From Desulfovibrionales bacterium (GTDB lineage Bacteria > Desulfobacterota > Desulfovibrionia > Desulfovibrionales > Desulfonatronaceae): a stretch of DNA of 46,714 bases. A program made the translations under genes and the position numbers. Below, piece after piece: positions 1 to 46,714 of the stretch. The notes under the pieces were generated by a model. That model was not told the origin of the DNA. It made no database searches and was given only the letters and a program-made list of their open reading frames with translations. The stretch is taken from the NCBI GenBank assembly GCA_007693505.1, contig REDL01000111.1, forward strand, positions 1 through 46,714. The letters are read 5' to 3'. Within the stretch, counting starts at the first letter, position 1, and every line of letters begins with the position of its first letter.

Positions 1-55
1 GATGGGTGATGGTCTCAACGGTCTTGTAGGCTGGTTCGGTTTTCTTTTTGGGCAT
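1..55 (-). CDS. Start of a DNA methyltransferase (Mod-like), cut by the window edge
   Basis: The first 18 codons of a minus-strand gene are visible, reading MPKKKTEPAYKTVETITH from an ATG at 55-53. This N-terminus resembles Type III-like site-specific DNA methyltransferases, which often begin with a short lysine-rich stretch before the threonine-rich segment. The position downstream of a restriction helicase-nuclease gene on the same strand supports a modification-subunit role: it would methylate adenine or cytosine in the recognition site and protect host DNA. No catalytic motif lies inside the window, so the call rests mostly on context and on the N-terminal resemblance. Confidence 0.5.
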   Translation of the reverse strand, partial: MPKKKTEPAYKTVETITH

Positions 56-92
56 TTATCCTTTCCTCGAAAGATATTCCCTGGCTGTGCAA

Positions 93-422
93 TCAACTGT
101 CGAGATGCCGCTCAATATCCATGCTGTCATGCAGTATGCGTAGGACGTCGATGACGCGCCCATTGCCGGGGCGAAAAACAATAACGTGTCGTCCGCGTCG
201 TCCCTGGCGTGCGACATGCAGCAGCGACACGCCTGGCTGAATGTCGTCCCGACGTCTGGCCCCGATGATACCCGTCCCATCGAACAAGGCCTCCAGGGCC
301 ATGGTCAGGGTTTCGGCATACATCACTGCCTGGCGGGAACCAAAGTGTTCCACGGTCCAGGCGATGATTTCGGCCATGTCCTGATCCGCCTTCTGAGCGA
401 GGCGGAGTGTCCAGCGCGCCAT
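93..422 (-). CDS. parE: ParE/RelE-family toxin
   Basis: A 109-residue basic protein of the RelE/ParE fold. It has the usual N-terminal amphipathic helices (WTLRLAQKADQDMAEIIAWT), a central RQAVMYAETL helix and a C-terminal beta strand with GRHVIVFRPGNGRVIDVLRIL. Family members act on gyrase or on ribosome-bound mRNA, and the sequence alone does not say which. Its ATG overlaps the stop codon of the upstream antitoxin gene by one base (TGATG), so the pair is translationally coupled. It lies between the restriction gene and the putative methyltransferase, all on the minus strand. The product is slightly longer than most ParE proteins but shows no sign of damage. Confidence 0.85.
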   Translation of the reverse strand: MARWTLRLAQKADQDMAEIIAWTVEHFGSRQAVMYAETLTMALEALFDGTGIIGARRRDDIQPGVSLLHVARQGRRGRHVIVFRPGNGRVIDVLRILHDSMDIERHLDS

Positions 423-703
423 CAGGATGTGTCTTCAGTCCGTGCGATGACTTCGCCGATGTGGGCTCGTAAACTGTCGGCGGAAGAAAATGACGTGAAG
501 CGTCCGGATTCGATATCGGCAACGCCAACGGCTACGGCTTCACGGAGCACCTGGAAGCGCAAAACCTGCTCCTGTTCTCGCTGTTCAACCAGGCGCAGGC
601 CGTCTCGCAACACCTCGCTGGCGTTTTGATAACGGCCCGAGGTGACGAGGGCTTCCACGAACTGGGTTTGATGCTCCGTCAGGACAACATTCCGTGTCGG
701 CAT
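422..703 (-). CDS. parD: ParD-family antitoxin
   Basis: A 93-residue ParD/CopG-type antitoxin. The N-terminal 45 residues form a ribbon-helix-helix DNA-binding unit (NVVLTEHQTQFVEALV, then ASEVLRDGLRLVEQRE). The charged C-terminal half would wrap around and neutralise the toxin. A clear ribosome-binding site, GGAGG, lies 7 bases upstream of the ATG at 703. ParD proteins normally repress their own promoter, so the 78-bp gap between this gene and the restriction gene is the likely operator region. The toxin follows with a one-base overlap. Confidence 0.87.
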   Translation of the reverse strand: MPTRNVVLTEHQTQFVEALVTSGRYQNASEVLRDGLRLVEQREQEQVLRFQVLREAVAVGVADIESGRFTSFSSADSLRAHIGEVIARTEDTS

Positions 704-781
704 GGCAATCCTCCGAAAAAGTTATTGGCATATACTGCCAAGACGCCGATAAAAAAACAACCGCAACCCACCAGCCACAAA

Positions 782-3700
782 TCACTGCCCACCAATTGCA
801 GCCGCAACCATCGCATTGAACCGCTCCCGTACCTTGGCCTCAAAATCCGTTTCGATCCGGTAGACCTCGGTGAACTCGACGCAGGCCCAGCGGCCAAAGC
901 GGCCGTCGTTGTTCACGCCGGGCACCCAGAAGGTGTCCAGGGCCAGCTTCTTGTCCTTGGCATCTTCCCCGCGGCGGCCCTTGATCTCCACGATCAGGTG
1001 CAGCGGGTCGTCTCGACCGTCGTTTCGGCCGTCGTCCACCAGGACGATGAAGTCGGGCCGGTACCGGTGGGCCGTCGCGCCTTTGCGGTACGGCACCTCG
1101 AAGCCCAGGTTGTGGTTCTTGACGTAGGCCCGGACCTGGGGGTGTTCCTCCGCCACCCGGCAGAACTCCGCCTCCCAATCGCTGTCCAGGATCACCCAGT
1201 TCACGTGGCAGCGCCGGGCGTCGGTCTGCCAGCGGTCACGTTTGGAGGTGTTGAAATTGACGTGCAGGGTGGAGCCGATGGGCGTGAACGGGTCCAGCGT
1301 GACCTTGATCGGGCGGTCGCCGATGTGGGCCAAGGTGATGGCCGCGGTGATCCGCTCGCAGGCCATGTCCGCCAATTCCTGATACATCAACTGGCCTGGA
1401 TAGGTACCGCCGGAGCAGTTCAGGCAGGTGTCCAGCCACTGCTTGGCAATGCGCTTGAGTTGGCCGAAAAGGTAGAGCTTGGGCTGTTCGTCCGGGTCGC
1501 GCCATTTGGTCTCCACCAGGCGCTGGGTGAGATGATAGAGCAGGGTGGAACGACGCATGTCCTGGAGGTGTTCCAGGGTCAGATTCACGCCTTCGCCGAT
1601 GATGCCCTGGTTCTTGGTAATGGATGGGCCGACCAGTTCCGGGGTCAGCTCCAGGATGGAGTCGTCGGTGAAATGTGCGGTCAGGCGCTCTTCGGGAAGT
1701 TCGATGCGGTAACCCTGGACGCGGGGGAAGCGGATCTCCAGATGATCGCGGTCCGGTTTGACGGCCTTGACCTGGATGGTTTCCCGAGGCGGCTGGGGCG
1801 GGGCAATGACCGGCTTGGCCGTGAAGTCGAAGGGGATGCCCAGGACGTCGGCGTATTCGACATTGAACAGGCCCTGTTCGTTGAGGTCGTAGGACTGACG
1901 GCGCAGGGCGCGGCCAATGACCTGCTCGCACAGCAGTTGTGTGCCAAAGGCCCGCACGCCCAGGACATGGGTCACGGTGTTGGCGTCCCAGCCCTCGGTA
2001 AGCATGGACACGGAGACAACGCAGCGGATGCTTTCCCCCAGGCTGCCCTGCTTGCCCACGGTGTTCATCACCTCGCGAAGCAGCTCCTGGTCCGTGATGT
2101 TCTCGCCCTGCTGGCGGTCCCCGGTGCGCTCGACGATCTCCCGGCGGTAGCGTTCGATGGCGTCCGCGGCCATGGTCCGGAAATTGGCGTCCAGGGCGTC
2201 ACCGGATTCCAGTTGTTCGCTGTCGATGAGCAGCGTGTTCGGTCTGGCCAGGGGATTGTTGTACTCGTCGAAGTTGCGGAACAGCTCGAACCTGCCGTTG
2301 ACCAGGGTCTCGCTGCCGTCCTTGTTCTGGCGATAGAATCCGGAAATGAAGTCGTAGACCAGCTTGGAGGCCGAGGTGTTGTTGCAAACCACGATGAAGC
2401 AGGGCGGGGTCGCGATGCCGTCCCGGTGCCAGAGATCGAAGGTCTTGGCGTAGTGGCCGTACAGGGCTTCCAGGGCGGTTTGCAACTCCACGGGGAGGCT
2501 CAGCGGGTCCAGGGAGGCCGCCTTGCCCCGGCCCTTCTTGGGCATGCGCTTGCGGATGTGCTCCCAGAGGTTGCGAAACTTGGGCATGTCGTCGCCGGAG
2601 ACGTTCCCGGCCAGATTGTCCGCCACGGGCACGCGGGGGAGCTTGACGATGCCGCACTCGATGGCGTCCATCAGGGAGAAGTCGCTCATGGTCCAGGGGA
2701 AAAGCGTCCCCTCGGCATAGCCGGAACCACTCAAGAAGAACGGTGTGGCCGAGAGATCCACGACCCGGGTCAAACCCAGCTTGCGGTTCACGGCCTCGAT
2801 CCCGGAAATCCAGACCCGCGCGGCCTCGTTGTTCTTTTTGGCCTCTTCCTTGTCCTCGCCCTTGAGATCGTCCACCGTCTCACCGTCGGGTTCCGCATCC
2901 GTCTCGCGGGGCTTTTCCCGGTAGCAGTGGTGGGCCTCGTCGTTGATGACCATGACCTGCTTCATGCCCATCAGTTCCGGCATGACCCGCTGGATCATCT
3001 GCCCTTCAGACTCCAGGGTGCTCAAGGCCTCGCCCCGGCCCTGGAGCAGGGAGCGTCCGCCCTTGGACAGGTCCAGGCGCTCGCGCAACTTGAAGGCGTG
3101 GTAGTTGGTGATAACGATCTTGGCCCGGTGCAGGTCTTCCAGCATGTCCTGGGGGACCAGCTCCCGGTTGGCGTAGTAGCTGTCCATGTCCGTGGGATGC
3201 AGGACGCGCAGCCGATCCCGGATGGTGATCCCCGGCGTGACCACCAGAAAGCCTCTGGTGAAGCGCTTGCTGCCGGGGCGACGCACGGCGTTGATGGTCT
3301 GCCAGGCGATGATCATGGCCATGACCGTGGTCTTGCCCGCGCCGGTGGCCATCTTCAGGGCCAGACGAAGCAGCTCCGGGTTGGCCTCGGTACTGGCCCG
3401 CTCCAGGTAATCCAGGATGGCCTTGCTCGTCTTGCCCAGGGTCGGGGCAACCTCGGTCAGCCAGATAATGGTCTCCACCGCCTCCACCTGGCAGAAGAAA
3501 GGCCGGATGCTGCTGTAGTCGTGATGCCGCCAGTGCTCCAATAACCGAGCCGTCTCCGGCGTCACCCGCCACTGGCTCCGATCTGGTATTTTGCGCCACG
3601 GGTCCACATGCTCACGCACCAGGTTGATCATAGCAGTGGTGCTGTACTGCTGCTTCTCCGAGGACAGCCCCAGCCCCTCGTCAAGGATGAAGCTGCGCTG

Positions 3701-3901
3701 GTCGGCCTTCATCCGCCCTGTTTTTTGGCCGGTATCCTTCCCGCGTTTCTTGGCCTTGGGAATCGGCGTAACAAAGTCCGCCCTGCGGCGGTACGTAATG
3801 ATCCGCTGGGTCGGTTGACCGTCCTTGTCCAACTCCCAGTGCTGGGCAGGATATTCGTAAGGGGAGTTGAGGATCGGTTGTTCGAAGAATTTGTTGTTCA
3901 T
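782..3901 (-). CDS. Type III-like restriction enzyme: DEAD/DEAH helicase with C-terminal nuclease (BPTD_3080-like)
   Basis: A 1039-residue restriction subunit. Residues about 180-390 carry superfamily 2 helicase motifs: Walker A ATGAGKTT at 185-192, DEAH at 321-324 and SAT at 384-386. A motif VI-like QVIGRALRR lies in the second RecA lobe. The C-terminus has a PD-(D/E)XK nuclease signature, PDF at 949 and EIKG near 972. Such enzymes translocate on or signal along DNA and cut unmodified sites together with a methyltransferase, whose start may be the partial gene at the window edge. The N-terminus (MNNKFFEQPILNSPYEYPAQ) matches the family I know as BPTD_3080-like. The frame is intact. Long open frames on the opposite strand here are antisense shadows. 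Confidence 0.88.
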   Translation of the reverse strand: MNNKFFEQPILNSPYEYPAQHWELDKDGQPTQRIITYRRRADFVTPIPKAKKRGKDTGQKTGRMKADQRSFILDEGLGLSSEKQQYSTTAMINLVREHVDPWRKIPDRSQWRVTPETARLLEHWRHHDYSSIRPFFCQVEAVETIIWLTEVAPTLGKTSKAILDYLERASTEANPELLRLALKMATGAGKTTVMAMIIAWQTINAVRRPGSKRFTRGFLVVTPGITIRDRLRVLHPTDMDSYYANRELVPQDMLEDLHRAKIVITNYHAFKLRERLDLSKGGRSLLQGRGEALSTLESEGQMIQRVMPELMGMKQVMVINDEAHHCYREKPRETDAEPDGETVDDLKGEDKEEAKKNNEAARVWISGIEAVNRKLGLTRVVDLSATPFFLSGSGYAEGTLFPWTMSDFSLMDAIECGIVKLPRVPVADNLAGNVSGDDMPKFRNLWEHIRKRMPKKGRGKAASLDPLSLPVELQTALEALYGHYAKTFDLWHRDGIATPPCFIVVCNNTSASKLVYDFISGFYRQNKDGSETLVNGRFELFRNFDEYNNPLARPNTLLIDSEQLESGDALDANFRTMAADAIERYRREIVERTGDRQQGENITDQELLREVMNTVGKQGSLGESIRCVVSVSMLTEGWDANTVTHVLGVRAFGTQLLCEQVIGRALRRQSYDLNEQGLFNVEYADVLGIPFDFTAKPVIAPPQPPRETIQVKAVKPDRDHLEIRFPRVQGYRIELPEERLTAHFTDDSILELTPELVGPSITKNQGIIGEGVNLTLEHLQDMRRSTLLYHLTQRLVETKWRDPDEQPKLYLFGQLKRIAKQWLDTCLNCSGGTYPGQLMYQELADMACERITAAITLAHIGDRPIKVTLDPFTPIGSTLHVNFNTSKRDRWQTDARRCHVNWVILDSDWEAEFCRVAEEHPQVRAYVKNHNLGFEVPYRKGATAHRYRPDFIVLVDDGRNDGRDDPLHLIVEIKGRRGEDAKDKKLALDTFWVPGVNNDGRFGRWACVEFTEVYRIETDFEAKVRERFNAMVAAAIGGQ

Positions 3902-3982
3902 ATGGGCGAGGTTTCCGTTAGATTTGCGTCATGTTATTCGTGCAAAAAATTCAGAATAAACAGACACTGATTTATTGACGTT

Positions 3983-4103
3983 ACTGCAGAAAGTCGCAAA
4001 ACCTTGAAATTCGTCATTCCGGCGAAAGCCGGAATCCAGTCTTTCCAAGGTGTTGAGCAAAATCACATCACACCTTTTCGCGGGAAAAGGGACTTTTTGC
4101 AGT
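3983..4103. repeat. Palindromic repeat element (MITE-like) containing a REP-type core
   Basis: Outer inverted ends are ACTGCAGAAAGTC at 3983-3995 and GACTTTTTGCAGT at 4091-4103, matching with one mismatch. Inside sits a smaller palindrome, CATTCCGGCGAAAGCCGGAATCC, at about 4015-4037, with the shared core GTCATTCCGGCG also seen at 7211. It lies between the restriction gene and the hybrid kinase in otherwise gene-free DNA. Elements of this shape are non-autonomous repeats found in many bacterial genomes. Confidence 0.65.
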
Positions 4104-4111
4104 GACCTCAT

Positions 4112-4219
4112 TTATTGCTGAATCCCGGCCTTCTTCCAGGGCCTTGCGGCGGCGTACTGCTTGCGGGTGATGCCGAGAATGGCCCAGGGTTTTTCGGGAG
4201 GGGATTCAGGGTTGGGCAT
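4112..4219 (-). CDS. Possible 35-residue small protein
   Basis: An ATG at 4219 opens a 35-codon frame ending in TAA at 4112-4114. It starts MPNPESPPEKPWAILGI and has a basic second half (TRKQYAAARPWKK). The composition is proline-rich then lysine/arginine/tryptophan-rich, and looks more like protein than random sequence. No good ribosome-binding site precedes the ATG, and an in-frame stop lies one codon upstream of it. It may be a small protein or the surviving tail of a lost gene. I do not recognise a family. Confidence 0.25.
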   Translation of the reverse strand: MPNPESPPEKPWAILGITRKQYAAARPWKKAGIQQ

Positions 4220-4267
4220 GGGGCTATGGTCAAAGGTTTGCCGTCCCTGGCGCTTATCTCGGTGCGG

Positions 4268-7021
4268 TTATGCCTTCGCCTTGGAAACCACCCGTTCCAG
4301 CACCTTCGCCAAATCCTCCATCTTTACCGGCTTGCCCAGGTAGTCGTCCATCCCGGCAGCCAGGAACTTCTCCCGGTCCCCAAGCATGGCATAGGCCGTC
4401 AGGGCGATGATGGGAATTCTGGGATGCTGGGATGCTGGAATGCTGGAATTCTTCTCATCCTCTAACCTTCTAATCTCCTGCGTCGCTTCCACCCCGTTCA
4501 GTACCGGCATCTGTACGTCCATCAGGATTACGTCGAAGTCCTGTGCCGCGAGCAAGTCCAGAACCTGTTGCCCGTCCTCAGCCAGGGTCACGGCGTGTCC
4601 GGCCTTTTCCAAGAGCTTTGTCGTGGGAAATGAGCTTGACGGTTCATCCTCGGCCAGGAGGATGCGCAGGCTCTGTTTGGCTTCGGTCGGCCGCCTTGGT
4701 CCTTGTTCAACGGCAATGCTCACTCCATCGGGCAGTTTGAAGGGCAGGAGCACTTGCACGGTGGTCCCTTCGCCGAGAGTGCTCACCACGGAGATTCTCC
4801 CGTCCATCAGGTCCACGAGTCGTTTGACGATGGAAAGACCCAGCCCAGCGCCTTGATATGATCGGGTGTAGGTGCCGTCCACCTGGACAAACGGCTTGAA
4901 CAAGTCATCCAGCTTGTCCTCGGGAATCCCGATGCCGGTATCCGATACGGTAAACAGGATAAGACAGGAGCCGGAATCTTTTGAAGCCATAAGGGTCATT
5001 TCGGCTTTGACGCTGCCTTTGTTGGTGAATTTCAAGGCATTGCCTATGAGGTTGAACAGAATCTGTCTAACCCGCGTTTCGTCGCCAATAATCCGAGGCG
5101 AAATGTTCGGATCAATGAAGAATTCCAAGTGGATTCCCTTTTCCCTGGCCGTAACCTGCAATAAGTCAGTTACGGAATCCGCAAGCTCCTTGAAAGCAAA
5201 CTCGGTTTCGTGAAGCATCATTTTGCCCGCTTCGATCCTTGACAAGTCAAGGATGTCGGAGAGCAGCCTAGTCAGACGATTGGCCGAGGAAGCGCATAAA
5301 TTCACATACTGCCGTTGTTCTGTATCCAGAACCGTGCTGTCCAAAAGCTGCAACATTCCCATGATCCCGTTGAGAGGGGTCCGGATCTCATGACTCATGT
5401 TGGCCAGAAACTCGGATTTCGCCTCGTTGGCGGCCTCGGCCTGCTTCTTGGCCTCGAGCAGAGCCTGTTCGATCATTTTACGTTCCGTGATAACCTCGGT
5501 GTAAATGATTATCCCCCCTACGGCCCCATCCTGCTCATACCAGGGCCGACACTCCCAGCGAGTCCATTCCACACTTCCGTCAGCACGATGAAATGGATCA
5601 TCATTGGCACTGACCACCTCTCCGGCGAGAGCCTTTTGATGAACATCTTTCCATTTTTGCGGCAAATCGGGAAACACCTCGTAGTGATGCTTTCCAATGA
5701 TATCCTTGTCCTGGATCCCGTATTCCTGAAGGTAACGCTGGCTGACGTATAGGTACTCCAATTCACGGTTGTGGACAGCTACGGAACTGCGCATGTTTTC
5801 CACGATGTAGCTGAACAAATTTCGTGAATGGACCAAGGCGGAATCTGCCCGTCGGCGCTGCGTGATATCGCGGCAAACACAGAATATGAGTTTTTTTCCG
5901 GCGATCATTGCACCGTTGGTGCTGATTTCAACGTCATAAAGGGTCGCATCCTTGCGACGATGGCGTGTCTCAAAATGGTCGCCTTGTTCATCAGCAGCAC
6001 GAAGCAATTCTTGAAGCCTTTCTTGATCGGTCTCTGCTTCCCAATCCGATACATGGAGAAGGAGGACCTCTTCTCGGGAGTAGCCGATCATTTCAGCAAA
6101 TCGTTTGTTTGCTTCATGAACACTTCCATCTTCGTTCAGAACAACGATTCCATCACGGGACTGGTCAACCAGAATGCGTCTTCGAACGACCTCTTCCTGC
6201 AGCGTTTCTTCCGCCTGTTTCAGTTGGGTAATATCCAAAGCAAAGCCTATCGTTCCAGATATCTCTCCATTGTCGTCAAATACCGGGTATTTTTCCGTCA
6301 GGCTCCATCCCCGCTTTCCATTTGCCTTCTGGTGACGCTCAATAATACCCTTTTTGGCCTGTCCACTGGCCATGACGGCCTGATCGTCTTGAATGAAGAA
6401 ATCCGCTATATCGGAAGGATGGATGTCATGATCTTTTTTGCCAACCACATATTGCTCATTGCATCCGACAACGACGCAAAATGCCTTGTTTGCCAATACA
6501 TACCGACCATCACGGTTTTTTTTCCAGATCATGGCTGGTACCATATCCATGAGTGTTTTCAATTCATCATGAACAGGATTCGATGCCATGTGTTTTTCAT
6601 CCTGGATCTGATCCACCTGCCCTTGAAGGTCTCTTTCCATGGTAAAGCCCTGATAGGCAACGATCCCGCCGGCATTATCCCTGACTGTGCGAGCGCTTGT
6701 GGCCCCCCAGAAGATTGTACCATCTTTACGACGAAAGCGGCATTCGTGGCTGGTTATTTCGCCTTGTCTTTCCAGGATACGGGTAAATGTTTCCCCATCT
6801 TTCTGATCCGCATAGACTTGGCTGGCGATATCATTGATCGCGCCAAGCATGTCATCTGGCGACGAATACCCATACATCCTGGCCATGGTCGGATTGACGC
6901 TGAGGTATCGTCCTTCCGGCGTGGACGTGAAGATGCCGATGGGCGCGTTCATCAGGATGTCGTGGGTGGCATCAAAGACTGCTTGATAAGGGGCTGAGTT
7001 CTGATGTTGCTTCTGGGCCAT
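4268..7021 (-). CDS. Cytoplasmic hybrid histidine kinase with four PAS domains
   Basis: A 917-residue sensor kinase with no membrane segment. PAS-like domains lie at about residues 13-130, 150-270, 278-390 and 397-515. The phosphoacceptor helix has [10 protein letters not shown] with His at 544, the ATP-binding domain has the N box around 657-665 and DTGIG at 694, and a receiver domain covers 784-912 with Asp at 835 and Lys at 897. A PAS stack like this usually senses redox, oxygen or small ligands, but no cofactor-binding residues can be assigned here. The receiver has an extra segment (residues 855-870) encoded by an 8-nt tandem repeat. It stands alone on the minus strand with gene-free DNA on both sides, so its output partner is not evident. 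Confidence 0.92.
4413..4452. repeat. Five-copy imperfect 8-nt tandem repeat inside a kinase gene
   Basis: Five adjacent 8-nt units read GGAATTCT, GGGATGCT, GGGATGCT, GGAATGCT, GGAATTCT. They lie in the receiver-domain coding part of the hybrid kinase. On the coding strand they encode the loop with residues SIPASQHPR, between the phosphoacceptor aspartate and the next strand of the fold. Eight is not a multiple of three, so loss or gain of a single unit would shift the reading frame. Confidence 0.75.
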
Positions 7022-7117
7022 GCGAAGCTCCTGGGGCAGTGCGGCGGGGTGGTGAAGGTGTTTGCAAGCAGAGCAGATTAAGGGCAGCTGACTGTCGATT
7101 TTCAGCGCCTAAAAGCA

Positions 7118-7290
7118 TACGAATTAGTATCTATTCAGCAAATCCGCCAAAAAGATCTGGATACCGGCGTTCGTCGGTATGACTGATGCAGATGCAGCTT
7201 GCCTCGATAAGTCATTCCGGCGAACGCCGGAATCCAGTGCAGGTGAATGACCATCCGCCGGATGAACTGAATAGTTACACGAATTATTCA
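7118..7290. repeat. Inverted pair of REP-type palindromes within a larger inverted repeat
   Basis: Two copies of a palindromic unit face each other. One reads ATACCGGCGTTCGTCGGTAT at about 7161-7180, in inverted orientation. The other reads GTCATTCCGGCGAACGCCGG at 7211-7230 and is followed by AATCCAGT. Outer flanks are also loosely inverted: GAATTAGTATCTATTCAG near 7119-7136 and CTGAATAGTTACACGAATT near 7267-7285. This fills much of the gap downstream of UmuC and upstream of the PAS kinase. The unit is related to the core of the repeat at 3983-4103. Confidence 0.6.
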
Positions 7291-7412
7291 TTTTGCGATT
7301 ATTTCCCTCCCCTTTCCCCATTCCTTGCTACAAGGTCAAGCCCAGGTTTCGACCTAAGTCCTTAACCGGGAAAGCCCTCAGCATTTAAGGACTTCCCCGG
7401 CCAGCTTATCAC

Positions 7413-7512
7413 CTACGCCGCCTTCCGGTAATTCTCCAAGGCCGCAAAATAATCCGTTAATTGTTTGAGCATCTTCGCATCCCGTTTGCACCGGCTGAGC
7501 GTGATGAACTGA
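7413..7512 (-). pseudogene. C-terminal fragment of an unidentified gene, cut by an IS3-type end
   Basis: Reading the minus strand into a TAG at 7415-7413 gives a protein-like tail, ITLSRCKRDAKMLKQLTDYF followed by AALENYRKAA. It is basic and helix-forming. The frame runs straight into the 60-bp IS3-type end starting at 7513, so the upstream part of the gene is missing. An AT-rich inverted repeat (AAGTCCTTAA at 7356-7365 with TTAAGGACTT at 7385-7394) lies just downstream and could be an old terminator or repeat. I cannot name the family. Confidence 0.4.
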
Positions 7513-7572
7513 AGTGGTCCCCAAAAATTGGACAGCCTGTTAAGGTGGAGTCCACGACACGGGAGGGACCAT
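7513..7572 (+). mobile_element. Isolated left end of an IS3-family element
   Basis: These 60 bases match the reverse complement of 42519-42578 at 57 of 60 positions by direct comparison. The latter is the terminal repeat and leader up to the orfA start codon of the IS3-family remnant at 42 kb. Here the match stops exactly after the position of the orfA ATG, and the next bases belong to the end of umuC. Only the end of the element survives, so the rest was deleted, probably together with the upstream part of the gene fragment at 7413-7512. Confidence 0.8.
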
Positions 7573-7575
7573 TCA

Positions 7576-8856
7576 TCAGCTCAAGACTTTCGCCAACTCC
7601 TTCCAGTGCGTCGTGTACCTCGGGCTCAGATGCGCCTGTCGCATTACCCAGCGCTGTCCTGTCCCTTCCGCTGCCACGCGCATGGTCATGGCTCCCCACT
7701 TGGTGTTGATCTGATCCATGGCATCCATCAGGGCTTTGTTGGGTACTCGGTCCGTGGGCGATGGTTCAAATAGGTTCAGCCTTCGCCCATGCTCCTGCTC
7801 GATTCCGAAAACCATCACCCCGGCCTTGCGGTACTCGAAGCCCGGCTTGCATATCAGTTCCAGCACCCTCTGGGCCGACCTGATCAGGTCCGGCGTGTGA
7901 CTCGAGGGCACGGCCAGGGAGACGGTGGCCGCGTTGCTGTACTGCGGCCTGTCCAGGCGAAAGCGGTCCGTGAGCAGGAACACCTGAAGCTGCCCGGCCA
8001 CGCACCTCTGGCCACGGAGTCGCTCCCCGACTCTGGCGGCATAGCCGCAAACAATTTGCTCAAGCTGCACTTTGTCCATGATCGCCTTGGCGAAGGTCCG
8101 CGAACAGACAATGCTTTTGGGTGTGGTCACGGTCTGGTCCAGGGGGATGCACGGGACGCCCTGAAGCTCCAGCAGGGTGTGCATCCCGTTCACGGTCATC
8201 CGCTTCTTCACCCAGTCTTTTTCCAGCTTGCTGAATTGCAGGGCGTTGCGAATCCCGAACTCGCGCAGCTTTTTGCTGTACTGCCGCCCGATGCCCCAAA
8301 CGTCCTCGATGTCGATCCCGGCCAGAATCTGGTCCGGGTCCGGATAGTCCACAAGACTGAAGCCCCCGCCGTGCTCCGGTTGCTTTTTGGCCACCCGATT
8401 GGCAATCTTGGCCAGGGTTTTGGTTCGGCCAATGCCGATGGAAACCGGAATACCGGTCCATTGCAGGATCGTGGCCCTGATCTTGCGGGTCAGTTCCAGA
8501 GGTTGCTCGTGCATCCGGTCCAGGCGCAGAAATGCCTCGTCAATGGAATAGATTTCCATGTCCGGAGTGAACCGGGAGGCTGTATCCATCACGCGGCGGG
8601 ACATGTCGCCATACAGGGCGAAGTTGGAGGAAAAAACGTGGACGCCATGCTTTCTGAACAGCGGCTGGAACTTGAACGCCGGTGCCCCCATGGGGATACC
8701 CAGGGCCTTGGCCTCGTTGGATCGGGCAATCACGCAGCCGTCGTTGTTGGACAGGACCACAATGGGCTTGCCCCGCAGCTTGGGGTTGAAGGCCCGCTCG
8801 CAGGATGCGTAGAAATTGTTGCAGTCCAGCAGGGCGAAAATGGTCGATGTCGGCAT
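7576..8856 (-). CDS. umuC: UmuC, Y-family translesion DNA polymerase (Pol V catalytic subunit)
   Basis: A 426-residue Y-family polymerase. The catalytic carboxylates are visible: Asp11 in the FALLDCNNFYASCERAFNP palm motif, and Asp106-Glu107 in YSIDEAF. The helix-hairpin-helix (GIDIEDVWGIGRQYSKKL), the little-finger region and a C-terminal tail of the DUF4113 type (ending HWKELAKVLS) follow in the expected order. I chose the ATG at 8856, which has GAGG six bases upstream, over an in-frame TTG two codons earlier. UmuC copies past lesions with UmuD' and RecA. Its partner UmuD lies upstream on the same strand, but about 580 bp containing an RdgC-like remnant separates them, which is unusual for umuDC. 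The 3' end abuts an IS3-type end without damage to the frame. Confidence 0.93.
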   Translation of the reverse strand: MPTSTIFALLDCNNFYASCERAFNPKLRGKPIVVLSNNDGCVIARSNEAKALGIPMGAPAFKFQPLFRKHGVHVFSSNFALYGDMSRRVMDTASRFTPDMEIYSIDEAFLRLDRMHEQPLELTRKIRATILQWTGIPVSIGIGRTKTLAKIANRVAKKQPEHGGGFSLVDYPDPDQILAGIDIEDVWGIGRQYSKKLREFGIRNALQFSKLEKDWVKKRMTVNGMHTLLELQGVPCIPLDQTVTTPKSIVCSRTFAKAIMDKVQLEQIVCGYAARVGERLRGQRCVAGQLQVFLLTDRFRLDRPQYSNAATVSLAVPSSHTPDLIRSAQRVLELICKPGFEYRKAGVMVFGIEQEHGRRLNLFEPSPTDRVPNKALMDAMDQINTKWGAMTMRVAAEGTGQRWVMRQAHLSPRYTTHWKELAKVLS

Positions 8857-9104
8857 ACTCAACCTCGGGTTTCATCCGGCAGCAGGACCGGAACAATGCA
8901 CTCGGGATCGTTGTTCTATGGGTCGTCGGCCCTGGTGCTGACTGGTTGAATACGGGTTGGCGTATCGGCGCAGGGCTGAAGCAAGGCGTCAATCTATCCC
9001 CGGCGGCTCTCCGGCGAAAGCCATATCGAATGATCCTCCGGTCTGATGAACAGCGCCTTACCTTATCCCGAATGCTTGTCTTTGCCTTGCGTACCCGGTG
9101 CCAA

Positions 9105-9418
9105 CCTTCCTGGGGAGCGTAGAGGACGTCGACGGTAACGGCCTCGGGTTGGGTCTTCATCAGCCGGTGCAACCTGATCTGTTCCTTGATCCCCTGGCGG
9201 CGGTCCTTGGATGGGGACTTGCCCTCCCGCTCGACGTCCTCGGCGATGCGTTTTTTGGTCAAGCGGCTCAAGACGGCGGGCTTGACTTTGCGCGTATCCA
9301 TGCGCAAGTCCCCGGACACGTCCTGGCTGGGCAGTCCCTGGCCCAGGGAAAAGTTCACGGGCTGGCTTGCGAACGAGCGTGGATGAAAAACTGCCATCGA
9401 GCCCGTGAGTCGGGGCAA
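9105..9418 (-). pseudogene. Remnant resembling an RdgC-like recombination-associated protein
   Basis: The minus-strand frame from 9418 contains LRMDTRKVKPAVLSRLTKKR, then a charged helix ending SKDRRQGIKEQIRLHRLM, then PEAVTVDVLYAPQEGW. This order of segments matches the middle of RdgC-type proteins: a strand and 'DxRKxPxxxL' helix, a basic 'KRRELKEAVR' helix, then a 'YDVVWDxxTG' strand. Both ends of the expected protein are missing, and after residue ~107 the frame degenerates and runs out of phase into umuC. I read it as a decayed gene that once sat between umuD and umuC. Family resemblance is by eye only. Confidence 0.5.
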
Positions 9419-9434
9419 GCGGGTGCAGGAAGGT

Positions 9435-9869
9435 TCAAACCAGTTTCCGGATTACACTGTTCACCACGCCCCATACTTCACAACCCATTTCCGTGGTGAC
9501 CTCGATGTCTTTGTAGGCACTGTTGGCAGGTTCGAGATAGGCCTTGCCGCTTCGCAGTCTCAGGGTCTTGACCGTCAACTCCCCATGGACGATAGCCACG
9601 ACCACCGAGCCGCTGACCGGTTCCAGGGATTTATCCACGACGAGCATGTCTCCGTCGAAGATGCCCGCATCCTTCATGGACTGGCCGCTGACCCGGACCA
9701 GAAACGTGGCTGGTGGGTTTCTGACTAGGTACTCGTTCAGATCCAGGCATTTTTCCAGGAAGTCGTCGGCGGGCGAAGGAAAGCCGGCGGGCAACCGGCA
9801 CAGCAATAAGGGCGTTTTCAGCGTGGTGCGCCGGATCAGACGGGTCACCTGGTCAAGATTTTCTCTCAT
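9435..9869 (-). CDS. umuD: UmuD, self-cleaving Pol V subunit (S24 peptidase)
   Basis: The ATG at 9869 gives 144 residues (MRENLDQVTRLIRR...), close to the usual UmuD length. A longer in-frame extension upstream is an artefact of the neighbouring small gene in another frame. The self-cleavage site is recognisable as PAG|FPSPA (Ala-Gly bond). The catalytic Ser lies in GQSMKDAGI and the catalytic Lys in LTVKTLR. RecA-stimulated cleavage would yield UmuD', the accessory subunit of the UmuC polymerase. It is preceded by the 52-residue zinc-ribbon gene with a 23-bp gap and by an S24 repressor gene further upstream, forming one likely operon. Confidence 0.92.
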   Translation of the reverse strand: MRENLDQVTRLIRRTTLKTPLLLCRLPAGFPSPADDFLEKCLDLNEYLVRNPPATFLVRVSGQSMKDAGIFDGDMLVVDKSLEPVSGSVVVAIVHGELTVKTLRLRSGKAYLEPANSAYKDIEVTTEMGCEVWGVVNSVIRKLV

Positions 9870-9892
9870 GAAAACGCCCCTTTGCCGCCCAT

Positions 9893-10051
9893 CTATTTCA
9901 GGTTGTCGATATTGATGGGTCTGCCGCAGTTCGGGCAACACATCAGTTTTATCATTTTGGCCCTGGGTTGATACAGGTGCCGAACCCCTTTGTTCGTTAT
10001 CACATAGGCTACGGTTATCGGATGATCGCATTCGCAATACCGCTGTTGCAT
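9893..10051 (-). CDS. 52-residue zinc-ribbon protein between repressor and umuD
   Basis: A short gene with an ATG at 10051, a strong AAGGAG ribosome-binding site 7 bases upstream, and a TAG stop at 9895-9893. The protein begins MQQRYCECDHPITVAYVITN and ends with MCCPNCGRPINIDNLK. Cys6 and Cys8 plus Cys38, Cys39 and Cys42 (CxC and CCPNC) make a plausible single zinc site; the middle is beta-rich and basic. It sits 48 bp after the S24-type repressor and 23 bp before umuD, all on one strand, so it is probably co-transcribed with the mutasome genes. Function is unknown. Small zinc ribbons often bind nucleic acid or a protein partner. Confidence 0.75.
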   Translation of the reverse strand: MQQRYCECDHPITVAYVITNKGVRHLYQPRAKMIKLMCCPNCGRPINIDNLK

Positions 10052-10099
10052 GGAGTTTCTCCTTTGTTTACTGATGTTAATTGTTGGGGCAAAAAAATA

Positions 10100-10729
10100 T
10101 CAAGCGTAATTCCGGCTGCTCCACAGCACCCGGCCAATGATCCGCAATGTATCAATTTCGTCGCCTTGAAGGGTGACCGGCTGGTAGCGCTGGTTGGCGC
10201 TGTACAGGGTGATCAGGCCGGGACGGGCCTGGACCCTCTTGATCTGCAAAGCATCCAGGTGGCCGAGCACATAGAGGTTGTTGCTCAGAATCTCCGTCTG
10301 GCTCTGATCGATCAGTACGCTGTCGCCGGGCTCCAACTCGGGAGACATGCTGTCGCCCACCACGTCCAAGACCACCATACGCTCCGGTTGGCCTTTTTGG
10401 CTGACCCAGGAGCGGGCAAAGGGAACCTCGCTAATGATATTGTCCTGGACTTCCAGTGAACCGGTCCCGGCGCAGGCCTTGGCGGAAACCTTGGGAATGA
10501 ACGTGGTCCTGGGTCTGTCGGATTGATAGACCGGCCCGGCTCCGGTTTTCAGCCATTCCAGGTTCACGCTGAACATGTTGGCCAGGGTCAAGGCCCAGCT
10601 TTTGGGCACACCCCGGGTCTTGGCCAGGGTGATGGCCGGAGGCTCAATGCCCAGCAGGTTGGCCAAGTCTTTCTGGCTGCCGATCTCGGCGACCTGTGAG
10701 GCGCGTTTGAAGAAGTCGTCAAATTTCAT
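10100..10729 (-). CDS. Helix-turn-helix / S24 peptidase repressor (CI or LexA-like)
   Basis: From the ATG at 10729 (MKFDDFFKRASQ) the protein has 209 residues. An XRE-type helix-turn-helix covers roughly residues 12-60 (GSQKDLANLLGIEPPAITLA, then KSWALTLANMF). After a linker comes a C-terminal S24 domain with the nucleophile Ser in GDSMSPELEPGDSVLIDQ and the general base Lys in LQIKRVQ. Such repressors self-cleave with activated RecA and release their operon. A longer start (residue -18) is possible but has poorer context. A 6-bp-arm palindrome, TTAACC-AA-GGTTAA, just upstream at 10740-10753 is the probable operator. The downstream genes (zinc ribbon, umuD, umuC) make this the likely local switch for translesion synthesis. 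Confidence 0.88.
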   Translation of the reverse strand: MKFDDFFKRASQVAEIGSQKDLANLLGIEPPAITLAKTRGVPKSWALTLANMFSVNLEWLKTGAGPVYQSDRPRTTFIPKVSAKACAGTGSLEVQDNIISEVPFARSWVSQKGQPERMVVLDVVGDSMSPELEPGDSVLIDQSQTEILSNNLYVLGHLDALQIKRVQARPGLITLYSANQRYQPVTLQGDEIDTLRIIGRVLWSSRNYA

Positions 10730-10739
10730 GAGGTGACTA

Positions 10740-10753
10740 TTAACCAAGGTTAA
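10740..10753. promoter_or_regulatory. Candidate operator for the S24 repressor
   Basis: The palindrome TTAACC-AA-GGTTAA has perfect 6-bp arms and a 2-bp centre. It begins 10 bases upstream of the repressor start codon. The position is right for autoregulation of the repressor-umuDC cluster. No canonical LexA box was seen nearby. Confidence 0.5.
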
Positions 10754-10826
10754 CCCGTTGTCAAGCCAGTTGAAAACATTCATATTCGCGGCCTTGTCAA
10801 CTCAGATGCTCAGAAGCCTCCCTCCC

Positions 10827-11076
10827 ATGTCCTACCTGGACGCTCAGATAGAACGCATCACCTATGTCAATGAAGAGGCCGGCTATGCCCGTGGTCAAGG
10901 TGCACGCCAAGGGGCATGCAGGGCTTGTGACCGTGGTCGGGGTCCCGCCATCGTCCAATTCTGGAAAAATTCTGAAGATGCAGGGGATCTGGGAATCCCA
11001 TCCCAAATACGCACAGCAGTGTAAAGTGCAGACTTGCGAAACGGTTCTGCCCACCACGGCCCACGCCAAAAAAGCC
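10827..11076 (+). pseudogene. N-terminal fragment of a RecD2-type helicase, frameshifted
   Basis: The plus strand from the ATG at 10827 reads MSYLDAQIERITYVNEEAGY, the typical RecD2 N-terminus. One extra base near 10890 shifts the frame. The neighbouring frame then continues VVKVHAKGHAGLVTVVG, KILKMQGIWESHPKYAQQ and VQTCETVLPTTAHA, in the order seen in RecD2 N-terminal domains. Homology stops near 11076, so the 5'-3' helicase body (about 600 residues or more) is absent. The fragment lies divergently from the mutasome operon, and its start overlaps the operator region, so it may once have shared the promoter. Confidence 0.7.
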
Positions 11077-11286
11077 CTGCCATGGCCGTTCGCAATAACA
11101 AAAACGGGAAGGGATACCCCAATCTGGATGGGCGATTGTGGAGGATGGGCCGAGTACAGGGAAGAGTTGCACAAAAGTCGGATGAAGATGCACGCCGAAT
11201 CCCACATCCGGTATTCCAAAGGCCGGCTGCTGGCATTGGCCAGCATGCGTACTGTCGTTTACCGGGTACCGGGCACCTCTTCGAAA

Positions 11287-11976
11287 CTATGGAGTATGCG
11301 GCGGACTCTCAGGTGGCAATCTGTCCAGCAATTCCACTGGATTGTACAATATCGTGCTTGCTCCGCTGGCCAGGAGTTCATCCGGACTGCGGAACCCCCA
11401 TCCTGCTCCCAGCGGAGTCATTCCGGCAGCGGTTGCGGTCTGCATGTCCACGTCGGAGTCGCCGAGAAAGAGGGTGGAGGCGGGGAGCACTCCCAAGTGA
11501 TCGGCAGTCTCTAGGGCCGTGGTCGGATCGGGTTTGCGGGGTTTATCCGGGTGCGCACCTGTTACCAATTGAAACATGTCTTTTGAAAAAAAATGATCTA
11601 CCAGTGCCATGGCTGCGTCATGGGGCTTGTTGGTCAGCACGGCCATTGGAAATTCTTGGGCCCTGAGTGTGCGCAGAAGCAGATCGATTCCAGGATACAA
11701 CCTGGTTTTGTTGGCCCAGCGTCGACCATAGACGGTGCGCATTTCCTCAGTGATCGCATCCAGCCATCGGTCATCATGCCGTTCTGTCTTTGGAACGGCC
11801 CGGCGAACCAGCATGGCCAACCCGTTACCCACGAACCGCCGATAGGCGTCCAAAGGGTGAGTCGGCCAACCATGAGAGGCCAGGACCATATTCATGGCAT
11901 CAGCCAGATCTTCCAGCGTATCCAGAAGGGTGCCGTCAAGGTCGAAGATGATGCCCTGGGGGCGGGGTGTCGACAT
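11287..11976 (-). CDS. HAD-family phosphatase, phosphoglycolate phosphatase-like
   Basis: A 229-residue HAD hydrolase starting at the ATG at 11976, with GGAG six bases upstream. Motif I is FDLDGTLLDT with nucleophile Asp12 and acid Asp14, motif II is VLTNKPH, motif III Lys lies in KPRKPDP, and motif IV is LFLGDSDVDM. A helical cap between motifs I and II is of the C1 type found in Gph and PpaX proteins. The likely substrate is a small phosphate ester such as 2-phosphoglycolate, but substrate choice cannot be read from sequence. It stands alone, with gene-free DNA upstream and the RecD2 fragment downstream. Confidence 0.85.
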   Translation of the reverse strand: MSTPRPQGIIFDLDGTLLDTLEDLADAMNMVLASHGWPTHPLDAYRRFVGNGLAMLVRRAVPKTERHDDRWLDAITEEMRTVYGRRWANKTRLYPGIDLLLRTLRAQEFPMAVLTNKPHDAAMALVDHFFSKDMFQLVTGAHPDKPRKPDPTTALETADHLGVLPASTLFLGDSDVDMQTATAAGMTPLGAGWGFRSPDELLASGASTILYNPVELLDRLPPESPPHTP

Positions 11977-12412
11977 TGGGGCTCCAAAGCAGGTTGATTG
12001 TATTGAGGGTCGAGCGCGGCGGTGAGGCACGGAGAAGGCAGGCGGTAAGGAATCATGCCTTGGTGGGTTACGTGAAGATGTGTTGCGTGCAACACGCCAG
12101 AAAAAATCAACAGACCAGACCGTGGACGCAGCCTTCAATAAGAGTTTTCGGCCAAGATGCCCAAAACGACTTTCAAAGGCAATTGGCCAAGGTGCCCACA
12201 TTTTGAACCATATTTCGAGAAGGTAAGGTCTCCGTGGCATCGGCAAGGGGCATGATTTTTTTTTCGTATCGAGGGGAGATGAAAAAATGCGCATGGACCA
12301 CGATTCGTTCTGGATTCTTTGTTTTGATTCCGGTATGCCCTAAACTTCGCTTAATTTTCACCCAAGTGTACCGGGAGCGCCTTTATTCAGAGGTTCCCAC
12401 TGGAGGTAGACC
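11977..12412. other. Intergenic region without a recognisable gene
   Basis: About 435 bp separate the HAD phosphatase (minus) from the truncated alcohol dehydrogenase (plus), so both promoters should be here. Short open frames exist on both strands but show no family resemblance and no consistent ribosome-binding site. I see no strong hairpin and no near-consensus promoter that I would commit to. Confidence 0.4.
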
Positions 12413-12577
12413 GTGTCTTCACCTTCCATGGAAAATTTTCGGAAATTAGTGGCTCCGGAATTTGTTTTCGGTGTCGGCGCACGGCATCTTGCCGGGCAGT
12501 TCGTCCGTAACTTCTCGGTAAGGCGGGTCTTGGTGGTCGTGGATCGACTTCTGAATGGGGATGGTAACGCGGAATGA
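12413..12577 (+). pseudogene. Truncated iron-containing alcohol dehydrogenase (N-terminus only)
   Basis: A GTG at 12413 with GGAGG upstream starts a 54-codon frame reading MSSPSMENFRKLVAPEFVFG, then VGARHLAGQFVRNFSVRRVL. This is the typical start of group III (iron-dependent) alcohol dehydrogenases: the FVFGVGARHLAG strand-turn precedes the nucleotide-binding domain. The frame ends at a TGA at 12575-12577, before the NAD-binding and iron-binding residues. A full protein would have about 380 residues. Translation signals look intact, so a short peptide may still be made. It sits 61 bp ahead of the sensory operon and may be the relic of its former first gene. Confidence 0.7.
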
Positions 12578-12638
12578 GTGGATTCAGACATGCTTTCGGC
12601 AAGGGGCTCCATTCCGGAGCTGTTTCAGGAGTCAGAGA

Positions 12639-13916
12639 ATGCGCATGAAAACGTCAGGGGCAATGCAATGGCGCAGGGGAAGCTGGTGCCTTTTGCTGGT
12701 TCTTCTCTTTGCAATTCCGGCATGGTCGGACGAGGGAGAAACGGAGCCGATTCGCGTGGGCATGTCCGGAGCATTCAGCGGTCCGATCAGAGCGATGGGC
12801 ATTGAGGTCTATCGTGGAGCACTCGCCTATTTCGAACACCTGAACCAACGTGGTGGGATCAACGGCCGGCCGGTGCGCTTTCTGGCCTATGACGACGCCT
12901 ATGAACCGGCAAGAGCACTGGAAAACACCATCAGGTTGGTGGAGCAGGATGGTGTTGACGTTCTGTTCAGCTTTGTAGGGACGCCCACGGTAACCCGCAT
13001 TCTCCCGTTGTTGAAAGTTTACGAGGACCGAGGCTTGTCGTTGTTTTTTCCGGTGACCGGCGCTGAACCTCACCGGCGGCCGCCACACGACGCCTTCGTC
13101 TTCAACCTTCGGGCATCCTATGCCCAGGAAGTGGGAGCCATGGTTCATGAATTTCTTGGTTTGGGCAAGACCCGCTTTGCGATCCTCTACCAGGCCGATT
13201 CATACGGACGCAGCGGCTGGGAAGGTTTGCGTGAATCCTTGCAACCCCATGCCCTGACCATTGTGGAGGAGGCCACGTATTCCCGGGGATTCGAGTTTGA
13301 ACAGAGCATGCTTGAGCAGGTGGAGATTTTGCATGCCGCAAACCCGGAGGTGATCATCAGCATCGCCTCCTACGCCGCCGCGGCCGCATTTATCCGTGAT
13401 GCCCGAGACCAGGGCTGGGACGTGCCCGTGGCCAACGTTTCCTTCGTGGCCAGCGAGAGCATGCTGGATCTCTTGCTGAACCAGGAACAGCGGACCGGAC
13501 GCTGCTACACGCATGGTCTGGTCAACTCTCAAGTGGTCCCCAGCTATGAGGACTACTCCCTTTGGGGAGTCTTGGAGTACCGCTGGATCATGGATACCTG
13601 CTCGTGTGAGCTCCCGGAAGGACTCTCTTCAGAGCCCTATACGCCCCTGCCCTACAGTTTTGCCAGTTTTGAGGGGATGCTCAACGCCAAGGTGTTTGCC
13701 GCCCTCGTGCAGAACATTCCGATGGAGCAGTTGTCAGCAGGAGGCGACCATTTTGCTGAAGAACCACTACTGATCCATTTGGGCATCGGCGATCCCATTT
13801 TTCTTGGACCGAATCATCGGCAGGGAATGGATACGATCTTTTTTTCCACGGTTCAGGACGGGCGGTTCGTTCCTCTGCACGACTGGCCTGAGTGGTTCAG
13901 GCAGGGTGAGAAGTGA
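12639..13916 (+). CDS. Periplasmic substrate-binding protein, urea/amide (UrtA/FmdD) type
   Basis: A 425-residue exported binding protein of the type I periplasmic fold. The ATG at 12639 has CAGGAG six bases upstream. A signal peptide (basic WRR, hydrophobic [14 protein letters not shown]) ends near residue 30. The mature part starts with [18 protein letters not shown], and the family motif [16 protein letters not shown] follows. No ABC permease or ATPase is adjacent. Instead the stop codon overlaps the GTG start of a membrane hybrid kinase by 4 bases (GTGA). The likely role is therefore as the periplasmic ligand receptor for that kinase rather than as a transporter part. The ligand could be an amide, urea or branched amino acid. 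Confidence 0.85.
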
Positions 13917-16900
13917 AAACCTCTCGGTTGTTTCGCAAGACCCTTTTGGCCATGGTGGTCATTTTCGGAGCCATGGCCACGGTTTCTTCCTTCTATTCCG
14001 GTTGGACCCTGCACCGGCAGATGATGTCCGAGAACGAAAGCAAGGCCGTGGCCATTGCCCGGAGCATAGCCAATTCCAGCACGGAGCTGCTATTGAGCCG
14101 GGACGCGGCCACGGTACAGGCCGTTATTGATCAGTACCTGGAAATCCGGAATGTGGCCTATGTGTTTGTGCAGGACCGCGCTGGCGAAGTGGTCTCCCAT
14201 ACCTTCACGCCCAGGGTGCCCCAAGAGGTAATGCGTCTTGCATCACCGGTTTCCCCCGAGAATCTGCCGCATCATCAGGTCGCCGTGCAACAGGTGTATG
14301 TTCCGGGCCTGGGCAGGGCTCTGGACATCAGCCATCCTATCTTGGGTGGACTGGCCGGCAGCGTACATGTGGGCATGGACCTGGAAAGCATCAACACTCT
14401 GATCTGGCGGGAGGTGCTTTTTCAGCACGGCATGTTCATCCTGTTCTTCGTCTTGGGTATCATTGTGGCCTATGTAATGATCAACCGCATTTCCCAGCCT
14501 CTGACGCAGCTTGCCGAGTATGCCGGTCGGGTCGCGAACCATGATTTCAAGGCACCCATGCTGGCTCGTTCCCGGGACGAAATCGGTGACCTGGCCCTGA
14601 CCATGCAGTACATGGCCCGGCAGCTCGACGAGATAATAACCGGCTTGCACGGACGTATCCAGGGCGCCACTCAGGAGCTTCAAGAGAACCTGATTTTTTT
14701 CAGTGCCATCTACATGAACATGGCCAACGGCATGATGGTGTATGACATGCGTGGAAGTCTATTACAGTTCAATCCCGCTGCCCGGCTCATGCTGGGGTAT
14801 GATGAGCAGGAGTTTGCCACCAAAAGCATGGGGGATTTGTTCGGGGAGGATGTGACGCAAAAGATTTTTAACGAGCTACGTCACTTGAAATACATGCCGG
14901 AGGATGCTTCCAGACCGACCAGGTCCGGTGTGGAAAAGCGTCGCTACCATGTGCTTGTACAGAGTCAGAGTGGGAAAAAACTGGATATTGAAATCATTGC
15001 CACCCCATTGGAACTCCAAGACGAGATGTGCGTCATCGTGCTTGTCCGGAACATCACCGCGGCGAAGCGGGCCCAGCGCGCCTTGAAGAACGCGCATGTC
15101 ACGCTGGATCGCCGGGTCAAGGAAAGGACCAGCGAATTGCATTCCACCGTGGACTTGTTGCGCCAGGAGGTTGCGGATCGGATGAAGGCCGAGAAGGAGT
15201 TGCGTCGGGCCAAAGAGGCCGCTGAGGCGGCCAACCAGGCTAAAAGCGAGTTCGTCGCCAATATGAGCCATGAAATTCGTACGCCCATGAACGGCGTGGT
15301 GGGCATGACCGAATTGTTGTTGCGGACCAGATTGAACGAGCAACAACGGCATTATACCCGGACGGTCAAACGTTCCGCCGAGGCCTTGCTGGGAATCATT
15401 AACGACATTTTGGATTTTTCCAAGCTCGAAGCCGGAAAGTTGAGTCTGGAGAAAATACCGTTCGATCTCCGGGTGATTGTTGAGGAAATGGCCCATTTAC
15501 TGGCGGCCCGGGCTGAAGAGAAGGGGCTGGAGTTGATTGTCCGTTACCCTCCTGCTTGCCCGAACCGCTATGTCGGGGACCCCGGTCGAATCCGTCAGGT
15601 TCTGGCCAATCTGCTGGGCAACGCCATCAAGTTTACGGAGCGGGGCCATGTCTATCTGGGTGTGGACTGCCTGGAACTGGGTGAAGGGCGATATGAGTTG
15701 CGGATCACCGTGGAAGACACCGGGATAGGCATTTCCCAGGAGATGATTGAACGGGTTTTCGAGTCGTTCACCCAGGCGGACCAATCCACCACAAGGGTCT
15801 ATGGAGGCACCGGGTTGGGCCTTTCCATTTCTCGGCAGCTTGTCGAGTTGATGGGAGGCCGAATCCTGGTGCAAAGCCGAGTCAGGCAAGGCTCCTCCTT
15901 CACAGTCGTCTTGGAATTGCCCCAAAGCGAACAGATCCATGATGTTATCCCCATGGTTGCGGACCTGCAGTTCATGCGGGTGCTGGCTGTGGATGACAAC
16001 CCGGTGAATCTGGAGATTCTTGATGAATTGCTGGCAGGCTGGAAGATTCACGCTGACATGGCTGATTCCGGGGCCATGGCGCTGGAGAGGCTGCAAGCCG
16101 GTGTTGCCCAGGGGCGCCCTTACCAAATTGCCATTTTGGATTTCCACATGCCTGGCATGGACGGTGAGGATCTGGCCCGCCGGATCAAGGCCGATCCAAC
16201 ACTCAAAGCCACCAAACTGGTGCTGCTTAGTTCCATGGGCAAGCGAGGCGACGCAAAACGCATGGAACAGGCAGGCTTTGCGGCGTATCTGATCAAACCG
16301 GTCCTGCAATCTCATCTATACGACACGTTGCAGCTTTTGGTAGGCCGGCAGACGCCAGTTGGCGAAGGCTTGATAACCCGACATCGGATTACCGAAGCTC
16401 GGGCAGCGCAAGAGGCCCAAAAAAGTGACGGGCGGCAATTGAGCGGAGATATTCTTCTTGTGGAGGACAATGCTGTGAACCAGGAGGTCGCCCTGGGAAT
16501 GCTTCGCCAGATAGGCCTGCGGGTGGATGTTGTCGGCAATGGACAAGAGGCTGTGGAAGCCGCGAGGGCAAAGCAGTACGACCTTGTATTCATGGACTGT
16601 CAGATGCCGGTCATGGACGGATTCGCGGCCACTGCACACATCCGCCAGCTGGAAGGACCGTTAGGGCGTACCCCCATCGTGGCCATGACAGCCCACGCCA
16701 TGGAAAAAGATCGGGATAAATGCCTGGCCGCCGGCATGGACGACTATCTCGCCAAGCCGGTGAAGCAGGCGGATTTGTTCCGGGTGTTGGATCGTTTTCT
16801 GGAGAGTGGTTCCTGGAATCATTCTTCCATGGCTGTCCCTGTGGCGGACAGCGTCACCTGGAGCACGCTGCCTGAAGGCCTGGGAGGGAAGGCTGTTGAA

Positions 16901-17482
16901 CGGGCCATGCAGCTTTTTCTCCAACATTCTCCACGGATCATCGACAAGCTGGACAACGCGCTCCAGGAACGGGACCTGAAAACAGCCAGGATGTGTGCCC
17001 ATACTCTGAAGGGCAGTGCGGCCAACCTGCGACTGGAGGACGTGCGTCAAACCATGGAGAATGCGGAACAGGCTCTGGAGCATGCGGACTGGGAGCACGT
17101 TGCATTGTTGATTGCTCACCTGCGGAATCTGTTTCAAAATTTGCGTGTCACCCAGAGCCAAAAGACTTCGCACACTTCGGAAGAGGACCAACAAGATTTT
17201 GCGCATGCGACGCGTGACTCACGGGCATTTGCCCATGCCGTCCGGGACAACTTCCAGGCGATGGTGCTCTGGAAAAAGCTGCGACGGAGTTTGAAGTCCC
17301 AAAACATTCGGCGTATTGAAGCTCTTGCAGCTGAAATGGCTTTGCTGCTCAAGGCCGCGAAGCAAAATGATGCCGCGACGTATGCCCGCTCACTGCAACA
17401 GGATGCCCTGGCCATGAACATCTCTGCCCTGCGCGAATCGGCCTTGACATTGTCCCGGATCAAGGAGCTGCAAGAACGATGA
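13913..17482 (+). CDS. Membrane hybrid histidine kinase with PAS, two receivers and HPt
   Basis: A 1189-residue kinase starting at GTG 13913, overlapping the binding-protein stop. Membrane segments lie near residues 10-30 and 172-190, enclosing a periplasmic sensor region of about 140 residues. Then come HAMP (about 191-245), PAS (about 262-380), a coiled coil, the dimerisation helix with His453 in [10 protein letters not shown], the ATPase domain (DTGIG near 602), receiver 1 with Asp743, receiver 2 with Asp895, and an HPt domain with His1030 in [11 protein letters not shown]. This is a complete internal phosphorelay. The periplasmic protein encoded just upstream is the natural input and the receiver-GGDEF protein just downstream (ATGA overlap) the natural output. 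Receiver 1 has a less canonical active site (VDDNPVN start, [10 protein letters not shown]). Confidence 0.93.
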
Positions 17483-18498
17483 AGACTGTTTTGATCGCAG
17501 ATGATTCTCCCAGCAATTTGCAACTGCTGCAGGACATTCTGGACAAATCCGGCTATGAGGTCCTGGTGGCGGAAAGCGGTCAAGATGTCCTGGAGATCAT
17601 CGAAGAGGAACGTCCGGACATTTTTCTGCTGGACATCATGATGCCGGGCATGGATGGGCTGGAATTATGTCGGAACATCAAGGCGATCGATCGTTTTGCC
17701 GCGACGCCCATTGTCTTCATTACGGCGAAAAATTCCTCGGAGGACATTGTTCGGGGGTTTTCCGCCGGCGCGGTGGACTATATCCCAAAACCGTTCAATG
17801 AAGCGGAAATTCTGGTTCGGGTCCAGACCCATATCCGGCTGCATGACGTGCTGCTGGAACTGGAGCGGCTACGGCAGTTGGCATTGGACGCCAACCCGTT
17901 GACCCAGCTGCCGGGCAACAACTCCATCATCAAGGCCATTACAGAAGCTCTGGAGAGCAGGCACCCGGTGAGTGTGGTCTATGCGGATATCGACAACTTC
18001 AAAGCCTTCAATGACAAATACGGCTTTGCTGCTGGTGACCAGGTTCTCAGGTTTACAGCCGACCGGATCGTTTCGGCCGTGGAGGAGGCCTGCGGCAAGA
18101 GGGGAATGGTCGGCCATGTCGGTGGTGATGACTTCGTATTCATCTCCCCGGTGGAGTGCACACAGGAGGCCGTAGACAGATTGATTCAGGGTTTTGATCG
18201 GGGAATTCGGTTGTTCTACAATGATGAGGATCGGAAAAACGAACAGATTCGGGTTGCGGATCGAGGTGGGCGACTGCGATCGTTTTCCTTGATGAGTATT
18301 AGCCTGGGAATCGTGGAACTGGAGAAGAACGCTTTCAGTCATCACCTGGAGGTTTCGGCCATGTGCGCGGACGTCAAGAAGATCGCCAAAAGCATTCCTG
18401 GAAGCTCTTTCTTCATCAATCGAAGAAGCCGGGGGTGTGGCGAATCCAAGGTGCTGGATGCCAAGACCGGAGCAGATTCCAGCGTGACGGGCTGCTAA
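17479..18498 (+). CDS. Receiver-GGDEF response regulator (probable diguanylate cyclase)
   Basis: A 339-residue protein with an N-terminal receiver (Asp52 in [12 protein letters not shown], Lys104 in PKPF) and a C-terminal GGDEF-type domain. The cyclase part retains [15 protein letters not shown] and a signature GGDDF at 215-219, a conservative variant of GGDEF. A clear RxxD inhibitory site is not seen five residues ahead of the signature. It would make cyclic di-GMP when phosphorylated by the hybrid kinase, whose stop overlaps this start (ATGA). Its own stop overlaps the stop of the converging receiver gene by 4 bases. Activity should be treated as probable, since the LTQLPGN N-terminal motif also departs slightly from LTGLPNR. 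Confidence 0.88.
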
Positions 18499-18890
18499 AA
18501 GGAAATACTGTTCAGAGCTGTTTCAAGGCCTTCCATGCTCAGCGGTTTGGTCAGGTAACAGGTGGCCATGCCCTGGAAAAATGCCTGACAAACGTTCTTT
18601 TGGTCTTCCAGGCAGGAAACCATGATCACCTTGGCCTCGCTTCCCGGCGGGATGCCGTGACGTTGTTCCAAATCCCGAATGGTTTTCAGGGCTTGATGGC
18701 CATCCATGACCGGCATCATGATATCCATGAGAATCAGCGTGTAGGGATCCTGAGCGTCCAAAGCCATGGCCACGGCCTGAACAGCTTCCTCGCCATTGGT
18801 GGCCATGTTGATCCGCGACGCCTTGTTGCGCATGTATGACTGCATTACAACCCGATTGGCCAAATCATCATCCACGATCAGGACATGCAT
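18495..18890 (-). CDS. Stand-alone receiver domain (CheY-like)
   Basis: 131 residues from the ATG at 18890 (MHVLIVDDDLANRVVMQSYM), with GGGAG upstream. The acidic pocket is D7-D9, the phosphoacceptor is Asp56 in LILMDIMMPVMDG, and the conserved Lys lies in YLTKPLS. There is no output domain, so it either relays phosphate or binds a partner. It converges with the receiver-GGDEF gene with overlapping stop codons, and a second receiver gene lies upstream on the same strand, which suggests that both belong to the same signalling system. The frame could be extended to 146 residues, but the upstream part (MIVYCMMYAKKGEVS) looks non-coding. Confidence 0.85.
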   Translation of the reverse strand: MHVLIVDDDLANRVVMQSYMRNKASRINMATNGEEAVQAVAMALDAQDPYTLILMDIMMPVMDGHQALKTIRDLEQRHGIPPGSEAKVIMVSCLEDQKNVCQAFFQGMATCYLTKPLSMEGLETALNSISF

Positions 18891-18981
18891 CGATACTTCT
18901 CCCTTTTTTGCGTACATCATGCAGTAAACGATCACAGAGGTATCTCTGCGGCCATGGAGTCAGTAAGGAAGACCCTCCCTC

Positions 18982-19365
18982 TTATGCTTCAGCAGAAAGG
19001 TATTTGCGCAAGACAATCTCCAGCTGCTCAATCGTTGTCGGTTTGGCAAGGTAGTCGTTCATGCCGAAGTCCAGAAATTTTTCCCGGTCTCCAGGCATGG
19101 CATAGGCTGTCAAGGCGATGATCGGCACTTTTGGGTCATAGCGGGATCCGTCATGGGCCCGGATGGTCAGGGTGGCCTCCACCCCATTGAGAACCGGCAA
19201 TTGGACGTCCATCAAGATGCAGTCCACGGTCTCCTGTTCCAGAAGCTCCAAGGCGCGTTGCCCATCCTCGGCTTCAATGACAGTGTAGCCATTTTTTTGG
19301 AGAAGCTTCTGCAACGCGAACCTGTTGAGTTGGTCATCTTCGACCAGGAGTATGCGTCCGGACAT
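18982..19365 (-). CDS. Stand-alone receiver domain (CheY-like)
   Basis: 127 residues starting MSGRILLVEDDQLNRFALQK at the ATG at 19365. Acidic residues Glu9, Asp10 and Asp11, phosphoacceptor Asp53 (CILMDVQLPVLNG) and the C-terminal LAKPTT lysine are all present. The sequence is strikingly like the C-terminal receiver of the PAS kinase at 4.3-7.0 kb ([16 protein letters not shown]...GM.DYL.KP), more so than the neighbouring receiver. That suggests a shared ancestor or shared HPt partner. It is 91 bp upstream of the other receiver gene on the same strand. The ribosome-binding site is weak (AAGG). Confidence 0.82.
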   Translation of the reverse strand: MSGRILLVEDDQLNRFALQKLLQKNGYTVIEAEDGQRALELLEQETVDCILMDVQLPVLNGVEATLTIRAHDGSRYDPKVPIIALTAYAMPGDREKFLDFGMNDYLAKPTTIEQLEIVLRKYLSAEA

Positions 19366-19660
19366 TATCAGTCTGCCTTGGTTGCAGCCACGTTGCCCAT
19401 GGCATGCTTGTCCAGCGGGCAGCGGTCGGCTATTTTTCAAAGAGGCCGGAAAATCGCCATCCGGCTGCCTTTCGTATTGGAGCGGTTTGTCTCTGAAGTT
19501 TTCGGAGAGATGTTCACCGGAAATTACTCAGAAAACGGCTTGAACATAAAAGTAATGGTTACAAAAAGCAAACGCGGGAACCATGTGCCCGGCAACGCTG
19601 TGAATTGCCCGTCGCGGTTGCGGCTGTTTGGGTGCATGACCTCTCCATGGTCATCTCTGC

Positions 19661-20359
19661 ATGTCCACTTTTGATGAAAAACATACAGGGCAACGTCCGC
19701 CGCGATTGATCCGTGATCAGCACCTGATCACTTCCTGTGCTTTGGACATTATCGCCACAGTGGAACAAACGCGCGGCGTTCCCCTGCAACCGCGGGACAG
19801 GATGGCTCTGAAACTGCTGACACCCAGGAATTCCGCCCTGTTGCACCAGAAAATGCGACAGCATCTGGGGTGTCGGCAAATCAGTTTCGATATTTTGACC
19901 GATGATCTTGGTCTGGGCTCGCACCAGCTCGTTCCGTCCGGTGTTCACGTTTTGAACAAGGCAGGTTTTTGGTGGAGTGATGGATACGGTGTCGGCCGCT
20001 TCCTTTGGAACCTCTATGTTGATGAGTCGCCACAGGCCGGGATGTGCCGAGTCCTGGAACGACTGTTCAAGTTTGAGGTTTCCGGCGTCTTTGGGCCGCG
20101 GGCCAACATGACGGTTTTGGAGAAGACGCGGACAATAGAGGGGGAAGTTCGCCCTGATTTGCAGTTGTACATCCACCGACGGGAAGGAACAGTTGAAACC
20201 TCCTTGCGGAAGCTGTTGAAGGCCCAGGCCATTTTTCGCCCCAAGGATCTGGGCTTGGGCCTGGAAGAAGCCAGCGCCAATCGTGATAACGGGCGAATTG
20301 TCCTGCTGTTTGGCAAAACCAAACGTTACGCCGTTAGCTTCACCATACACAAGATTTAG
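19661..20359 (+). CDS. Protein of unknown function, 232 residues
   Basis: A plus-strand frame starting MSTFDEKHTGQRPPRLIRDQ. It is chosen over a longer minus-strand frame, because the minus frame is rich in Gln, Gly and His in the way antisense shadows are, whereas this one has alternating hydrophobic and charged stretches such as RVLERLFKFEVSGVFGP and GRIVLLFGKTKRYAVSF. There is no signal peptide or membrane segment. I recognise no motif or family. The ribosome-binding site is poor, so the exact start is uncertain. It lies between the receiver gene (divergent) and the molybdenum-related genes (same strand, 255 bp downstream), without clear linkage to either. Confidence 0.45.
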   Translation: MSTFDEKHTGQRPPRLIRDQHLITSCALDIIATVEQTRGVPLQPRDRMALKLLTPRNSALLHQKMRQHLGCRQISFDILTDDLGLGSHQLVPSGVHVLNKAGFWWSDGYGVGRFLWNLYVDESPQAGMCRVLERLFKFEVSGVFGPRANMTVLEKTRTIEGEVRPDLQLYIHRREGTVETSLRKLLKAQAIFRPKDLGLGLEEASANRDNGRIVLLFGKTKRYAVSFTIHKI

Positions 20360-20614
20360 TCCCCAGTCCGGGATCACGCGGGTTTCTGCTGGATAATGAA
20401 GACCTCTGGCGGCAAGGGCCAGGATGCTGTTCAGTGCGTGAACAATTCGATGAACGGGAGCAAGATGATCATTGCAATTTTTTAAGGAGAGGTTTGCGAT
20501 TTCGATCTCGATCGCAATACCGATTCAGAGCACCTGCGACTCGATAACAAATCTGTCCTGGCAGAATGGATAATTGATCTTGCACATATGTTTATTCTAG
20601 CATAAGGGTGCGGC

Positions 20615-21007
20615 ATGAAGAGCACTCCCCCTCCGACCCTGCGTTTGCACCTCTGGCTGGAAAACGAGCATGGTACGTTGATAGGCCTGGGACGGGCCAT
20701 GCTTCTGGCCAGGATCAAAGAATGCGGATCCTTGCGTCAGGCCGCTGAAAGCCTGGGTATTTCCTACCGCGCGGCCTGGGGGAAAATTCGGCAGGCTCAG
20801 GCCTGCCTGGGTGAGGAATTGGTGCGCAGGGAGGGGAAGGGCTACGCCCTTACGGGTTTCGGCGAACAGCTGGCCGATGGATTTCTGAAGTGGCACGAGG
20901 AAGTCGAACAGGATGCCCTGGTTCGAGCTCATCGTTATTTGCCCTGGCCGGTCAAGCCGCATCCCTCTGCCTCTTTGATTCCTTTAAACCCCAAAATAAA
21001 ACGGTAA
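20615..21007 (+). CDS. ModE-type winged-helix regulator without molybdate-binding domain
   Basis: 130 residues with a ModE N-terminal winged helix-turn-helix: LRLHLWLENEHGTLIGLGRA, then LLARIKECGSLRQAAESLG, ISYRAAWGKIRQAQACLGEE and a wing at LVRREGKGYALTGFGEQL. Full ModE proteins carry C-terminal TOBE/Mop domains that bind molybdate, and these are missing here. It therefore may sense indirectly or act as a plain DNA-binding protein. It begins 255 bp after the unknown gene and ends 9 bp before the FmdE/molybdopterin-binding gene, so the two are almost certainly co-transcribed. This points to control of molybdenum or tungsten enzyme genes. Confidence 0.85.
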   Translation: MKSTPPPTLRLHLWLENEHGTLIGLGRAMLLARIKECGSLRQAAESLGISYRAAWGKIRQAQACLGEELVRREGKGYALTGFGEQLADGFLKWHEEVEQDALVRAHRYLPWPVKPHPSASLIPLNPKIKR

Positions 21008-21016
21008 GGAGTTTTC

Positions 21017-22678
21017 ATGAAGGCTGAAAATGATCCGGTCTTCGTCGGTTTGCGATCCTTCGACGACTTTGTCCTGCAGGTGCGTGATTTTCATGGTTCC
21101 GCGGCACCAGGGCTGGTTCTTGGCGGATTCATGGTCGAGGAGGCCCGGCGGCACCTTCCCGAGGGAACGATTTTCGATGCCATCTCCGAAACCACGCACT
21201 GCCTGCCAGATGCCGTGCAGTTGCTGACACCCTGCACCATCGGCAACGGCTGGTTGCGGGTGGTCAGTCTGGGCCGATACGCCGTGACCCTGTACGACAA
21301 ATATACCGGGGAAGGGGTGCGGATTTACCTGGATCCGGATAAAGTCGAGGATTGGCCGGCCATTCGGACGTGGTACATGAAGTTGTTGCCCAAAAAAGAG
21401 CAGGACAGCGCGGCACTCTTTGCGGAAATCAAGGCAGCTGGAGCGACCGTGTGCAGCATGGAAACCGTTCAGGTCGCGCCAAGTCTGCTGCAGCGCAAGG
21501 GGCGAGGCGGTATTGTGGTCTGCCCGGTGTGCAAGGAAGCCTATCCTCAGCTGGATGGCCGGATATGTCGGGCATGTCAGGGAGAGGCGCCGTATGTTGA
21601 AGGCGCGTCCAGTATGGCCCCCCCGGCCCCCTGTGCCGTGTCCGTGGATCAGGCCGTGGGCCGAAAGGCGCTCCACGACATGACCCAGATCGAGCCGGGC
21701 AAAACCAAGGATGCGGTGTTCGTAAAGGGTCAGGAGATCAACGTGGGCGACATCTGTCGCCTGCAGCAGATGGGTCGGATGCGGGTTTATGTCCAAGACA
21801 TCGATGAGGACCCCGATGTGGAGGGTGGCACGAAAACCGCCTGGGTGCATGAGAACGAAGCTGCTGAGGCCTTTGCAACGGCCATGGCTGGTCCAGGTGT
21901 GGAACTGCGTCTGCCCCCCCGGGAAGGCAAGGTGGACCTTTTGGCGGATCGGGATGGGCTGTTTAGTGTGGACCTGGACCGGTTGGAGGCCTTCAACCTG
22001 GTCCCGGAGGTCATGTGTGCTTCCCGGCACGATGCGGTTCTGGTCAAACAGGGCATGACTGTGGCCGGGACCAGAGCCATCCCGCTCTATCTCTCCCGGC
22101 AACTGTTCTGGCGGGCTTTGAGCGTCCTGGAGCCGGGGCCGCTTTTTACCGTACTGCCGCTACGCAAGGCCCGGGTCGGCGTGCTGGTCACGGGAACGGA
22201 GGTGTTTCAGGGGCTTGTGGAGGACAAGTTCGTACCCATCGTTAGTTCCAAGGTCCAGGCTCTGGGCAGCGAACTCCTGGCTAGCCGGATCGTCCCGGAC
22301 AGCCGGGAAGCCATTATTGTCGCGGTCCGGGAACTTCTGGGTCTCGGTGCGGATTTGCTGATTACCACGGCCGGTTTGTCCGTGGACCCGGACGATGTCA
22401 CCCGGCAGGCCTTGCTGGAGGCCGGGGCCGAGGATCTGCTCTACGGTACCCCGGTCCTGCCGGGAACCATGACCCTCTTTGGTCGCATCGGCTCGGTGCA
22501 GATCCTGGGGGTTCCGGCCTGTGCCCTGTTCTTCAAGGCCACCAGCCTGGATCTGTTCCTGCCTCGCTTGCTGGCCGGGAGGAGCATCAGCCGGGGAGAG
22601 CTGGCCAGGATGGGGGCTGGTGCACTTTGCATGCAATGCCGGACATGTTCGTTTCCTAAATGCCCTTTTGGCAAGTGA
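21017..22678 (+). CDS. FmdE-type protein fused to a molybdopterin-binding (MoeA/CinA-like) domain
   Basis: A 553-residue fusion. Residues 1-190 are an FmdE-like domain (named after formylmethanofuran dehydrogenase subunit E): GSAAPGLVLGGFMVEEARR, a conserved H61-C62 pair, then a zinc finger with Cys169, Cys172, Cys184 and Cys187 (CPVC...CRAC). Residues about 385-530 are a molybdopterin-binding fold (VGVLVTGTEVFQGLVEDKFV, later LLITTAGLSVDPDDVT). The last 16 residues hold four cysteines (538, 541, 544, 549: CMQCRTCSFPKC), an extra metal-binding tail. A role in molybdenum or tungsten cofactor handling, or delivery to a formate dehydrogenase-type enzyme, is inferred. GGAG precedes the ATG. It follows the ModE-like gene by 9 bp. 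Confidence 0.85.
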   Translation: MKAENDPVFVGLRSFDDFVLQVRDFHGSAAPGLVLGGFMVEEARRHLPEGTIFDAISETTHCLPDAVQLLTPCTIGNGWLRVVSLGRYAVTLYDKYTGEGVRIYLDPDKVEDWPAIRTWYMKLLPKKEQDSAALFAEIKAAGATVCSMETVQVAPSLLQRKGRGGIVVCPVCKEAYPQLDGRICRACQGEAPYVEGASSMAPPAPCAVSVDQAVGRKALHDMTQIEPGKTKDAVFVKGQEINVGDICRLQQMGRMRVYVQDIDEDPDVEGGTKTAWVHENEAAEAFATAMAGPGVELRLPPREGKVDLLADRDGLFSVDLDRLEAFNLVPEVMCASRHDAVLVKQGMTVAGTRAIPLYLSRQLFWRALSVLEPGPLFTVLPLRKARVGVLVTGTEVFQGLVEDKFVPIVSSKVQALGSELLASRIVPDSREAIIVAVRELLGLGADLLITTAGLSVDPDDVTRQALLEAGAEDLLYGTPVLPGTMTLFGRIGSVQILGVPACALFFKATSLDLFLPRLLAGRSISRGELARMGAGALCMQCRTCSFPKCPFGK

Positions 22679-22702
22679 TCGTTTTCTGGAGGTCATGAGG
22701 CC

Positions 22703-24184
22703 ATGCTGGAACTGACCGTTTTTCTCTGCGGGGCCGTGGTGATGATCCTGGAATTGACCGGGGCGCGGATCATGGCCCCGTTTCTGGGCACGTCCCTGGT
22801 GGTCTGGACCGGACTGATCGGCGTGGTTCTGGCTGCGCTGAGCATTGGCTATTGGTGGGGCGGTCGACTGGCCGACCAGGGGCCGACCCGATCCGGACTG
22901 GCTTGGATCGTGTTTGGATCCGGGGTGCTCATCGCCCTGACCGCCCTGCTCCAGGCCCCGGTTTTGGGGCTGATTCAGGCCCATGTTCCCGGGCTGCATC
23001 TTGGGGTGCTCCTGGCCACCATGAGCCTGTTCGGACCGGCCAGTGTTCTGCTGGGCATGATTGCCCCTTACGCCGTGAAGATGCGGCTTTCGTCACTGGA
23101 GCATTCCGGCGCCGTTGTTGGACGGATGTACGCCCTGTCCACCATCGGGAGCATCGTGGGAACGTTTTTGGCCGGTTTCGTCCTCCTGTCTTTTTTCGGA
23201 AGCCTGCCCATCTTGTTGGTTCTGGGTGCGATCCTGACTGTTCTGGCCATGGCCTTGTCGCCACGTTCCGGCATGGTGATCAAGAGTGCGTTTCTGGTCC
23301 TGTTGACCGCGGGCGGATTTCTGCATGTCCAGTATCGCCAAGCCTTGGCGTCCCAGGGCTACATCGACATGGACACGGCCTACAACCGGATCATCGTGGC
23401 CGAGGCCGAGGAGGAGGCCACCGGCCGCCGGCTACGGATCATGTCCACCGGTCCAGGGTGGCTTCAGTCCGCCATGTATCTCGACGATCCTCTGGAACTG
23501 GCCTTGCCCTACACTCGCTTCTTTCGGCTTATCGAACTGTACGCCCCTGATTTTCAACGGGTGCTGATGGTCGGCGGCGGCGGGTATTCCTTTCCCAAGT
23601 ACCTGATGCACACCCGCGACACGCTGGAGCTGGATGTTGTCGAGATCGATCCGGTTTTCACGCAACTGGCCCAGGAACATTTCGGGTTTGACCCCTACGG
23701 AGAGGAGGGGATACGGGTCGCGGTGCATCATCAGGACGCCCGGCGTTTTCTGAATCAAACACACGAGCCGTATGACGCGATCATCCTGGACGCATTCAGT
23801 GCGCACTATTCCGTTCCGTTTCAGCTGACCACCCGGCAGGCCATGGAGCGTATTTCCGTCAATTTGGCAGAGCACGGCGTGGTCGTGGTCAACCTGATCT
23901 CCGCGGTTTCCGGTCCTGAAGGGCGGATGCTACGGGCCCTGCTTGGGACCATGGACGCCGTGTTTGCCCAGGTGGAGACATTCCTGGTGGCCGACCCAGG
24001 TGATCCCGAACGGGTACAAAACATCATCCTGGTCGCCGGCAACGGCCCGCTACGCAATGTGGACGCTCCTTCCATTCCCGGCGAGCTGACTGGCAAGCTT
24101 GTCAACCGCTGGAATCATCCGATTCCCTTGGATATCCCGGTGCTGACCGACGACCTGGCTCCGGTGGAACGCTATCTTCCGTAA
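22703..24184 (+). CDS. Fused membrane / spermidine synthase-like protein
   Basis: 493 residues. The first ~215 form about seven membrane helices (LTVFLCGAVVMILELTGARI, IGVVLAALSIGYWWGG, SVLLGMIAPYAV, TIGSIVGTFLAGFVLLSFFG). The rest is a soluble methyltransferase-like SpeE domain: VLMVGGGGYSFPKYLM is the glycine-rich nucleotide-binding loop, LDVVEIDP the strand-2 acid and AIILDAFSAHYSVPF the active-site strand. Such fusions are widespread, but their substrates are mostly unproven, so polyamine synthesis should not be assumed. It follows the FmdE-MPT gene by 24 bp with GGAGG upstream of the ATG, so it is likely part of the same transcript. Confidence 0.86.
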   Translation: MLELTVFLCGAVVMILELTGARIMAPFLGTSLVVWTGLIGVVLAALSIGYWWGGRLADQGPTRSGLAWIVFGSGVLIALTALLQAPVLGLIQAHVPGLHLGVLLATMSLFGPASVLLGMIAPYAVKMRLSSLEHSGAVVGRMYALSTIGSIVGTFLAGFVLLSFFGSLPILLVLGAILTVLAMALSPRSGMVIKSAFLVLLTAGGFLHVQYRQALASQGYIDMDTAYNRIIVAEAEEEATGRRLRIMSTGPGWLQSAMYLDDPLELALPYTRFFRLIELYAPDFQRVLMVGGGGYSFPKYLMHTRDTLELDVVEIDPVFTQLAQEHFGFDPYGEEGIRVAVHHQDARRFLNQTHEPYDAIILDAFSAHYSVPFQLTTRQAMERISVNLAEHGVVVVNLISAVSGPEGRMLRALLGTMDAVFAQVETFLVADPGDPERVQNIILVAGNGPLRNVDAPSIPGELTGKLVNRWNHPIPLDIPVLTDDLAPVERYLP

Positions 24185-24260
24185 TTTTCAAAACCCGTGT
24201 TGTACCGACAGCCCCCTTTCGGAGGTTTCGGGCCGAGGACGTTTGACGAAAGCCCAACAG

Positions 24261-25478
24261 CTAAAATCGTTTCAGCTCGAACAGTTTCTTGGTCCGCGTG
24301 GAAACAATGTGGAAATACTTGTCCTGGGGAATGGTGATGTAGGGGACATCCTCCTGACGGCGGAAGAGGAAGTAGGAGAGGATCATCCGGTTCACGGCCT
24401 GGTGGCCGACAACGATGATATGTTCGGCATTGCTGCTGAGGTAGAGAACTTTCTTGATGCCAAGCTGAATGCGCGGCTGCAACGTGATGTAGCCCTCGCC
24501 CTGAGGATAGATATAGCGGTACTTGTCCATGCTGCGGGCCACGTGGATTTCCGGGTGTTGCTCCCGGATTTCATCGTAGGTCATGGATTCGCAGATTCCC
24601 GCATTGATCTCATCCAGTTCCTTGAGAGGCACATGCACGCAGTCGGGCTGTCTTCGGGCTATACGTTCGGCCATCTGGATGGACCGCTGCTTGGTACTGG
24701 TGAAGATGAAGGGAATCTTGCAGTCTCGGAAGTGCTCGGCCAACTGATCGGCTTGTCGCAGGCCTTTTTCGGTCAATTCGGAATTCCCGCCAATGCGCCG
24801 TTCTTGGTTGTAATAGGTCTCTCCATGGCGAATCAGGTAGAGATTGGGAATCATATCCGAGACCAGAATGTCCCGGATCCGGGCATAGTGGGGGATATCG
24901 TCTGTGACCTTTTCCCGGACCACCCGGTTTTGCAGGGAATTGAGAATGACGTGGTTGTCCTCGAAGCCCAACGGCTCGTACTGGCTGGTGTACAGCCGAA
25001 TACGCTGTTCGAAATTGCTGAATGCCTCGGAGAACGTCATGTGCCCGAATTCCGAGATTTTTGTTTTGTGGGCAATGCTGGTGGCCAGCAATTCCCGGTC
25101 CTCATTGACGCATTCAATGAACAGTACGGGAGTGGCTTCCATGCCCTCGATGATGGATCGCCGTCTGGCCCGGGTGATGTTTGTTGCGTCAAGAATGGCG
25201 ATGTCTCCCCCTGTGGTGAGGAACTGCCGTGCGAATTGCAGATTCTGCAGGGCGATGCCCTCCCTGATCCGAACCCCTTCGGCATTTTCCGGATTGAAGA
25301 AATCGGCATGGGCCGTGTTCTGGCCGAGCATGCTTCGCCGCAATTCGCCATTATTGAAGATCGCAACGGTGAAGCCTTCCGCTTCCAGACTTTCCCGAAG
25401 ACGGCAGGCAATGGTGGACTTGCCTCGGGCTGGAAGTCCGACCATGGCGATGCAGAGTTTTTTGGGATTACGAGACAT
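24261..25478 (-). CDS. 6-phosphofructo-2-kinase / fructose-2,6-bisphosphatase-like bifunctional protein
   Basis: 405 residues from the ATG at 25478. The N-terminal half is a P-loop kinase domain with GLPARGKST at 14-22, ILDATNITRARR near 95-106 and the FIECVNEDRELL segment. The C-terminal half is a histidine phosphatase domain with LIRHGETYYN (His218), Glu289 and a second His359 in VVGHQAVNRM. The domain order is that of the eukaryotic enzymes that set fructose-2,6-bisphosphate levels. In bacteria the role is not settled. A longer frame extends upstream but overlaps the hflC terminator hairpin and has no protein-like features, so it is rejected. The gene is read away from hflKC and converges with the SpeE-like gene. 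Confidence 0.85.
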   Translation of the reverse strand: MSRNPKKLCIAMVGLPARGKSTIACRLRESLEAEGFTVAIFNNGELRRSMLGQNTAHADFFNPENAEGVRIREGIALQNLQFARQFLTTGGDIAILDATNITRARRRSIIEGMEATPVLFIECVNEDRELLATSIAHKTKISEFGHMTFSEAFSNFEQRIRLYTSQYEPLGFEDNHVILNSLQNRVVREKVTDDIPHYARIRDILVSDMIPNLYLIRHGETYYNQERRIGGNSELTEKGLRQADQLAEHFRDCKIPFIFTSTKQRSIQMAERIARRQPDCVHVPLKELDEINAGICESMTYDEIREQHPEIHVARSMDKYRYIYPQGEGYITLQPRIQLGIKKVLYLSSNAEHIIVVGHQAVNRMILSYFLFRRQEDVPYITIPQDKYFHIVSTRTKKLFELKRF

Positions 25479-25564
25479 GTAGGTGTTCCGGATGCGCTGC
25501 TGAGAATGAGGATCAAAGGTGCAAGAGGGTGTTCTCAGTTTGAGGACACAGGGGGAAAATGAAA

Positions 25565-25588
25565 AGAGCGGGACTCGCGTCCCGCTCT
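25565..25588 (-). terminator. Rho-independent terminator after hflC
   Basis: A perfect 10-bp inverted repeat AGAGCGGGAC / GTCCCGCTCT with loop TCGC. Read on the minus strand it is followed by TTTTC, and it lies 45 bp after the hflC stop and 87 bp before the PFK-2-like gene starts. Confidence 0.8.
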
Positions 25589-25632
25589 GAAGATGCCGTG
25601 TCTTCTGTTGCCCGGCGACGGGCAATGTCGGA

Positions 25633-26496
25633 TTATTTTTCCTGGAGCAACCGCAAGAACGGGCTGGACGGTGTCAGGATGATCTGGGTGTTTGCGCCCA
25701 TGGTTTTTTTATAGGCTTCCAAGTTTCGCAGGTATTCGTAAAAGTCTGGGTTCTGACTCAGGGCTCCGCCAAAGATCCTGATGGCCTCGGCATCGCCTTC
25801 ACCTCGGACCTGCTGTGACGTACGGTTGGCCTGGGCAATCAGGATGACCCGTTCCCGGTCGGCCATGGAGCGGATATTCGCCGCGGTCTCTTCACCCTCG
25901 GCGCGGTAGGTCATGGCTTCCCGTTCCCGTTCGGCGATCATCCGGTTGAAGACGGCCCGTTGGGTTTCCGCCGGCAGGTCGGTGCGTTTGATGCGCACAT
26001 CGATAACCTCGATTCCGTATTCCTTGACCAATTCGTTACTTTTCAAGGTCAGCTCTTCCATGATCTGGGAGCGCTTGGTCGTAATGACCTCCGTCATGGT
26101 ATGCTGGCCGAGCAGGGCACGCAGTTCGGCATAAACGATGTCATCCAGGCGTGCTTGTCCCATGGGCAGGGTGCGTAAGGTGGTATAGAACTGCAACGGG
26201 TCGGTGATCCGCCATTTGGTGAAATTGTCCACCATCATGTTCTTCTTGTCCCTGGTCAGGATTTCCGCGGGGCGGGAATCGTAGTCCAGGATGCGGGCGT
26301 CGAAGAACAGGACGTTCTGGACAAACGGCAGTTTGAAATGCAACCCAGGTTCTTTGGCCGTTCCAACGGGTTTCCCCAACTGGAGCACGATGGCCCGTTC
26401 TCTTTCATCTACGATGTATGCACTTTGCGTGACCACGAGAAAGCCTACGAACAGCGCAACCAGAATAACCGGGAGATTCAATTTTGGCGTTTTCAT
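25633..26496 (-). CDS. hflC: HflC, SPFH-family membrane protease regulator
   Basis: 287 residues with one N-terminal membrane segment (residues 8-25, LPVILVALFVGFLVVTQSAY) and a periplasmic SPFH/band 7 domain (ERERAIVLQLGKPVGTAKEP through RIKRTDLPAETQRAVFNRM). HflC forms a large cage with HflK around the FtsH protease and limits its access to membrane substrates. The conserved coiled region AEREREAMTYRAEGEE is present and the length is normal. Its ATG overlaps the hflK stop (ATGA), so the two are translated together in equal amounts, as expected for the complex. A strong terminator follows. Confidence 0.93.
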   Translation of the reverse strand: MKTPKLNLPVILVALFVGFLVVTQSAYIVDERERAIVLQLGKPVGTAKEPGLHFKLPFVQNVLFFDARILDYDSRPAEILTRDKKNMMVDNFTKWRITDPLQFYTTLRTLPMGQARLDDIVYAELRALLGQHTMTEVITTKRSQIMEELTLKSNELVKEYGIEVIDVRIKRTDLPAETQRAVFNRMIAEREREAMTYRAEGEETAANIRSMADRERVILIAQANRTSQQVRGEGDAEAIRIFGGALSQNPDFYEYLRNLEAYKKTMGANTQIILTPSSPFLRLLQEK

Positions 26497-27641
26497 TGTG
26501 CGCGGCCTCCCCGTACGGACGGCGACGCGGATTGAGCCGGGGCCGGTTGGTAATCTTGTTGCATGCTTCCCGAAGGATTCTCCCGTGTCGATGCCTGAGG
26601 GGCAATGTTTTGGAGTGGCAGAAAGGGGAGCACTTGGCTGAGGGCGTTATCCGAGATGATGGTTTTCATCAGTTCCGGGTTACTCAAGACCTCCTCCATG
26701 GTTTCCAGATACAACCTGGTTCTGGTCACGTCCGGGGCTTGATTGTATTCCGCGAGCATGGACAGGAAGCGTTGGGCTTCACCCTCTGCGCGACGAACCA
26801 CGGAATCCTTGTGGGCTTCGGCCTGGTTGATGATCACCGCGGCTTCACCGCGAGCCCGGGGGACGATGTCGTTGCGGTAGGCTTCGGCCTGGTTCTGAAT
26901 ACGAACGGCATCCTCTCGGGCCCGAACCACGTCGCGGAAGGAATCAATGACCGGCTCCGGGGGCCGAACATCCTGAAGCTGGACGGCCAGGATGCGAATA
27001 CCGGACTCGTAGCGGTCCATAACGGTTTGCAAGAGGTCCCGGGTTTCATCCTGAATAGCCGGTCTGCCGTCGGTCAGGGCAGCGTCCAGCATATTGTAGC
27101 CAATGACCTCGCGCATGGCCGCTTCGGCACCACTCTTCACCGAGGCGTCGGGCATCTGGATATTGAACAGGAATTTCACCGGATCGCTAACCTGATACTG
27201 AACGATGAATTGCACATCGACGATATTTTCATCGCCGGTAAGCATGTGCGATTCTTCCGGGACGACCCGGAATTGGGGTTGTGATCCAGCGACAGCCGTA
27301 CGTTCAATGGTCCGGAAACCGATTTCAAATCGGCGAACCTGCGTTACCTTGGGAGTCTCGACGGACTCAAAAGGGAACGGAATGCGGAAATGCGGTCCTG
27401 GATCGGTTATGCGGTGAAAGGCGCCGAAGCGTTGGACGACGCCGAGTTCGTCGGGATTGACGATGTAGATCCCGGAGGCAAGCCACAGCAACAGGAGCAC
27501 AAGAAAAACAATCTTGCCGCCGCCTGGCAGCTTGATGCTTTTCAGTTTGTTCAGCTGTTCGTTGAGCTGCGCGAAATCCGGAGCCCCGGGAGGCCCTGTC
27601 CTCTTCCGTTTATCTTGGAGTTTATCCCAGTCCCAGTTCAT
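26493..27641 (-). CDS. hflK: HflK, SPFH-family partner of HflC
   Basis: 382 residues from the ATG at 27641 (MNWDWDKLQDKRKRTGPPGA). A glycine/lysine-rich stretch (KLPGGGK) precedes the membrane helix at about 43-61 (IVFLVLLLLWLASGIYIV). The SPFH domain follows with NPDELGVVQRFGAFHRITDP, then a long coiled region with AREDAVRIQNQAEAYRNDIV, and a disordered Pro/Ser/Ala-rich tail. Twelve extra residues could be added upstream but look non-coding. hflK is followed immediately by hflC. The divergent phosphomannomutase gene begins 156 bp away, so a bidirectional promoter region lies between. Confidence 0.93.
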   Translation of the reverse strand: MNWDWDKLQDKRKRTGPPGAPDFAQLNEQLNKLKSIKLPGGGKIVFLVLLLLWLASGIYIVNPDELGVVQRFGAFHRITDPGPHFRIPFPFESVETPKVTQVRRFEIGFRTIERTAVAGSQPQFRVVPEESHMLTGDENIVDVQFIVQYQVSDPVKFLFNIQMPDASVKSGAEAAMREVIGYNMLDAALTDGRPAIQDETRDLLQTVMDRYESGIRILAVQLQDVRPPEPVIDSFRDVVRAREDAVRIQNQAEAYRNDIVPRARGEAAVIINQAEAHKDSVVRRAEGEAQRFLSMLAEYNQAPDVTRTRLYLETMEEVLSNPELMKTIISDNALSQVLPFLPLQNIAPQASTRENPSGSMQQDYQPAPAQSASPSVRGGRAQ

Positions 27642-27796
27642 GAAAAGCAACCTAAAGCAAGCCTGATTTGAGGTCAAGACAGAGTGTCAGTTCGGATTCC
27701 GTCCGACTTGGCTTGTGTTCGAAATCAGCTTACAGGGATGTTTTCAGCTGGAAACGATATTCGGAATGCATGTGTCTATTTCGCAGGAGCGTAAAC

Positions 27797-29164
27797 ATGT
27801 TGATCAAACAGGAAATATTTCGGGCCTACGACATCCGGGGGATCGTGGACCAGGATTTCAACGAGGATTGGGTGGAGGTCCTGGGCAGGGCTTGCGGGAC
27901 GTTTTTTCTGGGTCGCGGGCAGCGTCAGGCTGTTGTCGGTCACGATTGCCGGCATAGCTCTCCCGGCTATCAAAGAGCGATGATCACGGGCCTTCTGTCC
28001 ACGGGCGTAGATGTTTTGTATATCAATATGGTGCCCACGCCGCTGTTTTATTATGCGGTAAAGAAATTCAATCGCCACGCCGGAGTAATGATCACGGCCA
28101 GTCACAATCCTCCGGAGTTTAACGGGTTCAAGGTTTGGTCCGGGGCTGGAACGATCCACTCCAGCGATGTTCAGGAACTGTACGCAATCATGAGGCAAGG
28201 CAAGTTCAGCGTGGGTCAGGGGATCGCCACAGAACACGACGTGGTGCCGGCATATCTTGAAGATCTTTCAGCTCAGGTTCATCTTTCCACACCCATTCGG
28301 GTCGTTGTGGACGGAGGCAATGGTGCCGGAGGACTGGTCTGCGCCGAGTTGCTGCGCCGAGTCGGCGCAGACGTGGTGGAGCTTTATTGTGAACCGGACG
28401 GAAATTTTCCCAATCATCACCCGGATCCGACTCGCGAGGAGAACAACGTGGACTTGCGGAGCAAAGTCCTGGAAACCGGTGCCCATGTAGGCATCGGACT
28501 GGACGGGGACGCGGATCGCATCGGTGCCTTGGACGAAACAGGCAGGATGATTTACGGGGATCGGCTTCTGGCCATTTTTGCCCGACAGGTTTTGCAAGGA
28601 CGTCCCGGGGGGACGGTGATCGGGGAGGTAAAGTGCTCGCACCTCATGTTTCAAGATATTGCTGATCACGGTGGGAACCCGGTCATGGGCCAGACCGGCC
28701 ACTCCTTGATCAAGGCCAAAATGCAGGAAACCGGAGCGGTTCTGGCCGGAGAGATGAGCGGACACATGTTTTTTGCGGACCGCTATTACGGATTCGACGA
28801 TGCCCTCTACGCCGCGTTGCGCCTGACGGAAATCATCGGGCAGCGGCCGGAGAAGCCATTAAGCACATATCTTTCCGAGTGGCCGCCGATTTTTTCCACC
28901 CCGGAAATCCGTATGGATTGTCCGGAGGAGATCAAGTTTGCCGTGGTGGAACGTGCGCAGGCCTATTTTCGGGATCGTTACGATGTCGTGGATGTGGATG
29001 GCGTGCGCATTGTCCTGCCGGACGGGTGGGGACTCCTCCGGGCCTCCAATACGCAGCCGATCCTGGTGCTGCGCTTTGAGGCCGAATCCGAGGCGCGTTT
29101 GCATGAAATTCGCGCTCTGGTGGAGGATCCACTGAAGCAGTGGATTGTCGAGATTGGAGGATAA
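27797..29164 (+). CDS. Phosphomannomutase / phosphoglucomutase (AlgC type)
   Basis: 455 residues from the ATG at 27797, with AGGAG seven bases upstream. The catalytic phosphoserine is Ser102 in ITASHNPPEFNG, the Mg-binding loop is DGDADR at 236-241, the sugar-binding loop is GEMSGH at 318-323, and the phosphate-binding loop near the end is RASNTQPILVLRFEA. It interconverts hexose 1- and 6-phosphates, feeding lipopolysaccharide and exopolysaccharide precursors. An upstream extension of the frame is rejected because the ribosome-binding site fixes this start. The TPM-like and RNase HI genes follow on the same strand. Confidence 0.92.
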   Translation: MLIKQEIFRAYDIRGIVDQDFNEDWVEVLGRACGTFFLGRGQRQAVVGHDCRHSSPGYQRAMITGLLSTGVDVLYINMVPTPLFYYAVKKFNRHAGVMITASHNPPEFNGFKVWSGAGTIHSSDVQELYAIMRQGKFSVGQGIATEHDVVPAYLEDLSAQVHLSTPIRVVVDGGNGAGGLVCAELLRRVGADVVELYCEPDGNFPNHHPDPTREENNVDLRSKVLETGAHVGIGLDGDADRIGALDETGRMIYGDRLLAIFARQVLQGRPGGTVIGEVKCSHLMFQDIADHGGNPVMGQTGHSLIKAKMQETGAVLAGEMSGHMFFADRYYGFDDALYAALRLTEIIGQRPEKPLSTYLSEWPPIFSTPEIRMDCPEEIKFAVVERAQAYFRDRYDVVDVDGVRIVLPDGWGLLRASNTQPILVLRFEAESEARLHEIRALVEDPLKQWIVEIGG

Positions 29165-29243
29165 GGAGAATCCATGGGGTTTGAGAATGTCATCGCTAGA
29201 TACTCGAACGTAAACGCCGTTATTCCAGCCGGGAGGTCATGAA

Positions 29244-29822
29244 GTGCCGTTCGGAGTTCGGCGGGACAGCCCTCCCTGGGAGGGGCTGGTGCGCGCCTTG
29301 GGCATTGTTTTTGTGTTCATGGGCGTGATCTGGCTGTTCTGGAAGCACAACCAGCGGACCATCGAGATGTTGGACACCCACCAAGTGGTTGTGGATCGCG
29401 GTGGTCTGCTGACCGAGGAGCAGAAACGCTCTGTTCGGGACTTGTCCCGGGCGCTGAAGTCGTCCTTTGGCCTGGATCTGCAGCTTGTTGTGGCCACAGA
29501 CACCTTGCCACGACCCATGGTGGACACGAAAACCATCCATATCGGCATCCATCCGGAGGGCGAAACCGTGCAGGTGGTGCTGCCACCCATTGTGGAACGG
29601 GCTCTGGGACAGGGTTTCACGCGGTATTTGCAAGATTCGCACTTTGAGCCGTACTGGGCAGACGGAAACTGGCGGCGCGGTCTGGGAGAAGCATTGAGCT
29701 TGATTTGGGAAGCCCTGAACAGTCCGGAGGGCGAAGGCGACTCCAGTTGGAGCAAGGAATACCAATCTCCGGAAAATTACGTCCACCGAGGGGTGGTTCG
29801 TGATGAAGGACCGGTTCAATGA
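29244..29822 (+). CDS. Membrane-anchored TPM-domain-like protein
   Basis: 192 residues starting at GTG 29244, with GGAGG seven bases upstream. One membrane helix lies near residues 17-33 (ALGIVFVFMGVIWLFW). After it comes VVVDRGGLLTEEQKRSVRDL followed by FGLDLQLVVATDTL, the beginning of a TPM-type domain of the kind found in photosystem II repair and YgcG-like proteins. The rest (HPEGETVQVVLPPIVERALG) also fits that fold. No signal-peptidase site is evident, so it should stay anchored with the bulk outside. Its last codons overlap the rnhA start (ATGA), so the two are translated together although no functional link is obvious. Confidence 0.65.
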   Translation: MPFGVRRDSPPWEGLVRALGIVFVFMGVIWLFWKHNQRTIEMLDTHQVVVDRGGLLTEEQKRSVRDLSRALKSSFGLDLQLVVATDTLPRPMVDTKTIHIGIHPEGETVQVVLPPIVERALGQGFTRYLQDSHFEPYWADGNWRRGLGEALSLIWEALNSPEGEGDSSWSKEYQSPENYVHRGVVRDEGPVQ

Positions 29823-30292
29823 GTGAACGGAACGTGACAAGAATTTACACGGATGGCGCCTGTCTGGGTAATCCCGGACCAGGTGGATGGGGGGCGGTGA
29901 TCATTGAAGAAGAGCACCGACGAGAGCTGTCTGGAGGCTACGGACTGACCACCAACAACCGAATGGAACTGCTGGCCGTGATCGAGGCCTTAAGTCTGAT
30001 CACAGGGCATGCCACCGTGGAACTGTACACCGACTCCAAGTACATCCATGATGCTGTTGAAAAAGGATGGTTGGCCAAGTGGAAACGCAACGGCTGGCGG
30101 ACAGCAGACAAAAAGGCGGTCAAGAATCAGGATCTCTGGCTGCAAATTGATGTGCTGCTCAGCAAGCACGATGTCCATTTCCACTGGGTCCGTGGCCACT
30201 CCGGCAACCCGGAAAATGAATGCTGCGACAAGCTGGCCGGGATTGCAGCCCAGGGGAGAAATTTGCCGAAGGATTCAGGGTACGCAAGGTAG
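29819..30292 (+). CDS. rnhA: Ribonuclease HI
   Basis: 157 residues. The catalytic carboxylates are Asp12 (YTDGACLGNPGPGGWG), Glu50 (RMELLAVIEAL), Asp72 (LYTDSKYIHDAV) and Asp137 (NECCDKLAG), with the accessory His127 in WVRGHSGNPEN. The basic handle region (KWKRNGWRTADKKAVKNQ) that contacts RNA-DNA hybrids is present, and the length is standard. It degrades RNA in RNA-DNA hybrids. The start overlaps the stop of the TPM-like gene by 4 bases. Confidence 0.95.
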   Translation: MSERNVTRIYTDGACLGNPGPGGWGAVIIEEEHRRELSGGYGLTTNNRMELLAVIEALSLITGHATVELYTDSKYIHDAVEKGWLAKWKRNGWRTADKKAVKNQDLWLQIDVLLSKHDVHFHWVRGHSGNPENECCDKLAGIAAQGRNLPKDSGYAR

Positions 30293-30709
30293 TTTTCATC
30301 CGAAAACGGCCCTTTTCCCTTTTGGCTGCATCCGTCTTCAAAATTATTTCGTCAACGTATTGATATACGCCTCCTCATAGTTGCCTGACTTCCTTGCCAA
30401 AAGATAAAAATTGCTCGTTTCCGAATCGAAAACCGTCAGTTTCAGCATCCGGAAAGAAAAGAGTTTCAGGATGGAAACGAGGTAATGCCGCGGAACAGGA
30501 ACAAACGTTTTGAGGCAGGGCGATGTTTTACGTTGAAGGCCGAGGTCAATTTCAGCACTGGTTGAAACGGTACACGGCATTTTCCCGGCTTTTCCTCAGT
30601 GCAGAGGGGCGACCATCCGGTCACCCCTCTAAGGTTGGCATGAACATCTGCGCTCGGAAGCAGGCCATATTTTGATCAACAGAGTGCGCAAGTTCCTTGA
30701 CTTGGGCGG
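30293..30709. other. Intergenic region with a palindromic repeat at 30603-30630
   Basis: About 415 bp between rnhA and the DRTGG gene (convergent). The clearest structure is AGAGGGGCGACC-ATCC-GGTCACCCCTCT at 30603-30630, a hairpin with one mismatch and no T tract on either strand. A similar palindrome lies at 42651-42677, so it may be a dispersed repeat that can also stop transcription. A 78-codon minus-strand frame at 30344-30580 has no good ribosome-binding site and no family resemblance. It is not called. Confidence 0.55.
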
Positions 30710-31774
30710 TTATTTCAAACCGAGCTGCTCCTTGATGTAGGAGACATCGACGCTGTTGCTGACGACTTGAGCGCCCTGCTGGATCTTGACCATGTCGCGC
30801 AGCTTGAGGCGGGAGAGAATGGCGTCCATCTTTTTGGACATGGTGAAGGTGTCGTCGCGAACGATGATGATCGGGATTTCCTTGACCTCGGCCCGTGTCA
30901 GGATGATGTCGTTGGGATAGATGTTTCCGGTCAGGATCAGGCAGGGGCATTCCCCTTCCAGGGCCACCAGCTGGACGTCGGAGCGGTCGCCGCCCATGAT
31001 GATGGCGGTATTTTTGTTCCTGCGAAAGTGGGTCATGAAGTTTTCGACCTGCATACTGCCGATCAGGAAGTTTTCCACGACACGGTCAGCCTTGTCCTTG
31101 GCCGTGACCACTTTGCCTCCAAGCCTCTGCGCCAGTTCGCCCACCTGGACCGCACCAAGCAGCGGGTCCCGCGGCAGAACGCCGAGAACTTTCACGCCGC
31201 TGCGTTCCAGGAAAGGAGTCAGTCTGTTTTTGACTTCATCCATGTAGTCAGCTGGTATGTCGTTGAGAATCGTCCCGATGAATTGATCCCCCAAGGCATC
31301 CTTGAGCACAACAAGATAGTCGTAGTTCAGTTCCTTGCCGTACCGGTCAATGACAATTGACTTGATGCCCAAGGTGCGCACGACCTCAACAGCGTCGACG
31401 TTGCAGTATTTGCCGGAATACATGCTCCCGGAGCCGGCGACGATGGTGACATCCTTACCGTTGCTGACCTTCTCATAGCTCCGCTTGATGTCGCCCATCA
31501 GATCGTGGGTCAACCCCCCGAAGGCCTTGGTTTTGAAGTCTTCGGTAACCAATACCGGTGTGACGACTTCAGGATCCTCTTTCAACCCCAACACGTCTTG
31601 CACAAAAAACGCATCTTCATCGCCCATTTTGCCGTCTTTTTCTACGGGAACGGCGCCCACTGGCTTGATGTAGCCGACGTTCAGGCCGTCTTTTTGAAAT
31701 TTGAGACCAAGCCCCATGGCTATCAGGTTTTTGCCTGAGTAGCCGGACGTCGAACCCACATAAATACCGACCAT
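30710..31774 (-). CDS. DRTGG/BioD-like phosphotransacetylase-family protein
   Basis: 354 residues from the ATG at 31774, preceded by AAGGAGG at ideal spacing. The frame stays open far upstream, but that part is non-coding in style. Residues 1-200 form a P-loop, dethiobiotin-synthetase-like domain (MVGIYVGSTSGYSGKNLIAM, VNVGYIKP-type strand, VTIVAGSGSMYSGKY). Residues about 215-330 form a DRTGG domain (MGGDRSDVQLVALEGECPCL, LTGNIYPNDIILTRAEVKEI). This arrangement matches the N-terminal portion of long Pta enzymes without the phosphotransacetylase catalytic domain. It is probably a regulatory or accessory protein of acetate metabolism in anaerobes. It is read divergently from RNase III. Confidence 0.82.
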   Translation of the reverse strand: MVGIYVGSTSGYSGKNLIAMGLGLKFQKDGLNVGYIKPVGAVPVEKDGKMGDEDAFFVQDVLGLKEDPEVVTPVLVTEDFKTKAFGGLTHDLMGDIKRSYEKVSNGKDVTIVAGSGSMYSGKYCNVDAVEVVRTLGIKSIVIDRYGKELNYDYLVVLKDALGDQFIGTILNDIPADYMDEVKNRLTPFLERSGVKVLGVLPRDPLLGAVQVGELAQRLGGKVVTAKDKADRVVENFLIGSMQVENFMTHFRRNKNTAIIMGGDRSDVQLVALEGECPCLILTGNIYPNDIILTRAEVKEIPIIIVRDDTFTMSKKMDAILSRLKLRDMVKIQQGAQVVSNSVDVSYIKEQLGLK

Positions 31775-32009
31775 AGGATGCCTCCTTGCGTACATTCGTT
31801 GTCGTGAGGGAAAATGATGCCGCGCGCGAACCACCGAAGCTGGTTTGTAGTCACCTGCATTTCTGGACGAAGGATACGCGTGCACGGGTTCAATCGCAAT
31901 AATCTTTCCAAAAGTCTCCCAGAACCTAGATAAATGGCGGGTTCTTTTCGATGAAAGGTTTGAGGGGGCCCAATGAGTGGGTTTTTGCGGACCGGAAACG
32001 GTTTCGGTT

Positions 32010-32046
32010 CCCGGTTGACCAGGTATTTTTTTCCCTGGTAGCCGGG
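32010..32046. other. Stem-loop in the leader region between the DRTGG gene and rnc
   Basis: CCCGG-TTGA-CCAGG at 32010-32023 pairs with CCTGG-TAG-CCGGG at 32034-32046, around a T-rich loop. A second imperfect palindrome (ACCGGAAAC / GTTTCGGT) lies just to the left. It is 236 bp upstream of the DRTGG start codon and 105 bp upstream of rnc, so it could be a leader structure for either. No known riboswitch was recognised. Confidence 0.35.
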
Positions 32047-32151
32047 AAGGCGAGAGTTTGATTTCAAGAGAATATTCGAAAAGGGGGGAAACGCAAGTGT
32101 GAGGAGAAGAGAGAATGTGTCGTTTCACGGATTCAACTCTGGGAGAGGAAA

Positions 32152-32841
32152 ATGGATGTTTTTGCGCCGGTTCAGAAGCATATTCGGTATGCATTTGGTG
32201 ATGCCACATTGCTGGCGGAAGCCCTGTCGCACAGCTCTTTTGCAAACGAGTCACCCGGAAGAGGCCAGAGCAATGAGCGCCTGGAGTTTCTGGGAGATGC
32301 GGTTCTGGAACTGTGCATTACCGAGGAGCTCTACGTTCGCTATCCGAACGCCAACGAGGGGCAGTTGACCACGTTTCGAGCCATGCTGGTGAATGAAGCC
32401 GTTCTGGCGGACTTGAGTCGGAAATTGCGGATCGATAAGGCTCTTTTACTTGGTCGTGGTGAGGAAAACCAGGGAGGACGTCAGCGTCAGTCGCTGTTGA
32501 GTGACGCCTTTGAGGCGCTGCTTGGGGCGATCTTTCTGGATGGCGGGTATTTTGAGGCCCGGAGGTGGGTTCGGGAGCAATTTGCCGGGCTGTGGCCAAG
32601 GCAGGAGGAAGTAGCTGTGGATAAGGATCACAAGACCAAGCTCCAGGAGATGACCCAGCAGCATTGTCGTGATCGGCCGACGTATCTTTTGGAGGGCAGT
32701 TCAGGGCCGGAACACGAACGGACGTTTCACGTATTGCTGAAGCTGCCAACCGGGGAGGAGTTCCGGGACTCGGGCAGCAGCGTCAAAAAGGCCGAGCAGA
32801 ATGCCGCCCGCCAAGCCTTGAGCTTTTTCAAGCACGAATGA
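32152..32841 (+). CDS. rnc: Ribonuclease III
   Basis: 229 residues. The family signature NERLEFLGDAVLEL contains Glu42, Glu45 and Asp49. The second metal site lies in LLSDAFEALLGAIFLDGG, with Asp118 and Glu121. A double-stranded RNA-binding domain covers about residues 158-228 (DHKTKLQEMTQQHCRDRPTY to SVKKAEQNAARQALSFF). The enzyme processes rRNA precursors and cuts structured mRNAs. GGGAGAGGAAA upstream of the ATG serves as the ribosome-binding site. No rnc-era operon is preserved. A convergent hairpin separates it from flagellin. Confidence 0.95.
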   Translation: MDVFAPVQKHIRYAFGDATLLAEALSHSSFANESPGRGQSNERLEFLGDAVLELCITEELYVRYPNANEGQLTTFRAMLVNEAVLADLSRKLRIDKALLLGRGEENQGGRQRQSLLSDAFEALLGAIFLDGGYFEARRWVREQFAGLWPRQEEVAVDKDHKTKLQEMTQQHCRDRPTYLLEGSSGPEHERTFHVLLKLPTGEEFRDSGSSVKKAEQNAARQALSFFKHE

Positions 32842-32861
32842 CCGTAAATCATGGTTGGGTG

Positions 32862-32898
32862 CTTCAGCCCCCGAAGCACCACGTTTCGGGGGCTGAAG
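32862..32898. terminator. Hairpin between rnc and flagellin
   Basis: A perfect 14-bp inverted repeat CTTCAGCCCCCGAA / TTCGGGGGCTGAAG with a 9-base loop. It lies 20 bp after the rnc stop and 77 bp after the flagellin stop on the other strand. There is no T tract on the rnc side, so it may act bidirectionally or as an mRNA-stabilising structure. Confidence 0.65.
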
Positions 32899-32974
32899 GT
32901 TTGCAGGAGGTCAGCCGATGTCGAAAAAAACTCCGGTTTCATGATGTAAGATTCGGCTTGGATTATCTTCAGAT

Positions 32975-33940
32975 CTAGCCGCTAATCAACTGCATGGCCA
33001 TTCGCGGCAGGGCATTAGCCTGGGCGAGCATGGCGACCGCCGCCTGGGTGATGATCTGGTTGCGAACAAACTCGGTCATCTCCAGGGCCACGTCCGCATC
33101 GGAAATCCGCGACTCCGCGGCCTGCAGGTTTTCGGCCTGGATGGACAGATTGGTGATGGTGTTGGCCAGACGGTTTTGCAAGGCACCAAGGCTGGCCCGG
33201 ATGTTGTCCTTGGAGAGAATGGCATTTTCCAGGGCATCAAGGGCCTGCTGGGCACCCTGTTGCGTGGATATGGAAAAGCCGCCACTTTCCTCAACATTTG
33301 GCCCATACGCCCTTGTTCTGTCTGAGGCATTGCCGACACCTAGTGCAGATGCCGTGGAATTGCCGATGGCGATGTAATAGTAGTCTTCCGCGCTACTATT
33401 GGATGGGCCGAAGTGAATCTTCATCGGGCCTCGAGAATTCAATCCGCTTCCGTCATGGCCGCCGACGTCGTCAACACCGCTTCCCCAATTGGCCGCGTTC
33501 GTAGCTGGTGAAGAGAGGTTGCCATTGAGCAGATAAATCCCATTGAACTTCGTGGCGTTGGCGATTCGGGTAATTTCCGAGGCCATGGCCTGGTACTCCG
33601 AGTCAATGATCAGACGCTGGTCCGAGTTGTAGGTGCCGGTGGCCGCCTGGGTGGCCAGTTCCTTCATCCGGATCAGCTTTTCGTCGATGACCGCCAACGC
33701 CCCGTCCGCGGTCTGGATCATGGAAATGGCGTCGTTGGCATTGCGAATGCCCTGACGCATGGAGGAAATCTCCGCGCGCATCAGTTCGCGGATGGCCAAC
33801 CCGGCGGCGTCATCCGCGGCACTGTTGATACGCAACCCTGAAGAAAGCCGCTGGGTGGATGTTCCGAGTCTGCCATAACTCTCGGAAAGATTCCTGGCGG
33901 CGTTCTGTGCCATTAAATTGTTATTGATTGTCAAAGACAT
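32975..33940 (-). CDS. Flagellin
   Basis: 321 residues with both conserved flagellin ends. The N-terminal helix region is SLTINNNLMAQNAARNLSES through RLSSGLRINSAADDAAGLAI, and the C-terminal region is AESRISDADVALEMTEFVRN followed by QAAVAMLAQANALPRMAMQL. These ends form the D0/D1 core that polymerises into the filament. The middle (about residues 140-240) is a short variable surface domain rich in Gly, Ser and Asn, so this is a compact flagellin. The start has AGGAGG at ideal spacing. Transcription probably comes from the sigma-54 promoter at 33984-34000, and an RNA hairpin at 33961-33976 lies just ahead of the ribosome-binding site. Confidence 0.95.
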   Translation of the reverse strand: MSLTINNNLMAQNAARNLSESYGRLGTSTQRLSSGLRINSAADDAAGLAIRELMRAEISSMRQGIRNANDAISMIQTADGALAVIDEKLIRMKELATQAATGTYNSDQRLIIDSEYQAMASEITRIANATKFNGIYLLNGNLSSPATNAANWGSGVDDVGGHDGSGLNSRGPMKIHFGPSNSSAEDYYYIAIGNSTASALGVGNASDRTRAYGPNVEESGGFSISTQQGAQQALDALENAILSKDNIRASLGALQNRLANTITNLSIQAENLQAAESRISDADVALEMTEFVRNQIITQAAVAMLAQANALPRMAMQLISG

Positions 33941-33960
33941 AGCTGGACCTCCTGGGAAAG

Positions 33961-33976
33961 TGACATCGTGATGTCA
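33961..33976. promoter_or_regulatory. Inverted repeat in the flagellin leader
   Basis: TGACAT-CGTG-ATGTCA forms a 6-bp-arm palindrome 20 bp upstream of the flagellin start codon. It would lie in the short 5' leader of the sigma-54 transcript, or partly overlap its start, and just before the AGGAGG. It could be an operator or an RNA hairpin that influences translation. Flagellin leaders are often CsrA targets, but no such site is proven here. Confidence 0.35.
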
Positions 33977-33983
33977 AGTTCAT

Positions 33984-34000
33984 AGCAAAGGAGGTGCCAA
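33984..34000 (-). promoter_or_regulatory. Sigma-54 promoter of the flagellin gene
   Basis: On the minus strand the sequence TTGGCACCTCCTTTGCT matches the sigma-54 consensus YTGGCACGNNNNTTGCW closely, with GG at -24 and GC at -12 in correct spacing. It lies about 44 bp upstream of the flagellin start codon. The AT-rich 280 bp behind it (34001-34282) can hold enhancer sites for an NtrC-family activator. Confidence 0.85.
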
Positions 34001-34282
34001 CTTTTTTTAATCACTGAAATTCAACGTGTTGTGAATTTTTCCTGGAAACAAACGAGATGCATGATGTGTTCTGGGACCATGCGCTCCCAGGAGCGCTCAG
34101 AGTTGTTGATTAGGGAGGCATGTGTTTTTTTATTTATAAATATTAATGTATTAGGTGTTTACGAGATGTTTTGAAGCTGGTATTCTTGGAAGTTTTTTCA
34201 TGTCATGGTCATGACAATGGGATGAAAAAAATGCATGGCGCAACCCTTATTTCTATCTTCCTTTGGTCAGTGAGGGTGATAG

Positions 34283-34310
34283 TAAAGTTTTCCGCATTAA
34301 TGACCGATAA
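34283..34310 (+). promoter_or_regulatory. Sigma-28 (FliA) promoter of flaG
   Basis: TAAAGTTT followed by 12 bases and ACCGATAA. The sigma-28 consensus is TAAAGTTT-N11-GCCGATAA, so only one base of the -10 element differs and the spacer is one longer (or the same if the first -10 base is discounted). The flaG start codon is about 90 bp downstream. Confidence 0.8.
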
Positions 34311-34399
34311 GGTTGAAGAGAGAATGAATTAGGTAGTAGATTGGTCACTGTTATCACAGACCTTCCCCATAACTTCAGGAAACAACGAGGAGTCAAGCC

Positions 34400-34777
34400 A
34401 TGCGTGTAGAGAATACGCTTGAACACCGGTCAATTGTGCCGGATGGTGCACAGGTTCCACCGGTTTCTGGCCTGCTGGACAATGGCAAGCTGGATGTGCT
34501 CAAACGCGGCAAGGAACAAGGTGAACAAGGGCAGCGGTCCTCTGGAGAAAACATCGGGAACGCTTTGCTGGAGGCCATGGATTTGGCTGAGGAACATCTC
34601 AAGGGAACCGGGCTGAATATTCGCTTGAAGACTGCTGAGAAGAGCGAACGACTTCAGGTGGAAGTGTTTGATCCAGAAACCAAGGAAGTGATACGCCGTT
34701 TTCCCCCGGATGAAATCATTCGATTGGCCGAATCCCTTGATGAAATGGCCGGCTTGATCGTCAACAGATCCTTTTAA
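34400..34777 (+). CDS. flaG: FlaG-family flagellar protein
   Basis: 125 residues. The first 60 are polar and disordered (KRGKEQGEQGQRSSGENIG). The C-terminal FlaG domain reads LNIRLKTAEKSERLQVEVFD, then KEVIRRFPPDEIIRLAESLD, which is the conserved 'VVRQIPPEExLxLAE' signature. FlaG proteins affect filament length and are usually encoded near flagellin. The gene is transcribed away from flagellin, from its own sigma-28-type promoter, with GAGGAG eight bases before the ATG. Confidence 0.9.
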   Translation: MRVENTLEHRSIVPDGAQVPPVSGLLDNGKLDVLKRGKEQGEQGQRSSGENIGNALLEAMDLAEEHLKGTGLNIRLKTAEKSERLQVEVFDPETKEVIRRFPPDEIIRLAESLDEMAGLIVNRSF

Positions 34778-34895
34778 GGTATGGTGAAGACCTTCTTCCG
34801 TTTCCCATTCGATAGCCAGGCACAGGCGGCCTGGTCATCAACGACGAAGCAATCCTCCTTGTAGGGGGGAAGCGAATAGGATAGGGGATGGACCC

Positions 34896-35756
34896 ATGCC
34901 TGGAATCGACATGCACACCCACTCAACGGCTTCGGACGGTAGCCTTACGCCCACGGATTTGATGCTGGCAGCAAAGCATGCCGATCTGCAAGCCATTGCC
35001 TTGACGGATCATGATACAACTGGCGGTCTGGACGAGGCTGCGACGGTTGCCGCGGACATCGGGGTGGAATTCATTCCCGGATGTGAGCTGAGCGTCGTCT
35101 CTCCCAACGGCAATATGCACATCCTGGGTTATTGGATTCCTATTGGTCCCAGTGCGCTCAGTGACACATTGCGATTCTTGAGAGACCGACGTCATGAACG
35201 GAATCATCTGATCATGGCCAAGCTCAAGGCCCTGGGCATGGATATTTCCTATGACGAGGTCTTGGCCGTGTCCGGAGGCGACGCAGTTGGACGTCCGCAC
35301 ATCGCTCAGGTGATGCACACCAAGGGTTTTATCCAGCATGTCAGCGATGCCTTCAGGGACTACCTCGGTTCCGAAGGCAAGGCTTACGTCCCCAAGGAGA
35401 AGTTGGGCCCCCGCCAAGCCATTGAACTTCTGAAATCCGTTGGTGCAACTGTCGTTCTGGCCCATCCGTTCCTGCTTGGACTCGACGGAGCTGATTTGCG
35501 CGGGGTACTCAAGCAACTCAAGGGATTTGGCTTGGATGGGATTGAAGCCTACTACACCCTGCATCGGCCGGACCAGACGCTTTTGTATTTAGACATTGCT
35601 CAGGATTTGAACCTTCTGGTGGCCGGTGGCTCTGATTTTCACGGTGCCGTCAAACCGGACGTCCTGTTGGGCAGGGGATTCGGAAACCTGTTTGTTCCCT
35701 ACTCCGTGCTGGATGCCATGAAGTCGCGCCGAAACGAGCTTGGACTGCCGGCCTGA
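34896..35756 (+). CDS. PHP-domain phosphoesterase (YciV/RnmAM-like)
   Basis: 286 residues of the PHP fold. Metal ligands are in MHTHSTASDGSLTP (His7, His9, Asp14), LTDHDT, VLAHPF and the terminal GSDFHG. The helical insertion between TDHDT and the HPF motif is typical of YciV-type proteins, which remove nucleotides from 5' ends of short RNAs or act on 3',5'-bisphosphonucleotides (pAp). Length is normal and the protein is cytoplasmic. It lies 119 bp after flaG and 102 bp before the U32 protein gene on the same strand. Confidence 0.9.
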   Translation: MPGIDMHTHSTASDGSLTPTDLMLAAKHADLQAIALTDHDTTGGLDEAATVAADIGVEFIPGCELSVVSPNGNMHILGYWIPIGPSALSDTLRFLRDRRHERNHLIMAKLKALGMDISYDEVLAVSGGDAVGRPHIAQVMHTKGFIQHVSDAFRDYLGSEGKAYVPKEKLGPRQAIELLKSVGATVVLAHPFLLGLDGADLRGVLKQLKGFGLDGIEAYYTLHRPDQTLLYLDIAQDLNLLVAGGSDFHGAVKPDVLLGRGFGNLFVPYSVLDAMKSRRNELGLPA

Positions 35757-35858
35757 CTGGTTCAGTCGACCCCCTCCTTTTCTTCAAAGCCAACGCGGAA
35801 ACATTTTCCCGCCTCCCCTTTTTTTTCACATTACCGAACCCGCCCCATAGTTGTCCCC

Positions 35859-37151
35859 ATGCCGCTGTCCTTTTTCCGTCCGGAGCTGTTGGCTCCCGCG
35901 GGCAATTTTGCCAAATTGCGTGTTGCCTTGCGCTACGGCGCGGATGCCGTTTATCTTGGTGGGACGACACTGAGTCTTCGTTCCGGTACGGCAGGCTTTG
36001 ATCGGGATGCTGTTGCTCATGGCGTGGAGGTCGCCCATGACGCAGGTGTTCAGGTCTACTTCTGCCTGAACGCATTCCCCTTGGAGACGGACCTGGCGGC
36101 TGTTCAGGAAGCCTTGGTGATGCTTGATGCCTTGTCTGCCGGGCACCGTGTTGACGGGTTGATCGTCGCTGATCCCGGAGTTTTTGCCCTGGCCCGGAAG
36201 TTCTTGCCGAACACGCCCGTGCATGTCAGCACCCAGGCCAATACGGGCAACAGCGCGGCGGTGCAGTTCTGGCAAGAGCTTGGAGCGACACGGGTCAACC
36301 TGGCTCGGGAATTGACCCACCGCGATCTGCGTCAGGTTCGACACGCTGTCCCGAATATGGAGCTTGAGCTTTTCGTCCATGGGGCCATGTGCCTGGCCCT
36401 TTCCGGCCGGTGCTCTCTCAGTGCCCATCTCAACGCCCGCTCGGCAAACAAGGGGAACTGTACCCAGCCGTGCCGCTTCCAATACAGGCCGCAAGCCCTG
36501 GCCATGGCCGTGGAGGAGCAGTTGCGGCCCGGGGATGTTCTCTGGGAGGTTCAGGAGGGTGAGGACTTCACGGCATTTTTCAGTCCCCGCGACCTATGCC
36601 TGGTCAAATATCTCCCCTGGCTGTGTCGGAATCGGATAGATGCCCTGAAAATCGAAGGACGAATGCGTTCGGTGGCATATGTGGCCCTGGCCTGCGATGT
36701 TTATCGCACAGCGTTGGATGATTTCACTCAGGGACGGTTTCGGCCGGATCTTTATCTGCGTGAACTCGGGGCGTCTCTGCACCGACCCATGGACTCGGGA
36801 TTTTTCCTCTACGGTGCGTCAACCGCAACGGCAAAACGCTGGGATTGTATCGGCACCAAGACCATGGTCGGCCATCTGCACAGCCAGGAGGGATCAGGGC
36901 GGTGGTGCACCCAGGTTCTGGATCGGTGGAATACTGAAGAACCGGTGGAGATGGTCCTCCCCGGGTTGCGGCGTCTGGTATTGCGTCCAGGGGAGTATGG
37001 ATTGGAAAATGAGCGGGGGGATGCACTGGATCGGGCGCATCCCGGGCAGCGCGTGATGCTTTGCTGTGATCACCCGGAGTGCAACGAGGATATCTTCATC
37101 CGCCAAATCCAGTCTCAGGCCCCCGGGCGGGCTCGCGGGGCAACACGATGA
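35859..37151 (+). CDS. U32 family protein (TrhP/YegQ-like)
   Basis: 430 residues. The start LLAPAGNFAKLRVALRYGAD, AVYLGG, is characteristic of U32 proteins. The conserved cysteine cluster is Cys178 and Cys185 (HGAMCLALSGRCSLS) plus Cys201 and Cys205 (NKGNCTQPCR), preceded by the catalytic-type E/H residues of ELELFVHGAMC. These cysteines hold an iron-sulfur cluster in the TrhP-type members, which hydroxylate tRNA uridine using prephenate. Older annotations call the family 'collagenase-like protease'. The ribosome-binding site is weak. Its stop codon overlaps the start of the cupin gene (ATGA). Confidence 0.85.
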   Translation: MPLSFFRPELLAPAGNFAKLRVALRYGADAVYLGGTTLSLRSGTAGFDRDAVAHGVEVAHDAGVQVYFCLNAFPLETDLAAVQEALVMLDALSAGHRVDGLIVADPGVFALARKFLPNTPVHVSTQANTGNSAAVQFWQELGATRVNLARELTHRDLRQVRHAVPNMELELFVHGAMCLALSGRCSLSAHLNARSANKGNCTQPCRFQYRPQALAMAVEEQLRPGDVLWEVQEGEDFTAFFSPRDLCLVKYLPWLCRNRIDALKIEGRMRSVAYVALACDVYRTALDDFTQGRFRPDLYLRELGASLHRPMDSGFFLYGASTATAKRWDCIGTKTMVGHLHSQEGSGRWCTQVLDRWNTEEPVEMVLPGLRRLVLRPGEYGLENERGDALDRAHPGQRVMLCCDHPECNEDIFIRQIQSQAPGRARGATR

Positions 37152-37693
37152 GCATGGGCAGGCGCCTCTCTCAGTTGGCCACAATTTCCGGCCACAGACG
37201 CTTCATCTCCTGCGGGCGGGACATGCTGCGGCAAAAGGCCGCGGATGCGAACCGCAATACCCGGCTGCGTGAAATTCATGTTCTGCACCAGGACGATGCC
37301 GATCCGCTGCACCGGATGCTCAATGCACTGCAACCCGGAACCTACGCCAGACCGCACCGCCATCTGGCCCCGCCCAAGTCCGAAGGGTTTGTCATTTTGC
37401 AAGGCACGGCCGGTGTTGTTCTGTTCACTCCGCAGGGTACGGATATTCTGGAAGAGTATGTCCTGTTGGATAGAGCCCAGGGAGATCTCGTCGCCGACGT
37501 CCGTGCCGGAGTCTGGCATACGATTCTGGCTCTGGCTCCGGACACGGTGCTGTTTGAAGTCAAACCCGGCCCGTATTCTCCGGTGACGGACAAGGACTTT
37601 GCCCCATGGGCGCCGGATGCGGACAGCGATGCGGCGGGCGACTATCTGCGAGATCTGGAACGTCGCTTCAGGGATGCCATGGGCCTGGACTGA
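37148..37693 (+). CDS. WbuC-like cupin metalloprotein
   Basis: 181 residues from the ATG at 37148, which overlaps the U32 stop. An in-frame extension upstream overlaps the U32 gene and is rejected. The cupin core is LQPGTYARPHRHLAPPKSEG with metal ligands His, His and Glu, then GFVILQGTAGVVLF and, in the second motif, GVWHTILALAPDTVLFEVKP with a conserved His. The family (WbuC) is linked to polysaccharide loci in some species, but the substrate is unknown. Tight coupling to the U32 gene suggests a shared role, possibly in RNA modification or metabolite repair. Confidence 0.8.
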   Translation: MSMGRRLSQLATISGHRRFISCGRDMLRQKAADANRNTRLREIHVLHQDDADPLHRMLNALQPGTYARPHRHLAPPKSEGFVILQGTAGVVLFTPQGTDILEEYVLLDRAQGDLVADVRAGVWHTILALAPDTVLFEVKPGPYSPVTDKDFAPWAPDADSDAAGDYLRDLERRFRDAMGLD

Positions 37694-37708
37694 ACCCAGC
37701 AGCCATGG

Positions 37709-38386
37709 TCACCCCGCGGCCATCTGCTCCAGACCGGGCTTGTCCAACAGCTTGATGGTGCGACCCTGGACCTGGATCTGACCGGTTTCAGACATTTTCT
37801 TCAAGGTCCGGGAGAGCGTTTCCGGGGTTGTTCCCAGCAGAGTGGCCAGCTGGCCCTTGGTCACGTCCAATTCCACCTGGTCATCTCGAATCAGTTCCTC
37901 GCTGGCATGCAGAAGGTAGGCGGCCAATCTGGCCGGGCTCTCCTTGAGAGACAGGTTTTCCACCAGCCTGGTCAGTTGCCGCAGCCGCCGGGAGAGATCG
38001 GCCAGCATGTTCATGGCCAGGTTTGGGTCACTGGCCAGGAGGCGCCGGATGGCCTGGCGGGGAAAAAAGAACATGCGCGATTCACGAAGCGCCTCGGCAT
38101 TGGCTGGGTAGGTCCCTCCAGAATAGACCGGTACCTCGGCAAAAATTTCTCCTGGACCGACGAAGTGCAACACCTGCTCTTTGCCCTCGAACGATATCTT
38201 GGAGATTTTCACCTGTCCTGACACCACGAAAAAAAAACCCGCAGCGTCCTCGCCTTCAGAGAAGATCAGGTCTCCGGGGTGGTAGGTTATGGGATCGGCA
38301 ATCCGGGCCAGGGTCCGAAGCTGTGATTCGGGAAGTCCCTGAAACACAGGGCTTTGGCTGAGCACTGCAATGGTATCTTCAGGCAT
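37709..38386 (-). CDS. Crp/Fnr-family transcription regulator
   Basis: 225 residues from the ATG at 38386 with AGGA upstream; a longer frame (extra 44 residues) is considered non-coding. The N-terminal cyclic-nucleotide-type beta barrel is FVVSGQVKISKISFEGKEQV, HFVGPGEIFAEVPVYSGGTY, then the dimerisation helix PNLAMNMLADLSRRLRQLTR. The C-terminal helix-turn-helix is VTKGQLATLLGTTPETLSRT. No N-terminal cysteine cluster is seen, so it is not an oxygen-sensing FNR proper. In this group such proteins regulate redox, nitrogen-oxide or carbon metabolism. It converges with the cupin gene and is followed upstream by the DUF2156 gene. Confidence 0.9.
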   Translation of the reverse strand: MPEDTIAVLSQSPVFQGLPESQLRTLARIADPITYHPGDLIFSEGEDAAGFFFVVSGQVKISKISFEGKEQVLHFVGPGEIFAEVPVYSGGTYPANAEALRESRMFFFPRQAIRRLLASDPNLAMNMLADLSRRLRQLTRLVENLSLKESPARLAAYLLHASEELIRDDQVELDVTKGQLATLLGTTPETLSRTLKKMSETGQIQVQGRTIKLLDKPGLEQMAAG

Positions 38387-38548
38387 TGGGGTTCCTCTGT
38401 TCAGGTTGGAAGGAACAGGGGCGGGTATGTCCGAAGCCAAGTTCCATACCCTGCGGGGGGAGGGGAGGAAAATCGTGTCATCGGCTCGGCTTGGGAGAGA
38501 TTTTTCGGCCAAGGACACGATGACAGGGGGTGCGCAACATGCCGGCCA

Positions 38549-39445
38549 TCACCCGCCGACAAAACGAACTTCGAATTTTTTCAGAAAACAGGCCGGATTG
38601 TAAGACAACTTTGCCTTGCGCAGGCCCTCGTCGTCCAGGTCTTGCTCACGATTTACATAGGCAAATTCGCTTGCCGCGTGAACAAGGAACAGATTGTTGA
38701 TGGCCTGATAAACGCCCTTGTAGGCGGTATGGCCTTTCTCAAAGTGGATGACCACGGTATTCGCGGTCAGTGCCTCGGCCACGGTATAGGCAATAATGTC
38801 GTCGCCCACCTCCAGGACCCCGCCCATAAGGCCGGGAATGTGGTCCCACTCCATGAGGACGCGTTTGATGGCCGAATTTTCAGCCTCCAGGGCATGAGAG
38901 TCAACACATTCCTTCCAGGTGCACCAATTGGATTGCATCTCCAGAACCCGCTCCACGCAGTCGAGATCCAGGGGGTGGTAGACAGCTTGATGTTTGCGCT
39001 GGAACTGGCGTAGCAGGTTCTTTTTTTTATGAAAGCGGTTGCCTTTCAGTTCGATCAGGTCTTGAACGGAATACAGATAATCCCATTGGCCCCGAGCCTC
39101 GGTCAGAATCATCCGCTCTCCGAATTGTCGCCGCCAGATGCGGGTGAGTTCCTCTGGAATGCGGTGAAATAAGGCCGGGTGCAGATCTGGTTCATGCTCC
39201 TTCCAGTCCACATCGTCCCAGGCGCCCACCGGCGCCCAGTACACAGGCTGCGGGCGTTGCTGTCGCAACCAGACCAGTTGGCTGTCAAAGCACCACTCCA
39301 AGCCGTATTCCTCGGCCCAACCGAAGATGTTGGCAAAGCTGTAGTCCGATGTTTTCTGGGGACACTGAGTCAAAAGCGCAAGGTAGCGCTCTTGGTCTCG
39401 CAAGGATATGGGTTGAAAATCTCGCAAAAGAGGTGTGGATGGCAT
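38549..39445 (-). CDS. DUF2156 (phosphatidylglycerol lysyltransferase C-terminal domain-like) protein
   Basis: 298 residues with the double-GNAT-like fold of DUF2156. It begins RDFQPISLRDQERYLALLTQ and SDYSFANIFGWAEEY, contains the basic motif LKGNRFHKKKNLLRQFQRKH, and ends GLRKAKLSYNPACFLKKFEV. The last segment matches the 'LRxAKLSYxPxxLLKK' motif of this family. Related domains transfer amino acids from aminoacyl-tRNA to lipids, but stand-alone members are uncharacterised. No membrane helices are present. It sits upstream of the Crp/Fnr gene on the same strand with a 162-bp gap and is divergent from ssrA. Confidence 0.85.
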   Translation of the reverse strand: MPSTPLLRDFQPISLRDQERYLALLTQCPQKTSDYSFANIFGWAEEYGLEWCFDSQLVWLRQQRPQPVYWAPVGAWDDVDWKEHEPDLHPALFHRIPEELTRIWRRQFGERMILTEARGQWDYLYSVQDLIELKGNRFHKKKNLLRQFQRKHQAVYHPLDLDCVERVLEMQSNWCTWKECVDSHALEAENSAIKRVLMEWDHIPGLMGGVLEVGDDIIAYTVAEALTANTVVIHFEKGHTAYKGVYQAINNLFLVHAASEFAYVNREQDLDDEGLRKAKLSYNPACFLKKFEVRFVGG

Positions 39446-39629
39446 ACGTCTTTTTGGTTGTTCGGAAAGGGTTGGAGAGCGCGAGCAAATTCAAGCTGAA
39501 TCGCTCTATGCAAACTATGCCTGAACCTGGAAATTCGCAAGTTTTCAGCATTTTTACAGCAGGGGAAAACGGTTGCCAACCAGGTATTGAAAGCTGAGTA
39601 TTGAGAACTGTCTGGCTCGAATCCGCCCC

Positions 39630-39657
39630 TTGCATTTTTTCACCCCGTCATTATAGT
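39630..39657 (+). promoter_or_regulatory. Sigma-70 promoter of ssrA
   Basis: TTGCAT at 39630-39635 and TATAGT at 39652-39657 with 16-bp spacing. Transcription would start about 39664, some 9 bases before the mature 5' end of tmRNA. Confidence 0.65.
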
Positions 39658-39672
39658 CTTGATTCACCCCAT

Positions 39673-40031
39673 GGGGGCGCCCTGGTTTCGACGGGGATGA
39701 TGAAACCACGGCTGCAGGCCGAGGTGCTGCGAGGCCTCGTAAAACACGCAGCAGGCAATCAACTGCCAACGATCGCGAATACGCCCTGGCTGCTTAAGAC
39801 AGCCAGCGTTTCTCCGGCCCATTGCCTGGTAAGCCGATAGAAACGACGACACTTCAGGCTGGCGTTGATTCCTTTGTTCGTCGGGAATCAACGCGAGACT
39901 CAGACGAACTGGCCAAGGAGACGCCTGGATAGGGGCAATCTCCAAGGCGAGAACCCAAACCTGTCCTAAGCCTGTAGACGTCGCTGGCGGACCGTTCTCG
40001 GACGCGGGTTCGATTCCCGCCGCCTCCACCA
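39673..40031 (+). ncRNA. ssrA: tmRNA (ssrA), tag ANDREYALAA
   Basis: Transfer-messenger RNA that rescues stalled ribosomes with SmpB. The 5' end GGGGGCG pairs with CGCCTCC at 40021-40027 to make the 7-bp acceptor stem (one G-U), followed by A and the encoded CCA at 40029-40031. The T-arm TTCGATTCC lies near 40009-40017, and the family box CCTGGTTTCGACGGGGATG near the 5' end is intact. The resume codon is GCC at 39765, and the tag frame reads A-N-D-R-E-Y-A-L-A-A followed by TAA at 39795-39797. The tag ends in the ALAA degron recognised by ClpXP. A strong terminator follows. The gene is the left border of the probable island debris to 42.6 kb. Confidence 0.96.
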
Positions 40032-40067
40032 ATTTAATATTTTAAGATAGTCCAAGGTATTCTAAGA

Positions 40068-40113
40068 AAAGCCCCTGGCCCTTATGAAATAAGGGTTCAG
40101 GGGCTTTCTTTTT
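40068..40113 (+). terminator. Rho-independent terminator of ssrA
   Basis: Stem AAAGCCCCTG at 40068-40077 pairs with CAGGGGCTTT at 40098-40107, with an inner CCCTTAT/ATAAGGG stem, and is followed by CTTTTT. It lies 36 bp after the CCA end. Confidence 0.9.
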
Positions 40114-40227
40114 GTCTAATATCGTCCAACATGCGACACGAGATGACGTCATTCACACCCGAAGACCGCCTGCTTCGCATCCGCCACATCATCCCACGCA
40201 AGCTCCCCATCTTCCAGCCGGACCTTC

Positions 40228-41155
40228 AATTCACGTCCGCCAGGGCTTCGTGGCCATATCCGCCCAGATGTTTTTCGATCTCCAGTTCCCGGCCCACGGC
40301 GTCGGAGAGCAGGCTGAACTGCGCGGTGTAGGCCATGTGGCTGCGCCACTGGGCGACAAAGACCGAGGCATTGGTAGCCTTTTGGCCCGCTCCGGAAGCA
40401 GAAAATGCGCCAGCGCGCCGGGCAGCCCCTCCTGTGTTTGATCGGCGACGGACTTGGCCAAGGCGTTGGCCATGTCCGTAACCAGCAGCCGGATCAGCAG
40501 GTCCGCCAGGGATGGTTGCGCTTCCTGATAGCCAAAGGCGATGGCCATTTGGTTCCAGAAAAATCCGTCCAGCCCGTGCCTGACGATGTCGTTGCGCTGG
40601 CACGGCCTTGAGGTTGCATTTTCGGTCCGGACACATCTGGCCAAAAAGGCGTATCAGCACCTCGAAAGAGCCGGGATGTTCGGCCCTGGTCAGCACGGCA
40701 AGCAATTTCAGGTCCAGCTCCGCTTCCCGGTCGTGCGGCGCGATGAGCTTTTTGGCCCGCACCAGCCTGTCCTTGCTGCTGAAAAACGATTTGCGCTCCT
40801 GGAGATGGCCGCGCATGGACTGATTGATCAGTCCCAGTTCACCCAGCAAAATGGAGGCCCAGTCCGCGTGAAAGGTCTTGGCGTACAGGCGGATGTCCAG
40901 CAGCCAGTCCTGGTCCGGTTCCGGCTCCGGAGAGCGAAAATAGAGCAGATACCGCCCCAGGGGGGCTTCCAGTTCCAGCAGGACCTTCAGCTCCAGACTG
41001 CCCACCTCGTCGGCCAGAATCACCTGCACCCCGTCCAGGCCCAGGGCGCGGACAAAGTCCGCGAATTCGCCGTCCGGGTCATGCCAGAAAACGATCCGCC
41101 GGTCTTCGGCCTGGAAAAGGTCGGCAAGGCTTTCGGTGATGTGGGAGGTGTTCAT
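40228..41155 (-). pseudogene. pglZ: Truncated, frameshifted BREX pglZ (PglZ type A)
   Basis: From the ATG at 41155 the minus strand reads a PglZ N-terminus: RRIVFWHDPDGEFADFVRAL, GRYLLYFRSPEPEPDQDWLL and DIRLYAKTFHADWASILLGE, LGLINQSMRGHL. After about residue 180 a frameshift moves the homology to another frame (DGFFWNQMAIAFGYQEAQPS, LADLLIRLLVTDMANAL). A second shift returns to the first (NASVFVAQWRSHMAYTAQFS, LLSDAVGRELEIEKHLGGY). Only the first third of PglZ (about 850 residues) remains; the alkaline-phosphatase-like catalytic core is lost. In a working BREX system PglZ acts with BrxC, PglX and others against phage. Its start overlaps the TumE-like stop (ATGA). A last in-frame-free piece at 40149-40230 (ELKVRLEDGELAWDDVADAK) may belong to it or to another gene. 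Confidence 0.8.
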
Positions 41156-41487
41156 GAGGGGATGGGGGAGGTTGAAGGGGGTGAGGTTGAAGGTTGAAGG
41201 GGTTCAGATTGAAGAGAGCAGGCAATCTCTTTCAACACTTCCGCCAGGTCGGCTCCTGCACGTGAGGGTAAAACCTGGATTTCCTCATCATTGCGGATGT
41301 GCTTATGGTGCGGAAAGGTGGCCACATCAGGCCAATGCCCCGCATTGTCCCAGCGAATGATCAGCATTTCATCCTGATTTTGCCAGTGATAAGCATACTT
41401 GAGCATGACGCCGTTGAGCACAACCTGTCGGATGAACAGCCTGCTTTTATCGACAAAAATAATTTCGGCTTTCAACCGAAGATTCAC
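41152..41487 (-). CDS. tumE: TumE-like toxin (DUF6516 family)
   Basis: Core residues KYAYHWQNQDEMLIIRWDNA, then HWPDVATFPHHKHIRNDEEI, match the DUF6516/TumE toxin family (YHFxD... FRxDNAPHH... FPHHKH). GTG 41487 gives 111 residues, but it has no well-spaced ribosome-binding site, and family members have about 20 more N-terminal residues. The frame is open to a CTG at 41553 that overlaps the antitoxin stop (CTGA), so translation may start there with sequence IIESWTVRHFDSEG restored. The C-terminal tail (PSTSPPSTSPIPS) is encoded by a low-complexity repeat and is not family-like. It overlaps the truncated pglZ. Confidence 0.75.
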   Translation of the reverse strand: MNLRLKAEIIFVDKSRLFIRQVVLNGVMLKYAYHWQNQDEMLIIRWDNAGHWPDVATFPHHKHIRNDEEIQVLPSRAGADLAEVLKEIACSLQSEPLQPSTSPPSTSPIPS

Positions 41488-41549
41488 TCCTTCACTGTCA
41501 AAGTGCCTTACGGTCCAGGACTCGATAATATCCGTGTTGTTCGATGAGA

Positions 41550-41834
41550 TCAGACAGCACGGTTAATGTCTTCCAGCTTCTCTTTCCACCAATTCAAAGC
41601 CTCTTGGGCGAATTCCCAATCCATCAAATCGTCCTCGGCCTGGAAATCCTCCTCATTGTGCAAGGCCATGATTTGATTTTGAAAAGATTGGAAGGTCTGC
41701 CCATATTTTTTTTCAAACAAGGCACACTCAGACTCGTACCGACTCATCTTCGACAACGCGAGTAACGTGGCATGCTCTCGCAAGGCAAGAGTTTCAGAAG
41801 CACCGGCCTGTTTTAGGATTTCAGCAATAGACAT
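41550..41834 (-). CDS. tumA: TumA-like antitoxin
   Basis: 94 residues from the ATG at 41834 (MSIAEILKQAGASETLALRE), with GGAGG upstream; nine further residues are possible. The protein is mostly helical and acidic (LHNEEDFQAEDDLMDWEFAQ, EALNWWKEKLEDINRAV). It is encoded just before a TumE/DUF6516 toxin on the same strand with touching or overlapping frames, as expected for the TumA antitoxin. Such pairs are common as inserted modules in BREX and other defence loci. Confidence 0.75.
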   Translation of the reverse strand: MSIAEILKQAGASETLALREHATLLALSKMSRYESECALFEKKYGQTFQSFQNQIMALHNEEDFQAEDDLMDWEFAQEALNWWKEKLEDINRAV

Positions 41835-41947
41835 GGACACCTCCCGTGCGAACTTATTCATTGCTTGTCGTCACGCAAAATAAGCGTGCCAATGGGAAAC
41901 AAAGGCTGTGAGGTACCCCCGCTTACCAAATATCGAGCCCAGTTCAA

Positions 41948-42245
41948 TCACCCTCTGAGATAGATTGCTTTAAGTCCCATCAACGCCATCAACCGCCGAA
42001 CGCGCCTGCGGTTCACGCAGTAGCCGTTTCGGCGCAACCAGCGCATCACTTGGCGAGCTGCCGAAGCAGGGCGACTGGAGATACTTCGCGTTCATAAGCC
42101 TCATCAATGCAAGGCTCTCAGTCGACTCACCCTTGGGTCGATAATCATACGTCAAGCGGCCTATGCCCAACAACCCACAATGCTTCACTATGCTGAGCCT
42201 CTGGTGGTCGACCACGACCATACCCTGTCTCCGGGCCTGGCTCAA
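41948..42245 (-). pseudogene. IS3 transposase OrfB fragment, frameshifted and truncated
   Basis: The N-terminus is MSQARRQGMVVVDHQRLSIV, KHCGLLGIGRLTYDYRPKGE, LALMRLMNAKYLQSPCFGS, which matches IS3 OrfB. After this a one-base frameshift near 42045 moves homology to another frame (QVMRWLRRNGYCVNRRRVRR, LMALMGLKAIYLRG) that ends at a TGA at 41948-41950. The integrase catalytic DDE domain is absent. Confidence 0.8.
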
Positions 42246-42520
42246 CGCCCGGAAACCTTGGCCAAAAAATCCCGCTCCACCGTCAGCTGACCTGTCTTGG
42301 CGTGGAGTTCCTTGATCTCCTGCTCGAGGGATTTGGATTTCTTTTCAGGCCCTCTTGAGAATACCTCGGCCATGCCGATCCTGGCCTGTGCTTTCCATTG
42401 CGTGATTTGGTTCAGATAAACTCCGTGTCTCGCTGCAAGCTGCGATGTCGTCAAGTCGCCGACCAACGCCCCCAAAGTCACCTTCGCCTTGAACTCAGCT
42501 GAATACCGTGCCCTCTTCAT
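42242..42520 (-). CDS. IS3-family transposase OrfA
   Basis: 92 residues, an intact helix-turn-helix OrfA: YSAEFKAKVTLGALVGDLTT, SQLAARHGVYLNQITQWKAQ, then a leucine-zipper-like region EQEIKELHAKTGQLTVERDF. It overlaps orfB by 4 bases, where a programmed -1 frameshift normally makes the OrfAB transposase. Because orfB is broken no transposase can form, though OrfA alone could still bind the two terminal repeats. Confidence 0.88.
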   Translation of the reverse strand: MKRARYSAEFKAKVTLGALVGDLTTSQLAARHGVYLNQITQWKAQARIGMAEVFSRGPEKKSKSLEQEIKELHAKTGQLTVERDFLAKVSGR

Positions 42521-42650
42521 GGTCCCTCCTGTGTCGTGGACTCCACCTTAACAGGCTGTCCAGTTTTGGGGGACCACTATAGTTCGGGGTGGTTCAGAAC
42601 TGTTTACTGTTTTACAAGTCGCAGCGCCTTTTTTCTGGCATCTGTTCTGT

Positions 42651-42677
42651 GTAGGGGCGATCGGCCGGTCGCCTTTA
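42651..42677. repeat. Palindromic repeat at the 3' end of cca
   Basis: GTAGGGGCGATCGG-CCGGTCGCCTTTAC forms an imperfect hairpin of 13-bp arms. It resembles the palindrome at 30603-30630 (shared AGGGGCGA...CGG and CGGTC cores). It overlaps the last codon region of the cca gene and may act as its terminator. Confidence 0.5.
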
Positions 42678-44201
42678 CCACGGCTCCGGTCGATCCTGAC
42701 GCGTTCCGTTTTCAGTTGTCCGACCGGGCAGCAGTTGATCGACCCTCCGTAAAGCCTCTTCCCTGGTCGTGATCTCCCCGGCGTCCTGGGCTTCTTGCAG
42801 TTGTTTGAGGGTCCGGCCCAGGAGCGGGCCGGGCGGCAGGCCCAGGGCCAGGAGATCGTGGCCGTTGATCAGGGGGGCGACACGGAAGGTTGTCCGCGTC
42901 TGCTCCAGATATTCCCGGATCAGGGCGACGCTCCGGGTTTCCTGGGCCTGGTGTTCCTGAAGGGAACTGGCCGGGCCGAGGGTGGCGCGGACGTCGGCGA
43001 GGCAGAGCAGGGTGGCCGGGATCAGGTCCGGCCCGAGGCGACGCATCCAGCGCAGTCGAGCCTTCAACTTGGCTTCGGGGCGGAGCAGTACGCCCACGTG
43101 CAGATGATGGCGGATCAAGTCCGTCAGGTATTTGCGTTCCGCCGTGGACAGCCGCAACCGGACGGCGATGGATTCGGCCATGGTGGCACCCAGGGCGTCG
43201 TGGCCGTAAAACGTGATCCGTTCCGTGTTCTCTCTCGTAGACAGGCGGGCCTTTGTCCCGGGCTTGCCGATGTCGTGCAGCAACACGGCCAGTTTGAGCC
43301 AGGGCAGCCGCCATCCCGCAAGCGCGGCCAGGATCGGCTCCCGAAGCTCACTGAATACAGCGTCGAGTTCCGCGAGCAGGACTTCGCAGTGGTCCACCGC
43401 GGCCAGGGAGTGCTCGAACACGTTCAGATGGTGGAAGTGGTTCTGAACGCAGCCGCGCATGTCCCGCACCTCCGGAAACAGGACGGCCAGCACACCGGCC
43501 TGGTCCATTTCCGCCAACAGCCGTCCGCCTTCCGGACATTCCAGAATCAATCGCAGTTCGGATGTCAGGCGTTCCGCTGGAACCTTGGCCAGGGAAGGCG
43601 CCCGCTTTTCGATCTCGTCCAGAGTGGCTCGGTCGAGGGCCCAACCCAGTTGGGCGCGCATCCGGAATCCGCGCAGGATGCGTGCCGGGTCGTCGGCGAT
43701 GGTTCGCGGACCGGTTTGCCGGATCAGGGTGCGGTGCAGGTCGTCCAGGCCTCCGTAAGGGTCGATCAAGGACGGGCCGGGATGCGTCAAAGATGAAAGG
43801 TCGCGCAGGGCAAGGGCCATGGCGTTGACCGTGAAGTCACGACGTCCCAGGTCTTCCACAATGTCTTGCCCGTGGATTTCCGTGACGTCCAGAAAGGATT
43901 GGCTGGATTTGGTTCCGTGCTGGTCGGAGTCGCGCAAAACCACCCGAAAACTCGGTGGATCGTGGTCCCGGCCCAGAGGAACGAAGACAGCGTCAAGAGT
44001 CCTTGCCAGCCTGAGGGCGACGTTCTCGGCGTCGCGGCAGGCCAGGTCCATGTCTTTCAAGGGGCGGCCCAGGAGCAGGTCGCGAACTCCGCCGCCCACG
44101 AGGAAGACATCCTCTGAGGGCGGCAAGGCACGGTGCAGGCTCCTCAGGAGGCGATGAAGCGCTGGATGGGGTGCTGCTGGTAGGTGATCGGTGTGGGACA
44201 T
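42675..44201 (-). CDS. cca: CCA tRNA nucleotidyltransferase / poly(A) polymerase family with HD domain
   Basis: 508 residues. The nucleotidyltransferase head has VFLVGGGVRDLLLGRPLKDM with GGGVRD at 36-41 and metal Asp50 and Asp52, then RRDFTVNAMALAL and DPARILRGFRMRAQLGW (the template and RNA-binding motifs). An HD phosphohydrolase domain follows, with LLHDIGKPGTKA at about 307-318. The tail is basic. The arrangement fits CCA-adding or poly(A)-adding enzymes; the HD domain occurs in bacterial CCA enzymes. Which of the two activities it has cannot be told from sequence. The gene abuts an IS3 remnant with 96 bp between and ends in a palindrome. Confidence 0.88.
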   Translation of the reverse strand: MSHTDHLPAAPHPALHRLLRSLHRALPPSEDVFLVGGGVRDLLLGRPLKDMDLACRDAENVALRLARTLDAVFVPLGRDHDPPSFRVVLRDSDQHGTKSSQSFLDVTEIHGQDIVEDLGRRDFTVNAMALALRDLSSLTHPGPSLIDPYGGLDDLHRTLIRQTGPRTIADDPARILRGFRMRAQLGWALDRATLDEIEKRAPSLAKVPAERLTSELRLILECPEGGRLLAEMDQAGVLAVLFPEVRDMRGCVQNHFHHLNVFEHSLAAVDHCEVLLAELDAVFSELREPILAALAGWRLPWLKLAVLLHDIGKPGTKARLSTRENTERITFYGHDALGATMAESIAVRLRLSTAERKYLTDLIRHHLHVGVLLRPEAKLKARLRWMRRLGPDLIPATLLCLADVRATLGPASSLQEHQAQETRSVALIREYLEQTRTTFRVAPLINGHDLLALGLPPGPLLGRTLKQLQEAQDAGEITTREEALRRVDQLLPGRTTENGTRQDRPEPW

Positions 44202-44277
44202 GACCGCATTGTCGCTACCATGTCCCGGAGTGGATGGTAAAGCTGAAACCCGCCTCTATACTGCTTAAAGATAATGT

Positions 44278-44946
44278 TTAAAGCTTTTGGCAGCTGTGTT
44301 TGATGTTCTCGCCCTTGTCGATGAAAATGGCATTTTCCGCAATGTTCACGGAGAGATCGGCCACGCGCTCAAAACAGTGCGACGCAAGCAGGGCATGCAC
44401 CGAACGCTCGGCTGAAAATGTGTCGCTAATCATATGGTCGATGAGCTTGCGCAGGATCAGTACGTCCAGTTCGTCCACTTCTTCATCAGATATGCAGACA
44501 TACCGGGCCATTTTTTCATCATGGCCGCGGAAGGCGTCAATGGCGTTTTTGTACATCTCCACACTGATTTCGGCGATGCGCGCCAGCATATCCTGGTTTG
44601 GCAGAGGTGGCCGTGTGGCCAACAGGATGGCCCGTTCGGCGATGTTCACGGCCTGGTCACCCACGCGCTCAATGTTTCTGGCGATCCAGTTCCCACCGAT
44701 GATAAACCGGAGGTCCCTGGCAACGGGCTGGGAGAGGGCAAGCATCTGCAGAGCCATCTCATTGATTTCACACTCCAGTTGGTTGATATGCGTGTCCGCC
44801 TCAATCACCTCCTCGGCAATTTCCAGATCACGTTCGTTGATCGCCTGAACGGCCTTGTTCAGGCTTTCCTGGGCAGCGGCGGCAATGAGCAGGATATGGT
44901 CGTGCATTCGTTGAAGTTCCTGGTGGAACGGAAGTCGCGATGGCAT
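44278..44946 (-). CDS. phoU: PhoU-family phosphate-signalling protein
   Basis: 222 residues made of two three-helix PhoU repeats with metal-binding E(A)DxxI motifs: EVIEADTHINQLECEINEMA in repeat 1 and RYVCISDEEVDELDVLILRK in repeat 2, plus ARNIERVGDQAVNIAERAIL and CFERVADLSVNIAENAIFI. PhoU damps Pho signalling by contact with PstB and the PhoR kinase. No pst or pho regulator gene is in the window. GGAG precedes the ATG at a good distance. A 124-bp palindromic element lies between this gene and a second phoU paralogue upstream. Confidence 0.93.
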   Translation of the reverse strand: MPSRLPFHQELQRMHDHILLIAAAAQESLNKAVQAINERDLEIAEEVIEADTHINQLECEINEMALQMLALSQPVARDLRFIIGGNWIARNIERVGDQAVNIAERAILLATRPPLPNQDMLARIAEISVEMYKNAIDAFRGHDEKMARYVCISDEEVDELDVLILRKLIDHMISDTFSAERSVHALLASHCFERVADLSVNIAENAIFIDKGENIKHSCQKL

Positions 44947-44982
44947 GATGTTTTTCTCCGGAGTAAATACCGTTTACGCTAA

Positions 44983-45106
44983 CAGTCCGTTGAAAAACTT
45001 CCAATTGCTGCGTCGCTGCAAAAAGTTCAAACTCTCACGTATGAATAAATACGCTTCAACCTTGAACTTCTTTTGCTCCTTGCTCTTGGAATTTTTGAGC
45101 GGACTG
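44983..45106. repeat. 124-bp palindromic element (MITE-like) between two phoU genes
   Basis: Inverted ends CAGTCCGTTGAAAAA and TTTTTGAGCGGACTG enclose further inverted parts: TTCCAA/TTGGAA, GTTCAA/TTGAAC and a central CGTAT-GAATAA-ATACG. The whole element could fold into one long hairpin. It has no coding capacity beyond a short random frame and is a non-autonomous repeat by shape. Related ends (CAGTCCG...AAAAA) are common in this bacterial group as far as I recall. Confidence 0.8.
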
Positions 45107-45139
45107 TGGATGAAGACTTTTTCAACACTCAGCTAAGGA

Positions 45140-45799
45140 TCAGCGCCTGCAACCGGCCTTGAGGTTGACACCCTTGGTGATGAAGAGAACGGATTCAGCG
45201 ATGTTCGTGGACAGGTCGCTGATTCGTTCCAGGGAACGGGCAATGAATATGGAGTGGACGCAGCGTTCCACTGCCGGAGCCTCGTTGACCATGTAATCGA
45301 TCAAGGCCTTGATGACCTTGACGGTTTCCGTGGAGGCTTTTTCATCCTGCTGGCAAATTTCCAGAGCCGATTCCGCGTCGCCGTTCAGGTAGGCGGCAAT
45401 GGCCCCGGACAGCATGTCCATGGACATTTGGCCAAGATTCTCCATGGCTGGAAAATAGGGAAGCGGAGGGCGGCCGGACAAAAAGAGGGATCTTCTGGCG
45501 ATGTTGTAGGTTTCATCTCCGATGCGCTCCAGATCCAAACCGATGTTCATTGTCCCGACGATGTATCGCAGGTCCTTGGCCATGGGGTGGTCCAGGGCGA
45601 GCAGCTTCAGGGCTGCCTGGTCAACCTCCAACTCCAGAAGGTTGATCTGCTCGTCTCCGGCCATGACTTCCTTGGCCAGGCTCGTGTCGCGCTGGAAATA
45701 GCCGCGTTGGGCCTTGTCCAGGGCCTTTTCGCAGAGGGCCGCCATGCTTGTGGCCGATATCTTGAGTTCTTCAAGACGATTCATGAAAAAAGTGGTCAT
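45140..45799 (-). CDS. phoU: PhoU-family phosphate-signalling protein (second copy)
   Basis: 219 residues from the ATG at 45799, with GGAG seven bases upstream; a longer frame adds residues without family match. Two PhoU repeats are seen: EVMAGDEQINLLELEVDQAA and LDLERIGDETYNIARRSLFL, then LEICQQDEKASTETVKVIKA and RSLERISDLSTNIAESVLFI. It is diverged from the neighbouring phoU (roughly 30% identity by eye), so the two probably have separate partners. Their tandem order on one strand suggests an old duplication. Confidence 0.92.
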   Translation of the reverse strand: MTTFFMNRLEELKISATSMAALCEKALDKAQRGYFQRDTSLAKEVMAGDEQINLLELEVDQAALKLLALDHPMAKDLRYIVGTMNIGLDLERIGDETYNIARRSLFLSGRPPLPYFPAMENLGQMSMDMLSGAIAAYLNGDAESALEICQQDEKASTETVKVIKALIDYMVNEAPAVERCVHSIFIARSLERISDLSTNIAESVLFITKGVNLKAGCRR

Positions 45800-46429
45800 G
45801 CAAGTCTCCAAAAAGGGTTGGGATGCGATCCAATCCAATCCAAGTATGTGCCTGAACGAAAATCTGGAAGCCAGGGAAGTCAAGCAGTTCGACTGAGGGA
45901 TCAGCCGTTGCGCCGTGAAGACCTTTTTGGGCACCTAAGCGAGCGGCATCTCGATTGCAAAAGCCGAGGTGTGCCCAAAACTTGCGGATCGTTACCTCAG
46001 CCAGGGCGATGAAAATTCTGTATCTTTCTGTATCTCTTTCACGTTCGTGGTCAGATTTTCGGTCAAAAGCAGAATGAACAATTTTATCCGACGAAGGTGA
46101 CGATTGTGTTGAGGTTTTGTGACATTTGGGTGAAGTTCATGCCCGGCTTATGGGAGACTTGGTGTGGATGTCCAAATTATTCGGAAATGTTTCTCCGCGT
46201 CACAGGATGGCAAGGTCGATACTGTTCGGGCTGTTTCAAGGCTGCGTGACGAAGGCATGTCCGGCTGAGTTTGCGGTGTTTCTTTATCGAATTGCGAAAC
46301 TGTTCAAATCGATATAGCGAAGGCGGCAACCGGGCCAGCCAAGCCGAAAGAGTCAAGGAATGTGAGTCAGGGAAAGGTTCGGTCTGTATGGCAGAGAACT
46401 CGTTTATTTTATCCGAACAAGGGGGTGTC
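45800..46429. other. Intergenic region with an inverted repeat and a direct repeat
   Basis: About 630 bp without a convincing gene. TTTTGGGCAC at 45925-45934 and GTGCCCAAAA at 45971-45980 are perfect 10-bp inverted arms around a structured 36-base loop. A tandem direct repeat TTCTGTATCT lies at 46016-46025 and 46026-46035. A 63-codon plus-strand frame at 46126-46317 has no ribosome-binding site or family match. The promoters of phoU (minus) and of the exported protein (plus) must lie here. Confidence 0.5.
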
Positions 46430-46714
46430 ATGCAACGGTGGTTTTTGATGGTCGTTCTGCTCAGCCTTTTCGTGATCCAGGCCGGGAAATTCGCCCAGGC
46501 ACAGGAGTTGCCTGCAGATGCTTTGGAAGAATTTCGGGCTGAGATGCAGGATTTTTTCAAGTTCACCAGCTCCATTCTGATCACCTTCACGTCGCAGACA
46601 GGGGTCACGCAAGGCAGGTTTGTCTTTTCCAGTGATTTTGATGAAGACTACTCCCTTAACCCAAGTTTACTCGAAGCAAGGCCAAAATCATGTTTTTTGG
46701 CCGAATTTTGGGCA
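46430..46714 (+). CDS. Exported protein of unknown function, cut by the window end
   Basis: An ATG at 46430 with AAGGGGG five bases upstream opens a frame that runs to the window end (95 codons seen). Residues 1-24 form a signal peptide: hydrophobic FLMVVLLSLFVIQ, then AGKFAQA with a likely cleavage after AQA. The mature part begins QELPADALEEFRAEMQDFFK and continues FTSSILITFTSQTGVTQG. No family is recognised from this part. The helical start followed by beta-rich sequence suggests a periplasmic domain. Confidence 0.7.
   Translation, partial: MQRWFLMVVLLSLFVIQAGKFAQAQELPADALEEFRAEMQDFFKFTSSILITFTSQTGVTQGRFVFSSDFDEDYSLNPSLLEARPKSCFLAEFWA

Follow-up and report, generated by a model that had tools for sequence, protein, structure and literature searches.

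The small open reading frame lying between a CI-like repressor gene and umuD in a Desulfovibrionales bacterium (family Desulfonatronaceae) is a real, selected and previously unnamed gene that is spread through the order Desulfovibrionales. The conserved unit to which it belongs consists of the repressor gene and this zinc-ribbon gene, with umuDC as an occasional passenger. In our estimate the chances are evenly balanced that the gene forms the second half of a conserved Desulfovibrionales damage switch of two genes, in which its protein acts as the effector. The gene is described here as it occurs in contig REDL01000111.1 of assembly GCA_007693505.1, whose analysed stretch of 46,714 nucleotides is termed the window.

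The gene occupies positions 9893..10051 on the minus strand, a strand assignment absent from the initial annotation, and its ATG-initiated frame encodes a zinc-ribbon-like protein of 52 residues (MQQRYCECDHPITVAYVITNKGVRHLYQPRAKMIKLMCCPNCGRPINIDNLK) with the pattern C6-x-C8 ... C39-P-x-C42-G. Since the surrounding 11 kb holds 102 open reading frames of at least 40 amino acids, the length of this frame is uninformative by itself. The start signals and spacing are as originally described: the sequence AAAGGAG stands immediately 5' of the ATG, with the ribosome-binding site AGGAG (10059..10063, minus strand) 7 nt before the start codon and equivalents in relatives, and the gene is separated by 48 nt from the repressor stop and by 23 nt from umuD, whose start is at 9869.

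Conservation was assessed in a sample of 348 Desulfovibrionales genomes, some of them draft MAGs, at a match cut-off of E <= 0.001 with E-values computed per genome. The gene was matched in 142 of these genomes (approximately 138 when a few marginal, single-knuckle matches are set aside), is present in about 31-32 of the 59 genera of the order, and occurs mostly as a single copy per genome. One relative, G002, carries two copies of a repressor-zinc ribbon-umuD unit (L024/L026 and L002/L025). In a 17-sequence alignment, the invariant residues are Q2, R4, C6, C8, V14, Y16, C39, P40, C42, G43, I48 and L51, which include the four cysteines of the CxC and CPxCG motifs. The initial annotation had pointed to five cysteines arranged as CxC and CCPNC; all five are present in the window protein (positions 6, 8, 38, 39 and 42), but only four are invariant, Cys38 being replaced by R, H, Q, K or other residues in most relatives. 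The window copy also carries Asp9 at a position where nearly all relatives have Gly. Within the genus, dN/dS for the gene is about 0.1; comparisons with the two closest relatives give dN of 0.025-0.033 and dS of 0.21-0.39, and pooled pN/pS is 0.16 in the zinc-ribbon frame vs approximately 1.35 in both alternative frames of the strand. Loss of the frame or the cysteines among relatives, or neutral codon substitution, had been named at the outset as evidence against the gene; neither was found, since relatives retain both the frame and the cysteines and substitution is under strong constraint, and the view that this is a small, easily overlooked gene under selection is supported. Related-looking zinc ribbons also occur in other Desulfobacterota (L120-L127, YSxVGYCxCG...IEYL...CPxCGRxLxEDxL). 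These have neither the MQxR start nor a repressor within approximately 1.5 kb, and were set apart as a separate group.

The protein is probably metal-binding, to judge from its two cysteine pairs (C6, C8 and C39, C42), which form the predicted zinc site and are invariant in alignments A1 and A4. The window protein had no match above the curated cut-offs in Pfam and NCBIfam and nothing significant in PHROGs, and other family members gave only weak matches and no fitting family. Generic zinc-ribbon families (DUF7575, Zn_ribbon_3 and RNA polymerase subunit P) gave scattered weak matches, none of which reaches the curated cut-off for the window copy, and their likeness to the protein lies in the CPxCG knuckle. 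Profile matches in the PDB to zinc fingers and to ribosomal or RNA-polymerase ribbons likewise cover the knuckle only and were not accepted as homology. An AlphaFold model of the protein is weak (pLDDT 64.5, pTM 0.40), with strands at residues 2-5, 11-19 and 22-28 and a short C-terminal helix, and a fold search of this weak model against solved structures in the PDB returned no match.

Two further readings of the gene and its protein were weighed. The cysteine spacing of Hsp33 spans a range that includes CXC-X30-CXXC, and the window copy, being CXC-X30-CXXC, falls within it, raising the idea of a stand-alone, Hsp33-like redox switch based on zinc, which would couple oxidative stress to the repressor. 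We regard this as highly improbable: an hhalign comparison with the Hsp33 zinc domain gave a probability of 0.5%, a value on which the Hsp33-type switch was rejected, the fold predicted by the weak model is built of strands rather than helices, and the spacing of the cysteines varies among relatives. An equally faint prospect is that the gene is a remnant, now without a role, of the immunity region of a domesticated prophage. While the neighbouring repressor does match phage repressor profiles (phrog_4, PF07022), the zinc-ribbon gene is under strong purifying selection and, across most of the order, occurs once per genome. Additionally, no significant homolog was detected in collections of phages, plasmids and viral contigs, the plasmid collection yielding three partial, sub-significant matches (E 0.2-0.9), and an origin as a phage or plasmid gene was rejected for want of a significant match there.

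The repressor gene (10100..10729, minus strand, with its start set at a conserved ATG at 10729) encodes an HTH domain (PF07022) joined to an S24 peptidase domain (PF00717). It has the features that mark a LexA/CI-type repressor, namely the HTH together with an S24 domain bearing an Ala-Gly cleavage site (ACAG), the serine (GDSM) and the lysine (KR), and the cleavage site, serine and lysine are kept in at least 90% of 68 repressor orthologs. When a profile of the repressor was run over the same 348 genomes, a repressor was found directly upstream and on the same strand at 132 of the 140 confident zinc-ribbon places retained for this comparison, at a distance of 52-605 nt (median 161 for the 132 places, measured between model matches). 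Reciprocally, the zinc-ribbon gene lies behind 103 of 107 repressor orthologs scoring at least 300 bits. Several of the loci that depart from the pairing lie on broken contigs or come from draft genomes, and the zinc-ribbon gene is present without an adjacent repressor in L068 and G021. Divergent from the repressor, the window holds a decayed recD2 helicase gene (10827-11140, plus strand), whose codons 1-21 and 22-80 match the intact 719-aa RecD2 of L028 in two frames; the middle of the gene has been deleted, as the C-terminal stretch MAVRNNKNGKGYPNLDGRLW follows codons 1-80. In L025 and L028 an intact relative of the gene stands next to the repressor in divergent orientation, and L026 has one close by.

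Two operator-like boxes frame the repressor gene. The first, O1, is a perfect palindrome (TTAACCTTGGTTAA, 10740..10753, minus strand) lying within the repressor promoter, whose consensus -35 element TTGACA (10764-10759) and -10 element AATAGT (10741-10736) are separated by a 17-nt spacer; the -10 is so near the conserved ATG at 10729 that the repressor message may be leaderless. The second, O2 (TTAACATCAGTAAA, 10067..10080, minus strand), stands just 5' of the zinc-ribbon ribosome-binding site. A candidate repressor box in the promoter, as called for in an SOS-regulated gene, is thus present before the zinc-ribbon gene, and O2 is found there in the genus and in relatives. The palindrome TTWAC-N4-GTWAA has exactly two sites in the window's genome, O1 and O2, and the pattern TTWACNTNNGTWAA likewise has only these two in that 3.94-Mb genome. 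In G043, TTWACNTNNGTWAA again has two sites only, at the corresponding places; other relatives searched have the same-locus sites with zero to a few extra, and the stricter pattern TTAACNTNNGTTAA picks those two places in several Desulfomicrobium-type genomes. Because the patterns were picked after the sequences had been viewed, it is these genome-wide counts that carry weight, not the fit of the pattern, and weaker sites, hence other targets, may escape the pattern. No box was seen by eye in the upstream regions of recA, and recA was set aside as a repressor target on that ground. Upstream of the zinc-ribbon gene, just before its box, most lineages have 7-8 T residues and then GNCC (e.g. window 10081-10098); this stretch may belong to a -35 region or to the tail of a terminator.

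The box itself differs in the Desulfovibrionaceae, where it is of the TGTTTA..TAAACA type, and in part of that family a second box is not obvious. In Nitratidesulfovibrio-type loci, one 16-mer, TGTTTATAAAAGTGAA, stands identically at both promoter places, and for this reason the operator appears to have changed in concert at both promoters in those Desulfovibrionaceae lineages. Across 66 loci, the best shared 16-mer has a mean of 13.0 matches vs 11.4 in shuffles, for which the 99th percentile is 13.

The relationship with umuDC is of a different order. In the window, umuD (9435..9869, minus strand), encoding the S24 autoproteolytic subunit of polymerase V, and umuC (7576..8862, minus strand), encoding the Y-family polymerase, follow the zinc-ribbon gene, and the gene is placed for co-transcription with umuD as initially proposed. 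This arrangement is not general, as umuD or umuC lies downstream in approximately 10 of some 65 distinct loci (the window, L025, L026, L028, L031, L032, L033, L044, L068 and L069), while at the remaining loci the downstream genes are varied or convergent. umuD is therefore ruled out as a conserved partner, and of the claim that the gene sits between a repressor and umuD, the tie to a LexA/CI-type repressor holds (132 of 140 places) and the tie to umuD as a general partner does not. In a Desulfonatronovibrio MAG (L068/L115), both boxes are present and the zinc-ribbon gene is followed directly by umuC, with no repressor ORF called between the boxes. At L175 (G057, C15), two boxes surround a second repressor-like gene that is followed by umuDC, and the zinc-ribbon gene is absent. 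The 570-nt interval between umuD and umuC in the window (8863-9434) matches in parts, at approximately 77-88% DNA identity, stretches of L025 and L026; no gene was identified in it. These distributions bear on a role as a polymerase accessory factor that would act with UmuD' and UmuC or with RecA in mutagenic bypass. Such a role would suit the position 23 nt before umuD in the window, the placement directly before umuD/umuC at the approximately ten loci, and the gapless junction with umuC in L068, but most relatives have no adjoining umuDC and the G057 umuDC unit lies under similar boxes without the zinc-ribbon gene. We consider this role, one of two that the initial annotation had suggested, unlikely, and as a general rule neither it nor membership of a umuD operon is supported.

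From the conserved pairing, the two boxes and the self-cleavage residues, we propose a model in which the repressor would bind two copies of one palindrome, at its own promoter and at the zinc-ribbon promoter. RecA filaments formed on damaged DNA would trigger repressor self-cleavage, releasing synthesis of the zinc-ribbon protein and, where they lie downstream, of UmuD and probably UmuC. The protein, which on this sequence-based evidence is probably a small DNA-damage-induced protein, would then fold round one zinc through its CxC and CPxCG motifs and most likely act as an effector on a conserved cell component, the least certain step of the model. An effector role is favoured because, apart from the repressor itself, two-box genomes without umuDC have no visible output but the zinc-ribbon protein, and because L068 keeps the boxes, the zinc-ribbon gene and umuC though no repressor ORF is called there.

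The near-perfect pairing with the repressor fits a role as partner of the repressor just as well. As a feedback partner, the protein would bind the repressor and either disarm it or, in the manner of DdrR with UmuDAb and gp7 with LexA, make it bind DNA more strongly. We hold this as a possible, less probable reading, for which the order-wide pairing, the placement of the zinc-ribbon gene itself under the repressor's candidate box, and, as precedents, the small proteins that accompany other LexA-like repressors (PMC11332147, PMC4551915) can be cited. Against these stand the consequence that the circuit would have no visible output in two-box genomes, the persistence of the zinc-ribbon gene in L068 and G021, where no repressor adjoins it, and the occurrence of the G057 repressor-like gene with umuDC but without the zinc-ribbon gene. 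The precedents are moreover ones of role, DdrR having been shown in Acinetobacter only and gp7 being a phage protein.

Comparison with the closest known systems places the proposed switch among related layouts. In Acinetobacter, a genus without LexA, the S24-type repressor UmuDAb controls itself and the neighbouring small-protein gene ddrR, plus umuDC (PMC11332147, PMC7273328). UmuDAb is a UmuD derivative, however, and ddrR is divergent, whereas here the repressor is CI-like and the small gene lies downstream in tandem. ddrR is reported as unique to the genus Acinetobacter (PMC11332147, PMC7273328); the zinc-ribbon protein, in contrast, has the CxC/CPxCG motif and an order-wide spread, and is likened to DdrR by layout. 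Similarly, FddR of Francisella, an S24-family repressor co-opted from phage, exerts palindrome-mediated control of itself and a neighbouring unit (PMC13148647), but it acts on divergent genes through GTG-N11-CAC, unlike the tandem gene here; the abstract of that paper names no zinc-ribbon gene, and the word 'zinc' is absent from its text (PMC13148647). The gp7 protein of phage GIL01 is also a small protein working with a LexA-type repressor (PMC4551915). It is phage-encoded and acts on the LexA of its host, and the likeness drawn here is again one of role.

The wider setting is an order whose sulfate reducers are mostly without an obvious LexA. The LexA DNA-binding domain (PF01726) was not detected in the window's genome, and among the seven other genomes of the genus G007 alone gave a match, which lay below the cut-off. 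The search took in 61 genomes; 16 of them, none from the genus, pass the PF01726 cut-off, and only approximately seven of these cover most of the domain strongly. With no canonical LexA found in the genus, the CI-like repressor is plausible as a damage regulator here, but, having two boxes, it looks like a local switch rather than a global LexA. More tentatively, the pair may be the LexA-independent damage switch of the order, in which a CI-derived repressor has one conserved target, a new zinc-ribbon protein that provides a damage checkpoint or, dependent on zinc, serves as co-repressor or anti-repressor. We found no published account of the Desulfovibrionales damage response in the open-licence literature searched. 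For these bacteria, the repressor and small-protein pair with its matched operators represents a concrete, testable candidate for an SOS-like switch, and with it a zinc-ribbon family joins the few small proteins that are linked to LexA/CI-type repressors.
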